Origin: Phenylobacterium sp.
GTDB lineage: Bacteria; Pseudomonadota; Alphaproteobacteria; Caulobacterales; Caulobacteraceae
Reading direction: 5' to 3'
Assembly (NCBI RefSeq): GCF_004299445.1
Contig: NZ_SCTC01000037.1
Coordinates: 62,001 to 126,000 of the forward strand
Length of the DNA: 64,000 bases
Positions 1-64,000 of this stretch are shown in pieces. The position numbers were made by a program, and so were the translations under genes. Every line of letters starts with the position of its first letter. The first letter of the stretch is position 1. The notes under the pieces were generated by a model. That model searched no databases. It was not told where the DNA came from and saw nothing but the letters and a program-made list of their open reading frames with translations.

Positions 1-63
1 CCTTCGGGTCCCCCTCCCCCGCCGCGCGGGCGAGGAACTTGGGCCGATCGATCCGCATCAGTT

Positions 64-114
64 CCTCCCCCATAACCATGGGGGAGGGGGACCGCGAAGC
101 GGTGGAGGGGGCGC
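64..114 (+). repeat. Two-hairpin intergenic repeat (copy 1)
   Basis: CCTCCCCCAT-aacc-ATGGGGGAGG perfect 10 bp stem, then ACCGC-gaa-GCGGT stem, then GGAGGGGGC; inverted fragment (ccttcgggtccccctcccc) at 1-20. Confidence 0.7.
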
Positions 115-131
115 TGAGGCCGCACTGACGC

Positions 132-1274
132 CTACGGCGCCTCGTTGCCGAAGATCACCGTGCCGGCGGCGCCGAACATGCCGCCGACGCCCTGGCAGAC
201 GCTGATCTTGGCGCCCGGCACCTGGGCGGGAGCGATCCCGCGCATCTGCCGCACGCTCTCCTGCAGAGCGTACATGCCGTACATGCCCGAGTGCATGTAG
301 CTGAGGCCGCCGCCGTTGGTGTTGAGCGGCAGCTTGCCGCCCGCGCGGGTGTTGCCCTCGCGGATGAAGGCCGCCGCCTCGCCCGGCTTCACGAAGCCCA
401 GGTCCTCCAGCCCGTAGAGCGGCAGGTGGGCGAAGGCGTCGTAGATCATCAGGTGGTCGACGTCGGCGTGCCTGATGCCCGCTTCCTCGAACGCCGCCTT
501 GCCGCTGATGCGGAAGGCGGTGGACGAGTTCGAGTCATACATCTGGCTGACCAGCGGGGTCTCGACGCTCTCGCCGGTGCCCAGCACGTAGACCGGCTTC
601 TGCGGGAAGTCCTTGGCCCGGTCGGCCGAGGTGAGGATCAGGGCGCCGCCGCCGTCGGTGACGAGGCAGCACATCAGGATGCGGAACGGATAGGCGATCA
701 TCCGCGAGTTCATCACGTCGTCGACGGTGATCGGGTCCTTGAAGGTGGCCCGCGGGTTCTTCGCCGCCCACTCGCGCTGGACGACGGCGACGTGCGCCAG
801 GTCTTCCTGGGTATAGCCGCGGGTTTTCAGGTAGCGCAGCACCGGGACCGTGAACATGCTGGGCGGGCCCACCGGGCCGTAGGGCATCTCGAACTGGCCG
901 GCGAGGCTGGAGGGCGAGGCGCCGAAGCGGCCGGCGCCGACGCGGCTCTTCCCCGACTCCCCGTGGGTGACCAGGATGGTCTTTGCGTGGCCGGCCGCGA
1001 TGGCCGCCGCGGCGTGGCGCACGTGCAGCATGAACGAGCAGCCGCCCACCGACGTGCCGTCGGCGTAGTTCGGCTTGATGCCCAGGTACCAGGCCAGCTC
1101 GGTGGGGCTGACGCCGGCGGTGGCGACGCCGTCGATGTCGGACGGCTTCAGGCCCGCGTCGGCCATTGCGTTCAGCGCGGCGTCGGCGTGCAGGCCGATC
1201 ACGGACAGGTCCGGGATGACGCCCATCTTGGTGGTTTCAGCGGCCCCGACGACCGCGACAGATCCGGGTTTCAT
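132..1274 (-). CDS. thiolase family protein (SCP2/lipid-transfer thiolase-like)
   Basis: 380 aa ORF; thiolase-like N-terminus (VAVVGAAETTKMG...) and C-terminal NTNGGGLSYMHSGMYGMYALQE / QGVGGMFGAAGTVIFG. Confidence 0.85.
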   Translation of the reverse strand: MKPGSVAVVGAAETTKMGVIPDLSVIGLHADAALNAMADAGLKPSDIDGVATAGVSPTELAWYLGIKPNYADGTSVGGCSFMLHVRHAAAAIAAGHAKTILVTHGESGKSRVGAGRFGASPSSLAGQFEMPYGPVGPPSMFTVPVLRYLKTRGYTQEDLAHVAVVQREWAAKNPRATFKDPITVDDVMNSRMIAYPFRILMCCLVTDGGGALILTSADRAKDFPQKPVYVLGTGESVETPLVSQMYDSNSSTAFRISGKAAFEEAGIRHADVDHLMIYDAFAHLPLYGLEDLGFVKPGEAAAFIREGNTRAGGKLPLNTNGGGLSYMHSGMYGMYALQESVRQMRGIAPAQVPGAKISVCQGVGGMFGAAGTVIFGNEAP

Positions 1275-1278
1275 GCGA

Positions 1279-1686
1279 TCAGGCTCCCGCCGGCTTGAAG
1301 AAGGGCAGGGCGATGGTGTCGCTCATCTTCTCGAAGACGACCTCCAGGGGCATGTCGAGTTGCAGCGCCTCGGGCGTCTGCGGGCAGCCCACGATGTTGG
1401 TCATCATGGTGGGGCCTTCCTCCAGCTTCACGACCGCGATGGCGTAGGGCTCGGTCCCCATGTCGGGACGGGGGCGGTGGTTGATCACATAGGACCACAG
1501 CACGGCCCGACCGCTCGCCTTGAAGACCTCAATGTCGCGCGAGCCGGTCTTCGGGCAGAAGGGACGGGGTGGGAAATAGGCTTCCTGGGTGTCTCGATTG
1601 CGCTGCAGAAGGAGTTCGCCCTTCAGTGCGCCTTCCCAGAAATGGCGGGTCTCCGGCGTGGGCTCCGGCAACATGCGTGATGGCAT
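1279..1686 (-). CDS. Zn-ribbon/OB-fold domain protein (DUF35 family)
   Basis: ORF in 1279..1776, start taken at MPSRMLPEPTPETRHFWEGALKGELLLQR; directly upstream of the thiolase, same strand. Confidence 0.8.
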   Translation of the reverse strand: MPSRMLPEPTPETRHFWEGALKGELLLQRNRDTQEAYFPPRPFCPKTGSRDIEVFKASGRAVLWSYVINHRPRPDMGTEPYAIAVVKLEEGPTMMTNIVGCPQTPEALQLDMPLEVVFEKMSDTIALPFFKPAGA

Positions 1687-1792
1687 CTGAAAAATCCGTC
1701 CCCTTCGAAAAATCGGTTTGGTCTGGGCTGCGAAATAGCAGCGCCGCAGGAAAGACGAGACCGCGGCCGTTGTCACGTGCTGGAATGCGGCG

Positions 1793-2236
1793 ATGGGCGA
1801 CGACTATGACCTAGGGCGATATGTGCGGGCGCAGGACGCGCCGGCCGGGTCGGGGACGACCTACGAGGCGGCGTTGGCCGAGCTTCGCGCGGGCCTGAAG
1901 CAGACCCACTGGATGTGGTTCGTCCTGCCCCAGCTCTTGGGCCTGGGCGAGAGCGCGATGTCGCGGACGTACGGGATCATCAGCCTGGGCGAGGCGAAGG
2001 CCTATTTGGAGCACCCGATCCTGGGCCCGCGCCTGCGCAGCTGCGTGGCGGCCGTCAACGGGGTTCAGGGCCGGACGGCGTTCCAGATCTTCGGCCGGCC
2101 CGACGACCGGAAGTTCCGCGCGTGCCTGACGCTGTTCGCGCACGCGACGAACGACAACACCGACTTCATGATGGCCCTGGTGAAGTACTTCCCCGGCGGG
2201 TTCGACAAGCAGACCTTGAAGCGCCTGGGAGTCTAG
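1793..2236 (+). CDS. DUF1810 domain-containing protein
   Basis: 147 aa; HWMWFVLPQLLGLGESAMSRTYGI...FQIFGRPDDRKFRACLTLFA is typical of DUF1810. Confidence 0.85.
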   Translation: MGDDYDLGRYVRAQDAPAGSGTTYEAALAELRAGLKQTHWMWFVLPQLLGLGESAMSRTYGIISLGEAKAYLEHPILGPRLRSCVAAVNGVQGRTAFQIFGRPDDRKFRACLTLFAHATNDNTDFMMALVKYFPGGFDKQTLKRLGV

Positions 2237-2427
2237 GCCTGCGGCGCCACTTCGCGCAGCAGCCGCGCGCGGAGGCTGGCTTCGATGTCGCCGGCGGGCG
2301 CCAGCGTCAGCGCCGGCCGCGGCGCGTCGGCCTGACGGCAGTGCGTCAGCCACGCCACGAAGGCCCAGCGCGGAAGGCTGAGGTCGTGTTGGGCGGAGGC
2401 CCAGGATCGTGGCGGGGCATGGTTCAT
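2233..2427 (-). CDS. small hypothetical protein
   Basis: 64 aa ORF between DUF1810 and the ArsR gene; no recognised domain. Confidence 0.3.
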   Translation of the reverse strand: MNHAPPRSWASAQHDLSLPRWAFVAWLTHCRQADAPRPALTLAPAGDIEASLRARLLREVAPQA

Positions 2428-2478
2428 ACCCCTTATACGCGCGCAGGCTCGCCGCGGATGAGCAGGGTGAACGAAAGC

Positions 2479-3182
2479 CTAATCCTGCGCTGCGGCTGCC
2501 GGCCTGCCCATCCGCCCGAAGGTCTGCTCGAAGGCGTGCTGGCCGGGGGCGGAGAAGGCGACGATGCGGGTTCCCTCGACGCGGCGGGCCCAGCCCAGGG
2601 CATAGATGCGGTCCAGCAGGCCGATGCCGAACTGGCCGGCCAGGTGGCTGCGGCGCACGCTCCAGTCCAGGCAGGCCTTGCAGAGCGGGCGCCGGCCCGC
2701 GGTCTCCAGGCAGACGCCGAAGTCGCGGGCGAAGGCGCGGCCAGCCTCGGTGATGACCAGCGAGCCCTCGCGGTCGGCGATGCGGCCCTGGGCGATCAGG
2801 GCGTCCAGCATGGCCACGCCCGCGTCGCCGGCCAGGTGGTTGTAGCAGACGCGCGCCTTGCGCAGGGCCGGGTCGCGTGGGCCGGGGCGGGTGCGCATGT
2901 GGCCCGCGCGGCCGGCCAGCAGGGCCAGCTGTTCCATCACGTCGGCCACGTCCTGCCCGGCGAGGACGAAGTAGTTGTGGCGGCCTTCGCAGCGGCGGCG
3001 GATCAGGCCGCCGGCCTCCAACTGGGCCAGGTGCGAACTGGCCGTCTGGGGCGTGACGCCGGCCTCTCGGGCCAGTTCGCCGGCGGTCCAGGCCTGCCCG
3101 CCCACAGGGCCGAAAGCATGTTGGCGCGGGCCGGCTCGCCCAGCAGGGCGGCGATCCGGGTGATGTCGGGGCCGAGCTTCAT
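2479..3182 (-). pseudogene. ArsR-family HTH transcriptional regulator with apparent 1-nt frameshift near codon 26
   Basis: N-terminus MKLGPDITRIAALLGEPARANMLSAL read from ATG at 3182-3180, then the frame shifts to GGQAWTAGELAREAGVTPQTASSHLAQLEAGGLIRR from about 3105. Confidence 0.75.
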
Positions 3183-3285
3183 GGGCCGACCATAGCGCGG
3201 CGCGGGGCGGGACGCTTCGGCCGCGGCCGAACCGTCGCGGGCGGGCCGACGGCTAGTTCAGGGTCAACGAAACCGGAGCCGTCCC

Positions 3286-3591
3286 ATGACCGTCACCTGC
3301 TGCATCCGCTATGTCATCGATCCGTTCCAGGCGGCCGAGTTCGAGGCCTACGCCCGCAACTGGCTCACCATCATCCCGGCGTGCGGGGGCGACCTGCTTG
3401 GCTATTTCCTGCCGCACGAGGGGACCAACAACGTGGCCCTGGCGCTGATCTCGTTCGAGAGCCTGGCCGCCTACGAGACCTATCGCGCGCGGCTGCGGGC
3501 CGACGCGTCCGGCGCCGCGAACTTCGCCATGGCCCAGGCGAAGCGGTTCATCCTGAGCGAGGCGCGCACCTGGCTGACGCCGGTGACCTAG
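3286..3591 (+). CDS. NIPSNAP family protein
   Basis: 101 aa [46 protein letters not shown]...; divergent from the ArsR gene. Confidence 0.85.
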
Positions 3592-3595
3592 CAAT

Positions 3596-3657
3596 CTGCC
3601 TTTCCCACGCAGTGGGAGAGGGGGACCGCCCGCCGAAGAGCGGGTGGTGGAGAGGGC
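3596..3657 (+). repeat. Two-hairpin repeat, left inverted copy flanking DUF559 gene
   Basis: ctgcctttcccacgcagtgggagagggggaccgcccgccgaagagcgggtggtggagagggc; near-identical to the reverse complement of 4057-4129. Confidence 0.9.
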
Positions 3658-3667
3658 ATGCCGCCGC

Positions 3668-4045
3668 TCAGACCTCTGGGCTGCGAATCCGCTCCGCCGC
3701 CCGGACGATGACGGCATCCGCGACACTGCTGAGATTGCCATAGACCGAACCTGCGCCGACACGCAGCACCTCGATCCCCTGGGACTTCAGCCAGCGATCG
3801 CGGGCCTCGTCCCTCGCCTGCTTCTCATCGTCCCAATGGGTGGAGCCGTCGATCTCCACCGCAAGCTTCGCCGCCGGGCAGTAGAAGTCGAAGATCATCG
3901 AGACGAAGGCGTACTGCCGACGGAAGATCGGCTTATCCTCGCCGCGGGTCTTGAGGCGAGACCAGAGCATGATCTCAGGCTCGGTCATGTCCTTACGGAG
4001 AGTCTTTGACCGATTCCGCATTCGGATCGACATCCGGTACGCCAT
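3668..4045 (-). CDS. DUF559 domain-containing protein (Vsr/restriction-endonuclease-fold-like)
   Basis: 125 aa; LRKDMTEPEIMLWSRLKTR...PIFRRQYAFVSMIFDFYCPAAKLAVEIDGSTHWDDEKQARDEARDRWLKSQGIEVLRV. Confidence 0.9.
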   Translation of the reverse strand: MAYRMSIRMRNRSKTLRKDMTEPEIMLWSRLKTRGEDKPIFRRQYAFVSMIFDFYCPAAKLAVEIDGSTHWDDEKQARDEARDRWLKSQGIEVLRVGAGSVYGNLSSVADAVIVRAAERIRSPEV

Positions 4046-4056
4046 GCCGGCCGCGC

Positions 4057-4129
4057 GCCCTCTCCACCCCCCGCTCTTCGCCTGCGGCTCGGCGGGCGGT
4101 CCCCCTCTCCCACTACGTGGGAAAGGCAG
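4057..4129 (-). repeat. Two-hairpin repeat, right inverted copy flanking DUF559 gene
   Basis: Reverse complement matches 3596-3657 apart from an 11-nt insertion (gccgcaggcga) and a few substitutions. Confidence 0.9.
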
Positions 4130-4156
4130 TCTGGCAGAGGTTGAACAAAAAGAGAA

Positions 4157-4354
4157 CTAACTCCGTAGCGTGTTCTCGGCCTTCATCGCTTCGTAGGCGC
4201 GGCGCAGGGTGGCGGCGGCGTCTTCGATCTGGGCTTCGAAGTCGGCGAGCAGGCGGTCGTAGTGACCGTCCATCAGCTTCTCCTCGACGCTGCGTGCATC
4301 GACAGGCTTTGGTTTGGTCGCCGCCATGGTCTTCGTTCCCTTGTCGCCCCCCAT
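4157..4354 (-). CDS. small conserved hypothetical protein
   Basis: 65 aa ORF; likely start MAATKPKPVDARSVEEKLMDGHYDRLLADFEAQIEDAAATLRRAYEAMK; helical composition. Confidence 0.55.
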   Translation of the reverse strand: MGGDKGTKTMAATKPKPVDARSVEEKLMDGHYDRLLADFEAQIEDAAATLRRAYEAMKAENTLRS

Positions 4355-4436
4355 GAAGAGCGCGGCGGGGTTTCCGCGCGATTTACGTGGGCGCAGTTTT
4401 GGCCGACGGTTGGCGCAAACAGCGGAGGATCAGTCC

Positions 4437-5336
4437 ATGGAACGCGTCGAGGTCGTGGAATACACCGACGCCGTCTGCTCGACGGCCTGGGGCGCCGAGC
4501 CCCTGCTGCGCCGGCTGGCCTGGCGGCATGGGCATAACCTGGCCTGGCGCAAGGTGATGGGCGGGCTGGTGGGCGACGCCTCCACCGGCAAGGCGGGCTG
4601 GGACCGGGTCAGCGCCGCCGAGCCGATGCGGGCCTACTGGAAGCGGGTCTGGCGCCTGACCGACATGCCTTATCCCAACCCGATGAAGCTGATGCTGCGC
4701 TCGACCGACCCGCTGGGCCAGGCGGTGAAGGCGGCCGAGCGGCAGGGACAGGACGTGGCCGATGCGGTGCTGCGCCGGTTCCGCGAGCAGATCTTCGTCT
4801 TCGGGCTGGGCCCCCAGACCCCCGACGAGTTCGCCGCCGCGGCCGTGGGCGTGCCAGGGCTGGATGTCGCCCGCTGGCTGGCGGACTATCAACTGCCCGA
4901 GGTGGCGGCGGCCTATCGTGCGGACTGGCAGGAGACGCGCGAGCCCAACGACTGGGTGCGCAACCTGAAGCACGACAGCCCCATGAACGGCGAACTGAAG
5001 CACTCCGAGGGCCACGACCGCTACGCCCTGCCGACCGTGATCTTCCGGGGACCGGGCGGCGAACATACGGCGGCGGGCTGGGTGCCCTATGAAGACTACG
5101 AGGCGGCGCTTGAAGCCGCGTCGCCGGGCATCCTCGCGGACGGCCGGCCCGACCCCACGCCGGAGCAGGCGTTCGCCCGCTGGGGCGTGCTGGCCGACAA
5201 GGAACTGTCGTTCCTGTGCGGCGAGGGGGCCAGGCCGCCGGCCGGCGTGGTGACCCACGACTGGGGCGACGGACTGGTGTTCTTCACGCCGGCCGAGGCG
5301 AAGGCGCGGGGGTTGGTCGAGGCGGTGGAGGCCTAG
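4437..5336 (+). CDS. DsbA family protein (FrnE-like thioredoxin fold)
   Basis: Start MERVEVVEYTDAVCSTAWGAEPLLRRLAWRHG; N-terminal C-x-x-x-W and long helical insert of DsbA/FrnE type. Confidence 0.7.
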   Translation: MERVEVVEYTDAVCSTAWGAEPLLRRLAWRHGHNLAWRKVMGGLVGDASTGKAGWDRVSAAEPMRAYWKRVWRLTDMPYPNPMKLMLRSTDPLGQAVKAAERQGQDVADAVLRRFREQIFVFGLGPQTPDEFAAAAVGVPGLDVARWLADYQLPEVAAAYRADWQETREPNDWVRNLKHDSPMNGELKHSEGHDRYALPTVIFRGPGGEHTAAGWVPYEDYEAALEAASPGILADGRPDPTPEQAFARWGVLADKELSFLCGEGARPPAGVVTHDWGDGLVFFTPAEAKARGLVEAVEA

Positions 5337-5380
5337 TTCGCGTCCACAACCCCACGACGACCAATGTTCGGGAGCTGCGG

Positions 5381-5764
5381 CTAAACCGGCGCGGTCGAGA
5401 GCTTTCGGCGTTCCGTCGAGGCGACCAGTTCCGCCCAGATCGCGTCCTGGCGGGCGGTGTCGCCGGCGGCTTCGGCGGCGGCGTGGGCGTCGATGATCGC
5501 GGCGCGAAGGCGGTTGTTCTCGGCCTGGAGGGCGGAGATGCGCAGGTCGGCGTCCTCGCCCGTCTCGGCCAGCAACGCACGGATGGCGCGGTTCTCTTCG
5601 ACCAGGATCGCGGCCTGGCGGTCCCAGACCTCGGCGGCCAGGCCGAGCAGCGCGGCAGTGAGGCCGAGGTCGCTGGCGCGCTCGGCGGGCGGCGCGTTGG
5701 GCGCAGCGTTGCGGATCATCAGGGCGGCCAGTTCGGCCAGCACGGGCGGGACGGGTGGGTTCAT
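5381..5764 (-). CDS. conserved hypothetical protein coupled to the phosphotransferase gene
   Basis: ORF MNPPVPPVLAELAALMIRNAAPNAPPAERASDLGLTAALLGL...; start overlaps stop of the 5761..6786 gene. Confidence 0.65.
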   Translation of the reverse strand: MNPPVPPVLAELAALMIRNAAPNAPPAERASDLGLTAALLGLAAEVWDRQAAILVEENRAIRALLAETGEDADLRISALQAENNRLRAAIIDAHAAAEAAGDTARQDAIWAELVASTERRKLSTAPV

Positions 5765-6786
5765 AGGCGGCCCATCACCTGCAGCATGGCGCGGTGCTGA
5801 GCGTTGATCAGCCACCAGGCGGGGTAGATCATGATTGGCGCCTTGTTGCCCCCGCGATTGAAGGCGGCGGCCGAGCCCACCCAGATCCCCTGACCCTTCA
5901 CGCAGTTGAAGAGAATCCACCAGTGCAGCGCGGCCGGGTCGGCCTTGAGGCCGCTGGCGCGCTCCCAGATCGCCACCGCCTCGGCCTGGGCGGCGAGGCC
6001 CCCGGCGCGGCCGGTCCCGAAACGCCAGACAGGCTGCAGCGACCAGCCGAGGTCTTCCAGCGGATCGCCCAGGTGGGCCATTTCCCAGTCCAGCACGCCG
6101 TGAATTTCGCCGGCCGCGTCGTAGAGGAAGTTGCCAGTCCGGAAGTCGCCGTGGACCACGCTGAGCTTCTGGGCGGGCGGCGGCGGGTTGGCCCGCAACC
6201 AGCGGATGGCGGCCCGGGTGACGGGCAGAGGCTCGGCCTGGTCCTTGTCGATCAGGGCTTCCCAGTGGTCGAGCTCGCGCCGCCAGCAGCCGTCGAGGGG
6301 CGGGCTTTCCATCCAGGGGGTGAGGCCGACGGCTTCGGGATCGGCCTTGGCGATCTCGCCCAGGATCGTCCACTTGCGATCGGCCACTCTGGCCAGGACA
6401 TCCGGGGTCGCGCTGGCGAACAGGACCTGTGGCGAGGCCTGGAAGCCCGCGATCTCCTCGGCGACGAAGAAGGGGTGGTCCAGCGCGTCGGACCCTTCCT
6501 CCAGCCACAGCATTTCGGGCACCGGGACGGCCGAGCCGCGGAACGCGCGATAGGCCTCGAACTCCACCCGCCGCTCAGTGTCGATCAGGCTGGCCGGCGG
6601 ATCTCGGCGCAGGATCATCCTGCGGGTGCGCGCGGTCGCGTCCTCGTTCCAGCTCAGCAGGAAGCGGTAGGTCTCGCGGCTGGCCCCGCCCGAGATGCGT
6701 TCGAGCGCCGAGACGGCGACGCCGCTCGCATCCGGCATTCGTCCGGCGATGTACGCCGCCAGCCGCGGCTCCAGAGGGTGGGCCAT
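5761..6786 (-). CDS. phosphotransferase family protein (APH/kinase fold)
   Basis: 341 aa; SVVHGDFRTGNFLYDAAGEIHGVLDWEMAHLGDPLEDLGW catalytic loop. Confidence 0.92.
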   Translation of the reverse strand: MAHPLEPRLAAYIAGRMPDASGVAVSALERISGGASRETYRFLLSWNEDATARTRRMILRRDPPASLIDTERRVEFEAYRAFRGSAVPVPEMLWLEEGSDALDHPFFVAEEIAGFQASPQVLFASATPDVLARVADRKWTILGEIAKADPEAVGLTPWMESPPLDGCWRRELDHWEALIDKDQAEPLPVTRAAIRWLRANPPPPAQKLSVVHGDFRTGNFLYDAAGEIHGVLDWEMAHLGDPLEDLGWSLQPVWRFGTGRAGGLAAQAEAVAIWERASGLKADPAALHWWILFNCVKGQGIWVGSAAAFNRGGNKAPIMIYPAWWLINAQHRAMLQVMGRL

Positions 6787-8081
6787 CAGGCCATCTTGAA
6801 GCGGATCGGCAGGCGCTTGGGACCGTTCACGAAGAAGGACTGGCTCATCGCCGGTTCGCCGCTGATCTCGACGGATTCGAGGCGGGGGATCAGTTCCTCC
6901 CAGAGGATGCGCATCTCCATCTTGGCCAGGTGCTGGCCAAGGCAGAGGTGAGCGCCGTAGCCGAACGCCAGGTGCCTGTTGGGCTTGCGGTCGACCTGGA
7001 AGGTGTCGGGCGCGTCGAAGACATCCTCGTCGCGGTTACCCGAGGCGTAGCAGAGCATCAGCCAGTCGCCCTGCTTCACATTGCGGCCGCGCACCTGGGT
7101 GTCGGCCGTGGCGGTGCGCATGAAGGTCTTCACCGGCGTGGTCCAGCGGATCGATTCGTCCACCAGCCCGGCGCAGAGCGAGAGGTCGGCCTTGACCTTG
7201 CGCAACTCGGCCGGGTTCTCGGCCAGGGCCCACAGGGCGCCGGCGGTGGACGAGCTGGTCGTGTCGTGGCCGGCCGTCGCGACGATGATGTAGTAGCTCA
7301 TTGCCTCGAGGTCCGAGATCGGATTGCCGTCGACCTGGCTGTTGGCGATCGCCGAGGCGAGGTCGTCGGTTGGGTTGGCGCGGCGCGCCTCGGACAGCTT
7401 GCGGAAGTATTCGAAGAAGTCGGTGATGACGCCGAAGTCCATCTGCCGCTCTTCCATCGGCTTGTCCGCGTCGGCGCTCTTGCGGCCCAGCTCGGGGTCG
7501 GTGGCGCCGAACAGCTCCTGGGTCAGCTTGAGCATCCTGGGCTCGTCGCTCTCGGGAACGCCCAGGATCTCCATGATCACGTGCAGGGGGTAGTGCAGCG
7601 CGACCTCGTTGACGAAATCGCACTCGCCGCCCTTGGCGGCCATGCGCTCGACCGCGGCCCGCGCGATGACGCGGACGCGATCCTCCAGCCGCTTCAGGTT
7701 CTGCGGCATGAACCAGGCCTGGGTGAGCAGGCGGTACTTGAGGTGGTCGGGGGCATCCATGTGGATGAGCGTGCGCAGCAGGTGCGGACTGCCCCCCATC
7801 ATCTCGCGCACCTTGCGGTCGGCCGCCTGGCTGGTCAGGACCGGGTTGCGATCGCCGTTGTGGAACAGGTCGTTCTGGCGGCTGATCTCCAGGATGTCGT
7901 CGTGCCGGGTGGCCACCCAGAACGGATCGACGCCCTCGATCTCGGCCACGCCGAACGGCTCGTTCTTCCGCAGCCAGCGATAGGTGTCATGGATGCGCCG
8001 GTCGGCGTAGGCGGCGGGGTCGGCCAGGTTGTTGGCGTGTTCCTGAGGAATCCGGTGGTCGGCGGCGGTCATGACGCTCAT
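6786..8081 (-). CDS. cytochrome P450
   Basis: 431 aa; TAGHDTTSSS I-helix, ESIRWTTPVKTFMRTA, FGYGAHLCLGQHLAKMEMRILWEEL heme loop. Confidence 0.95.
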   Translation of the reverse strand: MSVMTAADHRIPQEHANNLADPAAYADRRIHDTYRWLRKNEPFGVAEIEGVDPFWVATRHDDILEISRQNDLFHNGDRNPVLTSQAADRKVREMMGGSPHLLRTLIHMDAPDHLKYRLLTQAWFMPQNLKRLEDRVRVIARAAVERMAAKGGECDFVNEVALHYPLHVIMEILGVPESDEPRMLKLTQELFGATDPELGRKSADADKPMEERQMDFGVITDFFEYFRKLSEARRANPTDDLASAIANSQVDGNPISDLEAMSYYIIVATAGHDTTSSSTAGALWALAENPAELRKVKADLSLCAGLVDESIRWTTPVKTFMRTATADTQVRGRNVKQGDWLMLCYASGNRDEDVFDAPDTFQVDRKPNRHLAFGYGAHLCLGQHLAKMEMRILWEELIPRLESVEISGEPAMSQSFFVNGPKRLPIRFKMA

Positions 8082-8186
8082 TCACAAATTTCGCCGTCCG
8101 AGTGACGCGAGGTCACCGGGGACGACGCCTCCAGTTTGTCCTTATCGTGGGTGCGAGCAGACACCTCGACGCGACGGGCCGCAAGC

Positions 8187-9299
8187 ATGACCGCGCGTCA
8201 ACTTCATCAGGGAGAGACCGGCGTGCTGACCAAGGGCGACGACTATCCGATTCACCAGACGCCGGAGCCGATCGCCTATGCCGGCTCGGACCGCAACTTC
8301 TACGACCGCTACTTCTTCAACGCCTATGCGCCGGACGGGTCGGCGTTCGTCGCCGTTGCGTTCGGGGTCTATCCGGCCCTCAACGTGGCCGACGCGCACA
8401 TCGCCATCGTGAAGGACGGCAAGGAACGGTGCCTGCACGCCAGCCGCGTGCTGGGCATGGAGCGGATGGATATCCGCGTGGGGCCGATCGCCATCGACAT
8501 CGTCGAGCCGCTGCAGGTCCTGAAGGTGACGGTGACCGGAACCGAGGGCATCGCGGGCGAGATCACCTTCGAGGGGCGCAGCTTCCCGATCGAGGAGCCC
8601 CGGTTCGTGCGGCGCAACGGCCCGCGCCTGTTCATGGACTACACGCGGCTGACGCAGAACGTGCGGGCCTCGGGCTGGGTCGAGGTCGACGGCGAGCGGA
8701 TCGCGATCTCGGGCTGGGTGGGCACGCGCGACCGTTCCTGGGGCATCCGGCCGGTCGGCGCGCCCGATCCGCAGCCGACGCCGGGCGGCATGATGGCCCA
8801 GTTCTTCTGGCAGTGGTCGCCGATCAATTTCGAGGACCGCTCCGTGTTCTTCCACATCAACGCCGATGGCGACGGCAAGCCCTGGAACACGCGCGCGGTG
8901 ATCCTGCCCGACGGGGCGGGGCCCGAGGGCGGCCATCACACCGAGGCGGCCACGATGGAGACCGAGCTGGTTCCGGGGACCCGGCATGCGAAGCGCGGGG
9001 TCCTGACGATCCCGATGGAGCAGGGCGCGGCGACGGTGACGATCGAGCCTACGGGCAACACGTTCCTGATGCGCGGCATCGGCTATGGGGGCGAGTGGCG
9101 CCACGGCGCGCTCAAGGGCGAGCTGGCGGTGGCCCGCGAGGACATCGACTGCGCCAACTTCGATAGCAACGACATGAGCAACCTGCACATCCAGGCGATC
9201 AGCAAGGCCACGCTCTCGGTCCCGGGCCAACCCGACCAGCACGGGATCGGGGTGTTCGAGCAGCTGATCCTGGGGCCCTATCGGCCGCTGGCTCTCTAG
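8187..9299 (+). CDS. conserved protein, possibly AttH/CrtC-like double-lipocalin fold
   Basis: ORF in 8136..9299, start MTARQLHQGETGVLTKGDDYPIHQTPEP; beta-rich with SGWVGTRDRSWGIRPVG motif; divergent from the P450. Confidence 0.6.
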   Translation: MTARQLHQGETGVLTKGDDYPIHQTPEPIAYAGSDRNFYDRYFFNAYAPDGSAFVAVAFGVYPALNVADAHIAIVKDGKERCLHASRVLGMERMDIRVGPIAIDIVEPLQVLKVTVTGTEGIAGEITFEGRSFPIEEPRFVRRNGPRLFMDYTRLTQNVRASGWVEVDGERIAISGWVGTRDRSWGIRPVGAPDPQPTPGGMMAQFFWQWSPINFEDRSVFFHINADGDGKPWNTRAVILPDGAGPEGGHHTEAATMETELVPGTRHAKRGVLTIPMEQGAATVTIEPTGNTFLMRGIGYGGEWRHGALKGELAVAREDIDCANFDSNDMSNLHIQAISKATLSVPGQPDQHGIGVFEQLILGPYRPLAL

Positions 9300-9333
9300 C
9301 GTCGCGTCAGGGGGGCATGCCACGATCCCGGGC

Positions 9334-10224
9334 TCAGCCTGCCCCTTCGGCCATGGCGTGGCGGCGGTCGAGGGACGACAGGATGAACTCGGCCAGGCGC
9401 TCGGCGGCGCGGGGCACCGCTGTGGCCGCGCGCATCAGCGCGATCTCGGTGTCCGCAAGCGTCGGCAACCCGGTCTCGGGGCCCAGGATCGTCAGGTCGG
9501 GCGGGGTCATGTCGCGCGGCAGGACCGTGACGCCCAGGCCTGCGCGCAAGGCGGCGTGCTGGCCGGCCAGCGACGGACTTGTATAGGCGATGCGCCAGGC
9601 CCGCCCGGCCTGCTCCAGCGTGCCGATCGCACGCCGGCGGTAGACACAGGGGCTGGGCGCCACCACCAGCGGCGCGCGCTCGGCGCGATCCAGGACGCCC
9701 GGGTCGCCGGCGACCCAGACAAGGCCCTCGCGCCAGACCCGCACGCCCAGGTCCGGGCCTGACGGCTCGCGCTTGACCAGCGCCAGATCGAGAGCGCCGT
9801 CCCGCAATTCGTCCAGCAGGTGAAGCGTCAGGTCGCACGTGACGCTGAGCGACACGCGGGGGTGGGCCTGGGCGAACTCGCCCAGGATGGCGGGCAGGTG
9901 GACCGTGGCGAAGTCCTCGGGGGAACCCAGCCGCACCTCGCCCTCGACGTCGGCCTCGGTCAGGCGGCCGACGATGTCGTCGTTCAGCCGCAGCAACCGC
10001 CGCGCCTCGGGCAGGAAGGACTCCCCTTCCGCCGTGAGCGCCACGTGGCGCGGATCGCGCGAGAGCAGCGCCCGGCCGAGGCGGTCCTCGAGCCGGCGCA
10101 CCTGCAGGCTTACGGCCGACTGCGTACGGCCCAGGCGCTCGGCCGCACGGGTGAAGTTCCGGGTTTCGGCGACGGCGACCAGGGTTCGCACAAGGTCGAG
10201 ATCCAGGTTCACGAGGCGGGCCAT
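9334..10224 (-). CDS. LysR family transcriptional regulator
   Basis: LDLVRTLVAVAETRNFTRAAERLGRTQSAVSLQVRRLEDRLGRALLSR. Confidence 0.95.
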   Translation of the reverse strand: MARLVNLDLDLVRTLVAVAETRNFTRAAERLGRTQSAVSLQVRRLEDRLGRALLSRDPRHVALTAEGESFLPEARRLLRLNDDIVGRLTEADVEGEVRLGSPEDFATVHLPAILGEFAQAHPRVSLSVTCDLTLHLLDELRDGALDLALVKREPSGPDLGVRVWREGLVWVAGDPGVLDRAERAPLVVAPSPCVYRRRAIGTLEQAGRAWRIAYTSPSLAGQHAALRAGLGVTVLPRDMTPPDLTILGPETGLPTLADTEIALMRAATAVPRAAERLAEFILSSLDRRHAMAEGAG

Positions 10225-10313
10225 GATGATGAATCGTAATCACAAGCATTGATAACATCAAGTTTCCAAATCCCCGGGGGCAGACCAAAGGACGGCGGAA
10301 CAAGGAGACACCC

Positions 10314-11762
10314 ATGTCCAACCCGACGGCTTTCACCCCCATCACCGTGGCCCATGGCGACGGAATCGGGCCCGAGATCATGCAGGCGACCCTGGATGTG
10401 CTGCAGGCCGCAGGCGCGCGCCTCGACATCGAAACCATCGAGATCGGCCAGTCCGTCTACGCCCGCGGCTTCAGCGCCGGCATCGCGCCGGACGCGTGGG
10501 AAAGCCTGCGGCGCACGCGGGTGTTCCTGAAGGCGCCGATCACCACGCCGCAGGGCGGCGGCTTCAAGTCGCTGAACGTGACGATCCGCAAGTCGCTGGG
10601 CCTGTTCGCCAATGTGCGGCCGACGACGGCCTACGCGCCCTTCGTCGCGACGCGGCACCCGAACATGGACGTGGTGATCGTGCGCGAGAATGAGGAGGAC
10701 CTCTACGCCGGAATCGAGCATCGCCAGACCGATCAGGTCTTCCAGTGCCTGAAACTGGTGAGCCGGCCGGGCTGCGAGCGGATCGTGCGCTACGCGTTCG
10801 AGTATGCCCGCGCGAACGGCCGCCGCAAGGTCAGCTGCTTCACCAAGGACAACATCATGAAGCTGACCGACGGCCTCTTCCACGAGGTCTTCGACGAGAT
10901 CGGCCTCGAATACCCCGAGCTGGAGAAGGACCACTGGATCGTGGATATCGGCGCGGCGCGGCTGGCCGACGCGCCGGAAACGTTCGACGTCATCGTGACG
11001 CCCAACCTCTACGGCGACATCCTGTCGGACATAGCGGCGGAGATCGCGGGCTCGGTGGGCCTGGCCGGCTCGGCGAACGTCGGCCAGAACGTCGCGATGT
11101 TCGAGGCCATCCACGGCTCGGCGCCCACGCTGGCCGGACTGGACGCGGCCAACCCCTCGGGCCTGATGCTGGCGGGGGTCATGATGCTGAACCACATCGG
11201 CCAGCCCCAGGCGGCCGAACGAGTGCACAACGCCTGGCTGGCCACGCTGGAGGCGGGCGTCCACACCGCCGACGTGTTCCAGTCGGGCCAGTCGGCGCAG
11301 AAGGTCGGAACGCAGGCGTTCGCACAGAGCGTGATCGAGCGCCTCGGCTGCAAGCCGCAGCGTCTGGCGCCCGTCTCCTACGGGGCCGCGAAGCCCTTCG
11401 CCCTGCCCGCGCCCAAGCCGCGTCCGCCGGCGCACAAGCAGACCGTCGGCGTCGACCTCTTCGTCCAGTTCGACGGGGCGCCGGATGCGCTGGCGCAGAA
11501 GCTGTCCAGCATCCAGAACGGGCCGCTGTCGCTGAAGATGATCACGAACCGCGGGGTCAAGGTCTGGCCGGACGGCCTGCCCGAGACCTTCTGCACCGAC
11601 CACTGGCGTTGCCGGTTCATGAACGGGGGCGGACCGGTCACCCTCAGCGACATCGTGGGACTCTCTGCGCGAGCGGCCGACGCCGGCGTCGACTTCATCA
11701 AGACCGAGCACCTCTGCACCTTCGACGGCGTGCCGGGGTTCAGCCTCGGCCAGGGGCAGTAG
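10314..11762 (+). CDS. icd: isocitrate dehydrogenase (NADP-type, with C-terminal extension)
   Basis: 482 aa; ITVAHGDGIGPEIM, KSLNVTIRKSLGLFANVRP, NLYGDILSDIAAEIAGSVGLAGSANVG, AIHGSAPTLAG. Confidence 0.85.
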   Translation: MSNPTAFTPITVAHGDGIGPEIMQATLDVLQAAGARLDIETIEIGQSVYARGFSAGIAPDAWESLRRTRVFLKAPITTPQGGGFKSLNVTIRKSLGLFANVRPTTAYAPFVATRHPNMDVVIVRENEEDLYAGIEHRQTDQVFQCLKLVSRPGCERIVRYAFEYARANGRRKVSCFTKDNIMKLTDGLFHEVFDEIGLEYPELEKDHWIVDIGAARLADAPETFDVIVTPNLYGDILSDIAAEIAGSVGLAGSANVGQNVAMFEAIHGSAPTLAGLDAANPSGLMLAGVMMLNHIGQPQAAERVHNAWLATLEAGVHTADVFQSGQSAQKVGTQAFAQSVIERLGCKPQRLAPVSYGAAKPFALPAPKPRPPAHKQTVGVDLFVQFDGAPDALAQKLSSIQNGPLSLKMITNRGVKVWPDGLPETFCTDHWRCRFMNGGGPVTLSDIVGLSARAADAGVDFIKTEHLCTFDGVPGFSLGQGQ

Positions 11763-11770
11763 GCGGCGCC

Positions 11771-12355
11771 ATGAACACGAAATGGGATCCGGCCGACGAG
11801 GGATCGTACTGGGTGATCGGAGGCCGCTACGTGGACATGACCTTCACCGCGCGCAGCTGGTCGGAGGTCGCCGGTCCATACCCCACGCGGTACGAAGCCG
11901 AGGAGGTGTGGCGCAAGCTGAGCTACATCTACTCGGCCGAGGCGCGCGTTCGTTTCACGATCGTGCGTGACGCCGAGGAGGCGGGCAACGCGGCCGCGGT
12001 CGGATCAGCCCCCGAGCCCGCCATTGGAGAACACCTTCACCAGGCGGACGGCGGCGGGGAGCATCAGGGCGCCCAGCAGCGACGGGAAGATGAAGAGGAT
12101 CAGGGGCACGGTCAGCTTGGCCGAAAGGCCCAGGGCCTTCTCCTCGGCCCGCAGCATCCGCTTCGAGCGCATGTCGGCCGAGAACACCGACAGGGTTTCG
12201 CCCAGGCTGGTGCCCATCTCTTCGGCCTGGCGCAGCATGGTGGCCAGCGCGCGGGCGTCGTCGATGCCCAGGCGGTCGGCGAAGGCGCTCCAGGCGTCCT
12301 TGCGGGCGCGGCCGGCGCGCAGCTCCAGCACCAGGAAGCGCAGGTGAACGGTTAG
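11771..12355 (+). CDS. DUF4170 domain-containing protein; C-terminal half antisense to tadC
   Basis: ATG at 11771: MNTKWDPADEGSYWVIGGRYVDMTFTARSWSEVAGPYPTRYEAEEVWRKLSYIYSAEARVRFTIVRD; frame stays open to 12355. Confidence 0.6.
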   Translation: MNTKWDPADEGSYWVIGGRYVDMTFTARSWSEVAGPYPTRYEAEEVWRKLSYIYSAEARVRFTIVRDAEEAGNAAAVGSAPEPAIGEHLHQADGGGEHQGAQQRREDEEDQGHGQLGRKAQGLLLGPQHPLRAHVGREHRQGFAQAGAHLFGLAQHGGQRAGVVDAQAVGEGAPGVLAGAAGAQLQHQEAQVNG

Positions 12356-12964
12356 GGTCGGATAGCGCCGCTCCAGCTCTTCCGTCACGCGGCTGACCGC
12401 GGCGTCCAGCGAAAGGCCCGCCTCGACCGAGGCGACCAGCAGGTCGAGCAGGTCGGGAAAGCCCTCGGAATACTCGCGTTCCCGCGTGGTCTTGCGCTGC
12501 TTCAGCACCTGGTCCGGGCCGTAGAGCGCGGCGACCGAGACGCCGACGGCCAGTAGCAGGGCGCCCATGTTGCCGTTTTTTTGGCCGATCAGCATGGGTA
12601 GGGTCAGCATCACCGCCACGGTCGCGGCGGCGACGCAGGCGGCCTTGATCCCCAGGAAGATCACCGGCGCCTCGCGGCTGTAGAAGCCGGCCTGCATAAG
12701 GCGGGACCGCAGCAGCGACACCTTGGCCGGGTCGCGCACCGCGCTCTGCTGGCCCAGGCGCTGCACCGCGCCAAGGACCCGGGCGCCGAGCTCGCCGCCG
12801 GGCTTCTCGACGACCGTCGGCCGACCTCCGCTGGCGGCCCCGGCCAGGCGGCCGCGGCGCAGGGCGCGGACGCGAAGCTCGCCGAAGCCGATCCAGCCCA
12901 GCCCGGCCAGGGCGCCCAGGGTGAGCACCAGGCCCGCGATGTAGATGATGGTGTCGAGCGCCAT
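12005..12964 (-). CDS. tadC: type II secretion system F family protein, Tad pilus TadC
   Basis: 319 aa GspF-like membrane protein, last gene of Tad operon; LLVASVEAGLSLDAAVSRV...ALATMLRQAEEMGTSLGETL. Confidence 0.9.
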   Translation of the reverse strand: MALDTIIYIAGLVLTLGALAGLGWIGFGELRVRALRRGRLAGAASGGRPTVVEKPGGELGARVLGAVQRLGQQSAVRDPAKVSLLRSRLMQAGFYSREAPVIFLGIKAACVAAATVAVMLTLPMLIGQKNGNMGALLLAVGVSVAALYGPDQVLKQRKTTREREYSEGFPDLLDLLVASVEAGLSLDAAVSRVTEELERRYPTLTVHLRFLVLELRAGRARKDAWSAFADRLGIDDARALATMLRQAEEMGTSLGETLSVFSADMRSKRMLRAEEKALGLSAKLTVPLILFIFPSLLGALMLPAAVRLVKVFSNGGLGG

Positions 12965-12968
12965 CGGA

Positions 12969-13940
12969 TCAGAGCCGCATGTCGATCATGCGCCGCATGA
13001 TCATGTTGCCGAGGAAGACCCAGAAGCCGAGGCCGGCCAGGCCGTACTTCACCAGGGGCTCGTCGATGACCTCGCCGTAGAAGTTGGGGGCCATCATGAT
13101 GATCATGCCCAGCGCCACGAACGGCGCGGCGGTGAGGATCATCGCCGAGGCGCGGCCTTCCGAGGACGCGGCCTTGATCTTCAGGCGCATCTTGTGGCGG
13201 TCGCGCACGGTGTTGGCGTTGAGCTTGAGCAGGCCGGTCAGGTTGCCGCCGGTCTTCTCCTGCAGGCGCACGGTGGCGGCGAAGAGGTCGACGTCGGCGT
13301 GCTGGCAGCGCTCGGCCATCCGCTCGACCGCCTGCTCCAGGGTGGCGCCATAGGCGATCTCGTCGGCGGCCATGCCGAACTCGGTGCCGATCGGGTCGCT
13401 CATCTCGCGGCCCACCAGGGCCACGGCGGCGGGCACCGGGTGGCCGGCCTCGAGCGAGCGGACGATGATGTCCAGCGCCTGCGGCAGCTGGAAGCCCAGC
13501 GCGGCGTTGCGCTTGCCGGCCTTCCACTTGAGCACGCCCAGCGGGATCAGCACGCCGCCCAGCACCATGCCGCCGGGCACGGCCAGCGGTGTCTTCAGCA
13601 GCACATAGCCGCCGACGCCGCAGATCAGCGCCGAGGCGCCGACGTAGGTGAGCCACTTGCGCTGGTCGTAGGGCAGACCCGAGGCGACGATCATGTTCGA
13701 GAGCCAGCGCAGGTTCTCGGAGCGGGCGCCGGACGCGGTCAGGCCCCGCTGCTTGCGCAGCTCGACCACCAGGGCCGAGATCCCCTCGACCTTCTCGCCC
13801 ACCTGCAGGCGCCGGTTTACCTGGCGCTTCTGCGTGGCGACGGTGAAGACGCCGGTCAGGCCCTGGACCAGCGCGAACACGGCCGCGCCGATCATCAGCA
13901 TGACGATGAACTTGGCGTCGATCTCGAAGGCCGGGAGCAT
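12969..13940 (-). CDS. tadB: type II secretion system F family protein, Tad pilus TadB
   Basis: Start MLPAFEIDAKFIVMLMIGAAVFALVQG within ORF 12969..15359; FQLPQALDIIVRSLEAGHPVPAAVALVGREMSDPIGTEF. Confidence 0.9.
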   Translation of the reverse strand: MLPAFEIDAKFIVMLMIGAAVFALVQGLTGVFTVATQKRQVNRRLQVGEKVEGISALVVELRKQRGLTASGARSENLRWLSNMIVASGLPYDQRKWLTYVGASALICGVGGYVLLKTPLAVPGGMVLGGVLIPLGVLKWKAGKRNAALGFQLPQALDIIVRSLEAGHPVPAAVALVGREMSDPIGTEFGMAADEIAYGATLEQAVERMAERCQHADVDLFAATVRLQEKTGGNLTGLLKLNANTVRDRHKMRLKIKAASSEGRASAMILTAAPFVALGMIIMMAPNFYGEVIDEPLVKYGLAGLGFWVFLGNMIMRRMIDMRL

Positions 13941-15334
13941 CAGAGCGTCTTGTTCGGGTCGAAGTTGGCGGTGTCGTACGGGATGCCCCGGCGGAGCATC
14001 TCGTCGAGGCAGCGGGGGCGCAGGCCGGTGGCGCGGTGCTCGCCGTGGACCGTGCCGTCGGCGTCGGTGTGGGTGCGGTGGAACAGGAAGATGTCCTGCA
14101 TCTGCACGACGTTGCCTTCCATCCCCACGATCTCGCTGACGTGGGTGACCTTGCGCTTGCCGTCCGACAGGCGGTTGACCTGCACCACCATCCCGACGGC
14201 CGAGGCGATCTGGTAGCGCACGGCCTCGGCGCCGATGTTGAGGCCGCCCATGGCCACCATCTGCTCCAGGCGGCTTACGGCCTCGCGCGGGTTGTTCGAG
14301 TGGATCGTGGCCATCGAGCCCTCGTGGCCCGTGTTCATGGCCTGCAGCATGTCGAAGGCCTCTTCGGAACGCACCTCGCCCAGGATCACGCGGTCCGGGC
14401 GCATCCGCAGGGCGTTCTTGACCAGCTCGCGCTGGCGGATTTCGCCCTTGCCCTCGATGTTGGGCGGGCGGGTCTCCATGCGCACCACGTGCGGCTGCTG
14501 CAGCTGCAGCTCGGCGGCGTCCTCGATGGTGATCAGGCGCTCGCCGTGGCTGATGGCGGCCGAGAGCGCGTTGAGCAGCGTCGTCTTGCCCGAACCGGTG
14601 CCGCCCGAGATCACCGTCGAGACCCGGCTCTTCACCGCGCCATGGAGGAACTCGGCCATGGCCGGCGTCATGGCTCCGAACTCGACCAGCTTCTCGAGCG
14701 TCAGCGGCTTCTTGGAGAACTTCCGGATCGAGACCGAGCAGCCGTCGATGGCGATGGGCGGGATGGCGGCGTTCACGCGGCTGCCGTCGGGGAGGCGGGC
14801 GTCGACCATCGGCTGGCTCTCGTCGATCCGGCGGCCGACGCCGGCGACGATGCGGTTGACGATCCGCAGCAGGTGGTCGTTGTCGCGGAAGCGGATGGGC
14901 GTGAGCTCCAGCTCGCCGCGGCGCTCGACGTAAACCTGGAAGGGGCCGTTGATCAGGATGTCGTTGATCGACTCGTCCTTGAGCAGCGGCTCGATCGGCC
15001 CCAGCCCCACCATCTCGTCGAAGATCGAGGCGCCCAGGACGTCCAGTTCCTTGGCGTTCAGCGCCATCCGCTCGGCGCGGGCGAACTCGTTCACCTGGCC
15101 CAGGACCTGGCGGCGCAGCTCGCCCTCTTCCAGCTTGTCCAGCTTGGCGAGGTCGAGTTCGTCGATGAGCTTGGCGTGCAGGCGAAGGCGCAGGTCGAGG
15201 TTGGGGTCGCGCGGCGGGGCCTTGGCGGTCTTGGGCTCGACCTTGGCGACCGGCGCGGCGACCGGCGCCGGGGCGGCGACGGGCTGCTGCGGCGCGGGCT
15301 GGGCGGCGGGCCGCGCGAGGCTGAACCGGCCCAT
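13940..15334 (-). CDS. cpaF: CpaF/TadA family secretion ATPase
   Basis: 464 aa; GGTGSGKTTLLNALSAAI Walker A, RVILGEVRSEEAFDMLQAMNTGHEGSMATIHSNNPREAVSRLE. Confidence 0.97.
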   Translation of the reverse strand: MGRFSLARPAAQPAPQQPVAAPAPVAAPVAKVEPKTAKAPPRDPNLDLRLRLHAKLIDELDLAKLDKLEEGELRRQVLGQVNEFARAERMALNAKELDVLGASIFDEMVGLGPIEPLLKDESINDILINGPFQVYVERRGELELTPIRFRDNDHLLRIVNRIVAGVGRRIDESQPMVDARLPDGSRVNAAIPPIAIDGCSVSIRKFSKKPLTLEKLVEFGAMTPAMAEFLHGAVKSRVSTVISGGTGSGKTTLLNALSAAISHGERLITIEDAAELQLQQPHVVRMETRPPNIEGKGEIRQRELVKNALRMRPDRVILGEVRSEEAFDMLQAMNTGHEGSMATIHSNNPREAVSRLEQMVAMGGLNIGAEAVRYQIASAVGMVVQVNRLSDGKRKVTHVSEIVGMEGNVVQMQDIFLFHRTHTDADGTVHGEHRATGLRPRCLDEMLRRGIPYDTANFDPNKTL

Positions 15335-15336
15335 CG

Positions 15337-16536
15337 TCAGGCTGCCTTGGCGGTGTCACGCCGTGGCGGCTGTGCCGCCAGCTGGGTGACCAGGGTCTGG
15401 ATGTCCTTGACGATCTTGGACTTGGGCCGGTGCTGGGCGATGGGGCCGCCCAGGTTCACCGAGGCGGCGGCGGCCTCCCAGTCGGAGCTGATGCCCGCCT
15501 CGGCCTTGCGCTGCAGGGCCTTCTCGGACTCGGTCATCGACGGCGCCGGCCCGAACATGCGGCTGGCCAGGCGGTTCAGCACGATGCGCGGGCGCAGACC
15601 GGTGCCCAGGCCGTCCTCGATTTCGTCGGAATAGGCGCGCGCCGCCAGCAGGGCCGGCACGGTCAGTTCCGAGATCACCAGCACCTCGTCGCAGCCCGCC
15701 AGGGCCTCGAGGGTCCAGGGGCGGCGATGACGCGGGATGTCCAGGATGACCCACTCGTAGCATTCGCAGGCGACTTCCAGCATGCGCAGGATCGCCTCGC
15801 GGCTCACGGCGTCGAAGGCCGTGGCGTCGCGGACGCCGGCGATCAGGTCGAGGCCCTTGGACACTGGGGTGACGAAGGCGTGCAGCATGGCCGCGTCGAT
15901 GCGGTCGGCGGCCTGGCCGAAGTCGGCGAGGCGGGTGGTGGGCGTGCAGCCCAGGTAGGCGGCGGCGGCGCCATCGGCGAGGTTGAGGTCCACAAGGCAG
16001 ACCGAGTGTTCCTTGCCCGACTGGGCCGCCAGGGCATAGGCGATCTCGATGGCGATGGTGGTCGCGCCCGACCCGCCGACGGCGCCGCTGACGCCCCAGC
16101 ACCGCGAGTCGGTTCCGCTGGCCATCGCCGCGGCGGCGGCCGGGGCGGCCTCGGACAGCAGCGCCTTGACCGCCGAGGCCAGCTGCTCGGACGTGAACGG
16201 CGCCTCGAGGATGTCGGCGGCCTCCATGCGCAGAACGTTGCGCACCAGGCCGGCGGGCAGGCTCCGGCCCAGCATCAGCAGCGGCGGCGCGTTGCGCATG
16301 CCCGACAGCGCCTTCACCGCCGCGGCCAGCGCGTGGTCTTCCGAGGCGTCGGCGTCGATCAGCACGAGGTCGTAGGCGCCGACCCGCAGGCTCTCCAGCT
16401 GAGAAACCGAGCCGTGGTCCAGCGTCGCGCCGGCGAGGGGCCCCTTGGCGTAGGCGTCGAAGCCTGCGCCCAGGCCCAGGATGCGGCGGCCTGCGATCTC
16501 GACAGTGGGGGTGGAACCGGACTTGGGACGCAACAT
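15337..16536 (-). CDS. cpaE: CpaE/TadZ-like pilus assembly ATPase
   Basis: Start MLRPKSGSTPTVEIAGRRILG; receiver-like N-domain; deviant P-loop GAVGGSGATTIAIEIAYALA; between cpaC and cpaF. Confidence 0.88.
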   Translation of the reverse strand: MLRPKSGSTPTVEIAGRRILGLGAGFDAYAKGPLAGATLDHGSVSQLESLRVGAYDLVLIDADASEDHALAAAVKALSGMRNAPPLLMLGRSLPAGLVRNVLRMEAADILEAPFTSEQLASAVKALLSEAAPAAAAAMASGTDSRCWGVSGAVGGSGATTIAIEIAYALAAQSGKEHSVCLVDLNLADGAAAAYLGCTPTTRLADFGQAADRIDAAMLHAFVTPVSKGLDLIAGVRDATAFDAVSREAILRMLEVACECYEWVILDIPRHRRPWTLEALAGCDEVLVISELTVPALLAARAYSDEIEDGLGTGLRPRIVLNRLASRMFGPAPSMTESEKALQRKAEAGISSDWEAAAASVNLGGPIAQHRPKSKIVKDIQTLVTQLAAQPPRRDTAKAA

Positions 16537-16544
16537 GGATGGGG

Positions 16545-17906
16545 TCACTTCGTGGCGGGCCGCGCGCCGGCGTTCGGGCTGGACTCGCGCCCCTTGGTCT
16601 TGCCGTAGAGGAACAGTTCGGACTGGGTGGCCTCGCGGCCGGGCAGCTCGTCGACCGCCGGGATCGCGCGATCCGCAGGTGTCGCCAGCCGCGGCGTCAC
16701 GATGATGAGCAACTCGGTTTCGGCCCGCTTCCACTGCGCCGACCGGAACAGGGCGCCCAGCACCGGAACCGATCCGAGGCCCGGGGTCTGCTGGACCGAG
16801 TTGCGGTTGTTGCGCTGGAACATGCCGGCCATGGCGAAGGTGTCGCCCGGACGCAGGTCGAGCGTGGTCGAGGCGCGCCGGACGGTGAGGCCCGGGACGG
16901 TCAGGTCGCGCAGCGTGAGGGCGTTGCCGTAGTCCAGCTCGCTGACCTCGGGCTCGACCGCGATGCGGATCCAGCCGTTCTCCTTCACGGTCGGCGTGAA
17001 GTTCAGCTTCACGCCGTAGGGCTTGAACTCGATCGCGATGGTGTTGAGGTCCTGCGGTACCGGGAACGGGAACTCGCCGCCGGCCAGGAAGGTCGCCTTC
17101 TCGCCCGAGATCGCCACCAGGTTCGGCTTGGCGAGCGCCCGCACCAGGCCCTTCTCCTCCAGCGCCTGCAGCGTGGTGTTGATGTTGGCCGCGTTCCAGC
17201 CGCCGTTCGTGCTGACCACGCCATGCGGCGGCGTCAGAGCGCCGATGAGACCCGAGCCGGTGACCACGCCGAACGAGCTGTTGAAGACGTTCAGGTCGAC
17301 GCCGATGTCCTTCAGGCCGGACCGGCTGGCTTCCAGGATGCGGACCTCGAGGATCACCTGCTGCGAGTTGCGCACGGTCAGGCGTGAGAGCACCGAGTCG
17401 GGCGCGTACTTCTCGGCCAGCTTCTCGGCCCCGGCCTGCACGCCGGCGGTCGAGATGTCGCCGCTCAGCAGCAGCATCTCGCCCAGGTTCTTCACCAGGA
17501 TGGCTTCGGTCGGATAGGCGGCCTTGAGATCCTGCTGCAGGCCCTCGGCGTCGTAGCCGACGCGGATGTCGATCACTTCCGACAGCCCGCCGCCGCGCCC
17601 GTAGACCAGCATGTTGGTCGAGCCGAACTCCATGCCCTGGACGTAGAAGCTGGACTCCGACGTGGCCGTGACCTTGGCGATCTCGGGCTGGGCGATCACG
17701 ATCTTCGAGGCCGGGCCGGGCAGGCGGAACTGCAGCGACTTGTCGCGTGGCACGTGGATCGTGCGGCGCATGACCGGTTCGCTGCCGAGCGTCTGGGCGG
17801 CGGCCGGCGCTACGGGCAGCAATGCGCCACAGGTCACGGTGGCGAGCGCGACGGCGGCGAGCGCCCCGGACAGGGTGCGTGACATGGGGAAGGCCTGCAT
17901 GGTCAT
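16545..17906 (-). CDS. cpaC: CpaC/RcpA secretin (type II and III secretion system protein)
   Basis: Start MTMQAFPMSRTLSGALAAV signal peptide; pilus assembly N-domain; secretin tail VPVLGALFRSAQWKRAETELLIIVTPRL. Confidence 0.93.
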   Translation of the reverse strand: MTMQAFPMSRTLSGALAAVALATVTCGALLPVAPAAAQTLGSEPVMRRTIHVPRDKSLQFRLPGPASKIVIAQPEIAKVTATSESSFYVQGMEFGSTNMLVYGRGGGLSEVIDIRVGYDAEGLQQDLKAAYPTEAILVKNLGEMLLLSGDISTAGVQAGAEKLAEKYAPDSVLSRLTVRNSQQVILEVRILEASRSGLKDIGVDLNVFNSSFGVVTGSGLIGALTPPHGVVSTNGGWNAANINTTLQALEEKGLVRALAKPNLVAISGEKATFLAGGEFPFPVPQDLNTIAIEFKPYGVKLNFTPTVKENGWIRIAVEPEVSELDYGNALTLRDLTVPGLTVRRASTTLDLRPGDTFAMAGMFQRNNRNSVQQTPGLGSVPVLGALFRSAQWKRAETELLIIVTPRLATPADRAIPAVDELPGREATQSELFLYGKTKGRESSPNAGARPATK

Positions 17907-17911
17907 CGGGC

Positions 17912-18856
17912 TCAGCTCACGCCCGAGGCGTTCGACGCGGGCTGGCCGGGCGCGGGGCTGCTCGGCGCAGCAGGCGCCGGAGCCGCCGCAGGGGCGCGGC
18001 TGCGGCCGCCGCCGCCGCTGCTGCGCTTCGAGGGCTCGCCTTCGACGATCAGGATGGCGTAGCTGCGCGCCGGGCCGGCCGACGCGGTCCGCACCGCGCG
18101 CGGCGCCGACGAGCGGCCGCCCGAGAGGAAGTCGTTCGTGCGCAGCGGCTTTGCCGCGGCGATCTCGGCGGCCCCGTTGCGGCGCAGCGCCAGCGACAGG
18201 TTGCCCAGGGTCGAGGCCAGCGAGAGCTTCTGCGAGTCCTCGACAGACACCTCGATGGTGGCCGTGTTGGGGCTGGCCGGCTTGTCCGACGTGGGGTCGG
18301 CGTTGAGGTCCATGCCCAGCACGCGGGCGTTCTGGACCACGACGTACGAGATGAAATTGCGCTCGGGGCCGCTGGGGGTCAGGTCGCGCAGCAGCACCAC
18401 GTCGACGTGGTCGCCGGGCAGCGCGTGGCCGCCCACGCCGCTGGCGTCGTCCACCTTCAGCGTATAGGCGCGCATGCCCTCGGCGATGGCCGCCGACACG
18501 ATCGGCCGCGAACCGGGGCCAGAGATCTTCATGGGCAGCAGGGGCTCCCGCGCCGCCAGCGGCGTCAGGGCCACGGGGGCGCCGCCCCGGTCGGCCGCCA
18601 GCACGGCGCCCACCGTCGTGAACGCGCCCTCGGGGATCGCGTCCTTCGGGGCCTTGATCACCGTCAGCATCGAGGCCTGGAGCTTCTCGCCATACTTGAT
18701 GGCGCGGCTGGTCACGACCATCGGCTCGCCCTGGACCTGCGCCTGCACGATGGGGCTCTTCGCGGCGGCGTTGGGCAGCATCACCTTCGCGACCACGAGG
18801 GCGCCCAGACCCAGGACGGCGGAAGCTGCGAGACTGACGATGGTGACGACGCGCAT
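17912..18856 (-). CDS. cpaB: Flp pilus assembly protein CpaB
   Basis: 314 aa; MRVVTIVSLAASAVLGLGALVVAKVML, SAF-like LPGDHVDVVLLRDLT, immediately upstream of cpaC. Confidence 0.92.
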   Translation of the reverse strand: MRVVTIVSLAASAVLGLGALVVAKVMLPNAAAKSPIVQAQVQGEPMVVTSRAIKYGEKLQASMLTVIKAPKDAIPEGAFTTVGAVLAADRGGAPVALTPLAAREPLLPMKISGPGSRPIVSAAIAEGMRAYTLKVDDASGVGGHALPGDHVDVVLLRDLTPSGPERNFISYVVVQNARVLGMDLNADPTSDKPASPNTATIEVSVEDSQKLSLASTLGNLSLALRRNGAAEIAAAKPLRTNDFLSGGRSSAPRAVRTASAGPARSYAILIVEGEPSKRSSGGGGRSRAPAAAPAPAAPSSPAPGQPASNASGVS

Positions 18857-19041
18857 GCGCTGATCCGGCCAACACTTCTTTTGTTATGCCGGGGAGTTAA
18901 CGACGACCGCCTTGCGAACTCGCCAAGAAACACAGTGAAGATCGCGGTAGGGTTTCTGAAGAACCGCCGCTGCGTGGCTGGCGCTGGAAGCGCTTCCCCC
19001 GGTAGGTTGGGCGGACAGACATCAGACAGGGAGGACGGGCG

Positions 19042-19971
19042 ATGAAGGTTCGCCGGCTGGGAAATTCGGGCCTGAAGGTCAGCGTCGTGGGGCTGGGCTG
19101 CAACAACTTCGGCATGCGCATCGACGCCGATCAGACGCAGGCCGTCGTGGACGCGGCCATCGACGCCGGCATCACGCTCTTCGACACCGCCGACATCTAC
19201 GGCGGGACCAAGTCGGAGGAGTTCCTGGGGAAGGCGCTAGGCAAGCGCCGCCACGACATCGTGCTGGCCACCAAGTTCGGCATGCGGATCGGCGGCGACC
19301 CCAAGAAGCAGGGCGGCGCACGCAAGTGGATCATGCAGGCGGTGGAGGACAGCCTGCGCCGGCTGGGCACGGACTACATCGACCTCTATCAGCACCACCA
19401 GCCCGACCCGGACACCCCCGTCGACGAGACGCTGCGGGCGCTGGACGACCTCGTGTCGCAGGGCAAGGTCCGCTACCTCGGCAACTCGAACTACACCGGC
19501 TGGCAGATCGCCGACGCCGACTGGACGGCGGCGGGCGGAACCCGCTTCGTCTCGGCCCAGAACCTCTATTCGCTGCTGGAGCGTGACGTGGAGCGCGAGG
19601 TGCTGCCGGCGTGCGAACACTTCGGCCTGGGCTTCCTGCCGTTCTTCCCGCTGGCCTCGGGCCTGTTGAGCGGGAAGTACCGCCGCGGCGAGGCCCCGCC
19701 CGAGGGCACCCGGCTGGAGGCCTGGGGCGCGCGGGGCCAGGCGGCCATGAGCGACTCCAACTTCGACAAGGTCGAGGCCTTGGAGGCGTGGGCGAAGGAG
19801 CGTGGGCATACGATCCTGGAACTCGCCTTCGCCTGGCTGCTGGGCCACGAGGTGGTGAGCTCGGTGATCGCCGGCGCCACGACCGTGGAGCAGGTGAAGA
19901 CCAACGCGGCGACGGCGGAGTGGCGCCTGACGCCGCAGGAGGTCGAAGAGGTCGGGAAGCTGGTCTCGTAG
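19042..19971 (+). CDS. aldo/keto reductase
   Basis: MKVRRLGNSGLKVSVVGLGCNNFG...DTADIYGGTKSEEFLGKAL...LATKFGM. Confidence 0.95.
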   Translation: MKVRRLGNSGLKVSVVGLGCNNFGMRIDADQTQAVVDAAIDAGITLFDTADIYGGTKSEEFLGKALGKRRHDIVLATKFGMRIGGDPKKQGGARKWIMQAVEDSLRRLGTDYIDLYQHHQPDPDTPVDETLRALDDLVSQGKVRYLGNSNYTGWQIADADWTAAGGTRFVSAQNLYSLLERDVEREVLPACEHFGLGFLPFFPLASGLLSGKYRRGEAPPEGTRLEAWGARGQAAMSDSNFDKVEALEAWAKERGHTILELAFAWLLGHEVVSSVIAGATTVEQVKTNAATAEWRLTPQEVEEVGKLVS

Positions 19972-19978
19972 GCGCCAT

Positions 19979-20028
19979 CCCTCCCCTTCATGGGGAGGGC
20001 GGCGAGCGAAGCGAGCCGGGTGGGGAGA
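19979..20028 (+). repeat. Two-hairpin intergenic repeat, first arm of inverted pair
   Basis: ccctccccttcatggggagggcggcgagcgaagcgagccgggtggggag. Confidence 0.75.
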
Positions 20029-20057
20029 CCTTGACCTCCCCAACGGCATTCCGGTTT

Positions 20058-20108
20058 CCCCACCCCGATGCGCCGACGCGCATCGACCCTTCCCATAAAG
20101 GGGAGGGA
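20058..20108 (-). repeat. Two-hairpin intergenic repeat, second arm of inverted pair
   Basis: Reverse complement ccctcccctttatgggaagggtCGATGCGC-gtcg-GCGCATCGgggtggg; same two-hairpin layout. Confidence 0.75.
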
Positions 20109-20121
20109 TGAGAGGGATGAG

Positions 20122-21330
20122 ATGTACGACCTCCTGAAAGGCCTCCGCGTGGTCGAGGGCTCGGCTTTCGTGGCCGCGCCCACCTGCGGGCTCTACCTCG
20201 CCCAGATGGGCGCCGAGGTGATCCGGTTCGACAACATCGGCGGGGGGCCCGACTTCCGCCGCTGGCCGCTCGCGGACAACGGATCGAGCCTCTACTGGGA
20301 AGGCCTGAACAAGGGCAAGAAGTCGGTGGCCATCGACCTTGCCAGCCCCCAGGGCCGCGAGATCGCCCAGCGGCTGGCCGCGGCGCCCGGCGAGGACGGC
20401 GGCCTGTTCGTGACCAACTTCCCGGTCGAGGGCTTCCTCTCCTACGATAAGCTGAAGGCCCTGCGGGACGACCTCATCTGCGTCCGCGTCATGGGCTGGG
20501 CCGATGGCTCGCAGGGCATGGACTACACGATCAACTCGGCGCTGGGCCTGCCGCTGATGACCGGGCCTGTGGGCGACGAGCGGCCGGTGAACCATGTGCT
20601 GGCCGCCTGGGACCTGCTGACCGGCGCCTACTGCGCGTTCTCGATGGTCTCGGCGCTGCTGGCGCGGATGCGCGGCATGGGCGGGCGCGAGATCCGCGCG
20701 CCGCTGAGCGATATCGGCGCGGCCACCATGGCCAACCTGGGCTTCTCGGCCGAGACGATGCTGACGGGGCATCAGCGGCCGCGGATGGGCAACGACGTGT
20801 TCGGCGCCTTCGGCCGCGACTTCACCACCAGGGACGGCGAGAAGCTGATGCTGCTCTGCATCACGCCGAAGCAGTGGGAGAAGGCGCTGGACGTGCTGGG
20901 CATCGGCGCGGGCGTGGCGGCGGTCGAGGCCGACCTGGGCGTCTCGTTCGCCAAGGACGAGGGCCTGCGGTTCACGCACCGAGCGCGGCTGTATCCGCTG
21001 TTCGAGCAGGCGTTCGCGGCGAAGACGGCGGCCGAGCTGACGCCGGCCTTCGACGCCGGGGGCGTCACCTGGGGCAGCTACCAGACCATGGAGGCGGCGC
21101 TGAACGATCCCCGCCTCTTCAAGGACAATCCGATGTTCGAGTCGGTGACGCATCCCTCGGGGCTGACCTATCCGGCGCCGGGGGCGATGGGCACGATCCC
21201 GCAGGACGTCCGCCGGCCGGTGGCGCCGGCGCCGAAGCTGGGCCAGCACACCGACGAGGTGCTGGCCGAGGTGCTGGGCCTGAGCAGCGGCGAGATCGCC
21301 AGGCTGCACGACGCGAACGTCGTGGCCTAG
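20122..21330 (+). CDS. CaiB/BaiF (family III) CoA transferase
   Basis: Start MYDLLKGLRVVEGSAFVAAPTCGLYLAQMGAEVIRFDNIGGGPDFRRWP; KGKKSVAIDLASPQGREIAQRL. Confidence 0.95.
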   Translation: MYDLLKGLRVVEGSAFVAAPTCGLYLAQMGAEVIRFDNIGGGPDFRRWPLADNGSSLYWEGLNKGKKSVAIDLASPQGREIAQRLAAAPGEDGGLFVTNFPVEGFLSYDKLKALRDDLICVRVMGWADGSQGMDYTINSALGLPLMTGPVGDERPVNHVLAAWDLLTGAYCAFSMVSALLARMRGMGGREIRAPLSDIGAATMANLGFSAETMLTGHQRPRMGNDVFGAFGRDFTTRDGEKLMLLCITPKQWEKALDVLGIGAGVAAVEADLGVSFAKDEGLRFTHRARLYPLFEQAFAAKTAAELTPAFDAGGVTWGSYQTMEAALNDPRLFKDNPMFESVTHPSGLTYPAPGAMGTIPQDVRRPVAPAPKLGQHTDEVLAEVLGLSSGEIARLHDANVVA

Positions 21331-21360
21331 GAACGCTGTCCGCCTGGGGGACGTGCGCCG

Positions 21361-22344
21361 CTAGTCGTTGCGGCGCAAGTGCGTACGGACCGCGCGGACG
21401 TAATCCTCGGCGTGGGTGGCGGGCATGGCGTGTCCGGCGTCCGCCACCACCACCAGCGCCGCCGCCGGCATGCGGGCCACCAGCGGCTTCAGAACGTCGG
21501 CGGTCATCTCGTCGTACTCACCGGTGACCACCAAGGTCGGCTGGGTCACGCGCGGCAGCAGCGGCTCGCCGTCGTAGGTCTTGAGGCTGCCGGTCGCGCG
21601 GATTTCGCCCGGGCCCCACATGGTCTGGTACAACCGCTCGCTCAGGCCCACGCTTTTGTTCTGGGCATAGGCGCGCAGGTAGGCCGGCGGCGGTCGGCGT
21701 GTGGCGTACTGGCGGTAGAAGACGGCCATCGCCTTGCCGTACTCGGGATTGGCGGTGTCACCAGCGGCTTCCAGACGATTGATGGTCGCGACCACGTCCG
21801 GCGGGAGTTTCGCGAGCTGCGCCAGCGTGCTGCGCGTCCAACTCGCGGTCGAGATCAGGGGGCTGCCGAGGGTCAGACTCTTCAGGCCGCCGGGCTGGCG
21901 GGCGGCGTATTCCAGCGCCACGGTCGAGCCCCACGAATGGCCCACAAGATGCAGGCGGGGCAGGTCGAGCGCGGCGCGGATGGCGTCGACCTCGGAGACG
22001 AACCGCTCGACGGTCCAGTTGGCCGGATCGCCCGGGCGGTCGGATTGGCCGGAATCCAGCTGGTCGTAGAGGATCACGGCGCGGTCGTCGGTCATAGTCA
22101 ACGACGGCAGGAAGTAGAGGTGGCTGCCCCCCGGGCCGCCGTGGATGCAGACGACAGGCACCTTGGGCGCCTTCAGGTCGCCGTTCACGCGCACATAGAT
22201 CTTGCCGCCGCGCACCGGGACCATCAGCTCGCGATCCGGCGCGGGCGGGGTCCAGTCGGTCTGTGCGAGCGCGCTGGGCGCGGCGGCCGCGCCGGCGAGA
22301 CCCAGCAGGAAGCTCCGGCGGTCGAATGTCCCTTTGAGCGGCAT
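21361..22344 (-). CDS. alpha/beta hydrolase (proline iminopeptidase-like), Tat signal
   Basis: MPLKGTFDRRSFLLGLAGAAAAPSALA twin-arginine signal; VVCIHGGPGGSHLYFL, HLVGHSWGSTVALEYA. Confidence 0.92.
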   Translation of the reverse strand: MPLKGTFDRRSFLLGLAGAAAAPSALAQTDWTPPAPDRELMVPVRGGKIYVRVNGDLKAPKVPVVCIHGGPGGSHLYFLPSLTMTDDRAVILYDQLDSGQSDRPGDPANWTVERFVSEVDAIRAALDLPRLHLVGHSWGSTVALEYAARQPGGLKSLTLGSPLISTASWTRSTLAQLAKLPPDVVATINRLEAAGDTANPEYGKAMAVFYRQYATRRPPPAYLRAYAQNKSVGLSERLYQTMWGPGEIRATGSLKTYDGEPLLPRVTQPTLVVTGEYDEMTADVLKPLVARMPAAALVVVADAGHAMPATHAEDYVRAVRTHLRRND

Positions 22345-22351
22345 GCGCCGC

Positions 22352-24004
22352 CTAGGCCGTCTGCTGGAGGACAAGGCCGAGCTCGGCGATCATCGTCTCG
22401 CGCATGGCGAACTTCTGAACCTTGCCGGTGACCGTGGTGGGGAAGCCGTCGACGAACTTGATGTGGCGCGGAATCTTATAGTGGGCGATCTGGCCGCGGC
22501 AGAACTCGCGCACCGCTTCGTCCTCCAGCGTTTCGCCGGGCTTCAGCACGATCCAGGCGCAGATCTCCTCGCCATACCTGGGATCGGGGACCCCGATCAC
22601 CTGGACGTCCTGGATCGCCGGGTGGCGGTAGAGGAACTCCTCGATCTCGCGCGGATAGATGTTCTCGCCGCCGCGGATGACCATGTCCTTGATCCGGCCC
22701 ACGACGTTGCCGTAGCCCTCGTCGTCGATCACGCCCAGGTCGCCGGTGTGCATCCAGCCGCCGCTGTCGATCGCCTCGGCCGTCCTCTCGGGATCGTCCC
22801 AGTAGCCCAGCATCACCGAGTAGCCGCGGGTGCAGAACTCGCCCGGTTCGCCCCGCGGGGTCACCCGGCCCTCGGAGTCGACCACCTTCACCTCCAGGTG
22901 CGGGTGCACCCGCCCGACCGTAGAGACCCGGCGTTCCAGGCTGTCGTCGGCGCTCGTCTGCCAGCTGACGGGCGAGGTTTCGGTCATGCCGTAGACGTTG
23001 GTCACCTGGACCATGTTCATGCGCTCGATCACCTGGCGCATGACTTCGATAGGACACGGCGACCCGCCCATGGCGCCGGTGCGCAGCGAGCTCAGGTCAT
23101 GGTCGGCGAATCCGGGCAGCGCGAGCATGGCGATGAACATGGTCGGCACGCCGAACAGGGCCACGCAGCGCTCGGCCGCGACGGCCTCGAGCGCCGCCGC
23201 CGGGTCGAATCCCTCGCTGGGATAGACCATCGTGGCCCCGTGGGTGACGCAGCCCAGGTTGCCGATGACCATGCCGAAGCAGTGGTATAGCGGCACCGGG
23301 ATGCAGACCGCCTCGCCCGGCTGGAGGCGCATCGCCTCGCCGGTGAAGAAGCCGTTGTTCAGGATGTTGTGGTGGCTGAGCGTGGCGCCTTTCGGGAAGC
23401 CGGTGGTGCCGCTGGTGAACTGGATGTTGATCGGGTCGTCGAACTGCAGGGTCGGCCCGATTTCGGCCAGGCGGGCGCGGTCGGCGCGCTTGGCGGTGCC
23501 TTCGATGTGGGGGAAGGACTGGCAGCCGCGGTGCGGGTCGTCGCCGATGGTGATCACCGCCTCGACGGTCGGCAGCCGGTGGGCTTCGCGCAGCTGGCGC
23601 ACCATGGCCAAGTATTCGCTGGTCTTATGGCGCACCGCGATGACCAGGGCGCGGCAGCCCACCTTGTTGATGGCGTACTCGGCTTCGCTCAGGCGATAGG
23701 CCGGGTTGATGTTGACCAGGATCATCCCCGCCTTCGCTGTGGCGAACTGGGTGATCGTCCATTCGGCGCAGTTGGGCGCCCAGATCCCCACCCGGTCGCC
23801 CGGCTCCAGCCCCAGCGCCAGAAGGCCGGCCGCGAACGCGTCGACCCGGTCCTTCAGCTGGGCATAGGTCCAGCGGACGCCCTGATGGCGCGAGACCAGT
23901 GCGACATTGTCGGGCCAGGCCGCGCAGGTCTCGTCGAACAGCGCCCCGATCGTCTTGCCGATCAATGGCTGCGTGCTGGCCCCATGGACGTAGCTGAGCG
24001 CCAT
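22352..24004 (-). CDS. AMP-binding protein / fatty-acyl-CoA synthetase
   Basis: [66 protein letters not shown]. Confidence 0.96.
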
Positions 24005-24117
24005 CGTCCGCCTCCCCTTGTTTTGGCGAGGATGGCGGCGGGACGGTCTGGTGTCATCTGCTTAGAGGCGGTGCGGTGGTCTAGGCTCACGCAGCGTTCC
24101 CGTGGCAGAGAGCGAGG

Positions 24118-25269
24118 GTGAGCCAGGAAACCTTTCCCGAGATCCGTGAGGCGGTGCGCAAGCTGTGCGCGCGCTTCCCCGGCGCCTACTGGCGCGAGCT
24201 GGACCGTGAGCGGGCGTACCCGACCGCGTTCGTCCAGGCCCTGACCGAGGCGGGGTTCCTCTCGGTGCTGATACCCGAGGAGTACGGGGGCTCGGGCCTT
24301 GGCCTCGCGGCCGCCAACGCGGTGCTGGAGGAGATCCATCGCTCGGGCTGCAACGGCGGCGCCTGCCACGCCCAGATGTACACCATGGGCACGGTGCTGC
24401 GGCACGGGACGCCGGCGCAGAAGCAGGCCTACCTGCCGAAGATCGCCACGGGCGAGCTGCGGCTGCAGGCGTTCGGCGTGACCGAGCCCGACGCCGGCAC
24501 TGACACCACCCGCATCACCACCTTCGCCCGGAAGGTCGGCGACAAGTACGTCGTGAATGGCCGGAAGCTGTGGATCAGCCGGGCCGAGCATTCCGACCTG
24601 ATGGTGCTGCTCTGCCGGACCAGCCCGCGTGACGAGGCCAAAACCTCGGCCGGGATGAGCGTGCTGCTGGTCGACATGCGGACGGCGAAGGGGAACGGCC
24701 TGACCATCACGCCGGTCCGAACCATGCTGAACCACGCCACCACCGAGCTGTTGTTCGAGGATCTCGAGGTGCCCGCCGAGAATCTCGTCGGCGAGGAGGG
24801 CAAGGGCTTCAAATACATCCTGGACGGCATGAACGCCGAGCGGATCCTGATCGCGTCGGAGTGCATCGGCGACGCCAAGTTCTTCATCGACCGGGCCAGC
24901 CAGTACGCCAAGGACCGCGTGGTGTTCGGTCGCCCGATCGGCGAGAACCAGGGCGTGCAGTTCCCGCTCGCGCGGGCCTACGTCCAGATGACCAGCGCCA
25001 GCCTGATGGTCGACAAGGCCGCCGCCCTGTTCGAGGCCGGCGAGCCGTGCGGCACCGAGGCCAACATGGCCAAGCTCGTGGCCTCCGAGGCCAGCTGGTT
25101 CGCCGCCGACATGGCCATCCAGACCCACGGCGGCTTCGGCTTCGCCGAGGAGTACGACATCGAGCGAAAGTTCCGCGAAACGCGCCTCTACCAGGTGGCG
25201 CCGATCTCCACGAACCTGATCCTCAGCCACGTGGCCACCCACGTGCTGGGCCAGCCGAAGAGCTTCTGA
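24118..25269 (+). CDS. acyl-CoA dehydrogenase
   Basis: LQAFGVTEPDAGTDTTRITTFA; FGRPIGENQGVQFPLARAY; TQTHGGFGFAEEYDIERKFRE-like C-terminus; GTG start. Confidence 0.95.
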   Translation: MSQETFPEIREAVRKLCARFPGAYWRELDRERAYPTAFVQALTEAGFLSVLIPEEYGGSGLGLAAANAVLEEIHRSGCNGGACHAQMYTMGTVLRHGTPAQKQAYLPKIATGELRLQAFGVTEPDAGTDTTRITTFARKVGDKYVVNGRKLWISRAEHSDLMVLLCRTSPRDEAKTSAGMSVLLVDMRTAKGNGLTITPVRTMLNHATTELLFEDLEVPAENLVGEEGKGFKYILDGMNAERILIASECIGDAKFFIDRASQYAKDRVVFGRPIGENQGVQFPLARAYVQMTSASLMVDKAAALFEAGEPCGTEANMAKLVASEASWFAADMAIQTHGGFGFAEEYDIERKFRETRLYQVAPISTNLILSHVATHVLGQPKSF

Positions 25270-25282
25270 CGCGAGGTCTGTT

Positions 25283-25426
25283 GGCGCGCCAGCGCCGAAA
25301 GAAATTGACCACGAACCACACGAACCACACGAACGGGGCCTGCCGATCAGCGCGGCGTGCGGGTAGATCGCGGGTTGGTGTGGTTCGTGTGGTTCGTGGT
25401 TCAACTGGACAGCGCCTGCGGCGCGC
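25283..25426. repeat. Large imperfect inverted repeat with CCACGAACCACACGAACCACACGAAC arms
   Basis: Left arm 25283-25334, right arm 25374-25426; near-identical over about 26 bp, with G/C-rich outer ends gcgcgcc. Confidence 0.85.
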
Positions 25427-25439
25427 AGAGGGTAAGACG

Positions 25440-26222
25440 ATGGCCTACGAGACGATCAAGGTGAGCGAGCCCGAGGCCGGGATCACCGTCATCACCTTCG
25501 CCCGGCCGGAGGTGGCCAATGCACTCTCGACCCAGATGGGCCGCGAGCTGCTGGACATCTGGAGCCAGTTGCGCTCGGCGGACGGCCTGCGCTGCGTGAT
25601 CCTGAGCGGCGAGGGCAAGCATTTCCAGGCCGGCGCCGACCTCAAGGAGCGCAACGGCATGAGCGACGAGACGTGGGCCGAGCAGCACCGGCTGTTCGAG
25701 GCCATGATCCGCGCCCAGCTGGCCTGTCCGGTTCCGGTGATCGCCGCGGTGCAGGGCGCGGCCATGGGCGGCGGCTGCGAGATGACGCTGGCCTGCGACT
25801 TCGCCTACGCCGCCGAGGGCGCGCGGTTCGGCCTGCCGGAAGCGGGCCTGGGCATCCTGCCGGGCCTGGGCGGGACGCAGCTGCTGACGCGGGCGGTCGG
25901 TCCCCGTCGGGCCATCGAACTGCTGACGACGGCCCAGCCGTTCAGCGCCGCGCAGGCGCTGGAGTGGGGCCTGGTGAGCGGCGTGGTGGCGCCCGAAGCG
26001 CTGATGGACACGGTGCTGGGCGTCGCCCGGGTGATCGCCAGCAAGGCGCCGCTGTCGGTGCGCGGCGCCAAGCGGGTGGTGCACGAAGGCCAGGACCTGG
26101 ATCTGAAGCGCGCCATGGACCTGGAGCTGTCGATCTACAACCAGCTCTTCACCACCCAGGACCGCCGCGAAGGCGTCGGCAGCTTCAACGAGAAGCGCAC
26201 CCCGGTGTTCGAGGGGAAGTAG
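25440..26222 (+). CDS. enoyl-CoA hydratase/isomerase family protein
   Basis: Start MAYETIKVSEPEAGITVITFARPEVANALS within ORF 24861..26222; VQGAAMGGGCEMTLACDFAYAAEGARFGLPEAGLGILPGLGGTQ. Confidence 0.95.
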   Translation: MAYETIKVSEPEAGITVITFARPEVANALSTQMGRELLDIWSQLRSADGLRCVILSGEGKHFQAGADLKERNGMSDETWAEQHRLFEAMIRAQLACPVPVIAAVQGAAMGGGCEMTLACDFAYAAEGARFGLPEAGLGILPGLGGTQLLTRAVGPRRAIELLTTAQPFSAAQALEWGLVSGVVAPEALMDTVLGVARVIASKAPLSVRGAKRVVHEGQDLDLKRAMDLELSIYNQLFTTQDRREGVGSFNEKRTPVFEGK

Positions 26223-26259
26223 GCGCGCTACGGTCCTCCCGACAACAAGGGAGGACGGC

Positions 26260-27114
26260 ATGATCCGGAGAGGCCGGCCCTATCTGGAATATCGCACGGA
26301 GCCGGCGGGAGAGGCGACCGAGCAGCTGGAGCGTGAGGGCTACACGATCGTCCGGGGGCTGTTGTCGCCGGACGAGGTGGCCGAGCTCGCGGCCGATGTG
26401 GCGCGGGTCTACGACACCGAGCCCGAGGACCAGCGCAGCGGCGCGCCGCCCGAGGACCGAGACATGTTCCGCTATGCGATGCTGAACCGCAGCGCCGCGG
26501 CGCAGAAGGCGGTGGCGAATCCGAAGCTGCTGGCCGTGATCGAGCCGCTGCTGGGCGAGGACTGCCACGTGATCGCCAACACGGCCTGGCGCAACCCGGC
26601 GGGACAACCGGGCGGCCACGGCGGGCAGAACTGGCACATCGACGCCGGGCCGCACGTGCCGCTGCCCGATGGCGTGCGCTGGCCGGCGGACATCCCGCAT
26701 CCGGTATTCGCCGTCGGCGTCCACATCTATCTGCAGGACTGTGCGCTGGAGGATGGGCCCACGGGCGTGATCCCGGGCAGTCACCTGTCGGGCAGGCCGC
26801 CGCCGCAGGACCGCACCATGGACAGCGACCTGACCTACGAAGGCCGGGGCGTCGTGCCCTTCATCGTGAGGGCCGGCGACGCGGGCTTCTTCGTGTCCGA
26901 TGTCTGGCACCGGCGGATGCCGACGAAGCTGGGCGCCGATCGGGGCCGGTTCTTCCTGCAGGCGCACTATGGCCGCCGAGACATCGCTCAGCGAATCCTG
27001 CCGACCCGGGACGCCAACCATCTGTCGCCGGAGGCCGTGGCGCGCGCCCATGCCGGCGCCGAGCGCGAGCGCAGGGTCGTAGGGCTGCATCCGCCGTTCT
27101 TCTACGACGGGTAG
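26260..27114 (+). CDS. phytanoyl-CoA dioxygenase family protein
   Basis: LEREGYTIVRGLLSPDEVAELAADV; NWHIDAGPHVPLPDG (HxD); GVIPGSHLSGR. Confidence 0.88.
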   Translation: MIRRGRPYLEYRTEPAGEATEQLEREGYTIVRGLLSPDEVAELAADVARVYDTEPEDQRSGAPPEDRDMFRYAMLNRSAAAQKAVANPKLLAVIEPLLGEDCHVIANTAWRNPAGQPGGHGGQNWHIDAGPHVPLPDGVRWPADIPHPVFAVGVHIYLQDCALEDGPTGVIPGSHLSGRPPPQDRTMDSDLTYEGRGVVPFIVRAGDAGFFVSDVWHRRMPTKLGADRGRFFLQAHYGRRDIAQRILPTRDANHLSPEAVARAHAGAERERRVVGLHPPFFYDG

Positions 27115-28790
27115 GGCGGGCCCCCCAACAACGGCCGGCGGAGCGCCAGGATCGCGAGGTCGTCGCTGGGGTCGCCGCCGGCTTCGAAGGCGCGGACGCG
27201 GGCCACCAGGCTGTCGGTCAGCGCCGAGAGCGGGCCGTCGCGGGGCGCCTCGGCCAGCGCCTGGCGCAGGCGCGCCTGGCCGAACAGCTGCCGCGACCGG
27301 TCCTGCGCCTCGGTGACGCCGTCGGTGAAGGCGACCAGCGTCGCGCCGGGCTCCAGCCGGGTCAGTTCGGCCTGATAGGCGAAGCCCGCGCCGGCGCAGA
27401 GCGGCGGCCCGCCGTCGATTTCCAGCGCGGCCACCGTCCCGTCGGCGTTCACCACCAGCGGGTTCTCGTGCCCCGCGCTGCAGAGGGCCAAGGCGCCGGT
27501 GTCCAGGTTCAGCACGCCCGCCAGCAGCGACATGGCCATGGCCTCGCCGTTGTTGCGCTCCAGCTCGGCCTCAATGGCGCGGAAGGCGTCGCCCAGCCGG
27601 TCGGCCTTGCGGGTGATGAGGCTGTGCGACAGGGCCTTGGCCAGCGCCATGAACAGCGAGGCGCCGACGCCCTTGCCGGTCACGTCGCCGACCAGGAACG
27701 CGAGATGGTCGTCGCCCACCTTGAAGGCGTCATAGAGGTCGCCGCCGACGCTGCGGGCGGGCTCGAGCACGGCGTCCACCTCGGCCCGGCCCGACAGCGC
27801 CGCCAGCGCGGCGCGGGGCAGCAGCATGCCGGCCTGGATGTCGCCGGCCGCGCGCTCGGCCCGCTTGCGGTCCTCGATGTCGCGCAGGATGTTCACCAGC
27901 TCGACCGCCGCGCCCGAGGCGTCGCGGATGACGGTCGGGCTCTCCTCGATCCACGTCCAGTCGCCCGACTTGTGGCGGATGCGGTACTCGCGCCGGCTGC
28001 CGTCCAGATCGCCGAGGGCTGCGAACCTGGCCGGCCGCCGCTCGGCCAGCCGGGGGCGATCGTCGGGGTGCACGAAACTGCCGGCGGGGACGCCGATCAG
28101 GTCGCGCGGGGCATATCCGTAGCGCCGGACGCTGGGCGAGGCCCAGGTGATCTTCGAACTGGGATCCAGCCGCAGGATCACGTCGGCCGAGTTCTCGACC
28201 AGGAAGGCCAGCTCGGCCTCGTGGCGGCGGATGCGGGCCTGGGCGTCGTGCAGCTCGCGCTCCATCGACACATAGGCCTTGAGGTCGCGGCGCAGCGTCA
28301 TCGCCGACGAGACGGCGGCGGCCATCGCCTCCAGCTGGGCGCACTGGGCCTCGCCGAAGTCGTGGCGCGGCCGGTAGTCGATGACGCAGAAGCTGCCGAG
28401 CCGGAAGCCGTCGGGGCTGGTCAGAGGCGCGCCGGCATAGAAGCGGACGAACGGCTCTCCGGTGACCAGCGGGTTGTCGCGGAAGCGCGGGTCGGCCGTG
28501 GCGTCGGGAATCAGCATCGTTCGCGCCTGGCGGATCGTGTGATCGCAGAACGCCACGTCGCGCGGCGTCTCGCCCCCGTCCATGCCCACGCACGACTTGA
28601 ACCACTGGCGCTCGGCGTCGATCAGCGACACCAGCGCGACCGGGGTCTGGAACGTCTGGGCTGCGAGCGCCGTCAGGTTGTCGAAGATCGCCTCGGGCTC
28701 GGTGTCCAACACGTCCAGGGCGCGCAACGCCGCGAGCCGCCGGGCTTCGTCGGCGATCGCGCGGTCCGCATCCTGGATGGACTTGTCCAT
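27102..28790 (-). CDS. GAF-PAS-PP2C (SpoIIE/RsbU-like) phosphatase
   Basis: Start MDKSIQDADRAIADEARRLAALRALDVLDTEPEAIFDNLTALAAQ within ORF 27102..30314; GAF SLIDAERQWFKSCVG; PAS; SVGGDLYDAFKVGDDHLAFLVGDVTGKGVGASLFMA. Confidence 0.93.
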   Translation of the reverse strand: MDKSIQDADRAIADEARRLAALRALDVLDTEPEAIFDNLTALAAQTFQTPVALVSLIDAERQWFKSCVGMDGGETPRDVAFCDHTIRQARTMLIPDATADPRFRDNPLVTGEPFVRFYAGAPLTSPDGFRLGSFCVIDYRPRHDFGEAQCAQLEAMAAAVSSAMTLRRDLKAYVSMERELHDAQARIRRHEAELAFLVENSADVILRLDPSSKITWASPSVRRYGYAPRDLIGVPAGSFVHPDDRPRLAERRPARFAALGDLDGSRREYRIRHKSGDWTWIEESPTVIRDASGAAVELVNILRDIEDRKRAERAAGDIQAGMLLPRAALAALSGRAEVDAVLEPARSVGGDLYDAFKVGDDHLAFLVGDVTGKGVGASLFMALAKALSHSLITRKADRLGDAFRAIEAELERNNGEAMAMSLLAGVLNLDTGALALCSAGHENPLVVNADGTVAALEIDGGPPLCAGAGFAYQAELTRLEPGATLVAFTDGVTEAQDRSRQLFGQARLRQALAEAPRDGPLSALTDSLVARVRAFEAGGDPSDDLAILALRRPLLGGPPYPS

Positions 28791-28865
28791 GCCCCTTCCT
28801 ACGGTCCGGGAGCATAACCGGATGACGGCTTTGTGGTGGGAGATTCTGCGCCTACCGTCGCGCTC

Positions 28866-30353
28866 ATGAAGATGCCCGCGCCCGACGATGCGCTGATCGC
28901 CCGCAAGGCCGAGATCGTGCGTGCGCTGCGGCGCATCGTGCCCGGCGAGGGCGTAGTGTCGGAACCGGCGGGCCTGGTCCCGTTCGAGAGCGACGGCCTT
29001 TCGGCCTATCGGCAGCAGCCTCTGGCGGTGGTGCTGCCCGAGACCACGGCGCAGGTCTCGGAGATCCTGCGCTGGTGCCAGGCCAACGGGGTGAAGGTGG
29101 TGCCGCGCGGCGCGGGCACGTCGCTGTCGGGCGGCGCGCTGCCGCTGGCCGACGGGGTGGTGCTGGGCCTGTCGAAGTTCAACCGCGTCCTGGAGGTGGA
29201 CTACGCCAACCGCTGCGCGGTGGTGCAGCCGGGGGTGACGAACCTGGCCATCACGGGCGCCGTCGAAGGGCGCGGCTTCTACTATGCCCCCGATCCTTCG
29301 AGCCAGATCGCCTGCACCATCGGCGGCAACGTGGCCGAGAACTCGGGCGGGGTGCACTGCCTCAAGTACGGGCTGACCACCAACAACCTGCTGGGCTGCG
29401 AACTGGTGCTGATGAGCGGCGAGATCGTCCGGTTCGGCGGCAAGGCGATGGACGCCGAAGGTTATGACCTGCTGGGGTTGGTCACGGGATCCGAGGGGCT
29501 GCTGGGCGTGGTCACCGAGGTGACGGTGCGCATCCTGCCCAAGCCGGAAACGGCGCGGGCGCTGCTGCTGGGGTTCCCGTCGGTGGAGCAGGCCGGCGCC
29601 TGCGTCGGCGACATCATCGCCGCGGGCGTGATCCCGGCCGGGCTGGAGATGATGGACAACCCGGCAATCCGGGCGGCCGAGGCGTTCGTGGGGGCGGGCT
29701 ATCCGGTGGACGCCGCCGCGCTGCTGATCTGCGAGCTGGACGGGCCCGAGGCCGAGTGCGCCGAACTGGCGAGCCACGTCCGCATGCTGGCCGCCCAGCG
29801 CGGGGCCGACTTCGTGAAGACCTCCGAGAGCGAGGCCCAGCGGCTGTCGTTCTGGGCGGGGCGCAAGGCCGCGTTCCCGGCGGTGGGCCGCATCGCGCCC
29901 GACTACTTCTGCATGGACGGCACGATCCCCCGCAAGGCGCTGCCGCAGGTGCTGACCCGGATCACCGAGCTGTCGGCGCAGTACGGGCTGGGCGTGGCCA
30001 ACGTCTTCCACGCGGGCGACGGCAACCTGCACCCGTTGATCCTCTACGACGCCGACATCCCCGGTCAGCTGGAGAAGGCCGAGGCGTTCGGGGCCGACAT
30101 CCTCAAGCTGTGCGTGGCAGTGGGCGGCGTGCTGACCGGCGAGCACGGGGTGGGCGTCGAGAAGCGCGACCTGGTGGGCGAGATGTTCGACGAGACGGAC
30201 CTGGCCTGCCAGCAGCGGGTGAAATGCGCCTTCGACCCCGGCCTGCTGCTCAATCCCGGCAAGGTGTTCCCGGTGCTGCACCGCTGCGCCGAGCTGGGCC
30301 GCGTGCACGTGCACAAGGGCAAGCTGGCCTTTCCGGAGCTGCCGCGCTTCTGA
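28866..30353 (+). CDS. glcD: glycolate oxidase subunit GlcD (FAD-linked oxidase)
   Basis: MKMPAPDDALIARKAEIVRALRRIVPGEGV; PRGAGTSLSGGALPLADGVVLGLSKFNRVLEVD; FHAGDGNLHPLILYD. Confidence 0.95.
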   Translation: MKMPAPDDALIARKAEIVRALRRIVPGEGVVSEPAGLVPFESDGLSAYRQQPLAVVLPETTAQVSEILRWCQANGVKVVPRGAGTSLSGGALPLADGVVLGLSKFNRVLEVDYANRCAVVQPGVTNLAITGAVEGRGFYYAPDPSSQIACTIGGNVAENSGGVHCLKYGLTTNNLLGCELVLMSGEIVRFGGKAMDAEGYDLLGLVTGSEGLLGVVTEVTVRILPKPETARALLLGFPSVEQAGACVGDIIAAGVIPAGLEMMDNPAIRAAEAFVGAGYPVDAAALLICELDGPEAECAELASHVRMLAAQRGADFVKTSESEAQRLSFWAGRKAAFPAVGRIAPDYFCMDGTIPRKALPQVLTRITELSAQYGLGVANVFHAGDGNLHPLILYDADIPGQLEKAEAFGADILKLCVAVGGVLTGEHGVGVEKRDLVGEMFDETDLACQQRVKCAFDPGLLLNPGKVFPVLHRCAELGRVHVHKGKLAFPELPRF

Positions 30354-31522
30354 TGCTGGACCAGGTTCGCCCCCTCAAGCCCACGACCCCCGAAGAGGTC
30401 CAGGCCATCGTGGCCGAGGCCGGGGCGCACGCGCGCCACATCGAGGTGGTCGGCGCCGGCACCAAGCGGGCGATCGGGGCCATGGACCCCATCGACATGG
30501 TGCTGTCGACCCAGCGGCTGGACCGCATCGTCGACTATTCCCCGGATGAGCTGGTGCTGACCGCCCAGCCCGGCGTGCGCATCGCCGACCTGGAGAAGAT
30601 CTGCGCCAGCCGGGGCCAGATGCTGGCGTTCGAGCCTCCGCGCTGGACGCGCCTGCTTGGCGCGCGGGGCGAGCCGACCCTGGGCGGGGTGATCGGGGCC
30701 AACCTGTCCGGGCCCCGGCGCATCCGGGCCGGCGCGGCGCGCGACCATCTCCTGGGGTTCGAGGCCGTGTCGGGCCGGGGCGAGGTGTTCAAGGCCGGCG
30801 GCAAGGTGGTGAAGAACGTCACCGGCTACGACCTGATGAAGCTGATGGCCGGGTCGTGGGGAACGCTCGCGATCTTCACCGAGCTGACCATCAAGGTGCT
30901 GCCGGCGCCGCGCACCGAGCTCACGCTGCTGCTGTTCGGCCTGGCCGACGTGCGGGCGGCCGAGGCGATGCAGGCGGCGCTGAACGGGCCGTTCGAGGTC
31001 TCGGGCGCGGCTCACCTGCCGACCTTCGCGGCGCGCTCGCGACCGCTGAAAGCCGAGATGCCGGTGACGGCGCTTCGCCTGGAGGGGTTCGAAGCGTCAG
31101 TGGAGGCCCGCGCCCAGGCCCTGGTGGCGGCTCTGTCGAGTTTCGGACGGATCGACGAGTTGGAGGGCGAGCACTCCCGCGAGTTCTGGGGTCAGGTTCG
31201 CGAGGTTGAGGCGTTCGCGGGCGATCCCCGGCCGCTTTGGCGCCTCAGCCTGCCGCCGGCCCAGGGCTGGAAGGGACCGCACGCTCTGCCTGGCGATGCG
31301 CTCTATGACTGGGGCGGCGGGCTGGCCTGGCTGCTCACGGAAGAGCCGGCGGACAAGGTGCGCAGCGTGGCGCGGGGCCTGGGCGGGCATGCGCTGTGCC
31401 TGCGCGGCGCCGAGGCGTTCGGGCCGCGCGAGGGCGCGCTGGGCGAACTGCAGGGCCGCGTGAAGGCCGCCTTCGATCCGCTGGGCGTGCTGAACCCCGG
31501 CCGGATGGAGGGCGCGGCGTGA
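30353..31522 (+). CDS. glcE: glycolate oxidase subunit GlcE (FAD-binding)
   Basis: Start MLDQVRPLKPTTPEEVQAIVAEAG, TGATG overlap with glcD; TLGGVIGANLSGPRRIRAGAARDHLLGFEAVSGRGEVFKAGGKVVKNVTGYDLMKL. Confidence 0.95.
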   Translation: MLDQVRPLKPTTPEEVQAIVAEAGAHARHIEVVGAGTKRAIGAMDPIDMVLSTQRLDRIVDYSPDELVLTAQPGVRIADLEKICASRGQMLAFEPPRWTRLLGARGEPTLGGVIGANLSGPRRIRAGAARDHLLGFEAVSGRGEVFKAGGKVVKNVTGYDLMKLMAGSWGTLAIFTELTIKVLPAPRTELTLLLFGLADVRAAEAMQAALNGPFEVSGAAHLPTFAARSRPLKAEMPVTALRLEGFEASVEARAQALVAALSSFGRIDELEGEHSREFWGQVREVEAFAGDPRPLWRLSLPPAQGWKGPHALPGDALYDWGGGLAWLLTEEPADKVRSVARGLGGHALCLRGAEAFGPREGALGELQGRVKAAFDPLGVLNPGRMEGAA

Positions 31523-32793
31523 GGACCGCCTTCACCCCCGATCAACTGGCCGACCCGGAAACCGCCGCCAGCGCCGCGGCGATCCGCAAGTGCGTGCACT
31601 GCGGCTTCTGCACGGCGACCTGTCCGACCTACGTGCTGCTGGGCGACGAGCGCGACAGTCCGCGGGGCCGGATCGAGCTGATCCGCGAGATGCTGGAGCA
31701 CGGCGGCCCGCCGGCGCCGGCGACGGTGACCCACGTCGACCGCTGCCTGTCGTGCCTGGCCTGCACCACCACCTGTCCGTCCGGCGTCGACTACGCGCAA
31801 CTGATCGACCACGCCCGGGCGCACATCGAGGCGCACCATGTGCGGCCCCTGCCCGAGCGGTTGTTGCGGATGGCGCTGGCGTGGGTGTTGCCGCATCCGA
31901 AACGGCTGAGGCTGGCCATGGGACTGGGCCGGCTGGCCCGGCCATTGGAGCCGACCCTGGAGCGCACGGGGTTGAAGCCGCTGGCCGCGATGCTGCGCCT
32001 GCTGCCCGCGCCGAGACAGGCAGCCGAGGGCACGACGTCGGCGCCGGTCACGCGCCGGGGACGCGTGATCCTGCTGCAGGGCTGCGTGGAGTCCGTTGTC
32101 GCGCCGCAGGTGCGCGCGGCGGCGACGCGGTTGCTCGCGCGCTGTGGCTACGAGGTCGTGCTGGCCGAGGGCGAGGGCTGCTGCGGCGCGCTTTCGCAGC
32201 ACCTGGGCCGCCCCGACGAGGCCAGGGCCATGGCGCGGGCCAACCTCTCCGCCTGGGGCCGGGCGGGGAAGGTGGACGCCATCGTCACCACGGCGGCCGG
32301 CTGCGGGACCATGCTGAAGGACTACCGCCACCTGGTGGGCCAGGATGTCCCGGCGAAGGACATCCTGGAGTTCGTGGCCGAGGCCGGCCTGCCGCCGGTG
32401 GCCCGGCCGCCGGGGATCGCGGTGGCCTATCACGCGGCCTGCTCGCTGCAGCACGGACAGCAGATCAAGACCGCGCCGCCGAAGCTGCTGGCCGACGCGG
32501 GCTTCGACGTGCGTCTGCCCGCCGAGGGTCACCTCTGCTGTGGCTCGGCGGGGGTCTACAACATCCTGCAGGTCGAGCTGGCCACCCGCCTGCGCGATCG
32601 CAAGGCCGCCAACATCGCCGCCACCGGCGCGGCCGTGGTGGCCGCGGGCAACGTGGGCTGCATGACCCAGCTGGCCCCGGCGCTGGCCGCGCCGATCGTC
32701 CACCCGGTGGAACTGCTGGACTGGGCGACGGGCGGGCCGAAGCCCGCGGCGCTGGCGGCGCCCGAACCCGACCGCCTCCGTATCGATCCCTAG
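31519..32793 (+). CDS. glcF: glycolate oxidase iron-sulfur subunit GlcF
   Basis: GTG start overlapping glcE stop; CVHCGFCTATCPTYVLLGDERDSPRGRI and CLSCLACTTTCPSGVDYAQLIDHAR 4Fe-4S motifs. Confidence 0.96.
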   Translation: MRTAFTPDQLADPETAASAAAIRKCVHCGFCTATCPTYVLLGDERDSPRGRIELIREMLEHGGPPAPATVTHVDRCLSCLACTTTCPSGVDYAQLIDHARAHIEAHHVRPLPERLLRMALAWVLPHPKRLRLAMGLGRLARPLEPTLERTGLKPLAAMLRLLPAPRQAAEGTTSAPVTRRGRVILLQGCVESVVAPQVRAAATRLLARCGYEVVLAEGEGCCGALSQHLGRPDEARAMARANLSAWGRAGKVDAIVTTAAGCGTMLKDYRHLVGQDVPAKDILEFVAEAGLPPVARPPGIAVAYHAACSLQHGQQIKTAPPKLLADAGFDVRLPAEGHLCCGSAGVYNILQVELATRLRDRKAANIAATGAAVVAAGNVGCMTQLAPALAAPIVHPVELLDWATGGPKPAALAAPEPDRLRIDP

Positions 32794-32890
32794 GGTGCGA
32801 TCCCACGGTATCGGCCCGTAGGCGCCGCTCCGGAGTGTCCAGCCTCGACGCGCCGTCGCAAAAGCCGCGGCGTCGAAGAGGAATTTTCCG

Positions 32891-33088
32891 ATGCGTCCGA
32901 TCCTCAAACCGGAGGTCGTCGTTGCCGCCTACGGCGCCTATGCCGCCATCACGCTGGGCGTGGCGTACTGGACCGGACGGGGGCGGCGCGGCTCACGCCG
33001 CCTGAACAAAGCCCGGCCACGCCGACATGTACTGGACGAAGGCCGGGCTAAGGCCCTCATTGGCCAGGTATTCGGCCGTCACCGGTAG
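32891..33088 (+). CDS. small hypothetical membrane protein
   Basis: 65 aa, one hydrophobic segment VVVAAYGAYAAITLGVAYW; AGAGGA upstream; overlaps the 3' end of the OYE gene. Confidence 0.35.
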   Translation: MRPILKPEVVVAAYGAYAAITLGVAYWTGRGRRGSRRLNKARPRRHVLDEGRAKALIGQVFGRHR

Positions 33089-34117
33089 CGCCACCGGCGT
33101 GAACGCCGCGTCGCGGGACCGTTCCGGGAAGTCGTGGTGCAGGATGGCCGCGCGCCCGATCAGCACGAAGTCGGCGCCCTTCTCCAGCATCTCGGCGGCG
33201 ATGGCGGGCGAGGTGACCTTGCCGGCCACGCCCAGGCGGACGCCGCCGCGCGGCAGCTCGGTGAAGTAGCTCATCAGGCTCTTGCCCTTGAACTCTTCCT
33301 CGACCGGCTCCTTGAAGACATCCCACAGCGACATGTCGAGATAGTCGATCTTGCCGTCCGCGAGGATCCTGCGGGCGATCTCGATGATCTCGGCCAGCTT
33401 CAGGCCGAACCGCTCGGGCGACAGGCGCAGGCCCAGCTGGAAGTCGGGGCGGGTGCGCGCGCGCACGCCGTCGATGATCTCGTGGATGATCCGCGCGCGG
33501 TTCTCGACCGAGCCGCCGTAGCGGTCGTCGCGCCTGTTGATCTCGGGCGAGAGGAACTGGGCCAGGATGTAGCCGTGGGCGCCGTGGATCTCGACGCCGT
33601 CGAATCCGGCCTTCTCGGATCGGACGGCGGCGGCGACGAAGTCTTCCACCAGCTGCTCGACCTCGGCCAGTGACAGGCCGCGGGCGCCCGTCTCGGGATC
33701 GTCGGACGCGCTCACCGGCGTGCCGACGAGGTCCTTGGGCGAGCGGTTCCCGGCATGGTGGAGCTGGACCGAGGACACGCTGTTGTGACGCCTGATCTCG
33801 GCGGCGAGCCGGGTGAGCCCCTCGAGATGCTGGTCGCCGAACACCCCAAGCTGGCCGGGAAAGCCCTGGCCGACGGCCTGGACGTGGGCGGCGCAGGTCA
33901 TGGTGAGGCCGAAGCCGCCCTTGGCCCGCAGGGTCAGCCAGTTGAACTCGGCGTCCGACAGCGTCCCGTCCGGGTGGCTCTGCGTGTTGGTGAGCGGCGC
34001 CAGCATGAAGCGGTTCTTCAGCGCGGGGCCACGGGCCAGGGTCAGGGGAGAGAACAGGTCGGCCAAGGCAGGCTCCGGGAATGCAGGTTTCGGTGCGAGA
34101 TACCGGCCTTCCGTCAC
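32993..34117 (-). CDS. NADH:flavin oxidoreductase (Old Yellow Enzyme family); start uncertain (GTG 34117 or TTG 34066)
   Basis: LADLFSPLTLARGPALKNRFMLAPLTNTQSHPDG; FDGVEIHGAHGYILAQFLSPEINRRDDRYGGSVENRARI. Confidence 0.92.
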   Translation of the reverse strand: MTEGRYLAPKPAFPEPALADLFSPLTLARGPALKNRFMLAPLTNTQSHPDGTLSDAEFNWLTLRAKGGFGLTMTCAAHVQAVGQGFPGQLGVFGDQHLEGLTRLAAEIRRHNSVSSVQLHHAGNRSPKDLVGTPVSASDDPETGARGLSLAEVEQLVEDFVAAAVRSEKAGFDGVEIHGAHGYILAQFLSPEINRRDDRYGGSVENRARIIHEIIDGVRARTRPDFQLGLRLSPERFGLKLAEIIEIARRILADGKIDYLDMSLWDVFKEPVEEEFKGKSLMSYFTELPRGGVRLGVAGKVTSPAIAAEMLEKGADFVLIGRAAILHHDFPERSRDAAFTPVALPVTAEYLANEGLSPAFVQYMSAWPGFVQAA

Positions 34118-34289
34118 GGACGGCAAACGAGCCTTTCTGCAAGCGCGTACAGAGCTGAACCTCGCTCCTCTAGGCAAGGGGGGCAGGAGGTCGAGATGAC
34201 AACTCGGCCGCCGTCCGCCTCCCGCTCGCGCTGATCTTCGAAGCCATACGAGAGTACGGCGCTGACGCGCCACCGCGGCTGACGCGCCT

Positions 34290-35087
34290 TCATCCCGCTT
34301 CCGCGGCGATGAAGATGGGGCCGCCGACGATGTCATAGCGGCCGTCGTCGGCCGGGCGCAGGGCCGTGATCTGCATGACGGGCGGCGCGCCTGCGACCTT
34401 GCCCAATCGGCTGCCTTGCGGGATCGCCAGGCGCGGGCGGTGTTCGCTGGAGAGGCTGGTCAGGGCGCGGCGGATGGCCGGGCCCTGGGCCCGGAACGGC
34501 AGCGGCTCGGAGAGCGCCGCGAGGGGCCGCGCGTAGAGGCCCACCAGCCAGTAGCGTTCGCCGCGGGTGACGAAGGCGTAGCCGGCGTGGGTGTGGGTGG
34601 GGCGCAGCAGGTTCTTCCAGTGACCGGTGCTGCCCTTCAGGCGCTGCAGCATCTGGCCGGCGCTGGTCGGCGGGCCGCGGTGGTAGGCGATGTTTTCGGA
34701 CGGCGAGCCGATGGTCGTGCGGCCCAGCAGCCAGAGCCGGTGGCTGGGGTCGAAGCCCTCGGGCGAGAGGTGCTCGACGTAGGACCGCTGGGCCAGGTCG
34801 CCGGCGTGGGCGAGGGCGGAGGCGGCCAGCTCGTCGTGCCAGATAACCGGCGGCGAACCGGCGTCGCGGCGGATGCGGTTGGTCAGGTCCAGCATCGCCC
34901 GGCCGGTGGCCGGGTCGGCGCGGCCGCCGCCGATGTCGTCGAGGCGGGCGCGCAGGCGGGTCTCGTAAGCGGTCCAGGCGGCGGGGTCGGTGGCGGCGGG
35001 CGCGGAGTCGGTGACGACCTGAGCGAGCGCCGGGGCCGCGCAGGCCGACAGGGCGGCGCCCAGGACGGTCCGCCGCGCGAGGCTCAC
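34290..35087 (-). CDS. CAP (SCP-like) domain-containing protein
   Basis: MLDLTNRIRRDAGSPPVIWHDELAASALAHAGDLAQRSYVEHLSPEG...GSTGHWKNLLRPTHTHAGYAFV. Confidence 0.85.
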   Translation of the reverse strand: MSLARRTVLGAALSACAAPALAQVVTDSAPAATDPAAWTAYETRLRARLDDIGGGRADPATGRAMLDLTNRIRRDAGSPPVIWHDELAASALAHAGDLAQRSYVEHLSPEGFDPSHRLWLLGRTTIGSPSENIAYHRGPPTSAGQMLQRLKGSTGHWKNLLRPTHTHAGYAFVTRGERYWLVGLYARPLAALSEPLPFRAQGPAIRRALTSLSSEHRPRLAIPQGSRLGKVAGAPPVMQITALRPADDGRYDIVGGPIFIAAEAG

Positions 35088-35097
35088 GCGGGGGCGC

Positions 35098-36153
35098 TCA
35101 TTGCGGCTTCATGCCGGCGATCCAGTCGCGGACCAGCGCCAGTCCCTCGTCGTGCGTCAGGGTGCGGCCGAGCTCGGGCATCATCACGCCGGGCTCGTTC
35201 GAGGCCATGCGGTAGACCAGGATCGAGGCGTCCGGGCGGCCGGGCTCGATCCCGACCTTGAGGTTGCCCGACCCACGGCCCGCCGCCACTGGCCCCTTAC
35301 CGACGCCCAGTTGCGGCGGACGTTGCTCTTCCACCCCCAGGAAGAGACCTGAGTTCGACGCGATGGCCCGGGGCCCGTGACAGTGGGCGCAGTTGGCGTC
35401 GAGGTAGGCGCGGGCGCGGGCCTCGACGGGCTCGGCCGGGTCGTCCCAGCGCGCGGTCCGGGGCGCGGCCGCCGGCTTCGGAGCGCCCGACAGGACGCCG
35501 GTTCGCGACCAGTGCGCCAGCTGGTTCTCGCGCCCCGTCTCGTAAGCGAAGTCGCCGTTGAGGTTGCGCGCCTTGGGCCCGATCGGCGTCACCGCCTTGT
35601 CGAGCTGGTGACACTCCTTGCACTGGTTCTGGTTGGGAACGGCGTAGTCGACGTGGCGGGTCTGGCCCCGGCTGTCGACGAAGCTGACGTCCAGGCGCGC
35701 GCCGGCGCGCTTCAGCACCGCCTCGGTCTGGGCGGCGTTCCAGACGTAGGTCTGGGCGACCCAGCCGTCGCGCTTACGGATCAGGAGGCGGGTCTCGAGG
35801 TAGCGGACGTTCTCGCTCGGCCGCCGGAAGTCCGCCGGATAGGCGAAGGTCTTCACCAGCGTCGCGCCGACGGGGAAGTCCAGCACGCCGTCGGCCCGGT
35901 ACTTCGCCTTGGTCCCCGGCGGCAGGTAGAGAAAGCGGAACTTCTCCGCGTAGTCGGTGAACAGCGGGGTGTTCAGCGCATAGGGCGTCAGGCCGCCGTT
36001 CGGCGTGCGGCCGGCCTCATCCCGGAACAGCCGGTAGTCGGCCAGCTTCGGCGCGGGGGCCTCCGCCAGCAGGGCGTCCAGCGCCACCGCCTGCGGATCG
36101 GGCGCAGCGCCCAGGCAGGCGATCGCGGCCAGGACGGCGGCCAGGCGCTTCAA
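35098..36153 (-). CDS. SO2930 family diheme c-type cytochrome
   Basis: Signal peptide; two CxxCH motifs (CKECH, CAHCH); NGGLTPYALNTPLFTDYAEKFRFLYLPPGTKAKY. Confidence 0.9.
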   Translation of the reverse strand: MKRLAAVLAAIACLGAAPDPQAVALDALLAEAPAPKLADYRLFRDEAGRTPNGGLTPYALNTPLFTDYAEKFRFLYLPPGTKAKYRADGVLDFPVGATLVKTFAYPADFRRPSENVRYLETRLLIRKRDGWVAQTYVWNAAQTEAVLKRAGARLDVSFVDSRGQTRHVDYAVPNQNQCKECHQLDKAVTPIGPKARNLNGDFAYETGRENQLAHWSRTGVLSGAPKPAAAPRTARWDDPAEPVEARARAYLDANCAHCHGPRAIASNSGLFLGVEEQRPPQLGVGKGPVAAGRGSGNLKVGIEPGRPDASILVYRMASNEPGVMMPELGRTLTHDEGLALVRDWIAGMKPQ

Positions 36154-36156
36154 GGG

Positions 36157-37380
36157 TTAGGCTCCGAGATCGGCCTGCGCCTTCGGCAGGACCACGGGCT
36201 TGGGCTCGGCCATCTCGGGCGTCGGATCGGGGATCACCGTCGTGGCCGTCACCGCCGGATTGGCCTTCTCCACCTGACCCGGGCCCGGCAGGCGCAGATT
36301 CAGCACCGGGCCGTCCAGCAGGCGGACCCGCACCGGCTCGGTCGTGCCGGGGAAGCTGGTGACCCCGTCCCACACGATCGGCGGGATGTCGGACTTGAGC
36401 ATCATCTTGATGAGCCCGCCGCCGGCGAACTTGGGATCGAAGCCGTTCTTGCCGATCCGGTTGTTCCGAACGACCACGTCGCGGGGCAGCGGGTTGTAGG
36501 ACTTGTCGTCGAAGCTCTGCGTGTAGCTGACCAGGATGACGCCGCTCGATGCGTTGCCGTCGATGTCGTTCTCGAACACGTGGACGTTGCGGTTCGCCAT
36601 GATCATCACGCCGGTGCCCATCGGCACGTTGGCGACGATGTTGCCCTTGGGGGCGAAGTTGGGCGTGTCGTTCTGGACGACCTTGTTGCGGAACAGGCGC
36701 GTCGAGTGGCCGCCCATCTGCGGCAGGTTGGGCAGGTCGAACACCAGGATGCCGCCGGTGTTGCGGGTGGCGACATTGTCGAACACGTCGGCGTTCATCG
36801 AGTTCTCGATCTCGATGCCGGCGACGTTGAACTCGGCGCGGCTGCGCTTGACGATGATGTTCCTGGACTGGCCCACATAGATCCCGGCGTCGGAGGCGCC
36901 GCGCACCACCACCCGGTCGACCAGAACGTTCGTGGAGGCGACCGGATAGACGCCGTAGGCCCCGTTGGTCTCCTTCGGCCCGCCGGTCCACTCGACCCGC
37001 AGGTTGATGAAGCTGATCTGGTCGGCGCCCTTGGATTTCACCCCGTCGCCCTTGGTGTCCTCGACGCCGAAGTCGCGGACCGTGACCTTGTCGGAGGTGA
37101 TGAGGAGGCCCTCACCCGCGCCCTTCTGGCCCTTGAACGACAGCACCGTGGCCTCGGGGCCCGCGCCCTTCACCGTCACGTTGTCCACGTCCAGCGACAG
37201 GCCGTCGGTCAGCTCGAAGCGACCGGCGCCCAGCGCCACCACATCGCCGGGCTTGGCGTCCAGCAGCGCGGTCTGGATGCGCTCCTGCGCGTCGGGCCCC
37301 GGCGCGACGGCGATCGTCTTGGCGTGGGCGGCGCCGGCCAGTGCGGTTGCAGCCAGCAGGGCGGTGGTGAAGCGGATCAT
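36157..37380 (-). CDS. parallel beta-helix domain-containing protein
   Basis: Start MIRFTTALLAATALAGAAHA; repeated VTVKGAGPEATVLSF / YVGQSRNIIVKRSRAEFNVAGIEIENSMNADVFDNVATRNTGGILVFDLP. Confidence 0.9.
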   Translation of the reverse strand: MIRFTTALLAATALAGAAHAKTIAVAPGPDAQERIQTALLDAKPGDVVALGAGRFELTDGLSLDVDNVTVKGAGPEATVLSFKGQKGAGEGLLITSDKVTVRDFGVEDTKGDGVKSKGADQISFINLRVEWTGGPKETNGAYGVYPVASTNVLVDRVVVRGASDAGIYVGQSRNIIVKRSRAEFNVAGIEIENSMNADVFDNVATRNTGGILVFDLPNLPQMGGHSTRLFRNKVVQNDTPNFAPKGNIVANVPMGTGVMIMANRNVHVFENDIDGNASSGVILVSYTQSFDDKSYNPLPRDVVVRNNRIGKNGFDPKFAGGGLIKMMLKSDIPPIVWDGVTSFPGTTEPVRVRLLDGPVLNLRLPGPGQVEKANPAVTATTVIPDPTPEMAEPKPVVLPKAQADLGA

Positions 37381-37468
37381 GACTTGGCCTCCCCGGCATC
37401 GTGACGTGCCGTTCAACTTTGAGGGTAGACGCTGTTCAGGGGGGGTCTGCAACCCCTAAGCTCCCCCG

Positions 37469-37897
37469 ATGAACGTCGAAACTCTGCGCATCGGGCCGGG
37501 CGACGCCGCAGTCCTGGAGCGGGTGGCCGAGGACGTCTTCGACGACGACATCGACCCGGCGAAACTCGCCGCCTATCTGGCCGCGCCCGGGCATATGATG
37601 ATCGTGGCCGTGTCGGACGGCGTGGTGGTGGGGCAGACCCGGGGCATGATCCAGTATCACCCCGACAAGCCCACCGAACTCTACATCGACAACCTGGGCG
37701 TAACGCCGGCCCGGCAGCGGGAGAGGATCGCCAGCCGCCTGCTGGACGAGCTGACCGCCTGGGGGCTGGAGCACGGGTGCGAGGGCGCCTGGGTGGCGAC
37801 CGAGATCGATAACGAACCGGCGCGCGCGCTCTACGGCCTGCGCGGCGCTGAGGGCGAGACCTTCGTCGGCTACTTCTACGCGTTCGACGACGACTAG
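37469..37897 (+). CDS. GNAT family N-acetyltransferase
   Basis: 142 aa; TELYIDNLGVTPARQRERIASRLLDELTAWG. Confidence 0.88.
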   Translation: MNVETLRIGPGDAAVLERVAEDVFDDDIDPAKLAAYLAAPGHMMIVAVSDGVVVGQTRGMIQYHPDKPTELYIDNLGVTPARQRERIASRLLDELTAWGLEHGCEGAWVATEIDNEPARALYGLRGAEGETFVGYFYAFDDD

Positions 37898-37989
37898 CGG
37901 CGGCTGTGGGCGCCAGGCCGCTCGCCCGTCCAGCGCTTGAACGCCCGGGAGAAGGCCGACGCGTCGGAGGCGATGAGCCCGGAGGTCAT
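37894..37989 (-). pseudogene. AraC-family regulator C-terminal HTH remnant
   Basis: Reverse strand reads MTSGLIASDASAFSRAFKRWTGERPGAHSRR*; AxFSRAFKRWTG is the second HTH of AraC family proteins; the rest of the gene is absent. Confidence 0.75.
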
Positions 37990-38066
37990 CGATCTGATTG
38001 CTGCGGTCATGGGCGCGGGAGGGGCCTCACACATACCCTGTGGCCTCCTGAAGTGAAGAGGCGCGA

Positions 38067-38903
38067 ATGGTGCAAGCCGCGACCGCCGGGCCGATTTTGC
38101 GCCCGGCGCCTGACAAGGTCCTGACCGTCACCGCCGGCGCCTGGCTGGCGACCGCGCTGATCGGCCAGTGGGCGTTCGTCACCTACATCCTGGCCAGCTA
38201 CGCCTGGCCGGCGGCCCAAGGAAATATCGCCGCCTGGGCCGACCGGGCGCTGAAGGGCTACGAACCGGGCGACACCGTGGGCAACCTGGTCTTCGGCGCC
38301 CATGTGATGATGGCCGCGGTGATGAGCTTCGGCGGCGCGCTGCAGTTGGTCCCGCAGATCCGGGCGCGGGCGCGCGGGTTCCACCGCTGGAACGGCCGCG
38401 TCTTCCTGGCCACGGCCTTCGCGATCAGCCTGGGCGGGCTCTACCTGGTCTGGGTGCGCCACGCGACCACCACCCTGGTGGGCGAGATCGCGATCACCCT
38501 CAACGCCCTGCTGATCTTCGGCTTCGGCGCGATGGCTTGGAAGACCGCTGTGGCGCGGGACATCGCGGCGCACCGGCGCTGGGCGATGCGCACCTTCATG
38601 GTCGCCAACGGCGTCTGGTTCATGCGCCTGGGCTACATGGCCTGGACGATCCTGAATCAGGGGCCGGTCGGCATGGGTGACAACCTCGAGGGCCCGTTCG
38701 ACGTCTTCCTGAGCTTCGCCGCCTACCTTGTGCCGCTGGCGGGCGTAGAGGCCTACCTGCGGATCCGCGACGGCGCGGGGCCGACCGGCAAGGCGGTTGC
38801 GGCCGGCGTTCTGATGGTGCTCACCGCGATCACCGCAGTGGGTGTTTTCGGGGCGGCGGCCTTCATGTGGGGCCCTCGGATCGTCCAGGCCCTGGCCGCC
38901 TAG
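38067..38903 (+). CDS. DUF2306 domain-containing membrane protein
   Basis: Multi-TM; HRWNGRVFLATAFAISLGGLYLVW...AHRRWAMRTFMVANGVWFMRLGYM. Confidence 0.85.
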   Translation: MVQAATAGPILRPAPDKVLTVTAGAWLATALIGQWAFVTYILASYAWPAAQGNIAAWADRALKGYEPGDTVGNLVFGAHVMMAAVMSFGGALQLVPQIRARARGFHRWNGRVFLATAFAISLGGLYLVWVRHATTTLVGEIAITLNALLIFGFGAMAWKTAVARDIAAHRRWAMRTFMVANGVWFMRLGYMAWTILNQGPVGMGDNLEGPFDVFLSFAAYLVPLAGVEAYLRIRDGAGPTGKAVAAGVLMVLTAITAVGVFGAAAFMWGPRIVQALAA

Positions 38904-38907
38904 GCCG

Positions 38908-39921
38908 TCAGGACCCCTTGGCGACGTAGGCGTCGATGTCGGCCAGGTGGCGGGCGATGGTCTGCGGCGGCAGGAACGAGCCGGTGAAGCTGTTCTTCGC
39001 CAGGGTGACCAGTTCGTCCTTCGTCAGGCCTAGGGCGTCGGAGGTCTGGGTCCAGTTTGCGCCGAGGTAGCCGCCGAAATAGGCCGGGTCGTCCGAGTTC
39101 AGCGTCGCCTTCAGGCCCAGGCCCAGCATCTTCTTGAGCGGGTGCGCCTTCAGATCGTGGACGACGCAGAGCTTGAGGTTCGAGAGCGGACAGACGGTCA
39201 GCGTCATGCCCTCCGCGACAAGGCGCTTCACGAGGGCGGCGTCTTCCAGCGCCCGGTTGCCGTGGTCGATCCGGTCGACGCCCAGGAGATCCAGGGCTTC
39301 CCAGACGTACGCGGGCGGGCCCTCCTCGCCGGCGTGGGCCACCAGCTTCAGGCCGCGCTCGCGCGAGGCCTTGAACACCCGGGCGAACTTCGACGGCGGA
39401 TGGCCGACTTCGGACGAATCCAGGCCCACGCCCATGATCCTGTCGAGATAGGGTTCGGCATCCTTCAGCGTGGCGAACGCGGCGTCCTCGTCCAGGTGCC
39501 GCAGGTAGCAGAGGATCAGGCTGGACGTGACGCCCAGGCTGGTCTCGGCCTCCTTCATCCCGGCCAGCAGCCCCTCGATCACCACCCTGAACGGCACGCC
39601 GCGGTCGGTGTGGGTCTGGGGGTCGAAGAACAGCTCGACGTGCTTGCAGCCGTCGGCCGCCACGCGCCGGAAGTAGGCCAGCGCCAGATCCTTGAAGTCG
39701 TCCTCCGTGATGAGCACGCCCGCGCCCTGGTAGTAGATGTCGAGGAAGTCCTGCAGGTTCGAGAAGGCGTAGGCGGCGCGCACGTCTTCCACCGACTTGA
39801 AGGGCAGTGCGATCCCGTTCCGTTTGCCCAGTTCGAACATCAGCTCGGGCTCGAGGCTGCCCTCGATATGCAGGTGCAGTTCGGCCTTGGGCAGGCCGCG
39901 GATGAAGTCGGCGGTGGTCAT
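38908..39921 (-). CDS. add: adenosine deaminase
   Basis: FIRGLPKAELHLHIEGSLEPELMFEL; LKLVAHAGEEGPPAYVWEALDLLGVDRIDHG; TLNSDDPAYFGGYLGANW. Confidence 0.95.
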   Translation of the reverse strand: MTTADFIRGLPKAELHLHIEGSLEPELMFELGKRNGIALPFKSVEDVRAAYAFSNLQDFLDIYYQGAGVLITEDDFKDLALAYFRRVAADGCKHVELFFDPQTHTDRGVPFRVVIEGLLAGMKEAETSLGVTSSLILCYLRHLDEDAAFATLKDAEPYLDRIMGVGLDSSEVGHPPSKFARVFKASRERGLKLVAHAGEEGPPAYVWEALDLLGVDRIDHGNRALEDAALVKRLVAEGMTLTVCPLSNLKLCVVHDLKAHPLKKMLGLGLKATLNSDDPAYFGGYLGANWTQTSDALGLTKDELVTLAKNSFTGSFLPPQTIARHLADIDAYVAKGS

Positions 39922-39968
39922 GCGCCCACCTCACCGCGAAATGGCGGAGGGTCAAGGCGCAGCGCGCC

Positions 39969-40649
39969 TCAGGGTTTGCGGAAGCGCAACGCGAACTGGT
40001 CGGTCCGGCCGCGGATGGACGGGTCGAAGACGCTGGCGCTCCGAGGATCGGTGGGGTTGGCCAGGACGTCGCTCGCGGCCTCGAACACGAACCCCGCGGC
40101 CTCGACCTCGCGGCGGACCTGGGCCGGGTCGATGCGATGGAGCTGGTCGGGCTGGTCGCCCCGATGGTCGACGATCACATAGCGGCCACCCCGTTTCAGC
40201 GCCCTGAACACCGCCGCGTTGAACGCCGCCGGCGCGCCGGCCACGGCGTATCGGGTGTGCAGGTCGTGGTAGTTCTGCGCCGTGAACACCAGGTCCAACG
40301 GCTCGGGCGCGGCGAACGCTGTCGTGGCGCCCGTGAGGACCGTCACGTTCCTGAGCGGCGCGGCCGCCGCGTTGGCCCGGGCGTCGGTGAGATGGCCGGG
40401 CAGCAGCTTGACGATTTCGTCCGGCGGATAGGTGTAGACGCGGCCCTTCGCCCCCACGGCTGGCGACAGCACGCGGGTGAAGTAGCCGCCGCCGGGCGTG
40501 TATTCGGCCACCTTCCAGCCGGGCCGCACCTGGGCGAACGCCACCACCTCGGCGGGCCTGCGCATGGCGTCGCGCGCGCGGTCGGCGTCGGTTCGCCCCG
40601 GCGCGGTCAGCACCGCGGCGAGACCAGCAAGCAGGATCAGCACATTCAT
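39969..40649 (-). CDS. class I SAM-dependent methyltransferase-like protein with N-terminal signal peptide
   Basis: Start MNVLILLAGLAAVLTAPGRTDADRARDAMRRPAEVVAFAQVRPGWKVAEYTPGGGYFTRVL. Confidence 0.82.
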   Translation of the reverse strand: MNVLILLAGLAAVLTAPGRTDADRARDAMRRPAEVVAFAQVRPGWKVAEYTPGGGYFTRVLSPAVGAKGRVYTYPPDEIVKLLPGHLTDARANAAAAPLRNVTVLTGATTAFAAPEPLDLVFTAQNYHDLHTRYAVAGAPAAFNAAVFRALKRGGRYVIVDHRGDQPDQLHRIDPAQVRREVEAAGFVFEAASDVLANPTDPRSASVFDPSIRGRTDQFALRFRKP

Positions 40650-40744
40650 CGGTCGTCCTCCTGCGCACGAGACGCCTGAACCTAGCCGCATTCGACAGGC
40701 TTGCGAGCGGCGCGGGCTCGTCTAGGGTCTGCCGCAACTGGGGA

Positions 40745-41383
40745 GTGTGCGTGCAGGGGGATAGCGTTGCGGTAGGGGGTGGCCCGGCGGCTGAGGCGAA
40801 GTTCGCCGCAGCCCATAAGGCGCTCCTGAACACGCCCGGCGTCCAGTTCGACTTCGCGGCGACGCCGGATCAGACGCCGCCCGACTGGCTGGAGCCGCTG
40901 ATACAGTTCATCGCCGCGATCGCTCCGGTGTTGCAGGTGCTGTTCTGGGGCGGCCTGGCGGTCGGCGCGCTGCTGATCATCTATTTCGTCGTCCGCGAGA
41001 TCGCGCCCGAGAGCTGGTTCCGGGGCAAGAAGACCGTGGTGCCGATCACCGATTGGCGGCCTGACGCGGGCAGGGCCCAGGCGCTGCTGGAAGACGCCGA
41101 CCGGCTGGCCGCGGACGGGCGGTTCGACGAGGCGATCCACATCCTCCTGTTCCGGTCGATCGACGACCTGGTGACGCGCCGGCCGGGCGTGGTGCAGCCG
41201 GCCCTGACCAGCCGCGACATCGCCACCCTCAAGGTGCTGCCCGAGGACGCCCGCGCCGCTTTCGCCCGGCTGGCCCAGGCGGTCGAGCGAACGTTCTTCG
41301 GCGGGCGGCCCGCGGACGCCGACGCCTTCTCGGTTGCGCGCGCGGACTACCAGGCCTTCGCCTTTGCCGAGGGCTGGCGATGA
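40745..41383 (+). CDS. DUF4129 domain-containing membrane protein
   Basis: One TM; C-terminal LLFRSIDDLVTRRPGVVQPALTSRDIATLKVLPEDARAAFARLAQAVERTFFGG; first gene of MoxR operon. Confidence 0.8.
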   Translation: MCVQGDSVAVGGGPAAEAKFAAAHKALLNTPGVQFDFAATPDQTPPDWLEPLIQFIAAIAPVLQVLFWGGLAVGALLIIYFVVREIAPESWFRGKKTVVPITDWRPDAGRAQALLEDADRLAADGRFDEAIHILLFRSIDDLVTRRPGVVQPALTSRDIATLKVLPEDARAAFARLAQAVERTFFGGRPADADAFSVARADYQAFAFAEGWR

Positions 41384-42586
41384 GCGCCGTCGCCGACCAG
41401 CCGGCTCCGGGCCCCGCGTTCTCGCCCAAGGTGATCATCGCCCTGGTGCTGGTGGGCCTGGTGGCGATGGCGGGCCTGGCGGTGCTGTCGGCCTTCGCGC
41501 CCGACCTGCGCTCCGGCAACGATGGCCGCGCGCACGCGCTGTCGAAATCGGCCATCGGCTTTGCCGGAGCGCCCATTCTGCTGAAGGCTCTTGGCGCGCC
41601 GGCGGTGGTCAGCCGCATCCGGCCCACGCGGCCCCAGGAGGCGGTCGTGGTGCTGACGCCCGACGCCAGCCTGAGCCCCGAAGAACTGCAGGCCTATCCG
41701 AAGGGGCCGCTCACCCTGATCGTGCTGCCCAAGTGGGTCGCGGCGCCCGACCCGATCCGCAAGGGCTTCGTGCGCAAGGTGACCACCATCGTGGACGGCG
41801 ACGGGTTCGAGCCGATGCTCGGGGCCTACGCCAAGACGACCCGCATCGCCCATCCAAAGGGCGTCTACCGCTGGACGCTGCGCGGCGAAGGGCCGTTCGC
41901 GGGGCAGACCCTGCCGCTCGGGCCCATCGACCGGCTCCAGACGCTCTCGGGCGAGGGCTGGGCGCCGGCCCTGGTGGACGGGCAGGGGCGCATGGTCCTG
42001 GCCTATTCCCGCAAGACCCCCAGCATCTGGGTGCTGGCCGACCCCGACCTGATCAACAACCACGGCCTGTCCAGCCGCGACACGGCCCGCGCCGCCGCCG
42101 CGATCTTCGAGACCGCGCGGCAAGGCGAGCGGCCGATCACCTTCGACGTCACCCTGAACGGCTACGAGCGGAGCCGCGGCATCTGGCGCACCATGCTGGA
42201 GCCGCCATGGCTGGCGGCCACCCTGATCGGCGCGGCGGCGGGCCTGCTGATGGGCGTCCACGCCCTGGCCCGCTTCGGCCAGCCGCGGCGGCGCGAGCGC
42301 GCCTTCGCGCTGGGCGCCCGGGCGCTGGTGGACAATTCGGCCGACCTGGTGCGGATGGCCCGGCGCGAGCACGAGCTGGCTCCGGCCTATGCCGCCCTGA
42401 TCCGCGGCCTCGTTACGCGCGCCGGCGGCGGGCATGCGGCCGACGAGCACTGGCTGGAACATCTGGCGGAACGCCGCGGGGCGACCTCGCCCGGCGAGTT
42501 GGCCGCCGAGGCCGATAAGGCCAAGACCCGCGACGACCTGCTGGCCGTCGCGCGCAAACTGTACGACTGGCGAGGGGAGATGACGC

Positions 42587-42600
<14 letters not shown>
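41380..42600 (+). CDS. DUF4350 domain-containing protein
   Basis: ATGA overlap with DUF4129 gene; [71 protein letters not shown]. Confidence 0.8.
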
Positions 42601-43543
<943 letters not shown>

Positions 43544-43551
43544 CGGCCGCT

Positions 43552-44865
43552 TTGCGACTCTACCCCACCCGCCGCGCGATCGCGCTGATGGCCGCAGGGG
43601 CCGCTCCGGCCCTGGGCGTCGCTCTGGTCGCGCCCGGCCTGTGGACCGCGGCGGCGGCGTGGATCGTGCTGGCCATCGGTCTGATGCTGGCGGACGCCCT
43701 GCTGGCGGTCTCACCGCGCGGGCTGGATCTGGCCATGGCCGCGCCGCGCGTGGTGGGGGTCGGACGGCCCGAGACAGCGCGACTCACCGCCGCCTTCGCC
43801 AAGGGCGGCCCGCGCGAGATCGAGCTGGCGGTGGGCGTCAACGCCCGTCTGACCGCGGTTCCCGACCGCCAGGTCGTGCGCACCCATGAGGGCCGCGCCG
43901 AGGCCGATGTGCGGCTGGACCCCTTGCGCCGGGGCGAGGGCCTGATCGAGGGATTGTGGGCGCGGTGGCGCGGGCCTCTGGGCCTGGTCTGGCTGCAACG
44001 GCATGAGCCGGCGCTTCCGCCATTGGCGATCACGCCCGACGTGGCCGGCGTCAAGGAGCAGGCCCTGCGCCTTTTCGCCCGCGATGCGCCGCTTGGCGCC
44101 AAGCCGCTGACCGACGCCGGCGAGGGCTCGGACTTCCATGCGCTGAAGGAGTTCCAGACCGGCATGGACCTGGGCGACATCGACTGGAAGCAGTCGGCCC
44201 GGCACGCCAAGCTGATCGGGCGCGAGTACCGCACCGAGCGCAACCACCATATCCTGCTGGCGCTGGACACCGGCCGGCTGATGAGCGCGCCCGCGGCCGG
44301 GCTGCCGCGCATCGACCGGGCGATCAACGCGGCCCTGTTGCTGGCCTTCGTCAGTCTGCGGATGGGCGACCGCGTGGGCCTATTCGCCTTCGACTCGCGG
44401 CCGCGCCTGGCCAGCGGTCTGGCCTCGGGCCCGGCGGCCTTCCCGCTGCTGCAGCGGATGTGCGCCCAGATCGACTATTCCGCGGAAGAGACCAACTTCA
44501 CCCTGGGTCTCACGGCTCTGGCCGGCCGTCTGGATCGCCGCGCGATGGTGGTCGTCTTCACCGATTTCGCCGACGCCACGTCGGCCGAGCTGATGGTCGA
44601 AAACGTGGCCCGCCTGATGCGCACGCACCTGGTGCTGTTCGTGGTGTTCCGCGACGAGGAGCTCGACAGCCTCGTCAGCCGCGCGCCGGAGACGCCCGAC
44701 GACGTCTCCCGCGCCGTGATCGCCGAGCGGCTGGTCAGGCAGCGCGAAGGCGTAATCGGTCGCCTGAAACGCCTGGGCGCCCAGATCGTCGACGCGCCCG
44801 CCGATGGCCTGGGTCCGGCGCTGCTGAACGGCTACCTGGATGTGAAGCGGCGGGGACTGGTCTGA
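43552..44865 (+). CDS. DUF58 domain-containing protein; TTG 43552 or later start
   Basis: DFHALKEFQTGMDLGDIDWKQSARHAKLIGREYRTERNHHILLALDTGRLM. Confidence 0.94.
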   Translation: MRLYPTRRAIALMAAGAAPALGVALVAPGLWTAAAAWIVLAIGLMLADALLAVSPRGLDLAMAAPRVVGVGRPETARLTAAFAKGGPREIELAVGVNARLTAVPDRQVVRTHEGRAEADVRLDPLRRGEGLIEGLWARWRGPLGLVWLQRHEPALPPLAITPDVAGVKEQALRLFARDAPLGAKPLTDAGEGSDFHALKEFQTGMDLGDIDWKQSARHAKLIGREYRTERNHHILLALDTGRLMSAPAAGLPRIDRAINAALLLAFVSLRMGDRVGLFAFDSRPRLASGLASGPAAFPLLQRMCAQIDYSAEETNFTLGLTALAGRLDRRAMVVVFTDFADATSAELMVENVARLMRTHLVLFVVFRDEELDSLVSRAPETPDDVSRAVIAERLVRQREGVIGRLKRLGAQIVDAPADGLGPALLNGYLDVKRRGLV

Positions 44866-45863
44866 TGGCCGAACTGCAGCTCAAGAGCTGGCGCTTCCGC
44901 GCCGAGCGGGAACAGGACTGGCGACGCCTCGAGACCCTGCTCAACAAGGCCGAGACGCAGGGCGTCGAGCGGCTCAAGCGCGACGAGCTCCTGGAACTTC
45001 CGCTGCTCTATCGCCAGGCGCTGTCTTCGCTGTCGGTGGCCCGTTCGATCTCGCTGGACCAGAGCCTGACGGCCTATCTCGAGACCCTTTGCACCCGGGC
45101 CTACTTCTTCGTCTACGGCGCGCGGACGCGGTGGCCGCAGCGGGTGGCGCGGTTCTTCGTTCGCGACTGGCCGGCCTCGATACAGGCGCTCTGGCGCGAG
45201 ACGGTGGTGTCGTTCCTGCTGATGGCGGTCGGGACCGTGGCGGCCTACGTGCTGGTGCTGCGCGACGCCGGCTGGTTCTTCAGCTTCGTGGATCCCGAGC
45301 TGGCCGGGGGGCGCGATCCGATGGCGACGACCGCGTCGCTGCGCGAGACCCTGTACGACAAGCCCGATGCGGCCGACGGCCTGGGCGCCTTCGCCACCTT
45401 CCTCTTCACCCACAACGCCCAGGTGGCGCTGTTCGCCTTCGCGCTGGGTTTCCTGCTCTGCCTGCCGACCGCGGCGCTGATGCTGATGACCGGCGGGATG
45501 CTCGGGGCGTTCGTGGCCCTGTTCGCCTCGCGCGGGCTGGTGGCAGAGGAGATCGGCTGGCTGATGATCCACGGCACGACCGAGCTGTTCGCCATCGTGA
45601 TCGCCGGCGCCGCCGGGTTCTCGATCGGGTGGGCGGTGGCCTTCCCGGGTGCGCGCAGCCGGGTCGACGCCGCCGCGGAAGCGGGCCGCCGGGCCGCCAC
45701 CGCCATGGCTGGCGTGGTCTGCATGCTGGCGGTAGCCGGCGTCCTGGAAGGCTTCGCCCGCCAGCTCGTCACCAACGACATCGCCCGCTATGCGATCGCC
45801 GGCGTCATGCTGGCGGGCTGGCTGGCCTATTTCTACTGGCCCCGCACCAAGGTCCCGGCATGA
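44865..45863 (+). CDS. stage II sporulation protein M (SpoIIM) family membrane protein
   Basis: TGATG overlap with DUF58 gene; FLFTHNAQVALFAFALGFLLCLPTAALMLMTGGMLGAFVALFASRGL...MIHGTTELFAIVIAGAAGF. Confidence 0.93.
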   Translation: MAELQLKSWRFRAEREQDWRRLETLLNKAETQGVERLKRDELLELPLLYRQALSSLSVARSISLDQSLTAYLETLCTRAYFFVYGARTRWPQRVARFFVRDWPASIQALWRETVVSFLLMAVGTVAAYVLVLRDAGWFFSFVDPELAGGRDPMATTASLRETLYDKPDAADGLGAFATFLFTHNAQVALFAFALGFLLCLPTAALMLMTGGMLGAFVALFASRGLVAEEIGWLMIHGTTELFAIVIAGAAGFSIGWAVAFPGARSRVDAAAEAGRRAATAMAGVVCMLAVAGVLEGFARQLVTNDIARYAIAGVMLAGWLAYFYWPRTKVPA

Positions 45864-46771
45864 CGGCGGTCGGAAAGCCCCTGCAGGCCGCCAAGCCGGC
45901 GAAGGCCAGGAAGCCGCCGCGCGAGCCCTTCGACGGCTGGCGCGAGCTGGTGACGCCGGAAGGGGTGGACCTGCGGCTGCGGGTGGGAACGTACGCCGAG
46001 CGTGGGTTGGCCCTGCTCCTCGACTTCCTGATCATCACCGGCGTGCTGGGCGTGCTTACGATCGTCCTGCTGATCGTGGCCTTCGCGACGCGCGTCACCT
46101 GGATGAACGAGGTCGTGGCGATCGTCTGGCTCCTGGGCATGTTCCTGGGCCGCAACTTCTACTTCTTCTGGTTCGAGGCCCGGCAGCGGGCGGCGACGCC
46201 GGGCAAGCGGGCCATGGGCCTGCGGGTGATCACCGCCGACGGCGGGGCGCTGACCGCCGACGCCGTGTTCGCGCGCAACGCCATGCGCGAGGTCGAGGTG
46301 TTCCTGCCGCTGACCTTCTTCCTGGCCCAGGGCGAGGGGGTGGACGCGGCGCTGGTCGGACTGGGCGCGATCTGGGGCGGCGTGCTGGTGCTGTTCCCGC
46401 TGTTCAACCGCGACCGTCGCCGGCTGGGCGACCTGGCCGCCGGCACGATGGTGGTGAAGCAGCCGAAGGTCCGCCTGCAGTCCGACCTCGCCGACACCGA
46501 GCGCACCGCCTCCAGCGGCATCGCCTTCACCGGGCCCCAGCTCGACGCCTATGGCATCAAGGAGCTGCACGTCCTGGAGGATGTGATCCGCGTGGGCGAT
46601 CGCAAGGCGATGACCGAGGTGGCCGCGCGCATCCGCGCCAAGATCGGTTGGGACGGCGGCGACATCGCCGACCGGACCTTCCTCAACGCCTATTACGCCG
46701 CCCTGCGCGCGCGCCTGGAGAGCCGCCTGCTGTTCGGCCGCCGCCGTAAGGACAAGTTCGACGTCGACTAA
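45860..46771 (+). CDS. RDD family membrane protein with about 100-aa C-terminal extension
   Basis: GLALLLDFLIITGVLGVL; RQRAATPGKRAMGLRVITADGG; RRLGDLAAGTMVVKQP. Confidence 0.92.
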   Translation: MTAVGKPLQAAKPAKARKPPREPFDGWRELVTPEGVDLRLRVGTYAERGLALLLDFLIITGVLGVLTIVLLIVAFATRVTWMNEVVAIVWLLGMFLGRNFYFFWFEARQRAATPGKRAMGLRVITADGGALTADAVFARNAMREVEVFLPLTFFLAQGEGVDAALVGLGAIWGGVLVLFPLFNRDRRRLGDLAAGTMVVKQPKVRLQSDLADTERTASSGIAFTGPQLDAYGIKELHVLEDVIRVGDRKAMTEVAARIRAKIGWDGGDIADRTFLNAYYAALRARLESRLLFGRRRKDKFDVD

Positions 46772-46784
46772 CGGGACGTTGCGG

Positions 46785-47603
46785 CTAGCTGAAGATCTCG
46801 GCCAGCCACTGCGGACCAGCGCCGTCGCGCAGGCGGCGAAGTTCGACGTACAGCACCGCAATCAGGGTGGCGCCCAGGATCGACGAGACGGTCTGCTGAA
46901 TGACACTGATGCCGATGTTCACGGGATTCAGCGCCGCCTGAAGCGGGTTTGTCAGGGCGTCGGGGTTGGCGAACAGCGCCGCCGCGGTGATCGCGCTGGC
47001 GATCGCGCTGACGACGATCAGGATCACGAGCAGCACGACAAACAGCCCGAAGATGGCCCAGCGGTTGCCGCGGGTGAGGTCTGCGGCGCGGCTGAACGAC
47101 CCGAAGATGCCGGTGCGGTCGGCGACCAGCGACGGGATCGCCACGCACCATGCGCAGGCGATCATGATGCCCGGGACCAGCAAGAGGATCATGCCGAAGC
47201 CCACGGCGAGCGCGAACAGTATGCTGACGACGATCACCGGGAGGAAGCTGCGTAGACCGTTGGCCAGGGCCTCGGCGATGTTCGGCTTCTGGCCGTTCAG
47301 GTCCTGGACCGTGGCGTAGATCAGCGCCCCCTGCAGGATGGCCGTCGTAATGATGGCGGCCAACGATCCCATCCCGGCGCTGGCGATCAGGCCGGGACCC
47401 ATCGTGATGTTGCCGCGGGAGAGCTCTTCCATGTTGCTGCTGACCCAGCCCACCTGCACAAGGGCCAACAGCAGTTGAGGCAACCCCGCCAGCACCAGCC
47501 CCAGGATCGTGAAGGTCGCGAGGTTGCGGCCCAGCACCTGGAACGTCGTCTGGAGAACCACCCCGATATCGAGCTTGCGGGATTGGATGGCTTCTGCGGT
47601 CAT
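46785..47603 (-). CDS. multi-TM membrane protein, glycerophosphodiester phosphodiesterase membrane-domain-like; start 47603 or 47645
   Basis: MTAEAIQSRKLDIGVVLQTTFQVLGRNLATFTILGLVLAGLPQLLLALV; LLVPGIMIACAWCVAIPSLVADRTGIFGSFSRAADLTRGNRWAIF. Confidence 0.78.
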   Translation of the reverse strand: MTAEAIQSRKLDIGVVLQTTFQVLGRNLATFTILGLVLAGLPQLLLALVQVGWVSSNMEELSRGNITMGPGLIASAGMGSLAAIITTAILQGALIYATVQDLNGQKPNIAEALANGLRSFLPVIVVSILFALAVGFGMILLLVPGIMIACAWCVAIPSLVADRTGIFGSFSRAADLTRGNRWAIFGLFVVLLVILIVVSAIASAITAAALFANPDALTNPLQAALNPVNIGISVIQQTVSSILGATLIAVLYVELRRLRDGAGPQWLAEIFS

Positions 47604-47696
47604 GGCCGGGCTCCCGGTGGCGGCTTTGCGGACGATGGTAATCATGGGTTGTGGCGCCTGTCGACGCGCGCGAGAGCCGGCGCCGGATCGGCCCGT

Positions 47697-48698
47697 ATGA
47701 GCCTGGAGCTTGGCGTTCACAGCGAGCGGCTGAGGCTGCGCGCGCCATTCCGCATCTCGCGCGGCGTGAAGACCCATGCCGAGGTCGTCGTCGCCGGACT
47801 GCGGGCCGAGGGACAGGCCGGTTTCGGCGAATGCGTGCCCTATTCGCGCTATGGCGAAACCCCAGCGTCGGTCCATGAACAGCTGATGATGGCGGGCGCG
47901 CGCCTGGCGACGGGAGAGTCGGCGCGGGCGGTGGTTGACGGGCTCCCGGCCGGGGCCGCGCGCAATGCGCTGGACTGCGCGCTCTGGGACCTGGAGGCGC
48001 GGCTGGGTCTGGGCGATGTGGCCGAGCGGCTGGGCCGCGCGGCGCCCGGCCCGATGGCGACGGCGGTGACGATCAGCCTGGACACCATCGCCGCCATGAC
48101 CGCGGCTGCGGCGCAGGCCTCGGACGCGCCGTTGCTGAAGGTGAAGCTGGACGCCGACCAACCGGCCGAGCGGCTGCACGCCGTCGCAGCGGCCGCGCCG
48201 GGCGCGCGTCTGATCGTCGATCCGAACGAGGGGTGGACGCTGTCGGTGCTGAAGGCGATGGCCGACACCATCGCGCGCCTGCCTGTGATGATGGTCGAGC
48301 AGCCGTTGCCGGCGGGCGAGGATGCGGGCCTGGCGGGGCTGTCCTACCCGGCGCCGATCTGCGCCGACGAGGCGGTCCACACGGCCGACGATGTGGCCCG
48401 GGTGGCGGACCGCTACCAGGTCATCAATGTGAAGCTGGACAAGGCTGGAGGGTTGACCGCGGCCCTGGCGATGGCCGATCGGGCGCGCGAGCTGGGGCTG
48501 GGCGTCCTGGCCGGCTGCATGGTGTCGAGTTCGCTGTCCATAGCGCCCGCCATGTGGATCGGCGCGCAGGCGGACGCCGTCGATCTGGACGGTCCCTGGT
48601 GGCTTGTGGACGACCGGGCGGGCGGCTGTCGCGTCGAGCGGGGCGTGCTCTATCCGCCACAGGGGGGCTTCTGGGGTGTGTCGGGCGCCCGCCCTTGA
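47697..48698 (+). CDS. dipeptide epimerase / enolase superfamily (L-Ala-D/L-Glu epimerase-like)
   Basis: Start MSLELGVHSERLRLRAPFRISRGVKTHAEVVVAGL; LLKVKLDADQP (KxK); LIVDPNEGWT; MVEQPLPAG; ICADEAVHTADDV. Confidence 0.9.
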   Translation: MSLELGVHSERLRLRAPFRISRGVKTHAEVVVAGLRAEGQAGFGECVPYSRYGETPASVHEQLMMAGARLATGESARAVVDGLPAGAARNALDCALWDLEARLGLGDVAERLGRAAPGPMATAVTISLDTIAAMTAAAAQASDAPLLKVKLDADQPAERLHAVAAAAPGARLIVDPNEGWTLSVLKAMADTIARLPVMMVEQPLPAGEDAGLAGLSYPAPICADEAVHTADDVARVADRYQVINVKLDKAGGLTAALAMADRARELGLGVLAGCMVSSSLSIAPAMWIGAQADAVDLDGPWWLVDDRAGGCRVERGVLYPPQGGFWGVSGARP

Positions 48699-48758
48699 GT
48701 TGACACCGTCAGCGCATCATCCGTTCATCGCCCTGCAATATTTCACTTCGGAGACCCC

Positions 48759-50570
48759 GTGGCTGGCGCGGCGGCAGAGACGGTCGGAACCCTCGAGGTC
48801 GCCCTCGAGCACGCCGCGCGCCTGCTGGCGGCGGACGCCGTGGCGGCCGAGGCCCAGGCCCGCGAAATCCTGAAGTCGGTGGGCGAGCACCCCGGGGCGC
48901 TGCGCCTGCTGGCCGCCGCCCTTCGTCGCCAGGGCGAGACCGAGGCCGCCGAAGCCGTCGACCTGCGCGGCGTCCGCGCCTCGGTGGGCGATCCGGCGCT
49001 GGTTCAGGCCGCCCGAGCGCTCTGCGACAACGACCTGCGGGTCGCCGAGCACACCCTCCGGGCGGTGCTGAAGGCCCGGCCGACCGATGTCGCCGCGATC
49101 CGCATGCTGGCCGAGACGGCCATGCGGCTGGGCCGTTACGACGACGCCGAGAACCTGCTGGCGCGCTGCGTCGAGCTGGCGCCCGGCTTCACAGCGGCGC
49201 GGCACAACTACGCCACCGTCCTCTACCGCCAGAACCGGTCCGAGGCGGCCATAGCCCAGATCGACCGCCTGCTGGCCGACGACCCGCGCAATCCCGGCTA
49301 CCGCAACCTCAAGGCCGCCGCGCTGGCCAAGATCGGCGAGTACGACCAGGCGATCGAGCTTTACGGCGGCGTGCTGAAGGACCAGCCCGGTCAGGCGAAG
49401 GTCTGGATGAGCTATGGCCACGCGCTGAAGACGGTGGGTCGGCAGGCCGAGGCCATCGAGTCCTACCGCCGCTGCGTGGCGATCGCGCCGCAGTTCGGCG
49501 AGGCCTGGTGGAGCCTGGCCAATCTCAAGACCGTGCGCTTCGACGACGCCGACATCCTGGCGATGGAGATGGAGCTGCGTCGCGCCGACCTGGGCGAGGA
49601 GGACCGGTTCCACCTGGAGTTTGCGCTGGGCAAGGCGCGCGAGGACCGCGCCGACTATGAGGCCAGCTTCGGCCACTATCTGCGCGGCAACGCGCTGCGC
49701 CGCGAGTCGCTGGCCTATGAGGCGTCCGAGATCACCGGCCAGGTGCAGCGGGCGAAGACGGTCCTGACGCCCGAGCTGTTCGCCGCCCGGGCGGGCCAGG
49801 GCTGCCCGGCCCCCGACCCGATCTTCGTCGTCGGCCTGCCGCGGTCGGGGTCCACGCTGGTGGAGCAGATCCTCGCCAGCCACTCGCGCGTCGAGGGCAC
49901 CCAGGAACTGCCCGACATCATCGCCCTGGTCCGTCGCCTGGGCGGGAAGGCGCGCCGGGCGTCCGAGAGCCGCTACCCCGAGGTCCTGGCCGAGTTGTCG
50001 CCCGACGATCTCGCGGCCCTGGGCGGGGAGTACCTCGATCGCGCCCAGGTGCACCGCAAGCTGGGCCGGCCGCTGTTCATCGACAAGATGCCCAACAACT
50101 GGACCCACGTCGGGCTGATCCACCTGATCCTGCCGAACGCGAAGATCATCGATGCGCGGCGCCATCCGCTGGGTTGCTGCTTCTCGGGCTTCAAGCAGCA
50201 CTTCGCCCGCGGTCAGGGGTTCACCTACGATCTGACCGACATCGGCCGGTACTACAGCGACTACGTCGCGCTAATGGCGCACTTCGACGCAATTCTGCCC
50301 GGCCGGGTCCATCGCGTGATCTATGAGCGCATGGTCGCCGATCCCGAAGGTCAGACCCGAGCGCTGCTCGACCACTGCGGCCTGCCGTTCGAGGACGCCT
50401 GCCTGCGCTTCTACGACAACGATCGCGCCGTGCGCACCGCCAGCTCCGAGCAGGTGCGCCGGCCGATCTTCACCGACGCCGCCGACCACTGGCGGAACTA
50501 CGAGCCCTGGCTCGGCCCGCTCAAGGCGGCGCTGGGCCCGGTGCTCGACGCGTACCCGGATGCGCCTTGA
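48759..50570 (+). CDS. tetratricopeptide repeat-containing sulfotransferase
   Basis: Multiple TPRs then PIFVVGLPRSGSTLVEQILASHSRVEGTQELPDI (PAPS loop); KMPNNWTHVGLIHLILPNAKIIDARRHPLGCCFSGFKQHF. Confidence 0.94.
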   Translation: MAGAAAETVGTLEVALEHAARLLAADAVAAEAQAREILKSVGEHPGALRLLAAALRRQGETEAAEAVDLRGVRASVGDPALVQAARALCDNDLRVAEHTLRAVLKARPTDVAAIRMLAETAMRLGRYDDAENLLARCVELAPGFTAARHNYATVLYRQNRSEAAIAQIDRLLADDPRNPGYRNLKAAALAKIGEYDQAIELYGGVLKDQPGQAKVWMSYGHALKTVGRQAEAIESYRRCVAIAPQFGEAWWSLANLKTVRFDDADILAMEMELRRADLGEEDRFHLEFALGKAREDRADYEASFGHYLRGNALRRESLAYEASEITGQVQRAKTVLTPELFAARAGQGCPAPDPIFVVGLPRSGSTLVEQILASHSRVEGTQELPDIIALVRRLGGKARRASESRYPEVLAELSPDDLAALGGEYLDRAQVHRKLGRPLFIDKMPNNWTHVGLIHLILPNAKIIDARRHPLGCCFSGFKQHFARGQGFTYDLTDIGRYYSDYVALMAHFDAILPGRVHRVIYERMVADPEGQTRALLDHCGLPFEDACLRFYDNDRAVRTASSEQVRRPIFTDAADHWRNYEPWLGPLKAALGPVLDAYPDAP

Positions 50571-50610
50571 ACCCTGAGGCGCGAACTCTGTTTGTTGGGG
50601 GATTGTGACT

Positions 50611-52932
50611 ATGACGGATCGAACGTCGCGGCGCGCCGCGCACTGGTCGATGGCCTTGCTGACGACAACCATGCTGACGGCGGTCGCCGGGCCGGCCCTG
50701 GCCCAGACCGGCGAAGCCCAGTTGGAGGAACTGGTCGTCACCGCTCAGAAGCGGTCTGAGAATCTTCAGGATGTGCCGATCAGCATCCAAGCGATCGGCA
50801 ACGACCGCCTCGAGGCGCTGCAGGTCTCGGACACCAACGACTACGTGCGCTTCATGCCCAGCGTGACCGCGCCCACCGGCGCTCCGGGCTTCTCGAACTT
50901 CTACATGCGCGGCGTCGCCTCGGGCGAGAACAACAACCACTCGGGCCCGCTGCCCAGCGTCGGCGTCTATCTCGACGAACAGCCGGTGACGACGATCACC
51001 GGGCCGCTGGACGTCCACGTCTACGACATCGCCCGCGTCGAGGTGCTGGCCGGTCCGCAGGGCACGCTGTACGGCGCCAGCTCGCAGGCGGGCACGATCC
51101 GCATCATCACCAACAAGCCGTCCACCCAGGGCTTCGAGGCGATGTACGACCTCGAGGTCAACAGCGTCGCCCATGGCGATATCGGCTATGCGGCCGAGGG
51201 CATGATCAACCAGCCGCTGGGCGATCGCGCCGCGGTGCGTCTGGTGGCCTGGGCCCAGCACGACGCCGGTTACATCGACAACATCCCCGGCTCGTTCGTC
51301 TTCCCGACCGGCAACATCCGCGTGAATAACGCCAGCCAGGTCGAGAACGACTACAACGAGGTCGACACCTACGGCGCCCGCGCGGCGCTGAAGATCGACC
51401 TGGACGACAACTGGACGGTCACGCCCGCCCTGATGGGCCAGCGCACCGAGGCCGACGGCGGCTTCGCGGCCGACCCGACCCTGGGCGACCTCAAGGTCCG
51501 CCGCTACTACCCCGAGGGTTCGGACGACAAGTGGGCCCAGGCCGCGCTGACCATCGAAGGCAAGGTCGCCAACTTCGACATCCTGTACGCCGGGGCCCAC
51601 ATGCGCCGGTGGATCGACACCGACAGCGACTATTCCGACTACAGCTACTTCTACGATGTGACCGCCGGCTACGGGGCTTACACCACCGACAACGCGGGCA
51701 ACTTCATCAACACGTCGCAGTACATCCAGGGCCGCGACTACTTCAAGAAGACCAGCCACGAGTTCCGGATCGCCAGCCCGGCCGAGAACCGCTTCAAGGT
51801 CGTGGCGGGCCTGTTCTATCAGAAGCAGACCCACAACATCGAACAGCGCTACCGGATCGACAAGCTGCAGGACCTCATCGAGGTGCCCGGGTGGCCCGAC
51901 ACCCTGTGGCTGACCAAGCAGCTGCGGACCGACCGCGACTACGCCGCCTTCGTCGACGGCACGTTCGACATCACCGACAAGTTCGCCATCACCGGCGGCA
52001 TCCGCTTCTTCAAGTACAAGAACTCGCTCGAGGGCTTCTTCGGCTTCGACAAGGACTTCTCGTCCCGGACCGGGGTCGCGGCCTGCTTCAATCCCACCGC
52101 GATTGTGAAGGGCGGGCCCTGCACCAACGTGGACAAGACCACAAAGGGCGACGGCCACACCTACCGGATCAACGCCACCTACAAGGTGACCGACGACCAC
52201 ATGGTCTATGCGACCCTGTCGACGGGTTTCCGGCCGGGCGGCATCAACCGCCGCGGCACGCTGCCGCCCTACGACGCCGACTTCCTCAAGAACCGCGAGG
52301 TCGGCTGGAAGACCAGCTGGCTGGACAACCGCCTGCGGTGGAACGGCGCGATCTTCTTCGAGAAGTGGAACGACTATCAGTTCTCGTTCCTGGGCGCGAA
52401 CGGCCTCACCGAGATCCGCAACGGCGGCAAGGCCAAGATGAAGGGCGTCGAGTCCGACATCAGCTGGCTGGTCGCCGACGGCTTCACGCTGAACGGCGGG
52501 ATGGCCTACACGGACGCCGAGCTCAACCAGGACTACCGGCCGTCGCCCACGTCTCCGATCGAGGCGCCGAAGGGAATCTCCCTGCCGGTCACCGCCAAGT
52601 TCAAGGGCAACCTGACGGCCCGCTACGAGTGGACGTGGAACGACATGGACGCCCACGTCCAGGGTGCTCTGGTCCACACCGGCTCGGCGTTCCCGGATCT
52701 TCGGACCGCCGACCGCGCCGTGATCGGCAAGCTGCCGGCTTCCACCACGTTCGACTTCGCGATCGGCGTGGACAGCGGGAGCTGGCGGGTCGAAGCCTAC
52801 GCCAAGAACCTGTTCGACGACGACGGCCAGAACGACCGCTTCGTCCAGTGCGCCGCATCGGTGTGCTCGCGGGTCTACACGATCCCGATCCGCCCCCGCA
52901 CGATCGGCGTGAAGGTCGGCCAGACGTTCTAA
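50611..52932 (+). CDS. TonB-dependent receptor
   Basis: Signal peptide; LEELVVTAQKRSENLQDVPISIQAIG TonB/plug; EVLAGPQGTLYGASSQAGTIRIITNKP; terminal F. Confidence 0.97.
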   Translation: MTDRTSRRAAHWSMALLTTTMLTAVAGPALAQTGEAQLEELVVTAQKRSENLQDVPISIQAIGNDRLEALQVSDTNDYVRFMPSVTAPTGAPGFSNFYMRGVASGENNNHSGPLPSVGVYLDEQPVTTITGPLDVHVYDIARVEVLAGPQGTLYGASSQAGTIRIITNKPSTQGFEAMYDLEVNSVAHGDIGYAAEGMINQPLGDRAAVRLVAWAQHDAGYIDNIPGSFVFPTGNIRVNNASQVENDYNEVDTYGARAALKIDLDDNWTVTPALMGQRTEADGGFAADPTLGDLKVRRYYPEGSDDKWAQAALTIEGKVANFDILYAGAHMRRWIDTDSDYSDYSYFYDVTAGYGAYTTDNAGNFINTSQYIQGRDYFKKTSHEFRIASPAENRFKVVAGLFYQKQTHNIEQRYRIDKLQDLIEVPGWPDTLWLTKQLRTDRDYAAFVDGTFDITDKFAITGGIRFFKYKNSLEGFFGFDKDFSSRTGVAACFNPTAIVKGGPCTNVDKTTKGDGHTYRINATYKVTDDHMVYATLSTGFRPGGINRRGTLPPYDADFLKNREVGWKTSWLDNRLRWNGAIFFEKWNDYQFSFLGANGLTEIRNGGKAKMKGVESDISWLVADGFTLNGGMAYTDAELNQDYRPSPTSPIEAPKGISLPVTAKFKGNLTARYEWTWNDMDAHVQGALVHTGSAFPDLRTADRAVIGKLPASTTFDFAIGVDSGSWRVEAYAKNLFDDDGQNDRFVQCAASVCSRVYTIPIRPRTIGVKVGQTF

Positions 52933-52950
52933 CGACCACACGCGTGAGCC

Positions 52951-52997
52951 CCTTCTCCCCTCGCGGGAGAAGGCGGCCTCGCGGCGAGCCTCAGGGC
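52951..52997 (+). repeat. Two-hairpin-like intergenic repeat downstream of TonB receptor
   Basis: CCTTCTCCC-ctcgc-GGGAGAAGG perfect 9 bp stem followed by GC-rich partly palindromic ggcctcgcggcgagcc. Confidence 0.6.
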
Positions 52998-53013
52998 CGC
53001 CATGGCGCGTCCC

Positions 53014-53057
53014 GTTCGTGTGGTTCGTGGACAAACAAGACAGCGCCTGCGGCGCGC
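53014..53057 (+). repeat. Half copy of the repeat at 25374-25426
   Basis: cgttcgtgtggttcgtggacaaacaagacagcgcctgcggcgcgc vs cgtgtggttcgtggttcaactggacagcgcctgcggcgcgc. Confidence 0.8.
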
Positions 53058-53074
53058 GCGGCGCGGCCTCGGGA

Positions 53075-53926
53075 TTACACGAGCTTCGTCCACGCCTCGG
53101 GCATGTCGGTGGATACCTTGCCAGGGAACTTGGGCGGGCGCTTCTCGAGGAAAGCGGCGACTCCCTCCTTCACGTCCGGACCCGCGCCCAGCACCATCGA
53201 CAGGTGGCCGTCGATCGCCAGCGCTCCGTCCGGACTGTCCTCGCCGGCGAACTTCCACAGCATCTGACGCGCCAGCGCGATCGACACCGGCGCGGTGTTC
53301 TCGGCGATCAGCAGCGCCAGCTCGCGCGCCCGGGGCAGCAGCTGGTCGGGCGGGACCACCTCGGCCAGCAGGCCGCCGGCCTGCGCCTCGGCCGCCGATA
53401 GCAGGCTGCCGGTCAAGCACCACTTGAGCGCGGTGGGCAGGCCCACGAGCTGGGGCAGGAACCAGGCGCTGCCGGCCTCCGGCACCAGCCCGCGGCGCGC
53501 GAAGACGAAGCCGATCTTGGCGCCCTCGGCGGCGATGCGGATATCCATCGGCAGAGTCAGCGTTGCGCCCACGCCCACGGCCGCGCCGTTGATCGCGGCG
53601 ATCGAGGGTTTGCGGCAGTGGAAGATGGCGCCCACGAACCCGCCGCCGCTCTGCCGCGGGGCGTTGGGCGCGGCGAAGGCGACCGAGCCCTCCGCCTTGG
53701 TGTCGAAGGCGCCCGAGCCGCCGGATATGTCGGCGCCGGCGCAGAATCCGCGCCCCGACCCGGTCACGATCACCACCCGCACGTCGTCGTCCGCGTCGGC
53801 TCGCTCGAACGCCTGCTGCAGTTCGGCGCCCATGACCGCGGTGTAGGCGTTCAGCTTGTCGGGCCGGTTCAGCGTGATCGTCAGCACCGGGCCGTCGACC
53901 TCGTACAGGATCGTCTCGTAGGCCAT
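53075..53926 (-). CDS. enoyl-CoA hydratase
   Basis: Start MAYETILYEVDGPVLTITLNRPDKLNAYTAVMGAELQQAFERADADDDVRVVIVTGSGRGFCAGADI. Confidence 0.95.
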   Translation of the reverse strand: MAYETILYEVDGPVLTITLNRPDKLNAYTAVMGAELQQAFERADADDDVRVVIVTGSGRGFCAGADISGGSGAFDTKAEGSVAFAAPNAPRQSGGGFVGAIFHCRKPSIAAINGAAVGVGATLTLPMDIRIAAEGAKIGFVFARRGLVPEAGSAWFLPQLVGLPTALKWCLTGSLLSAAEAQAGGLLAEVVPPDQLLPRARELALLIAENTAPVSIALARQMLWKFAGEDSPDGALAIDGHLSMVLGAGPDVKEGVAAFLEKRPPKFPGKVSTDMPEAWTKLV

Positions 53927-54016
53927 CGACGGTGTCCTCCCTCTTGTTTGGCCCATCACGCGCGCTTTACGAGGCGGCAGGTCAACAGCGCGCGGATGCG
54001 CTATAGGCCGCGATGA

Positions 54017-55375
54017 ATGTGGAGCCGCCCCGCCAAAGCGTCCGACCCAACCCGCCGCGACCTCGCCTGCGTCGCCATGCGCGCCACCGCCTGGGCCGAC
54101 CCGGTCGAGGTGGCTGCGGCCTTCGCCGATGAGACCTACGCCTGCGTCCTGCTGTCGGCCGACGGCTGGAGCTATGTGCTGCGCGCGCCCGACGTCGTGG
54201 CGGAGCAGGGGGCCGATCTGCCCGGCCTTCTGGGCGAGTTCGCGTCCCTGGCCGACGACCCCCCTTTCCAGGGCGGCGTGGTGGGCCTGGCGGCCTACGA
54301 GTTCTCGGCGCAGCTGGAGGCCACAGCCCCGCAGGCTCGCGGCGGCGATTGGCCGGACCTGACCCTGATCCGCTATCCGGCGCTGCTGGCCTTCCATGCG
54401 AGCCAGCGCCGCGCGCTCGCCATCGGTCGCGGGGCCGACCTGCGCGCCGCGGCCGCGGCCGCCGACTTCGCGCTGAGCTGGCTGGACATGCCGAGACCCG
54501 CGCCACGCCTTGGTGCGCTCGCCGGGGCGATCGTCGTGGGCAAGGCCGACGACCAGCATGCCGCCGCCGTTCACGAGACCGTGGGCCGCATCGCGGCCGG
54601 CGAGATGTTCCAGGCCAACCTGGCCCGGCCGTGGCGCGGGTCGCTCGCCGCCGGCGCGACGCCCTTCGACCTCTTCCGCCGGCTGGCCCACCAGAGCGCC
54701 GCTGGTTACGCGGCCTACCTGCGCCTGCCGGGCCGTGCGCTGGTCTCCAACTCGCCCGAGCGGTTCCTGTCGGTTCGCCCGCAGGTCGATGGCCTCTGGG
54801 CCGAAACCGATCCGATCAAGGGCACCCGCCGGCGCGGCGCCGATCCGGCCGCCGACGCCGCCCTCGCCGCCGAGCTGACCGCCAGCGAAAAGGATCGCGC
54901 CGAGAACCTGATGATCGTGGACCTGATGCGCAATGACCTGGCGCGCGTCAGCGTGCCCGGCACGGTGCGCGTGCCCGAGCTGTGGGGACTGCGCAGCTAC
55001 GCGAACGTCCATCATCTCGTCTCCAGGGTCCGCGCGCGCCTGGCGCCCGGCCGCTCGGCCTGGGAGGCGTTCCTGGCCGCCTTCCCGCCCGGGTCGGTCA
55101 CCGGCGCGCCCAAGCTGCAGGCCATGAAGGTGATCGCCGACTATGAGACCCCGCGCGGTCCGTACTGCGGCAGCCTGTTCTGGGCCGGCGTCGACGGGGC
55201 GCTGGAGGCCAGCGTGCTGATCCGGACGGTGGCGCTGCTCGAAACGGCGGCAGGGTGGACGTTCGAAGCGCGCGCCGGGGGCGGGATCGTCGCCGACAGC
55301 GATCCACACGCCGAAGTCGCCGAGACCACGGCCAAGATTGGCGCCATCCTGCGGGCGCTGACGGAGCCTGCATGA
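54017..55375 (+). CDS. pabB: aminodeoxychorismate synthase component I
   Basis: AAGEMFQANLARPW; DPIKGTRRRGADPAADAALAAELTASEKDRAENLMIVDLMRNDLARV; FPPGSVTGAPKLQAMKVI. Confidence 0.93.
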   Translation: MWSRPAKASDPTRRDLACVAMRATAWADPVEVAAAFADETYACVLLSADGWSYVLRAPDVVAEQGADLPGLLGEFASLADDPPFQGGVVGLAAYEFSAQLEATAPQARGGDWPDLTLIRYPALLAFHASQRRALAIGRGADLRAAAAAADFALSWLDMPRPAPRLGALAGAIVVGKADDQHAAAVHETVGRIAAGEMFQANLARPWRGSLAAGATPFDLFRRLAHQSAAGYAAYLRLPGRALVSNSPERFLSVRPQVDGLWAETDPIKGTRRRGADPAADAALAAELTASEKDRAENLMIVDLMRNDLARVSVPGTVRVPELWGLRSYANVHHLVSRVRARLAPGRSAWEAFLAAFPPGSVTGAPKLQAMKVIADYETPRGPYCGSLFWAGVDGALEASVLIRTVALLETAAGWTFEARAGGGIVADSDPHAEVAETTAKIGAILRALTEPA

Positions 55376-56131
55376 CTGAGATCGCCCTCGACGATCGCGG
55401 CTTCACCCTCGGCCACGGCCTGTTCGAGACGGTGCTGTGGGCGAACGATCGGCTTGAGCACTGGGACGACCACGTCGAGCGCATGGCCCGGGGCTGCCGC
55501 GCCCTGCGCCTGCCCGCGCCCGACGGGGAGGCGATGCGCCGCGCCGCGCTGGTCGCGCTGGACGCCGTGGCCAGTCCGCCGCGCGCCGCCGTGCGGCTGA
55601 ACTGGAGCGCAGGCTCAGGGGCCCGGGGCCTCGATCCTCCCGAGACGCCGCAGCCGGTCCTGACCGTCACCGTAGCGGTCGCCCCCCTGCCGAAGGGGGG
55701 CGTGAGGCTGGCCACCGCGCGGGTGCGCCGCAACGATCGCTCGCCGGCCGCGCGCCTGAAGACCCTGTCCTACATCGACAACGTTCTCGCCCGCGCCGAG
55801 GCCCGCGAGGCCGGCGCCGAGGAGGCGCTGATGCTGAACACCGCAGGCGAGGTGGCCTGCGCGGCGGCGGCCAACATCTTCTGGGTGCGCCACGACGAGG
55901 TGTTCACCCCCAGCCTGGAATGCGGCGTGCTGGACGGGATCATGCGCCGCCAGGTGATCGCCGCCTGTCACGCCCTGGGCCTGCCGCTGCAGGAGGTTTT
56001 CACCAACCTCGGCCGAATCGCAGGCGCGCCGATGTTCATCACCAACAGCCTGGTCGGCGTGCGCGCGGTCGACAGCGTGGACGGCCGCGACCTTCCGAAC
56101 TCGCCGCTGGTGGCGGCGATCGCCAAGGCGG

Positions 56132-56151
<20 letters not shown>
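55372..56151 (+). CDS. pabC: aminotransferase class IV (4-amino-4-deoxychorismate lyase-like)
   Basis: ATGA overlap with pabB; LDDRGFTLGHGLFETVLW; KTLSYIDNVLARAEAREAGAEEALMLNTAGEVACAAAANIFWV. Confidence 0.88.
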
Positions 56152-57451
<1,300 letters not shown>

Positions 57452-57518
57452 GGCGCGTATTCCTTGCTGGCCGCACGAAACCAGCTTCGCGGCGGTCTCG
57501 CTACCCCTGGAGCCCGTG

Positions 57519-58787
57519 TCAGACGGCTTTCGGGCCGGGCTCGGCGAATCCGGGCCCCAATCGCCGCGCTGGCCCGCCCAGCATGCCCGTCAGGCCGGCA
57601 ATCGTCGCGACCAGGCCGCAGACGAGAATGGTGTTGGCGGGGCCGAGCGCCCGCAGGATCCAGGGACCGGCGGCGGTGGCGGCCATCATCGAACCGATGA
57701 TCGTCACCATGCGCAGGCGCAGGACCGCGGCGTAGTCGTCGCTGGCGAGGCGAGTGGCGAAGAAGGTGGTGATCTGCAGCGTCGCGATACTGTTGCCCAC
57801 GCCCATCAGCGCCGCGGCCGCGGCCAGACCTGCCACCAGCCACGCTGTCGGCGCCCCGGCCAGCACGATGGCGACCGCGCCCATCACCGACAGGCTGGCC
57901 CCGATCATCACATAGCCCTGGAACAGCCGCCTCAGCGGCCGCTTCGGGTGGGTCAGCACCAGCAGGGGCGTCGAGACGATCTCGGTCGTGGCGCCCACGC
58001 CCATCACGATCGCCAGTCCGGGCAGCCCGACGCCGCCCTGGACGAACAGCAACGGCACGGCCACCGTGTAGCCCAACGCATAGCCCCCGCCGCGCACGCC
58101 GGTGGCGATCAGCACGCTCCACACGCCGGGGCAGGCGCTCGCCGCGTGAACGCCGCGCGCCAGCCTGCGCAGGACGTCCGGACCGGCGGCCGGCGCGCGT
58201 GTCTCGCTCTCCAGCCGGCGGCCCATCATCGCCACCGCCAGGGCCGAGGCCAGGAAGGTGACCGCGTTGACGGTGAGCAGGTGGATCGGCGCCATCACCT
58301 TCAGCGCCAGCGCCGCCAGGAACGGCCCGGCCGCCTGGGCGATCCGGACGCTGGAATCGAACAGCCCGTTCACCTCGCGCACCTTGCCGGGCGCCACCCG
58401 CGGCAGGCTGGACAGGAACACCGGCCGCGCCATGACCCCGATGGCGCTCAAGGCCGCGCTCGAGGCCACCAGCATGGGCAGGCTGAGGCCCCAGGTCAGG
58501 CCGGCGAGCACGACCAGGCCGGCGCCCACGGCCGAGACGATCTCGCCCACGACCAGGAACGTGCGGCGTGGGACCATCTCGATCAGCGGCCCTGACACCA
58601 GGCTCACCGTCAGCATTGCGGCGGCCTGCGCCGTCACCATGAGGGACGCGTTGGCGCCCGCCATTTCGGCCGCCAGCCAGATCGCGCCCACGCGGAACAG
58701 CTCGCTGCCCACCGCCGACAGCGACAGGCCGCTCCACAGGACCCGGATATCCCGGTCCTTCAACAGATCCGCGTAGGGGTGCGCCAT
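57519..58787 (-). CDS. MFS transporter
   Basis: 422 aa, about 12 TM; MAHPYADLLKDRDIRVLWSGLSLSAVGSELFRVGAIWLAAEM. Confidence 0.9.
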   Translation of the reverse strand: MAHPYADLLKDRDIRVLWSGLSLSAVGSELFRVGAIWLAAEMAGANASLMVTAQAAAMLTVSLVSGPLIEMVPRRTFLVVGEIVSAVGAGLVVLAGLTWGLSLPMLVASSAALSAIGVMARPVFLSSLPRVAPGKVREVNGLFDSSVRIAQAAGPFLAALALKVMAPIHLLTVNAVTFLASALAVAMMGRRLESETRAPAAGPDVLRRLARGVHAASACPGVWSVLIATGVRGGGYALGYTVAVPLLFVQGGVGLPGLAIVMGVGATTEIVSTPLLVLTHPKRPLRRLFQGYVMIGASLSVMGAVAIVLAGAPTAWLVAGLAAAAALMGVGNSIATLQITTFFATRLASDDYAAVLRLRMVTIIGSMMAATAAGPWILRALGPANTILVCGLVATIAGLTGMLGGPARRLGPGFAEPGPKAV

Positions 58788-58936
58788 CGGGCGCGAATCA
58801 GGCCGCCGAGTCGGGGCGCCTGTGAATGAGGGGCGGTCCCTCTGTCGTGCAGGAACGGCTTGCCTTCCGTGGGGTGGCGGCGGGAAGGTGGCCGGCAGAT
58901 GATCGGCGAAACAGCCGGCGGGCGGGAGGACAGGCG

Positions 58937-60178
58937 ATGCGCTTCGGGATCTTCTACGAGCACCAGCTGCCCAAGCCCTGGAACCCCGGCGACGAGGCCC
59001 GGCTGTTCCACGACGCGCTCGAGCAGGTGCAGCTGGCCGACCGGCTGGGCTACGACTACGCCTGGGAGGTCGAGCACCACTTCCTGGAGGAGTACTCGCA
59101 CTCCTCGGCGCCCGAGGTGTTCCTGGCCGCCTGTGCGGCGCTGACGAAGAACATCCGCCTGGGGCACGGCATCCGCCAGGTGATCCCCAACTACAACCAC
59201 CCCGCCCGCACCGCGGAGGGCCTGGCGACGCTGGACATCATCAGTCACGGCCGCCTCGAGTTCGGGATCGGCGAGGGGGCGACCCGGCTCGAGCTGGGCG
59301 GCTTCGGCATCCCGGCGCGCGAGAAGCGGGCGCTGGCGCTGGAGGCCGCCGAGCAGATCGCCAACATGATGGTGATGGAGCCTTATCCCGGCTACGAGGG
59401 CCGCGGCTTCTCCTTCCCCTGCCGCAACGTGCTGCCCAAGCCGATGCAGAAGCCGCACCCGCCGATGTGGATGGCCTGCACCAACCGCGACACCATCAAG
59501 GTGGCGGCCCAGAACGGCGTCGGCGCCCTGGCCTTCTCGTTTCTCGATCCCGAGGAGGCGAAAACCTGGTCCGACATCTACTACGGCATCATCAAGTCCG
59601 AGGAATGCCGCCCGATCGGCCACTTCGTGAACGCCAACCTGGCCATGGTGTCGAACTTCTCGGTCCACCCCGACCGCGACGAGGCGATCCGGCGCGGGCA
59701 GGAGGGCTTCGAATTCTTCTCCTACGCCGTCAACGCCCTGGTGGCGCACGACGTGCTGCCCGGCCGCTCGACCCTGTTCGAGGACTTCCAGAAGAGCCGA
59801 GCCGCGTCCGATGACGAGATCATCGCCGCCCGCAACGCCGCCAAGCACAACGCCAACGGCATCGGCACGCCCGCCGATATCCGCGAGCACATCGCAGCCT
59901 TCCAGGCCTCGGGCGTCGATCAGGTGGTGTTCCTCCAGCAGGCCGGCCGCAACCGCCACGACCACATCTGTCAGTCGCTGGAGCTGTTCGCCGCCGAGGT
60001 GATGCCGGCCTTCAAGGCCCAGGCCGCCGAGCGCGAGGCGAAGAAGGCCGCCGACCTCGCGCCCTATCTGGAGGCGGCGATGGCGCGGAAGCGCTGGATG
60101 GCCCCGTTGGAGGACCACGAAATCCCGGTCGTGCCGGCCTCACGCGCAAAAGCTCAGGTCAACGAGTCGGTTCGCTGA
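58937..60178 (+). CDS. LLM class flavin-dependent oxidoreductase
   Basis: MRFGIFYEHQLPKPWNPGDEARLFHDALEQVQLADRLGYDYAWEVEHHFLEEYSHSSAPEVFLAACAALTKNIRLGHGI. Confidence 0.95.
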   Translation: MRFGIFYEHQLPKPWNPGDEARLFHDALEQVQLADRLGYDYAWEVEHHFLEEYSHSSAPEVFLAACAALTKNIRLGHGIRQVIPNYNHPARTAEGLATLDIISHGRLEFGIGEGATRLELGGFGIPAREKRALALEAAEQIANMMVMEPYPGYEGRGFSFPCRNVLPKPMQKPHPPMWMACTNRDTIKVAAQNGVGALAFSFLDPEEAKTWSDIYYGIIKSEECRPIGHFVNANLAMVSNFSVHPDRDEAIRRGQEGFEFFSYAVNALVAHDVLPGRSTLFEDFQKSRAASDDEIIAARNAAKHNANGIGTPADIREHIAAFQASGVDQVVFLQQAGRNRHDHICQSLELFAAEVMPAFKAQAAEREAKKAADLAPYLEAAMARKRWMAPLEDHEIPVVPASRAKAQVNESVR

Positions 60179-60306
60179 AACAAATCGCCTCGCCGCCGGG
60201 TTTACCGTTCGGGGCGGGGTGTCGCTGTTCGCCGAACTGAGGTTCGGCCTCACTCCTCCCCAACTGCGCCAACGCATTCGTTGGTCATGGGCTTTGGGGT
60301 GCTGAC

Positions 60307-60996
60307 ATGAAACTCTCTCGTACACTCGCACTGGGTGCGACCGCGGCTGCGCTGGCGTTCGCTGGCCAGGCGCAGGCGATCACGCTGGGCGCCTACGAAT
60401 TCGACGACACCGAATTCGGCGACACGCTGCTGGAAAGCGACGGCGGCGCGTTCTCGGCCACCAACTGGCTGAACACCGGCAACGCCGATCCGGGCAACCC
60501 GGGCTATCTCACGGGCGCCAGCTTCGAGACCGGCATCGCCAACATCGGCCTCGGCGGCCGGCCCACCTACACGATCGGCTACACGGGCGGCGTCGACAAC
60601 GACGCGGGCTTCGACCTGGGCATCGTCACCGCCCGCTACTCGACCAGCGACTCGATCACGCTCGAGCTCTCGCTCGACGGGATCAACTTCTTCGCCCCGA
60701 TCAACCTGGGTCCCGGCCAGGCGGTCGCGACCGGGGTGAGCAAGAGCTACTTCTACGGCGGCGGCGGCCCGTTCGGCGCCGAGCTGTTCGTCACCTCCCT
60801 CGACCTCAGCGACTACGGCTTCGGCGCCGGCGACACGCTGAAGGCGGTCCGCATCACCGGCGCGCCCGAGCTGGACCTGATCCGCGCCGCGGGCTTCGGC
60901 GCGGCGGTGCCGGAGCCGGCGACCTGGGCCCTGATGATCATGGGCTTCGGGCTCGCGGGCGCGGGCCTGCGTCGACGCCGCACGGCGATCGCCTAG
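60307..60996 (+). CDS. PEPxxWA-CTERM sorting domain-containing protein
   Basis: N-terminal signal peptide; C-terminus VPEPATWALMIMGFGLAGAGLRRRRTAIA. Confidence 0.95.
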   Translation: MKLSRTLALGATAAALAFAGQAQAITLGAYEFDDTEFGDTLLESDGGAFSATNWLNTGNADPGNPGYLTGASFETGIANIGLGGRPTYTIGYTGGVDNDAGFDLGIVTARYSTSDSITLELSLDGINFFAPINLGPGQAVATGVSKSYFYGGGGPFGAELFVTSLDLSDYGFGAGDTLKAVRITGAPELDLIRAAGFGAAVPEPATWALMIMGFGLAGAGLRRRRTAIA

Positions 60997-61009
60997 ATCC
61001 TGGCCGGCG

Positions 61010-61615
61010 CTATCGGGCGGTCCAGCTGGGCTGCCCGATGGCGTCGGTGCGGCACGGGCGGCCGTGCAGGCAGACCTCGCGGAACTGCCACAGCCAGGCG
61101 GCGGTGGGCGCGTTCACCCAGCCGCCCCGCGCGTACATCCGCAGCAAGGGCGGCCCGCCGGCCGGGTTCTTCACCCGCTTGGGCGCGCGGGGATGGTCCA
61201 GGTCGCTCAGCGGCACGAACCACGCGGCGTGCACCTCCTGAGGGTTCGGGATCAGGGTCACCGGCGTCGGCGTCCAGAACACCACCGGCGTCACCACATG
61301 CCCGCCGAGCGTCAGGAAATCGTCCAGCAGGCCCAGCGCCGCCTCGCGCGGCAGGCGCACGCCCACCTCCTCCTCGGTCTCGCGACGCGCCGCGTCGATG
61401 GCGTCCTCGCCCATGTCCACATTGCCGCCGGGCAGGGCGTAGTTCCCGGCGCCCCGGCGCATATGCAGCGCCCGGCGGGTGAGCAGGTAGGCCGGCCCCG
61501 TCTCGGTCGGATTCAGGACGATGGCCACGGCCGCGCGCCGGCGGCCCGTGGGGTCCAGCGCCACCCGCTCGAACCCCGCCAGGTTCGTCTCGATCCGCAC
61601 CCGCAAAGCATCCAT
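61010..61615 (-). CDS. NUDIX hydrolase
   Basis: GNYALPGGNVDMGEDAIDAARRETEEEVGVRL Nudix box. Confidence 0.95.
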   Translation of the reverse strand: MDALRVRIETNLAGFERVALDPTGRRRAAVAIVLNPTETGPAYLLTRRALHMRRGAGNYALPGGNVDMGEDAIDAARRETEEEVGVRLPREAALGLLDDFLTLGGHVVTPVVFWTPTPVTLIPNPQEVHAAWFVPLSDLDHPRAPKRVKNPAGGPPLLRMYARGGWVNAPTAAWLWQFREVCLHGRPCRTDAIGQPSWTAR

Positions 61616-61719
61616 GCCGCAAGCCTAGCGCAGCTTCCCCAGCGTCGCGCACCGCATACCGCGTTTGGCGAACTCGCCCGTTGGGTCCATGGTAGCGACA
61701 AAGGCGAGGAGGACATGCG

Positions 61720-62979
61720 ATGGCGGACGGTGCGAACACCCTTCGGGATCAGGCGCGGGCCGAGGCTTATGCGCTGCCGCTGGAAGACCTGAACCCCGGC
61801 GATCCCGAGCTCTTCCGCACCGACCGCCACTGGCCCTATTTCGAGCGCCTCCGCGCCGAGGCGCCGGTCCACTGGTGCAAGGACTCCGAGTTTGGTCCGT
61901 ACTGGTCCGTAACCCGCTACAACGACATCATGGCCGTCGACACCAACCACCAGGTGTTCTCGTCCGAAGCGGCCCTGGGGGGCATCACCATCCGCGATGC
62001 GCGGCCCGACCTGCGCCGCCCCAGTTTCATCGCCATGGACCCGCCCAAGCACGACATTCAGCGCAAGACGGTCAGCCCCATCGTGGCCCCCGCCAACCTT
62101 GCGCTGATGGAGCCGATCATTCGCGAGCGGGCCGGCCGCATCCTTGATGAACTGCCCGTGGGCCAGACCTTCGACTGGGTCGACCGCGTCTCGATCGAAC
62201 TCACCACCCAGATGCTGGCCACGCTGTTCGACTTCCCGTTCGAAGAGCGCCGCAAGCTCACCCACTGGTCCGACATCGCCACCACCCTGCCGATCAAGGG
62301 CGGCCTGGTGGAGACCGAGGAGGAGCGCCAGGAAGAGCTGATGAAGTGCCTGGCCTACTTCACCGACCTCTGGAACGAGCGGGTGAACGCGCCGCCCAAG
62401 GGCGACCTCGTCTCGATGATGGCCCATTCCGAGGCCACCCGGAACATGACGCCGGACGAGTACCTCGGGAACGTCATCCTGCTGATCGTCGGCGGCAATG
62501 ACACCACCCGCAACTCGATCAGCGGCGGCCTCTACGCCCTGAACAAGTTCCCCGGCGAGTTCGACAAGCTGCGCGCCAACCCCGGCCTGATCCCCAACAT
62601 GGTCCCCGAGATCATCCGCTGGCAGACGCCGCTGGCCCACATGCGCCGGACCGCCCGCGAAGACACCGAGATCGCCGGCCAGCCCATCAGGAAGGGCGAC
62701 AAGGTGGTCATGTGGTACGTCTCGGGCAACCGCGACGACAGCGTCATCGACAACCCCGACGTCCTGCTCATCGACCGCGAGCGCCCGCGCCAGCACCTGT
62801 CGTTCGGCTTCGGCATCCACCGCTGCGTGGGCAACCGCCTGGCCGAGCTCCAGCTCAAGATCGTCTGGGAAGAGATCCTCAAGCGCTTCCGCCACATCGA
62901 GGTGGTCGGCGAGCCCCGCCGTGTCCGCTCCAGCTTCGTGAAGGGCTACGAGACCCTGCCGGTGGTGATTCACGGGTAG
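61720..62979 (+). CDS. cytochrome P450, CYP153-like (alkane/fatty acid terminal hydroxylase type)
   Basis: [118 protein letters not shown]. Confidence 0.93.
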
Positions 62980-63229
62980 GGGGCTCCCCCCCAGCCATAA
63001 CGACTGTCGTGGAGAGTGCGGTTCGGCGCGGCCGCGACGAGTTGTGCTCGACCCTGACGCTGCAGGCGCCGTCGCGATGTCGGCGGATGAGGGCGACGTG
63101 CAACGTCATGCCCTTCGCGATCTCGGCGCAGGCTGCGGGGTCTTTCTCGTGCACGACGGAAGTCGCCCCGTGCTGGCATCCCGCCAGCAGCGCGGCCATC
63201 AGGCCGGCTGCCGCCGCGGGTCCTCGCAT
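62879..63229 (-). CDS. putative small lipoprotein; C-terminal part overlaps the P450 3' end
   Basis: [26 protein letters not shown] lipobox-like; doubtful C-terminal extent. Confidence 0.35.
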
Positions 63230-63236
63230 CGAGCCT

Positions 63237-64000
<764 letters not shown>

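Follow-up and report, generated by a model that had tools for sequence, protein, structure and literature searches.

DUF559 genes belong, in our reading, to a mobile class of nuclease-palindrome units in which the gene lies between inverted copies of a cognate palindromic repeat of the TM (intrastrand triplex motif) type, and in which the repeats are probably dispersed by the nuclease much as REP repeats are by RAYT proteins. DUF559 genes are specifically associated with such repeats, each repeat is related to its own nuclease, the same repeats are scattered through genomes as gene-free doublets, and the unit itself moves. Because the pairing recurs in at least six phyla, the DUF559 family is likely to be the missing partner of widespread repeats for which no mobility gene is known. 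The novelty of the DUF559-TM pairing is judged against open-access papers only, among which we found no prior link of DUF559 (COG2852, PF04480) or of GIY-YIG genes to repeats.

The unit and its nuclease

The unit occupies contig positions 65596-66129 in a 4.9 Mb Phenylobacterium sp. genome, within the 64,000-nucleotide stretch analysed here (the window, whose own numbering is used in Table 1). The preliminary description had placed a DUF559 ORF between near-perfect inverted repeats that differ in length by 11 nt and each fold as two hairpins. The inverted arms are real: 3596-3636 and 4089-4129 are 98% complementary, 3634-3666 and 4048-4080 are 88% complementary, and the inverted-repeat score is 92, as compared to a maximum of 25 in dinucleotide shuffles. 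The length difference is present, as an insertion in the right copy, and each arm, taken on the strand running from outside to gene, folds into two hairpins (z = -3.8 and -3.5). The location given for the arms stands; their length does not, the full arms being slightly longer (3596-3666 and 4048-4129). The ORF is indeed DUF559 (PF04480, 80 bits, E 1.1e-22), and a genome search for further repeat copies gave 64 matches to the left arm, many of them inverted pairs ~120-180 bp apart with no gene between. What that description missed was the TM type of the arms (pyrimidine, purine, mirror purine) and the spread of the pairing over several phyla.

Table 1. Coordinates of the window unit (window positions) and of related loci
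Feature	Position	Strand	Basis or remark
Left arm, TM-type palindromic repeat	3596..3657	+	64 matches in genome
Left arm, outer pyrimidine-purine hairpin	3599-3608/3612-3621	+	sequence
Left arm, inner hairpin	3625-3633/3640-3648	+	sequence
Left arm, third purine tract GGAGAGGG	3649-3656	+	exact mirror of GGGAGAGG at 3614-3621
DUF559 (PF04480) nuclease-like gene, 125 aa, PD-(D/E)XK / Vsr-like fold	3668..4045	-	
Right arm, inverted copy of left arm, 11-nt insertion in second hairpin	4057..4129	-	
Right arm, outer hairpin	4104-4126	-	sequence
Right arm, third purine tract	4058-4065	-	sequence
LexA-type box, alphaproteobacterial, GAAC-N7-GAAC	4143..4157	-	just outside right arm, upstream of gene
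Extent of insertion against empty orthologous sites	3592..4160		boundary approximate
In-frame intragenic units (Cyanobacteriota)	L430, L432, L436, L439, L440; L437, L454; L441, L449		
E. coli ycjD TM pair	L455:7207-7241 + 7396-7421; L458:1665-1702 + ~1871-1906		

The window protein is a DUF559 member by a profile match above the cut-off and by its conserved active-site-type residues. Its AlphaFold2 model (pLDDT 93.5) has as best PDB neighbours the uncharacterised, DUF559-like 3hrl and the homing endonuclease I-Bth0305I (3r3p), with Vsr a weaker neighbour. Active-site-type residues are invariant across 26 diverse relatives, E24, D53, E64, D66, H70, D79 and R82 among them, so catalysis is probably under selection. 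The protein is not a canonical Vsr: it has no PF03852 match and is not among the listed matches to TIGR00632, where one paralogue reaches 21.6 bits against a cut-off of 97.85. Within the unit only DUF559 and weak nuclease relatives match, and no Y1 HUH transposase gene was found. Nor does the unit qualify as an insertion sequence, since it contains no transposase and no target-site duplication was seen by eye at the window site.

The protein could instead be an anti-phage or restriction nuclease for which the dispersed repeats mark self DNA. PvuRts1I matches place the DUF559 fold among those common to modification-dependent nucleases, and PADLOC returns weak similarity to DpdF and to a methyl-directed restriction enzyme. 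These PADLOC matches extend over the generic nuclease core alone, however, and no partner gene accompanies DUF559; the units stand singly between or inside housekeeping genes, and doublets occupy intergenic sites genome-wide. We regard a restriction role as quite improbable.

DUF559 genes are bracketed by inverted repeats

In the unit's own genome, six of seven PF04480 matches are bracketed by close inverted repeats, each with a different arm sequence, and the sole unbracketed match is the weak one (28.8 bits). Crude ORF calling over 1.2 Mb of this genome gave 889 ORFs, of which just three have brackets: a DUF559 gene and two neighbouring genes with an unrelated repeat (2/888 with DUF559 left out; DUF559 genes missed by the caller were scored separately). 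In 20-kb stretches from the same bacterial family, with bracketing defined as an inverted-repeat score of at least 50, 31 of 44 DUF559 genes are bracketed as compared to 2 of 442 other ORFs (p = 3e-36) and to none of 149 short control ORFs. Public contigs from many phyla gave 44/80 against 0/912 control windows of the same geometry; this set includes five loci from viral contigs, and its query was built from mostly bracketed loci, making it less neutral than the profile-based sets. When all distinct DUF559 loci are pooled, 115 of 187 are bracketed, the pool predating later Cyanobacteriota and further Planctomycetota samples. At least one strict pyrimidine-purine hairpin lies no more than 350 bp away at 153/187 DUF559 loci and in 19/568 control windows, and among the ~38% of loci unbracketed at the strict threshold, a TM-type hairpin is still found in 61 of 72. 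The pairing is seen in Pseudomonadota, Planctomycetota, Chloroflexota, Nitrospirota, NC10 and Cyanobacteriota. An effect of any nuclease gene was ruled out, as none of 24 true (canonical) Vsr genes, the nearest named relatives, is bracketed.

The enrichment of DUF559 genes between inverted repeats that the preliminary description proposed to look for is thus strong against ORFs, windows and canonical Vsr alike, and its simpler alternative, that repeat-rich DNA brings gene and repeats together by chance, is rejected by the control ORFs and same-geometry windows. These GC-rich genomes contain many TM repeats, which might gather around orphan intergenic genes through chance or recombination, and this abundance would favor such a neighbourhood effect. 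Beyond the controls, however, the arm type is specific to the nuclease clade and to the nuclease family, and some units lie in-frame inside genes. We give this explanation almost no credence.

Two separate loci are recorded here for their arrangement. At L391:12400-15200, a third palindromic repeat, CGTCATGGCCGGGCCTGTCCCGGCCACCCAG, flanks each of two adjacent acyl-CoA dehydrogenase-like genes. At L094:9025-10352, three tandem DUF559 copies or fragments have arms between them, an arrangement that would fit duplication of a unit on the spot.

The arms are TM repeats

From outside toward the gene, most arms consist of a pyrimidine tract, a loop and the complementary purine tract, followed, in many cases after a further hairpin, by another purine tract (e.g., GGTGAGGG). 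A pyrimidine-purine hairpin is present in 109 of 115 DUF559 arms, and the third tract fits its own purine strand in mirror image more closely than it fits direct, foreign or shuffled controls (101 arms; p ≤ 5e-7). This combination of hairpin and mirroring purine tract is that of TM repeats, to which we assign the arms on their sequence, and in the left arm of the window the mirror is exact. Arm orientation is reversed in ~11/115 loci by a rough motif test.

TM repeats have been described in more than 260 genomes (Holder 2015; PMC4666352), and triplex folding of the E. coli TM has been demonstrated in vitro (PMC4666352). The DUF559 arms share with them (TM_ECO; related to PIT and box C; PMC4666352) the plan CCCTCTCCC - GGGAGAGGG - (TTGGGG)TGAGGG with its mirror third strand, as well as multicopy, intergenic occurrence with frequent inverted pairs. 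They differ in that the second loop of many alphaproteobacterial arms, including those of the window, accommodates a complete additional hairpin, and such arms lie outside the ITxF loop limit of 1-6 nt (PMC4666352); loops shorter than those of the window arms occur at many other DUF559 loci. They differ also in their neighbours: Holder et al. report never having found genetic-mobility genes near E. coli TM copies (PMC4666352), whereas DUF559 is the recurrent neighbour here.

Cognate pairing and gene-free doublets

Six DUF559 paralogues in the genome have six arm families, dispersed over 16, 11, 10, 8, 4 and 3 places in 800 kb (counts that include the units' own arms where these lie inside the 800 kb), and every family has gene-free copies, mostly as inverted pairs. 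One gene-free doublet lies in the window at 2-39 (-) and 60-116 (+), with its arms in opposite relative order and a short spacer; a different DUF559 gene in the same genome (L005) is bracketed by that arm family. Loci with more similar nucleases also have more similar arms (Mantel rho 0.35, p = 0.001), a correlation that could in part reflect co-inheritance of the unit. Arms within a unit resemble each other more than arms of different units do (0.92 within, 0.77 between; permutation p = 2e-4), and because these variants are common to both arms and differ between units, the two arms of a unit change in concert. Among 299 Pseudomonadota genomes, one TM hairpin is present at least five times in 47 of 80 with a strong DUF559 match as compared to 12 of 219 without DUF559. 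With at least three copies as the threshold, stratification by family gives an odds ratio of 23 (p = 2e-6); the reversed pattern is almost absent.

One could envision the arms as terminal inverted repeats that some unknown transposase mobilises in trans, DUF559 being cargo or an addiction module. Inverted repeats do border the unit, which is mobile, and its gene-free doublets resemble MITEs. Under such circumstances, however, one would expect the cargo to vary and a common transposase to show up; instead, many arm sequences that are unrelated to one another surround DUF559 in six phyla, each paralogue has its own arm type, TM abundance tracks DUF559, and 1.2 Mb of the own genome yielded no other ORF enclosed by TM-type arms. 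We therefore consider a transposase acting in trans unlikely.

Mobility of the unit

The empty sites anticipated at the NIPSNAP locus were found: in five congeners only 3-55 bp separate the two genes that flank the window unit. In a sixth species the orthologous site holds a CGTC-type doublet (G392; L270, ~1061-1288), so this intergenic spot has received two repeat classes, and in a seventh congener it holds another gene. Nine congeners carry homologous units at unrelated loci, the similarity stopping at or near the outer arm ends. In Gastranaerophilales (Cyanobacteriota), priA contains an in-frame unit immediately ahead of the helicase Walker A motif, giving frames of 877-925 aa as compared to 732-801 aa in most relatives. 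Further in-frame units are found within an M14 carboxypeptidase gene and an Eco57I-type methylase gene (Cyanobacteriota), and the arms of intragenic units are translated as peptides such as PSPQPSPARGEG. A Pfam search of the priA, M14 and methylase insertions returned no splicing domain. The empty orthologous sites, the homologous units at unrelated loci and the in-frame intragenic units together show that the unit is mobile. We found neither a target-site duplication nor a fixed target, the window site being inspected by eye.

Legionella moravica has 21 DUF559 matches, many of them fragments (G454; L199, L213, L312, L319, L326, L333), which suggests repeated gain and decay; no near-identical recent copies were seen among the DUF559 loci examined there.

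LexA box and named DUF559 proteins

The LexA-type box of the window reads GTTC-N7-GTTC in gene orientation and is absent from the five empty orthologous sites, from which we conclude that it arrived with the insertion. A box of this kind lies upstream of 15 of 83 DUF559 genes in the bacterial family and genus as compared to 7 of 499 control ORFs, and expression in the window clade is probably under SOS control through the box.

Two named proteins, Caulobacter VsrA (CCNA_02930) and E. coli YcjD, have the DUF559 domain of the window unit. DNA damage induces VsrA, which works in a methylation-dependent pathway linked to SOS and has been interpreted as a mismatch-repair enzyme of the Vsr type, with a GTTC-N7-GTTC sequence ~133 bp inside the annotated vsrA ORF; flanking repeats are not discussed in the part of that account on which we draw (PMC12907096). 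The ycjD gene occurs in 3366 of 5426 E. coli genomes; its TM repeats form an inverted pair confined to the 3' side, with one repeat overlapping the gene end. Two ycjD-less E. coli strains were considered as clean empty sites and rejected, as other genes occupy that place.

A domesticated role is also conceivable, in which the hairpins control a repair or restriction nuclease, or serve as its autoregulatory sites, and the dispersed TMs are decoys or incidental. The upstream arm does sit between the LexA-type box and the gene, and VsrA is viewed as a repair enzyme (PMC12907096). However, arms lie on both sides of the gene and also form gene-free doublets, units are missing from orthologous sites and are inserted in-frame inside other genes, and canonical Vsr genes have no arms. 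Regulation by the hairpins is thus, in our estimate, rather unlikely as an explanation of the unit.

A second nuclease family with its own repeats

As a comparison family we chose GIY-YIG (PF01541). Small GIY-YIG loci are bracketed in 16 of 26 cases as compared to 0 of 78 control windows, by inverted repeats with CGTC-type ends and CCA tails (TCATCCCCGCGAAAGCGGGGACCCAG; loci L276-L305, e.g., L287, L288 and L293). The CGTC-type motif is found in 16/16 GIY-YIG arms and in 2/115 DUF559 arms, the expression used for the former being slightly looser. These brackets match the CGTC REPs (dRS3, RPE-4/6), palindromic repeats that are apparently without a dedicated transposase (PMC3733652) and that here surround small GIY-YIG genes. 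They differ from the DUF559-TM pairing in both repeat class and nuclease family. Whether solo repair-type nucleases spread palindromes without a transposase or recombinase, and have evolved to do so at least twice (DUF559 with TM, small GIY-YIG with CGTC), seems to us evenly balanced. If true, two "orphan" repeat classes, TM and CGTC, would gain their enzymes.

Proposed mechanism and known analogues

A hidden transposase, hairpin regulation and restriction each explain less than does a nuclease acting on its own palindromes. By analogy with RAYT systems, we envision that the nuclease would recognise its palindromes as a hairpin, cruciform or triplex and would cut or nick there or at the target, whereupon host repair would copy the unit, or the two arms alone, into the break. 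Copying of the arms alone would disperse gene-free doublets in a RAYT/REPIN-like manner without HUH, DDE or recombinase chemistry, and in the window clade SOS control through the LexA box would place copying at a time of active repair. Against movement driven by the nuclease we count the 12 DUF559-negative genomes with at least five TM hairpins, the 3'-only TM pair of YcjD, the unbracketed loci and the lack of a detected target-site duplication or fixed target. Naming a nuclease partner would make the origin and spread of TM repeats directly testable in laboratory strains, would give a large family of unknown function a biological role and would indicate that dispersal of repeats in the RAYT manner arose more than once, by unrelated chemistry.

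Among known systems, the EDxHD/Vsr-like homing endonucleases (I-Bth0305I, PDB 3r3p) share the nuclease fold and the habit of a selfish nuclease gene inserting beside conserved motifs in host genes. Unlike these, the DUF559 unit is bounded by palindromes that also spread gene-free, and its in-frame insertions carry no splicing domain by Pfam.

From the REP/REPIN-RAYT systems (PMC2817692, PMC3116915, PMC8266576) the units differ in enzyme, which is PD-(D/E)XK/Vsr-like rather than an HUH Y1 transposase, and in repeat, which is built as pyrimidine, purine and mirror purine with no GTAG at the palindrome foot (the window arms end in CTGCC and AGGGC). The DUF559 unit itself, moreover, occupies non-orthologous loci and in some cases lies in-frame within a gene. 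The analogy first drawn from the window nonetheless holds for architecture, cognate repeats and gene-free doublets: in both, a single gene is flanked by inverted copies of a palindromic repeat, the cognate repeats are dispersed as gene-free inverted doublets, and several distinct pairs can coexist in one genome.
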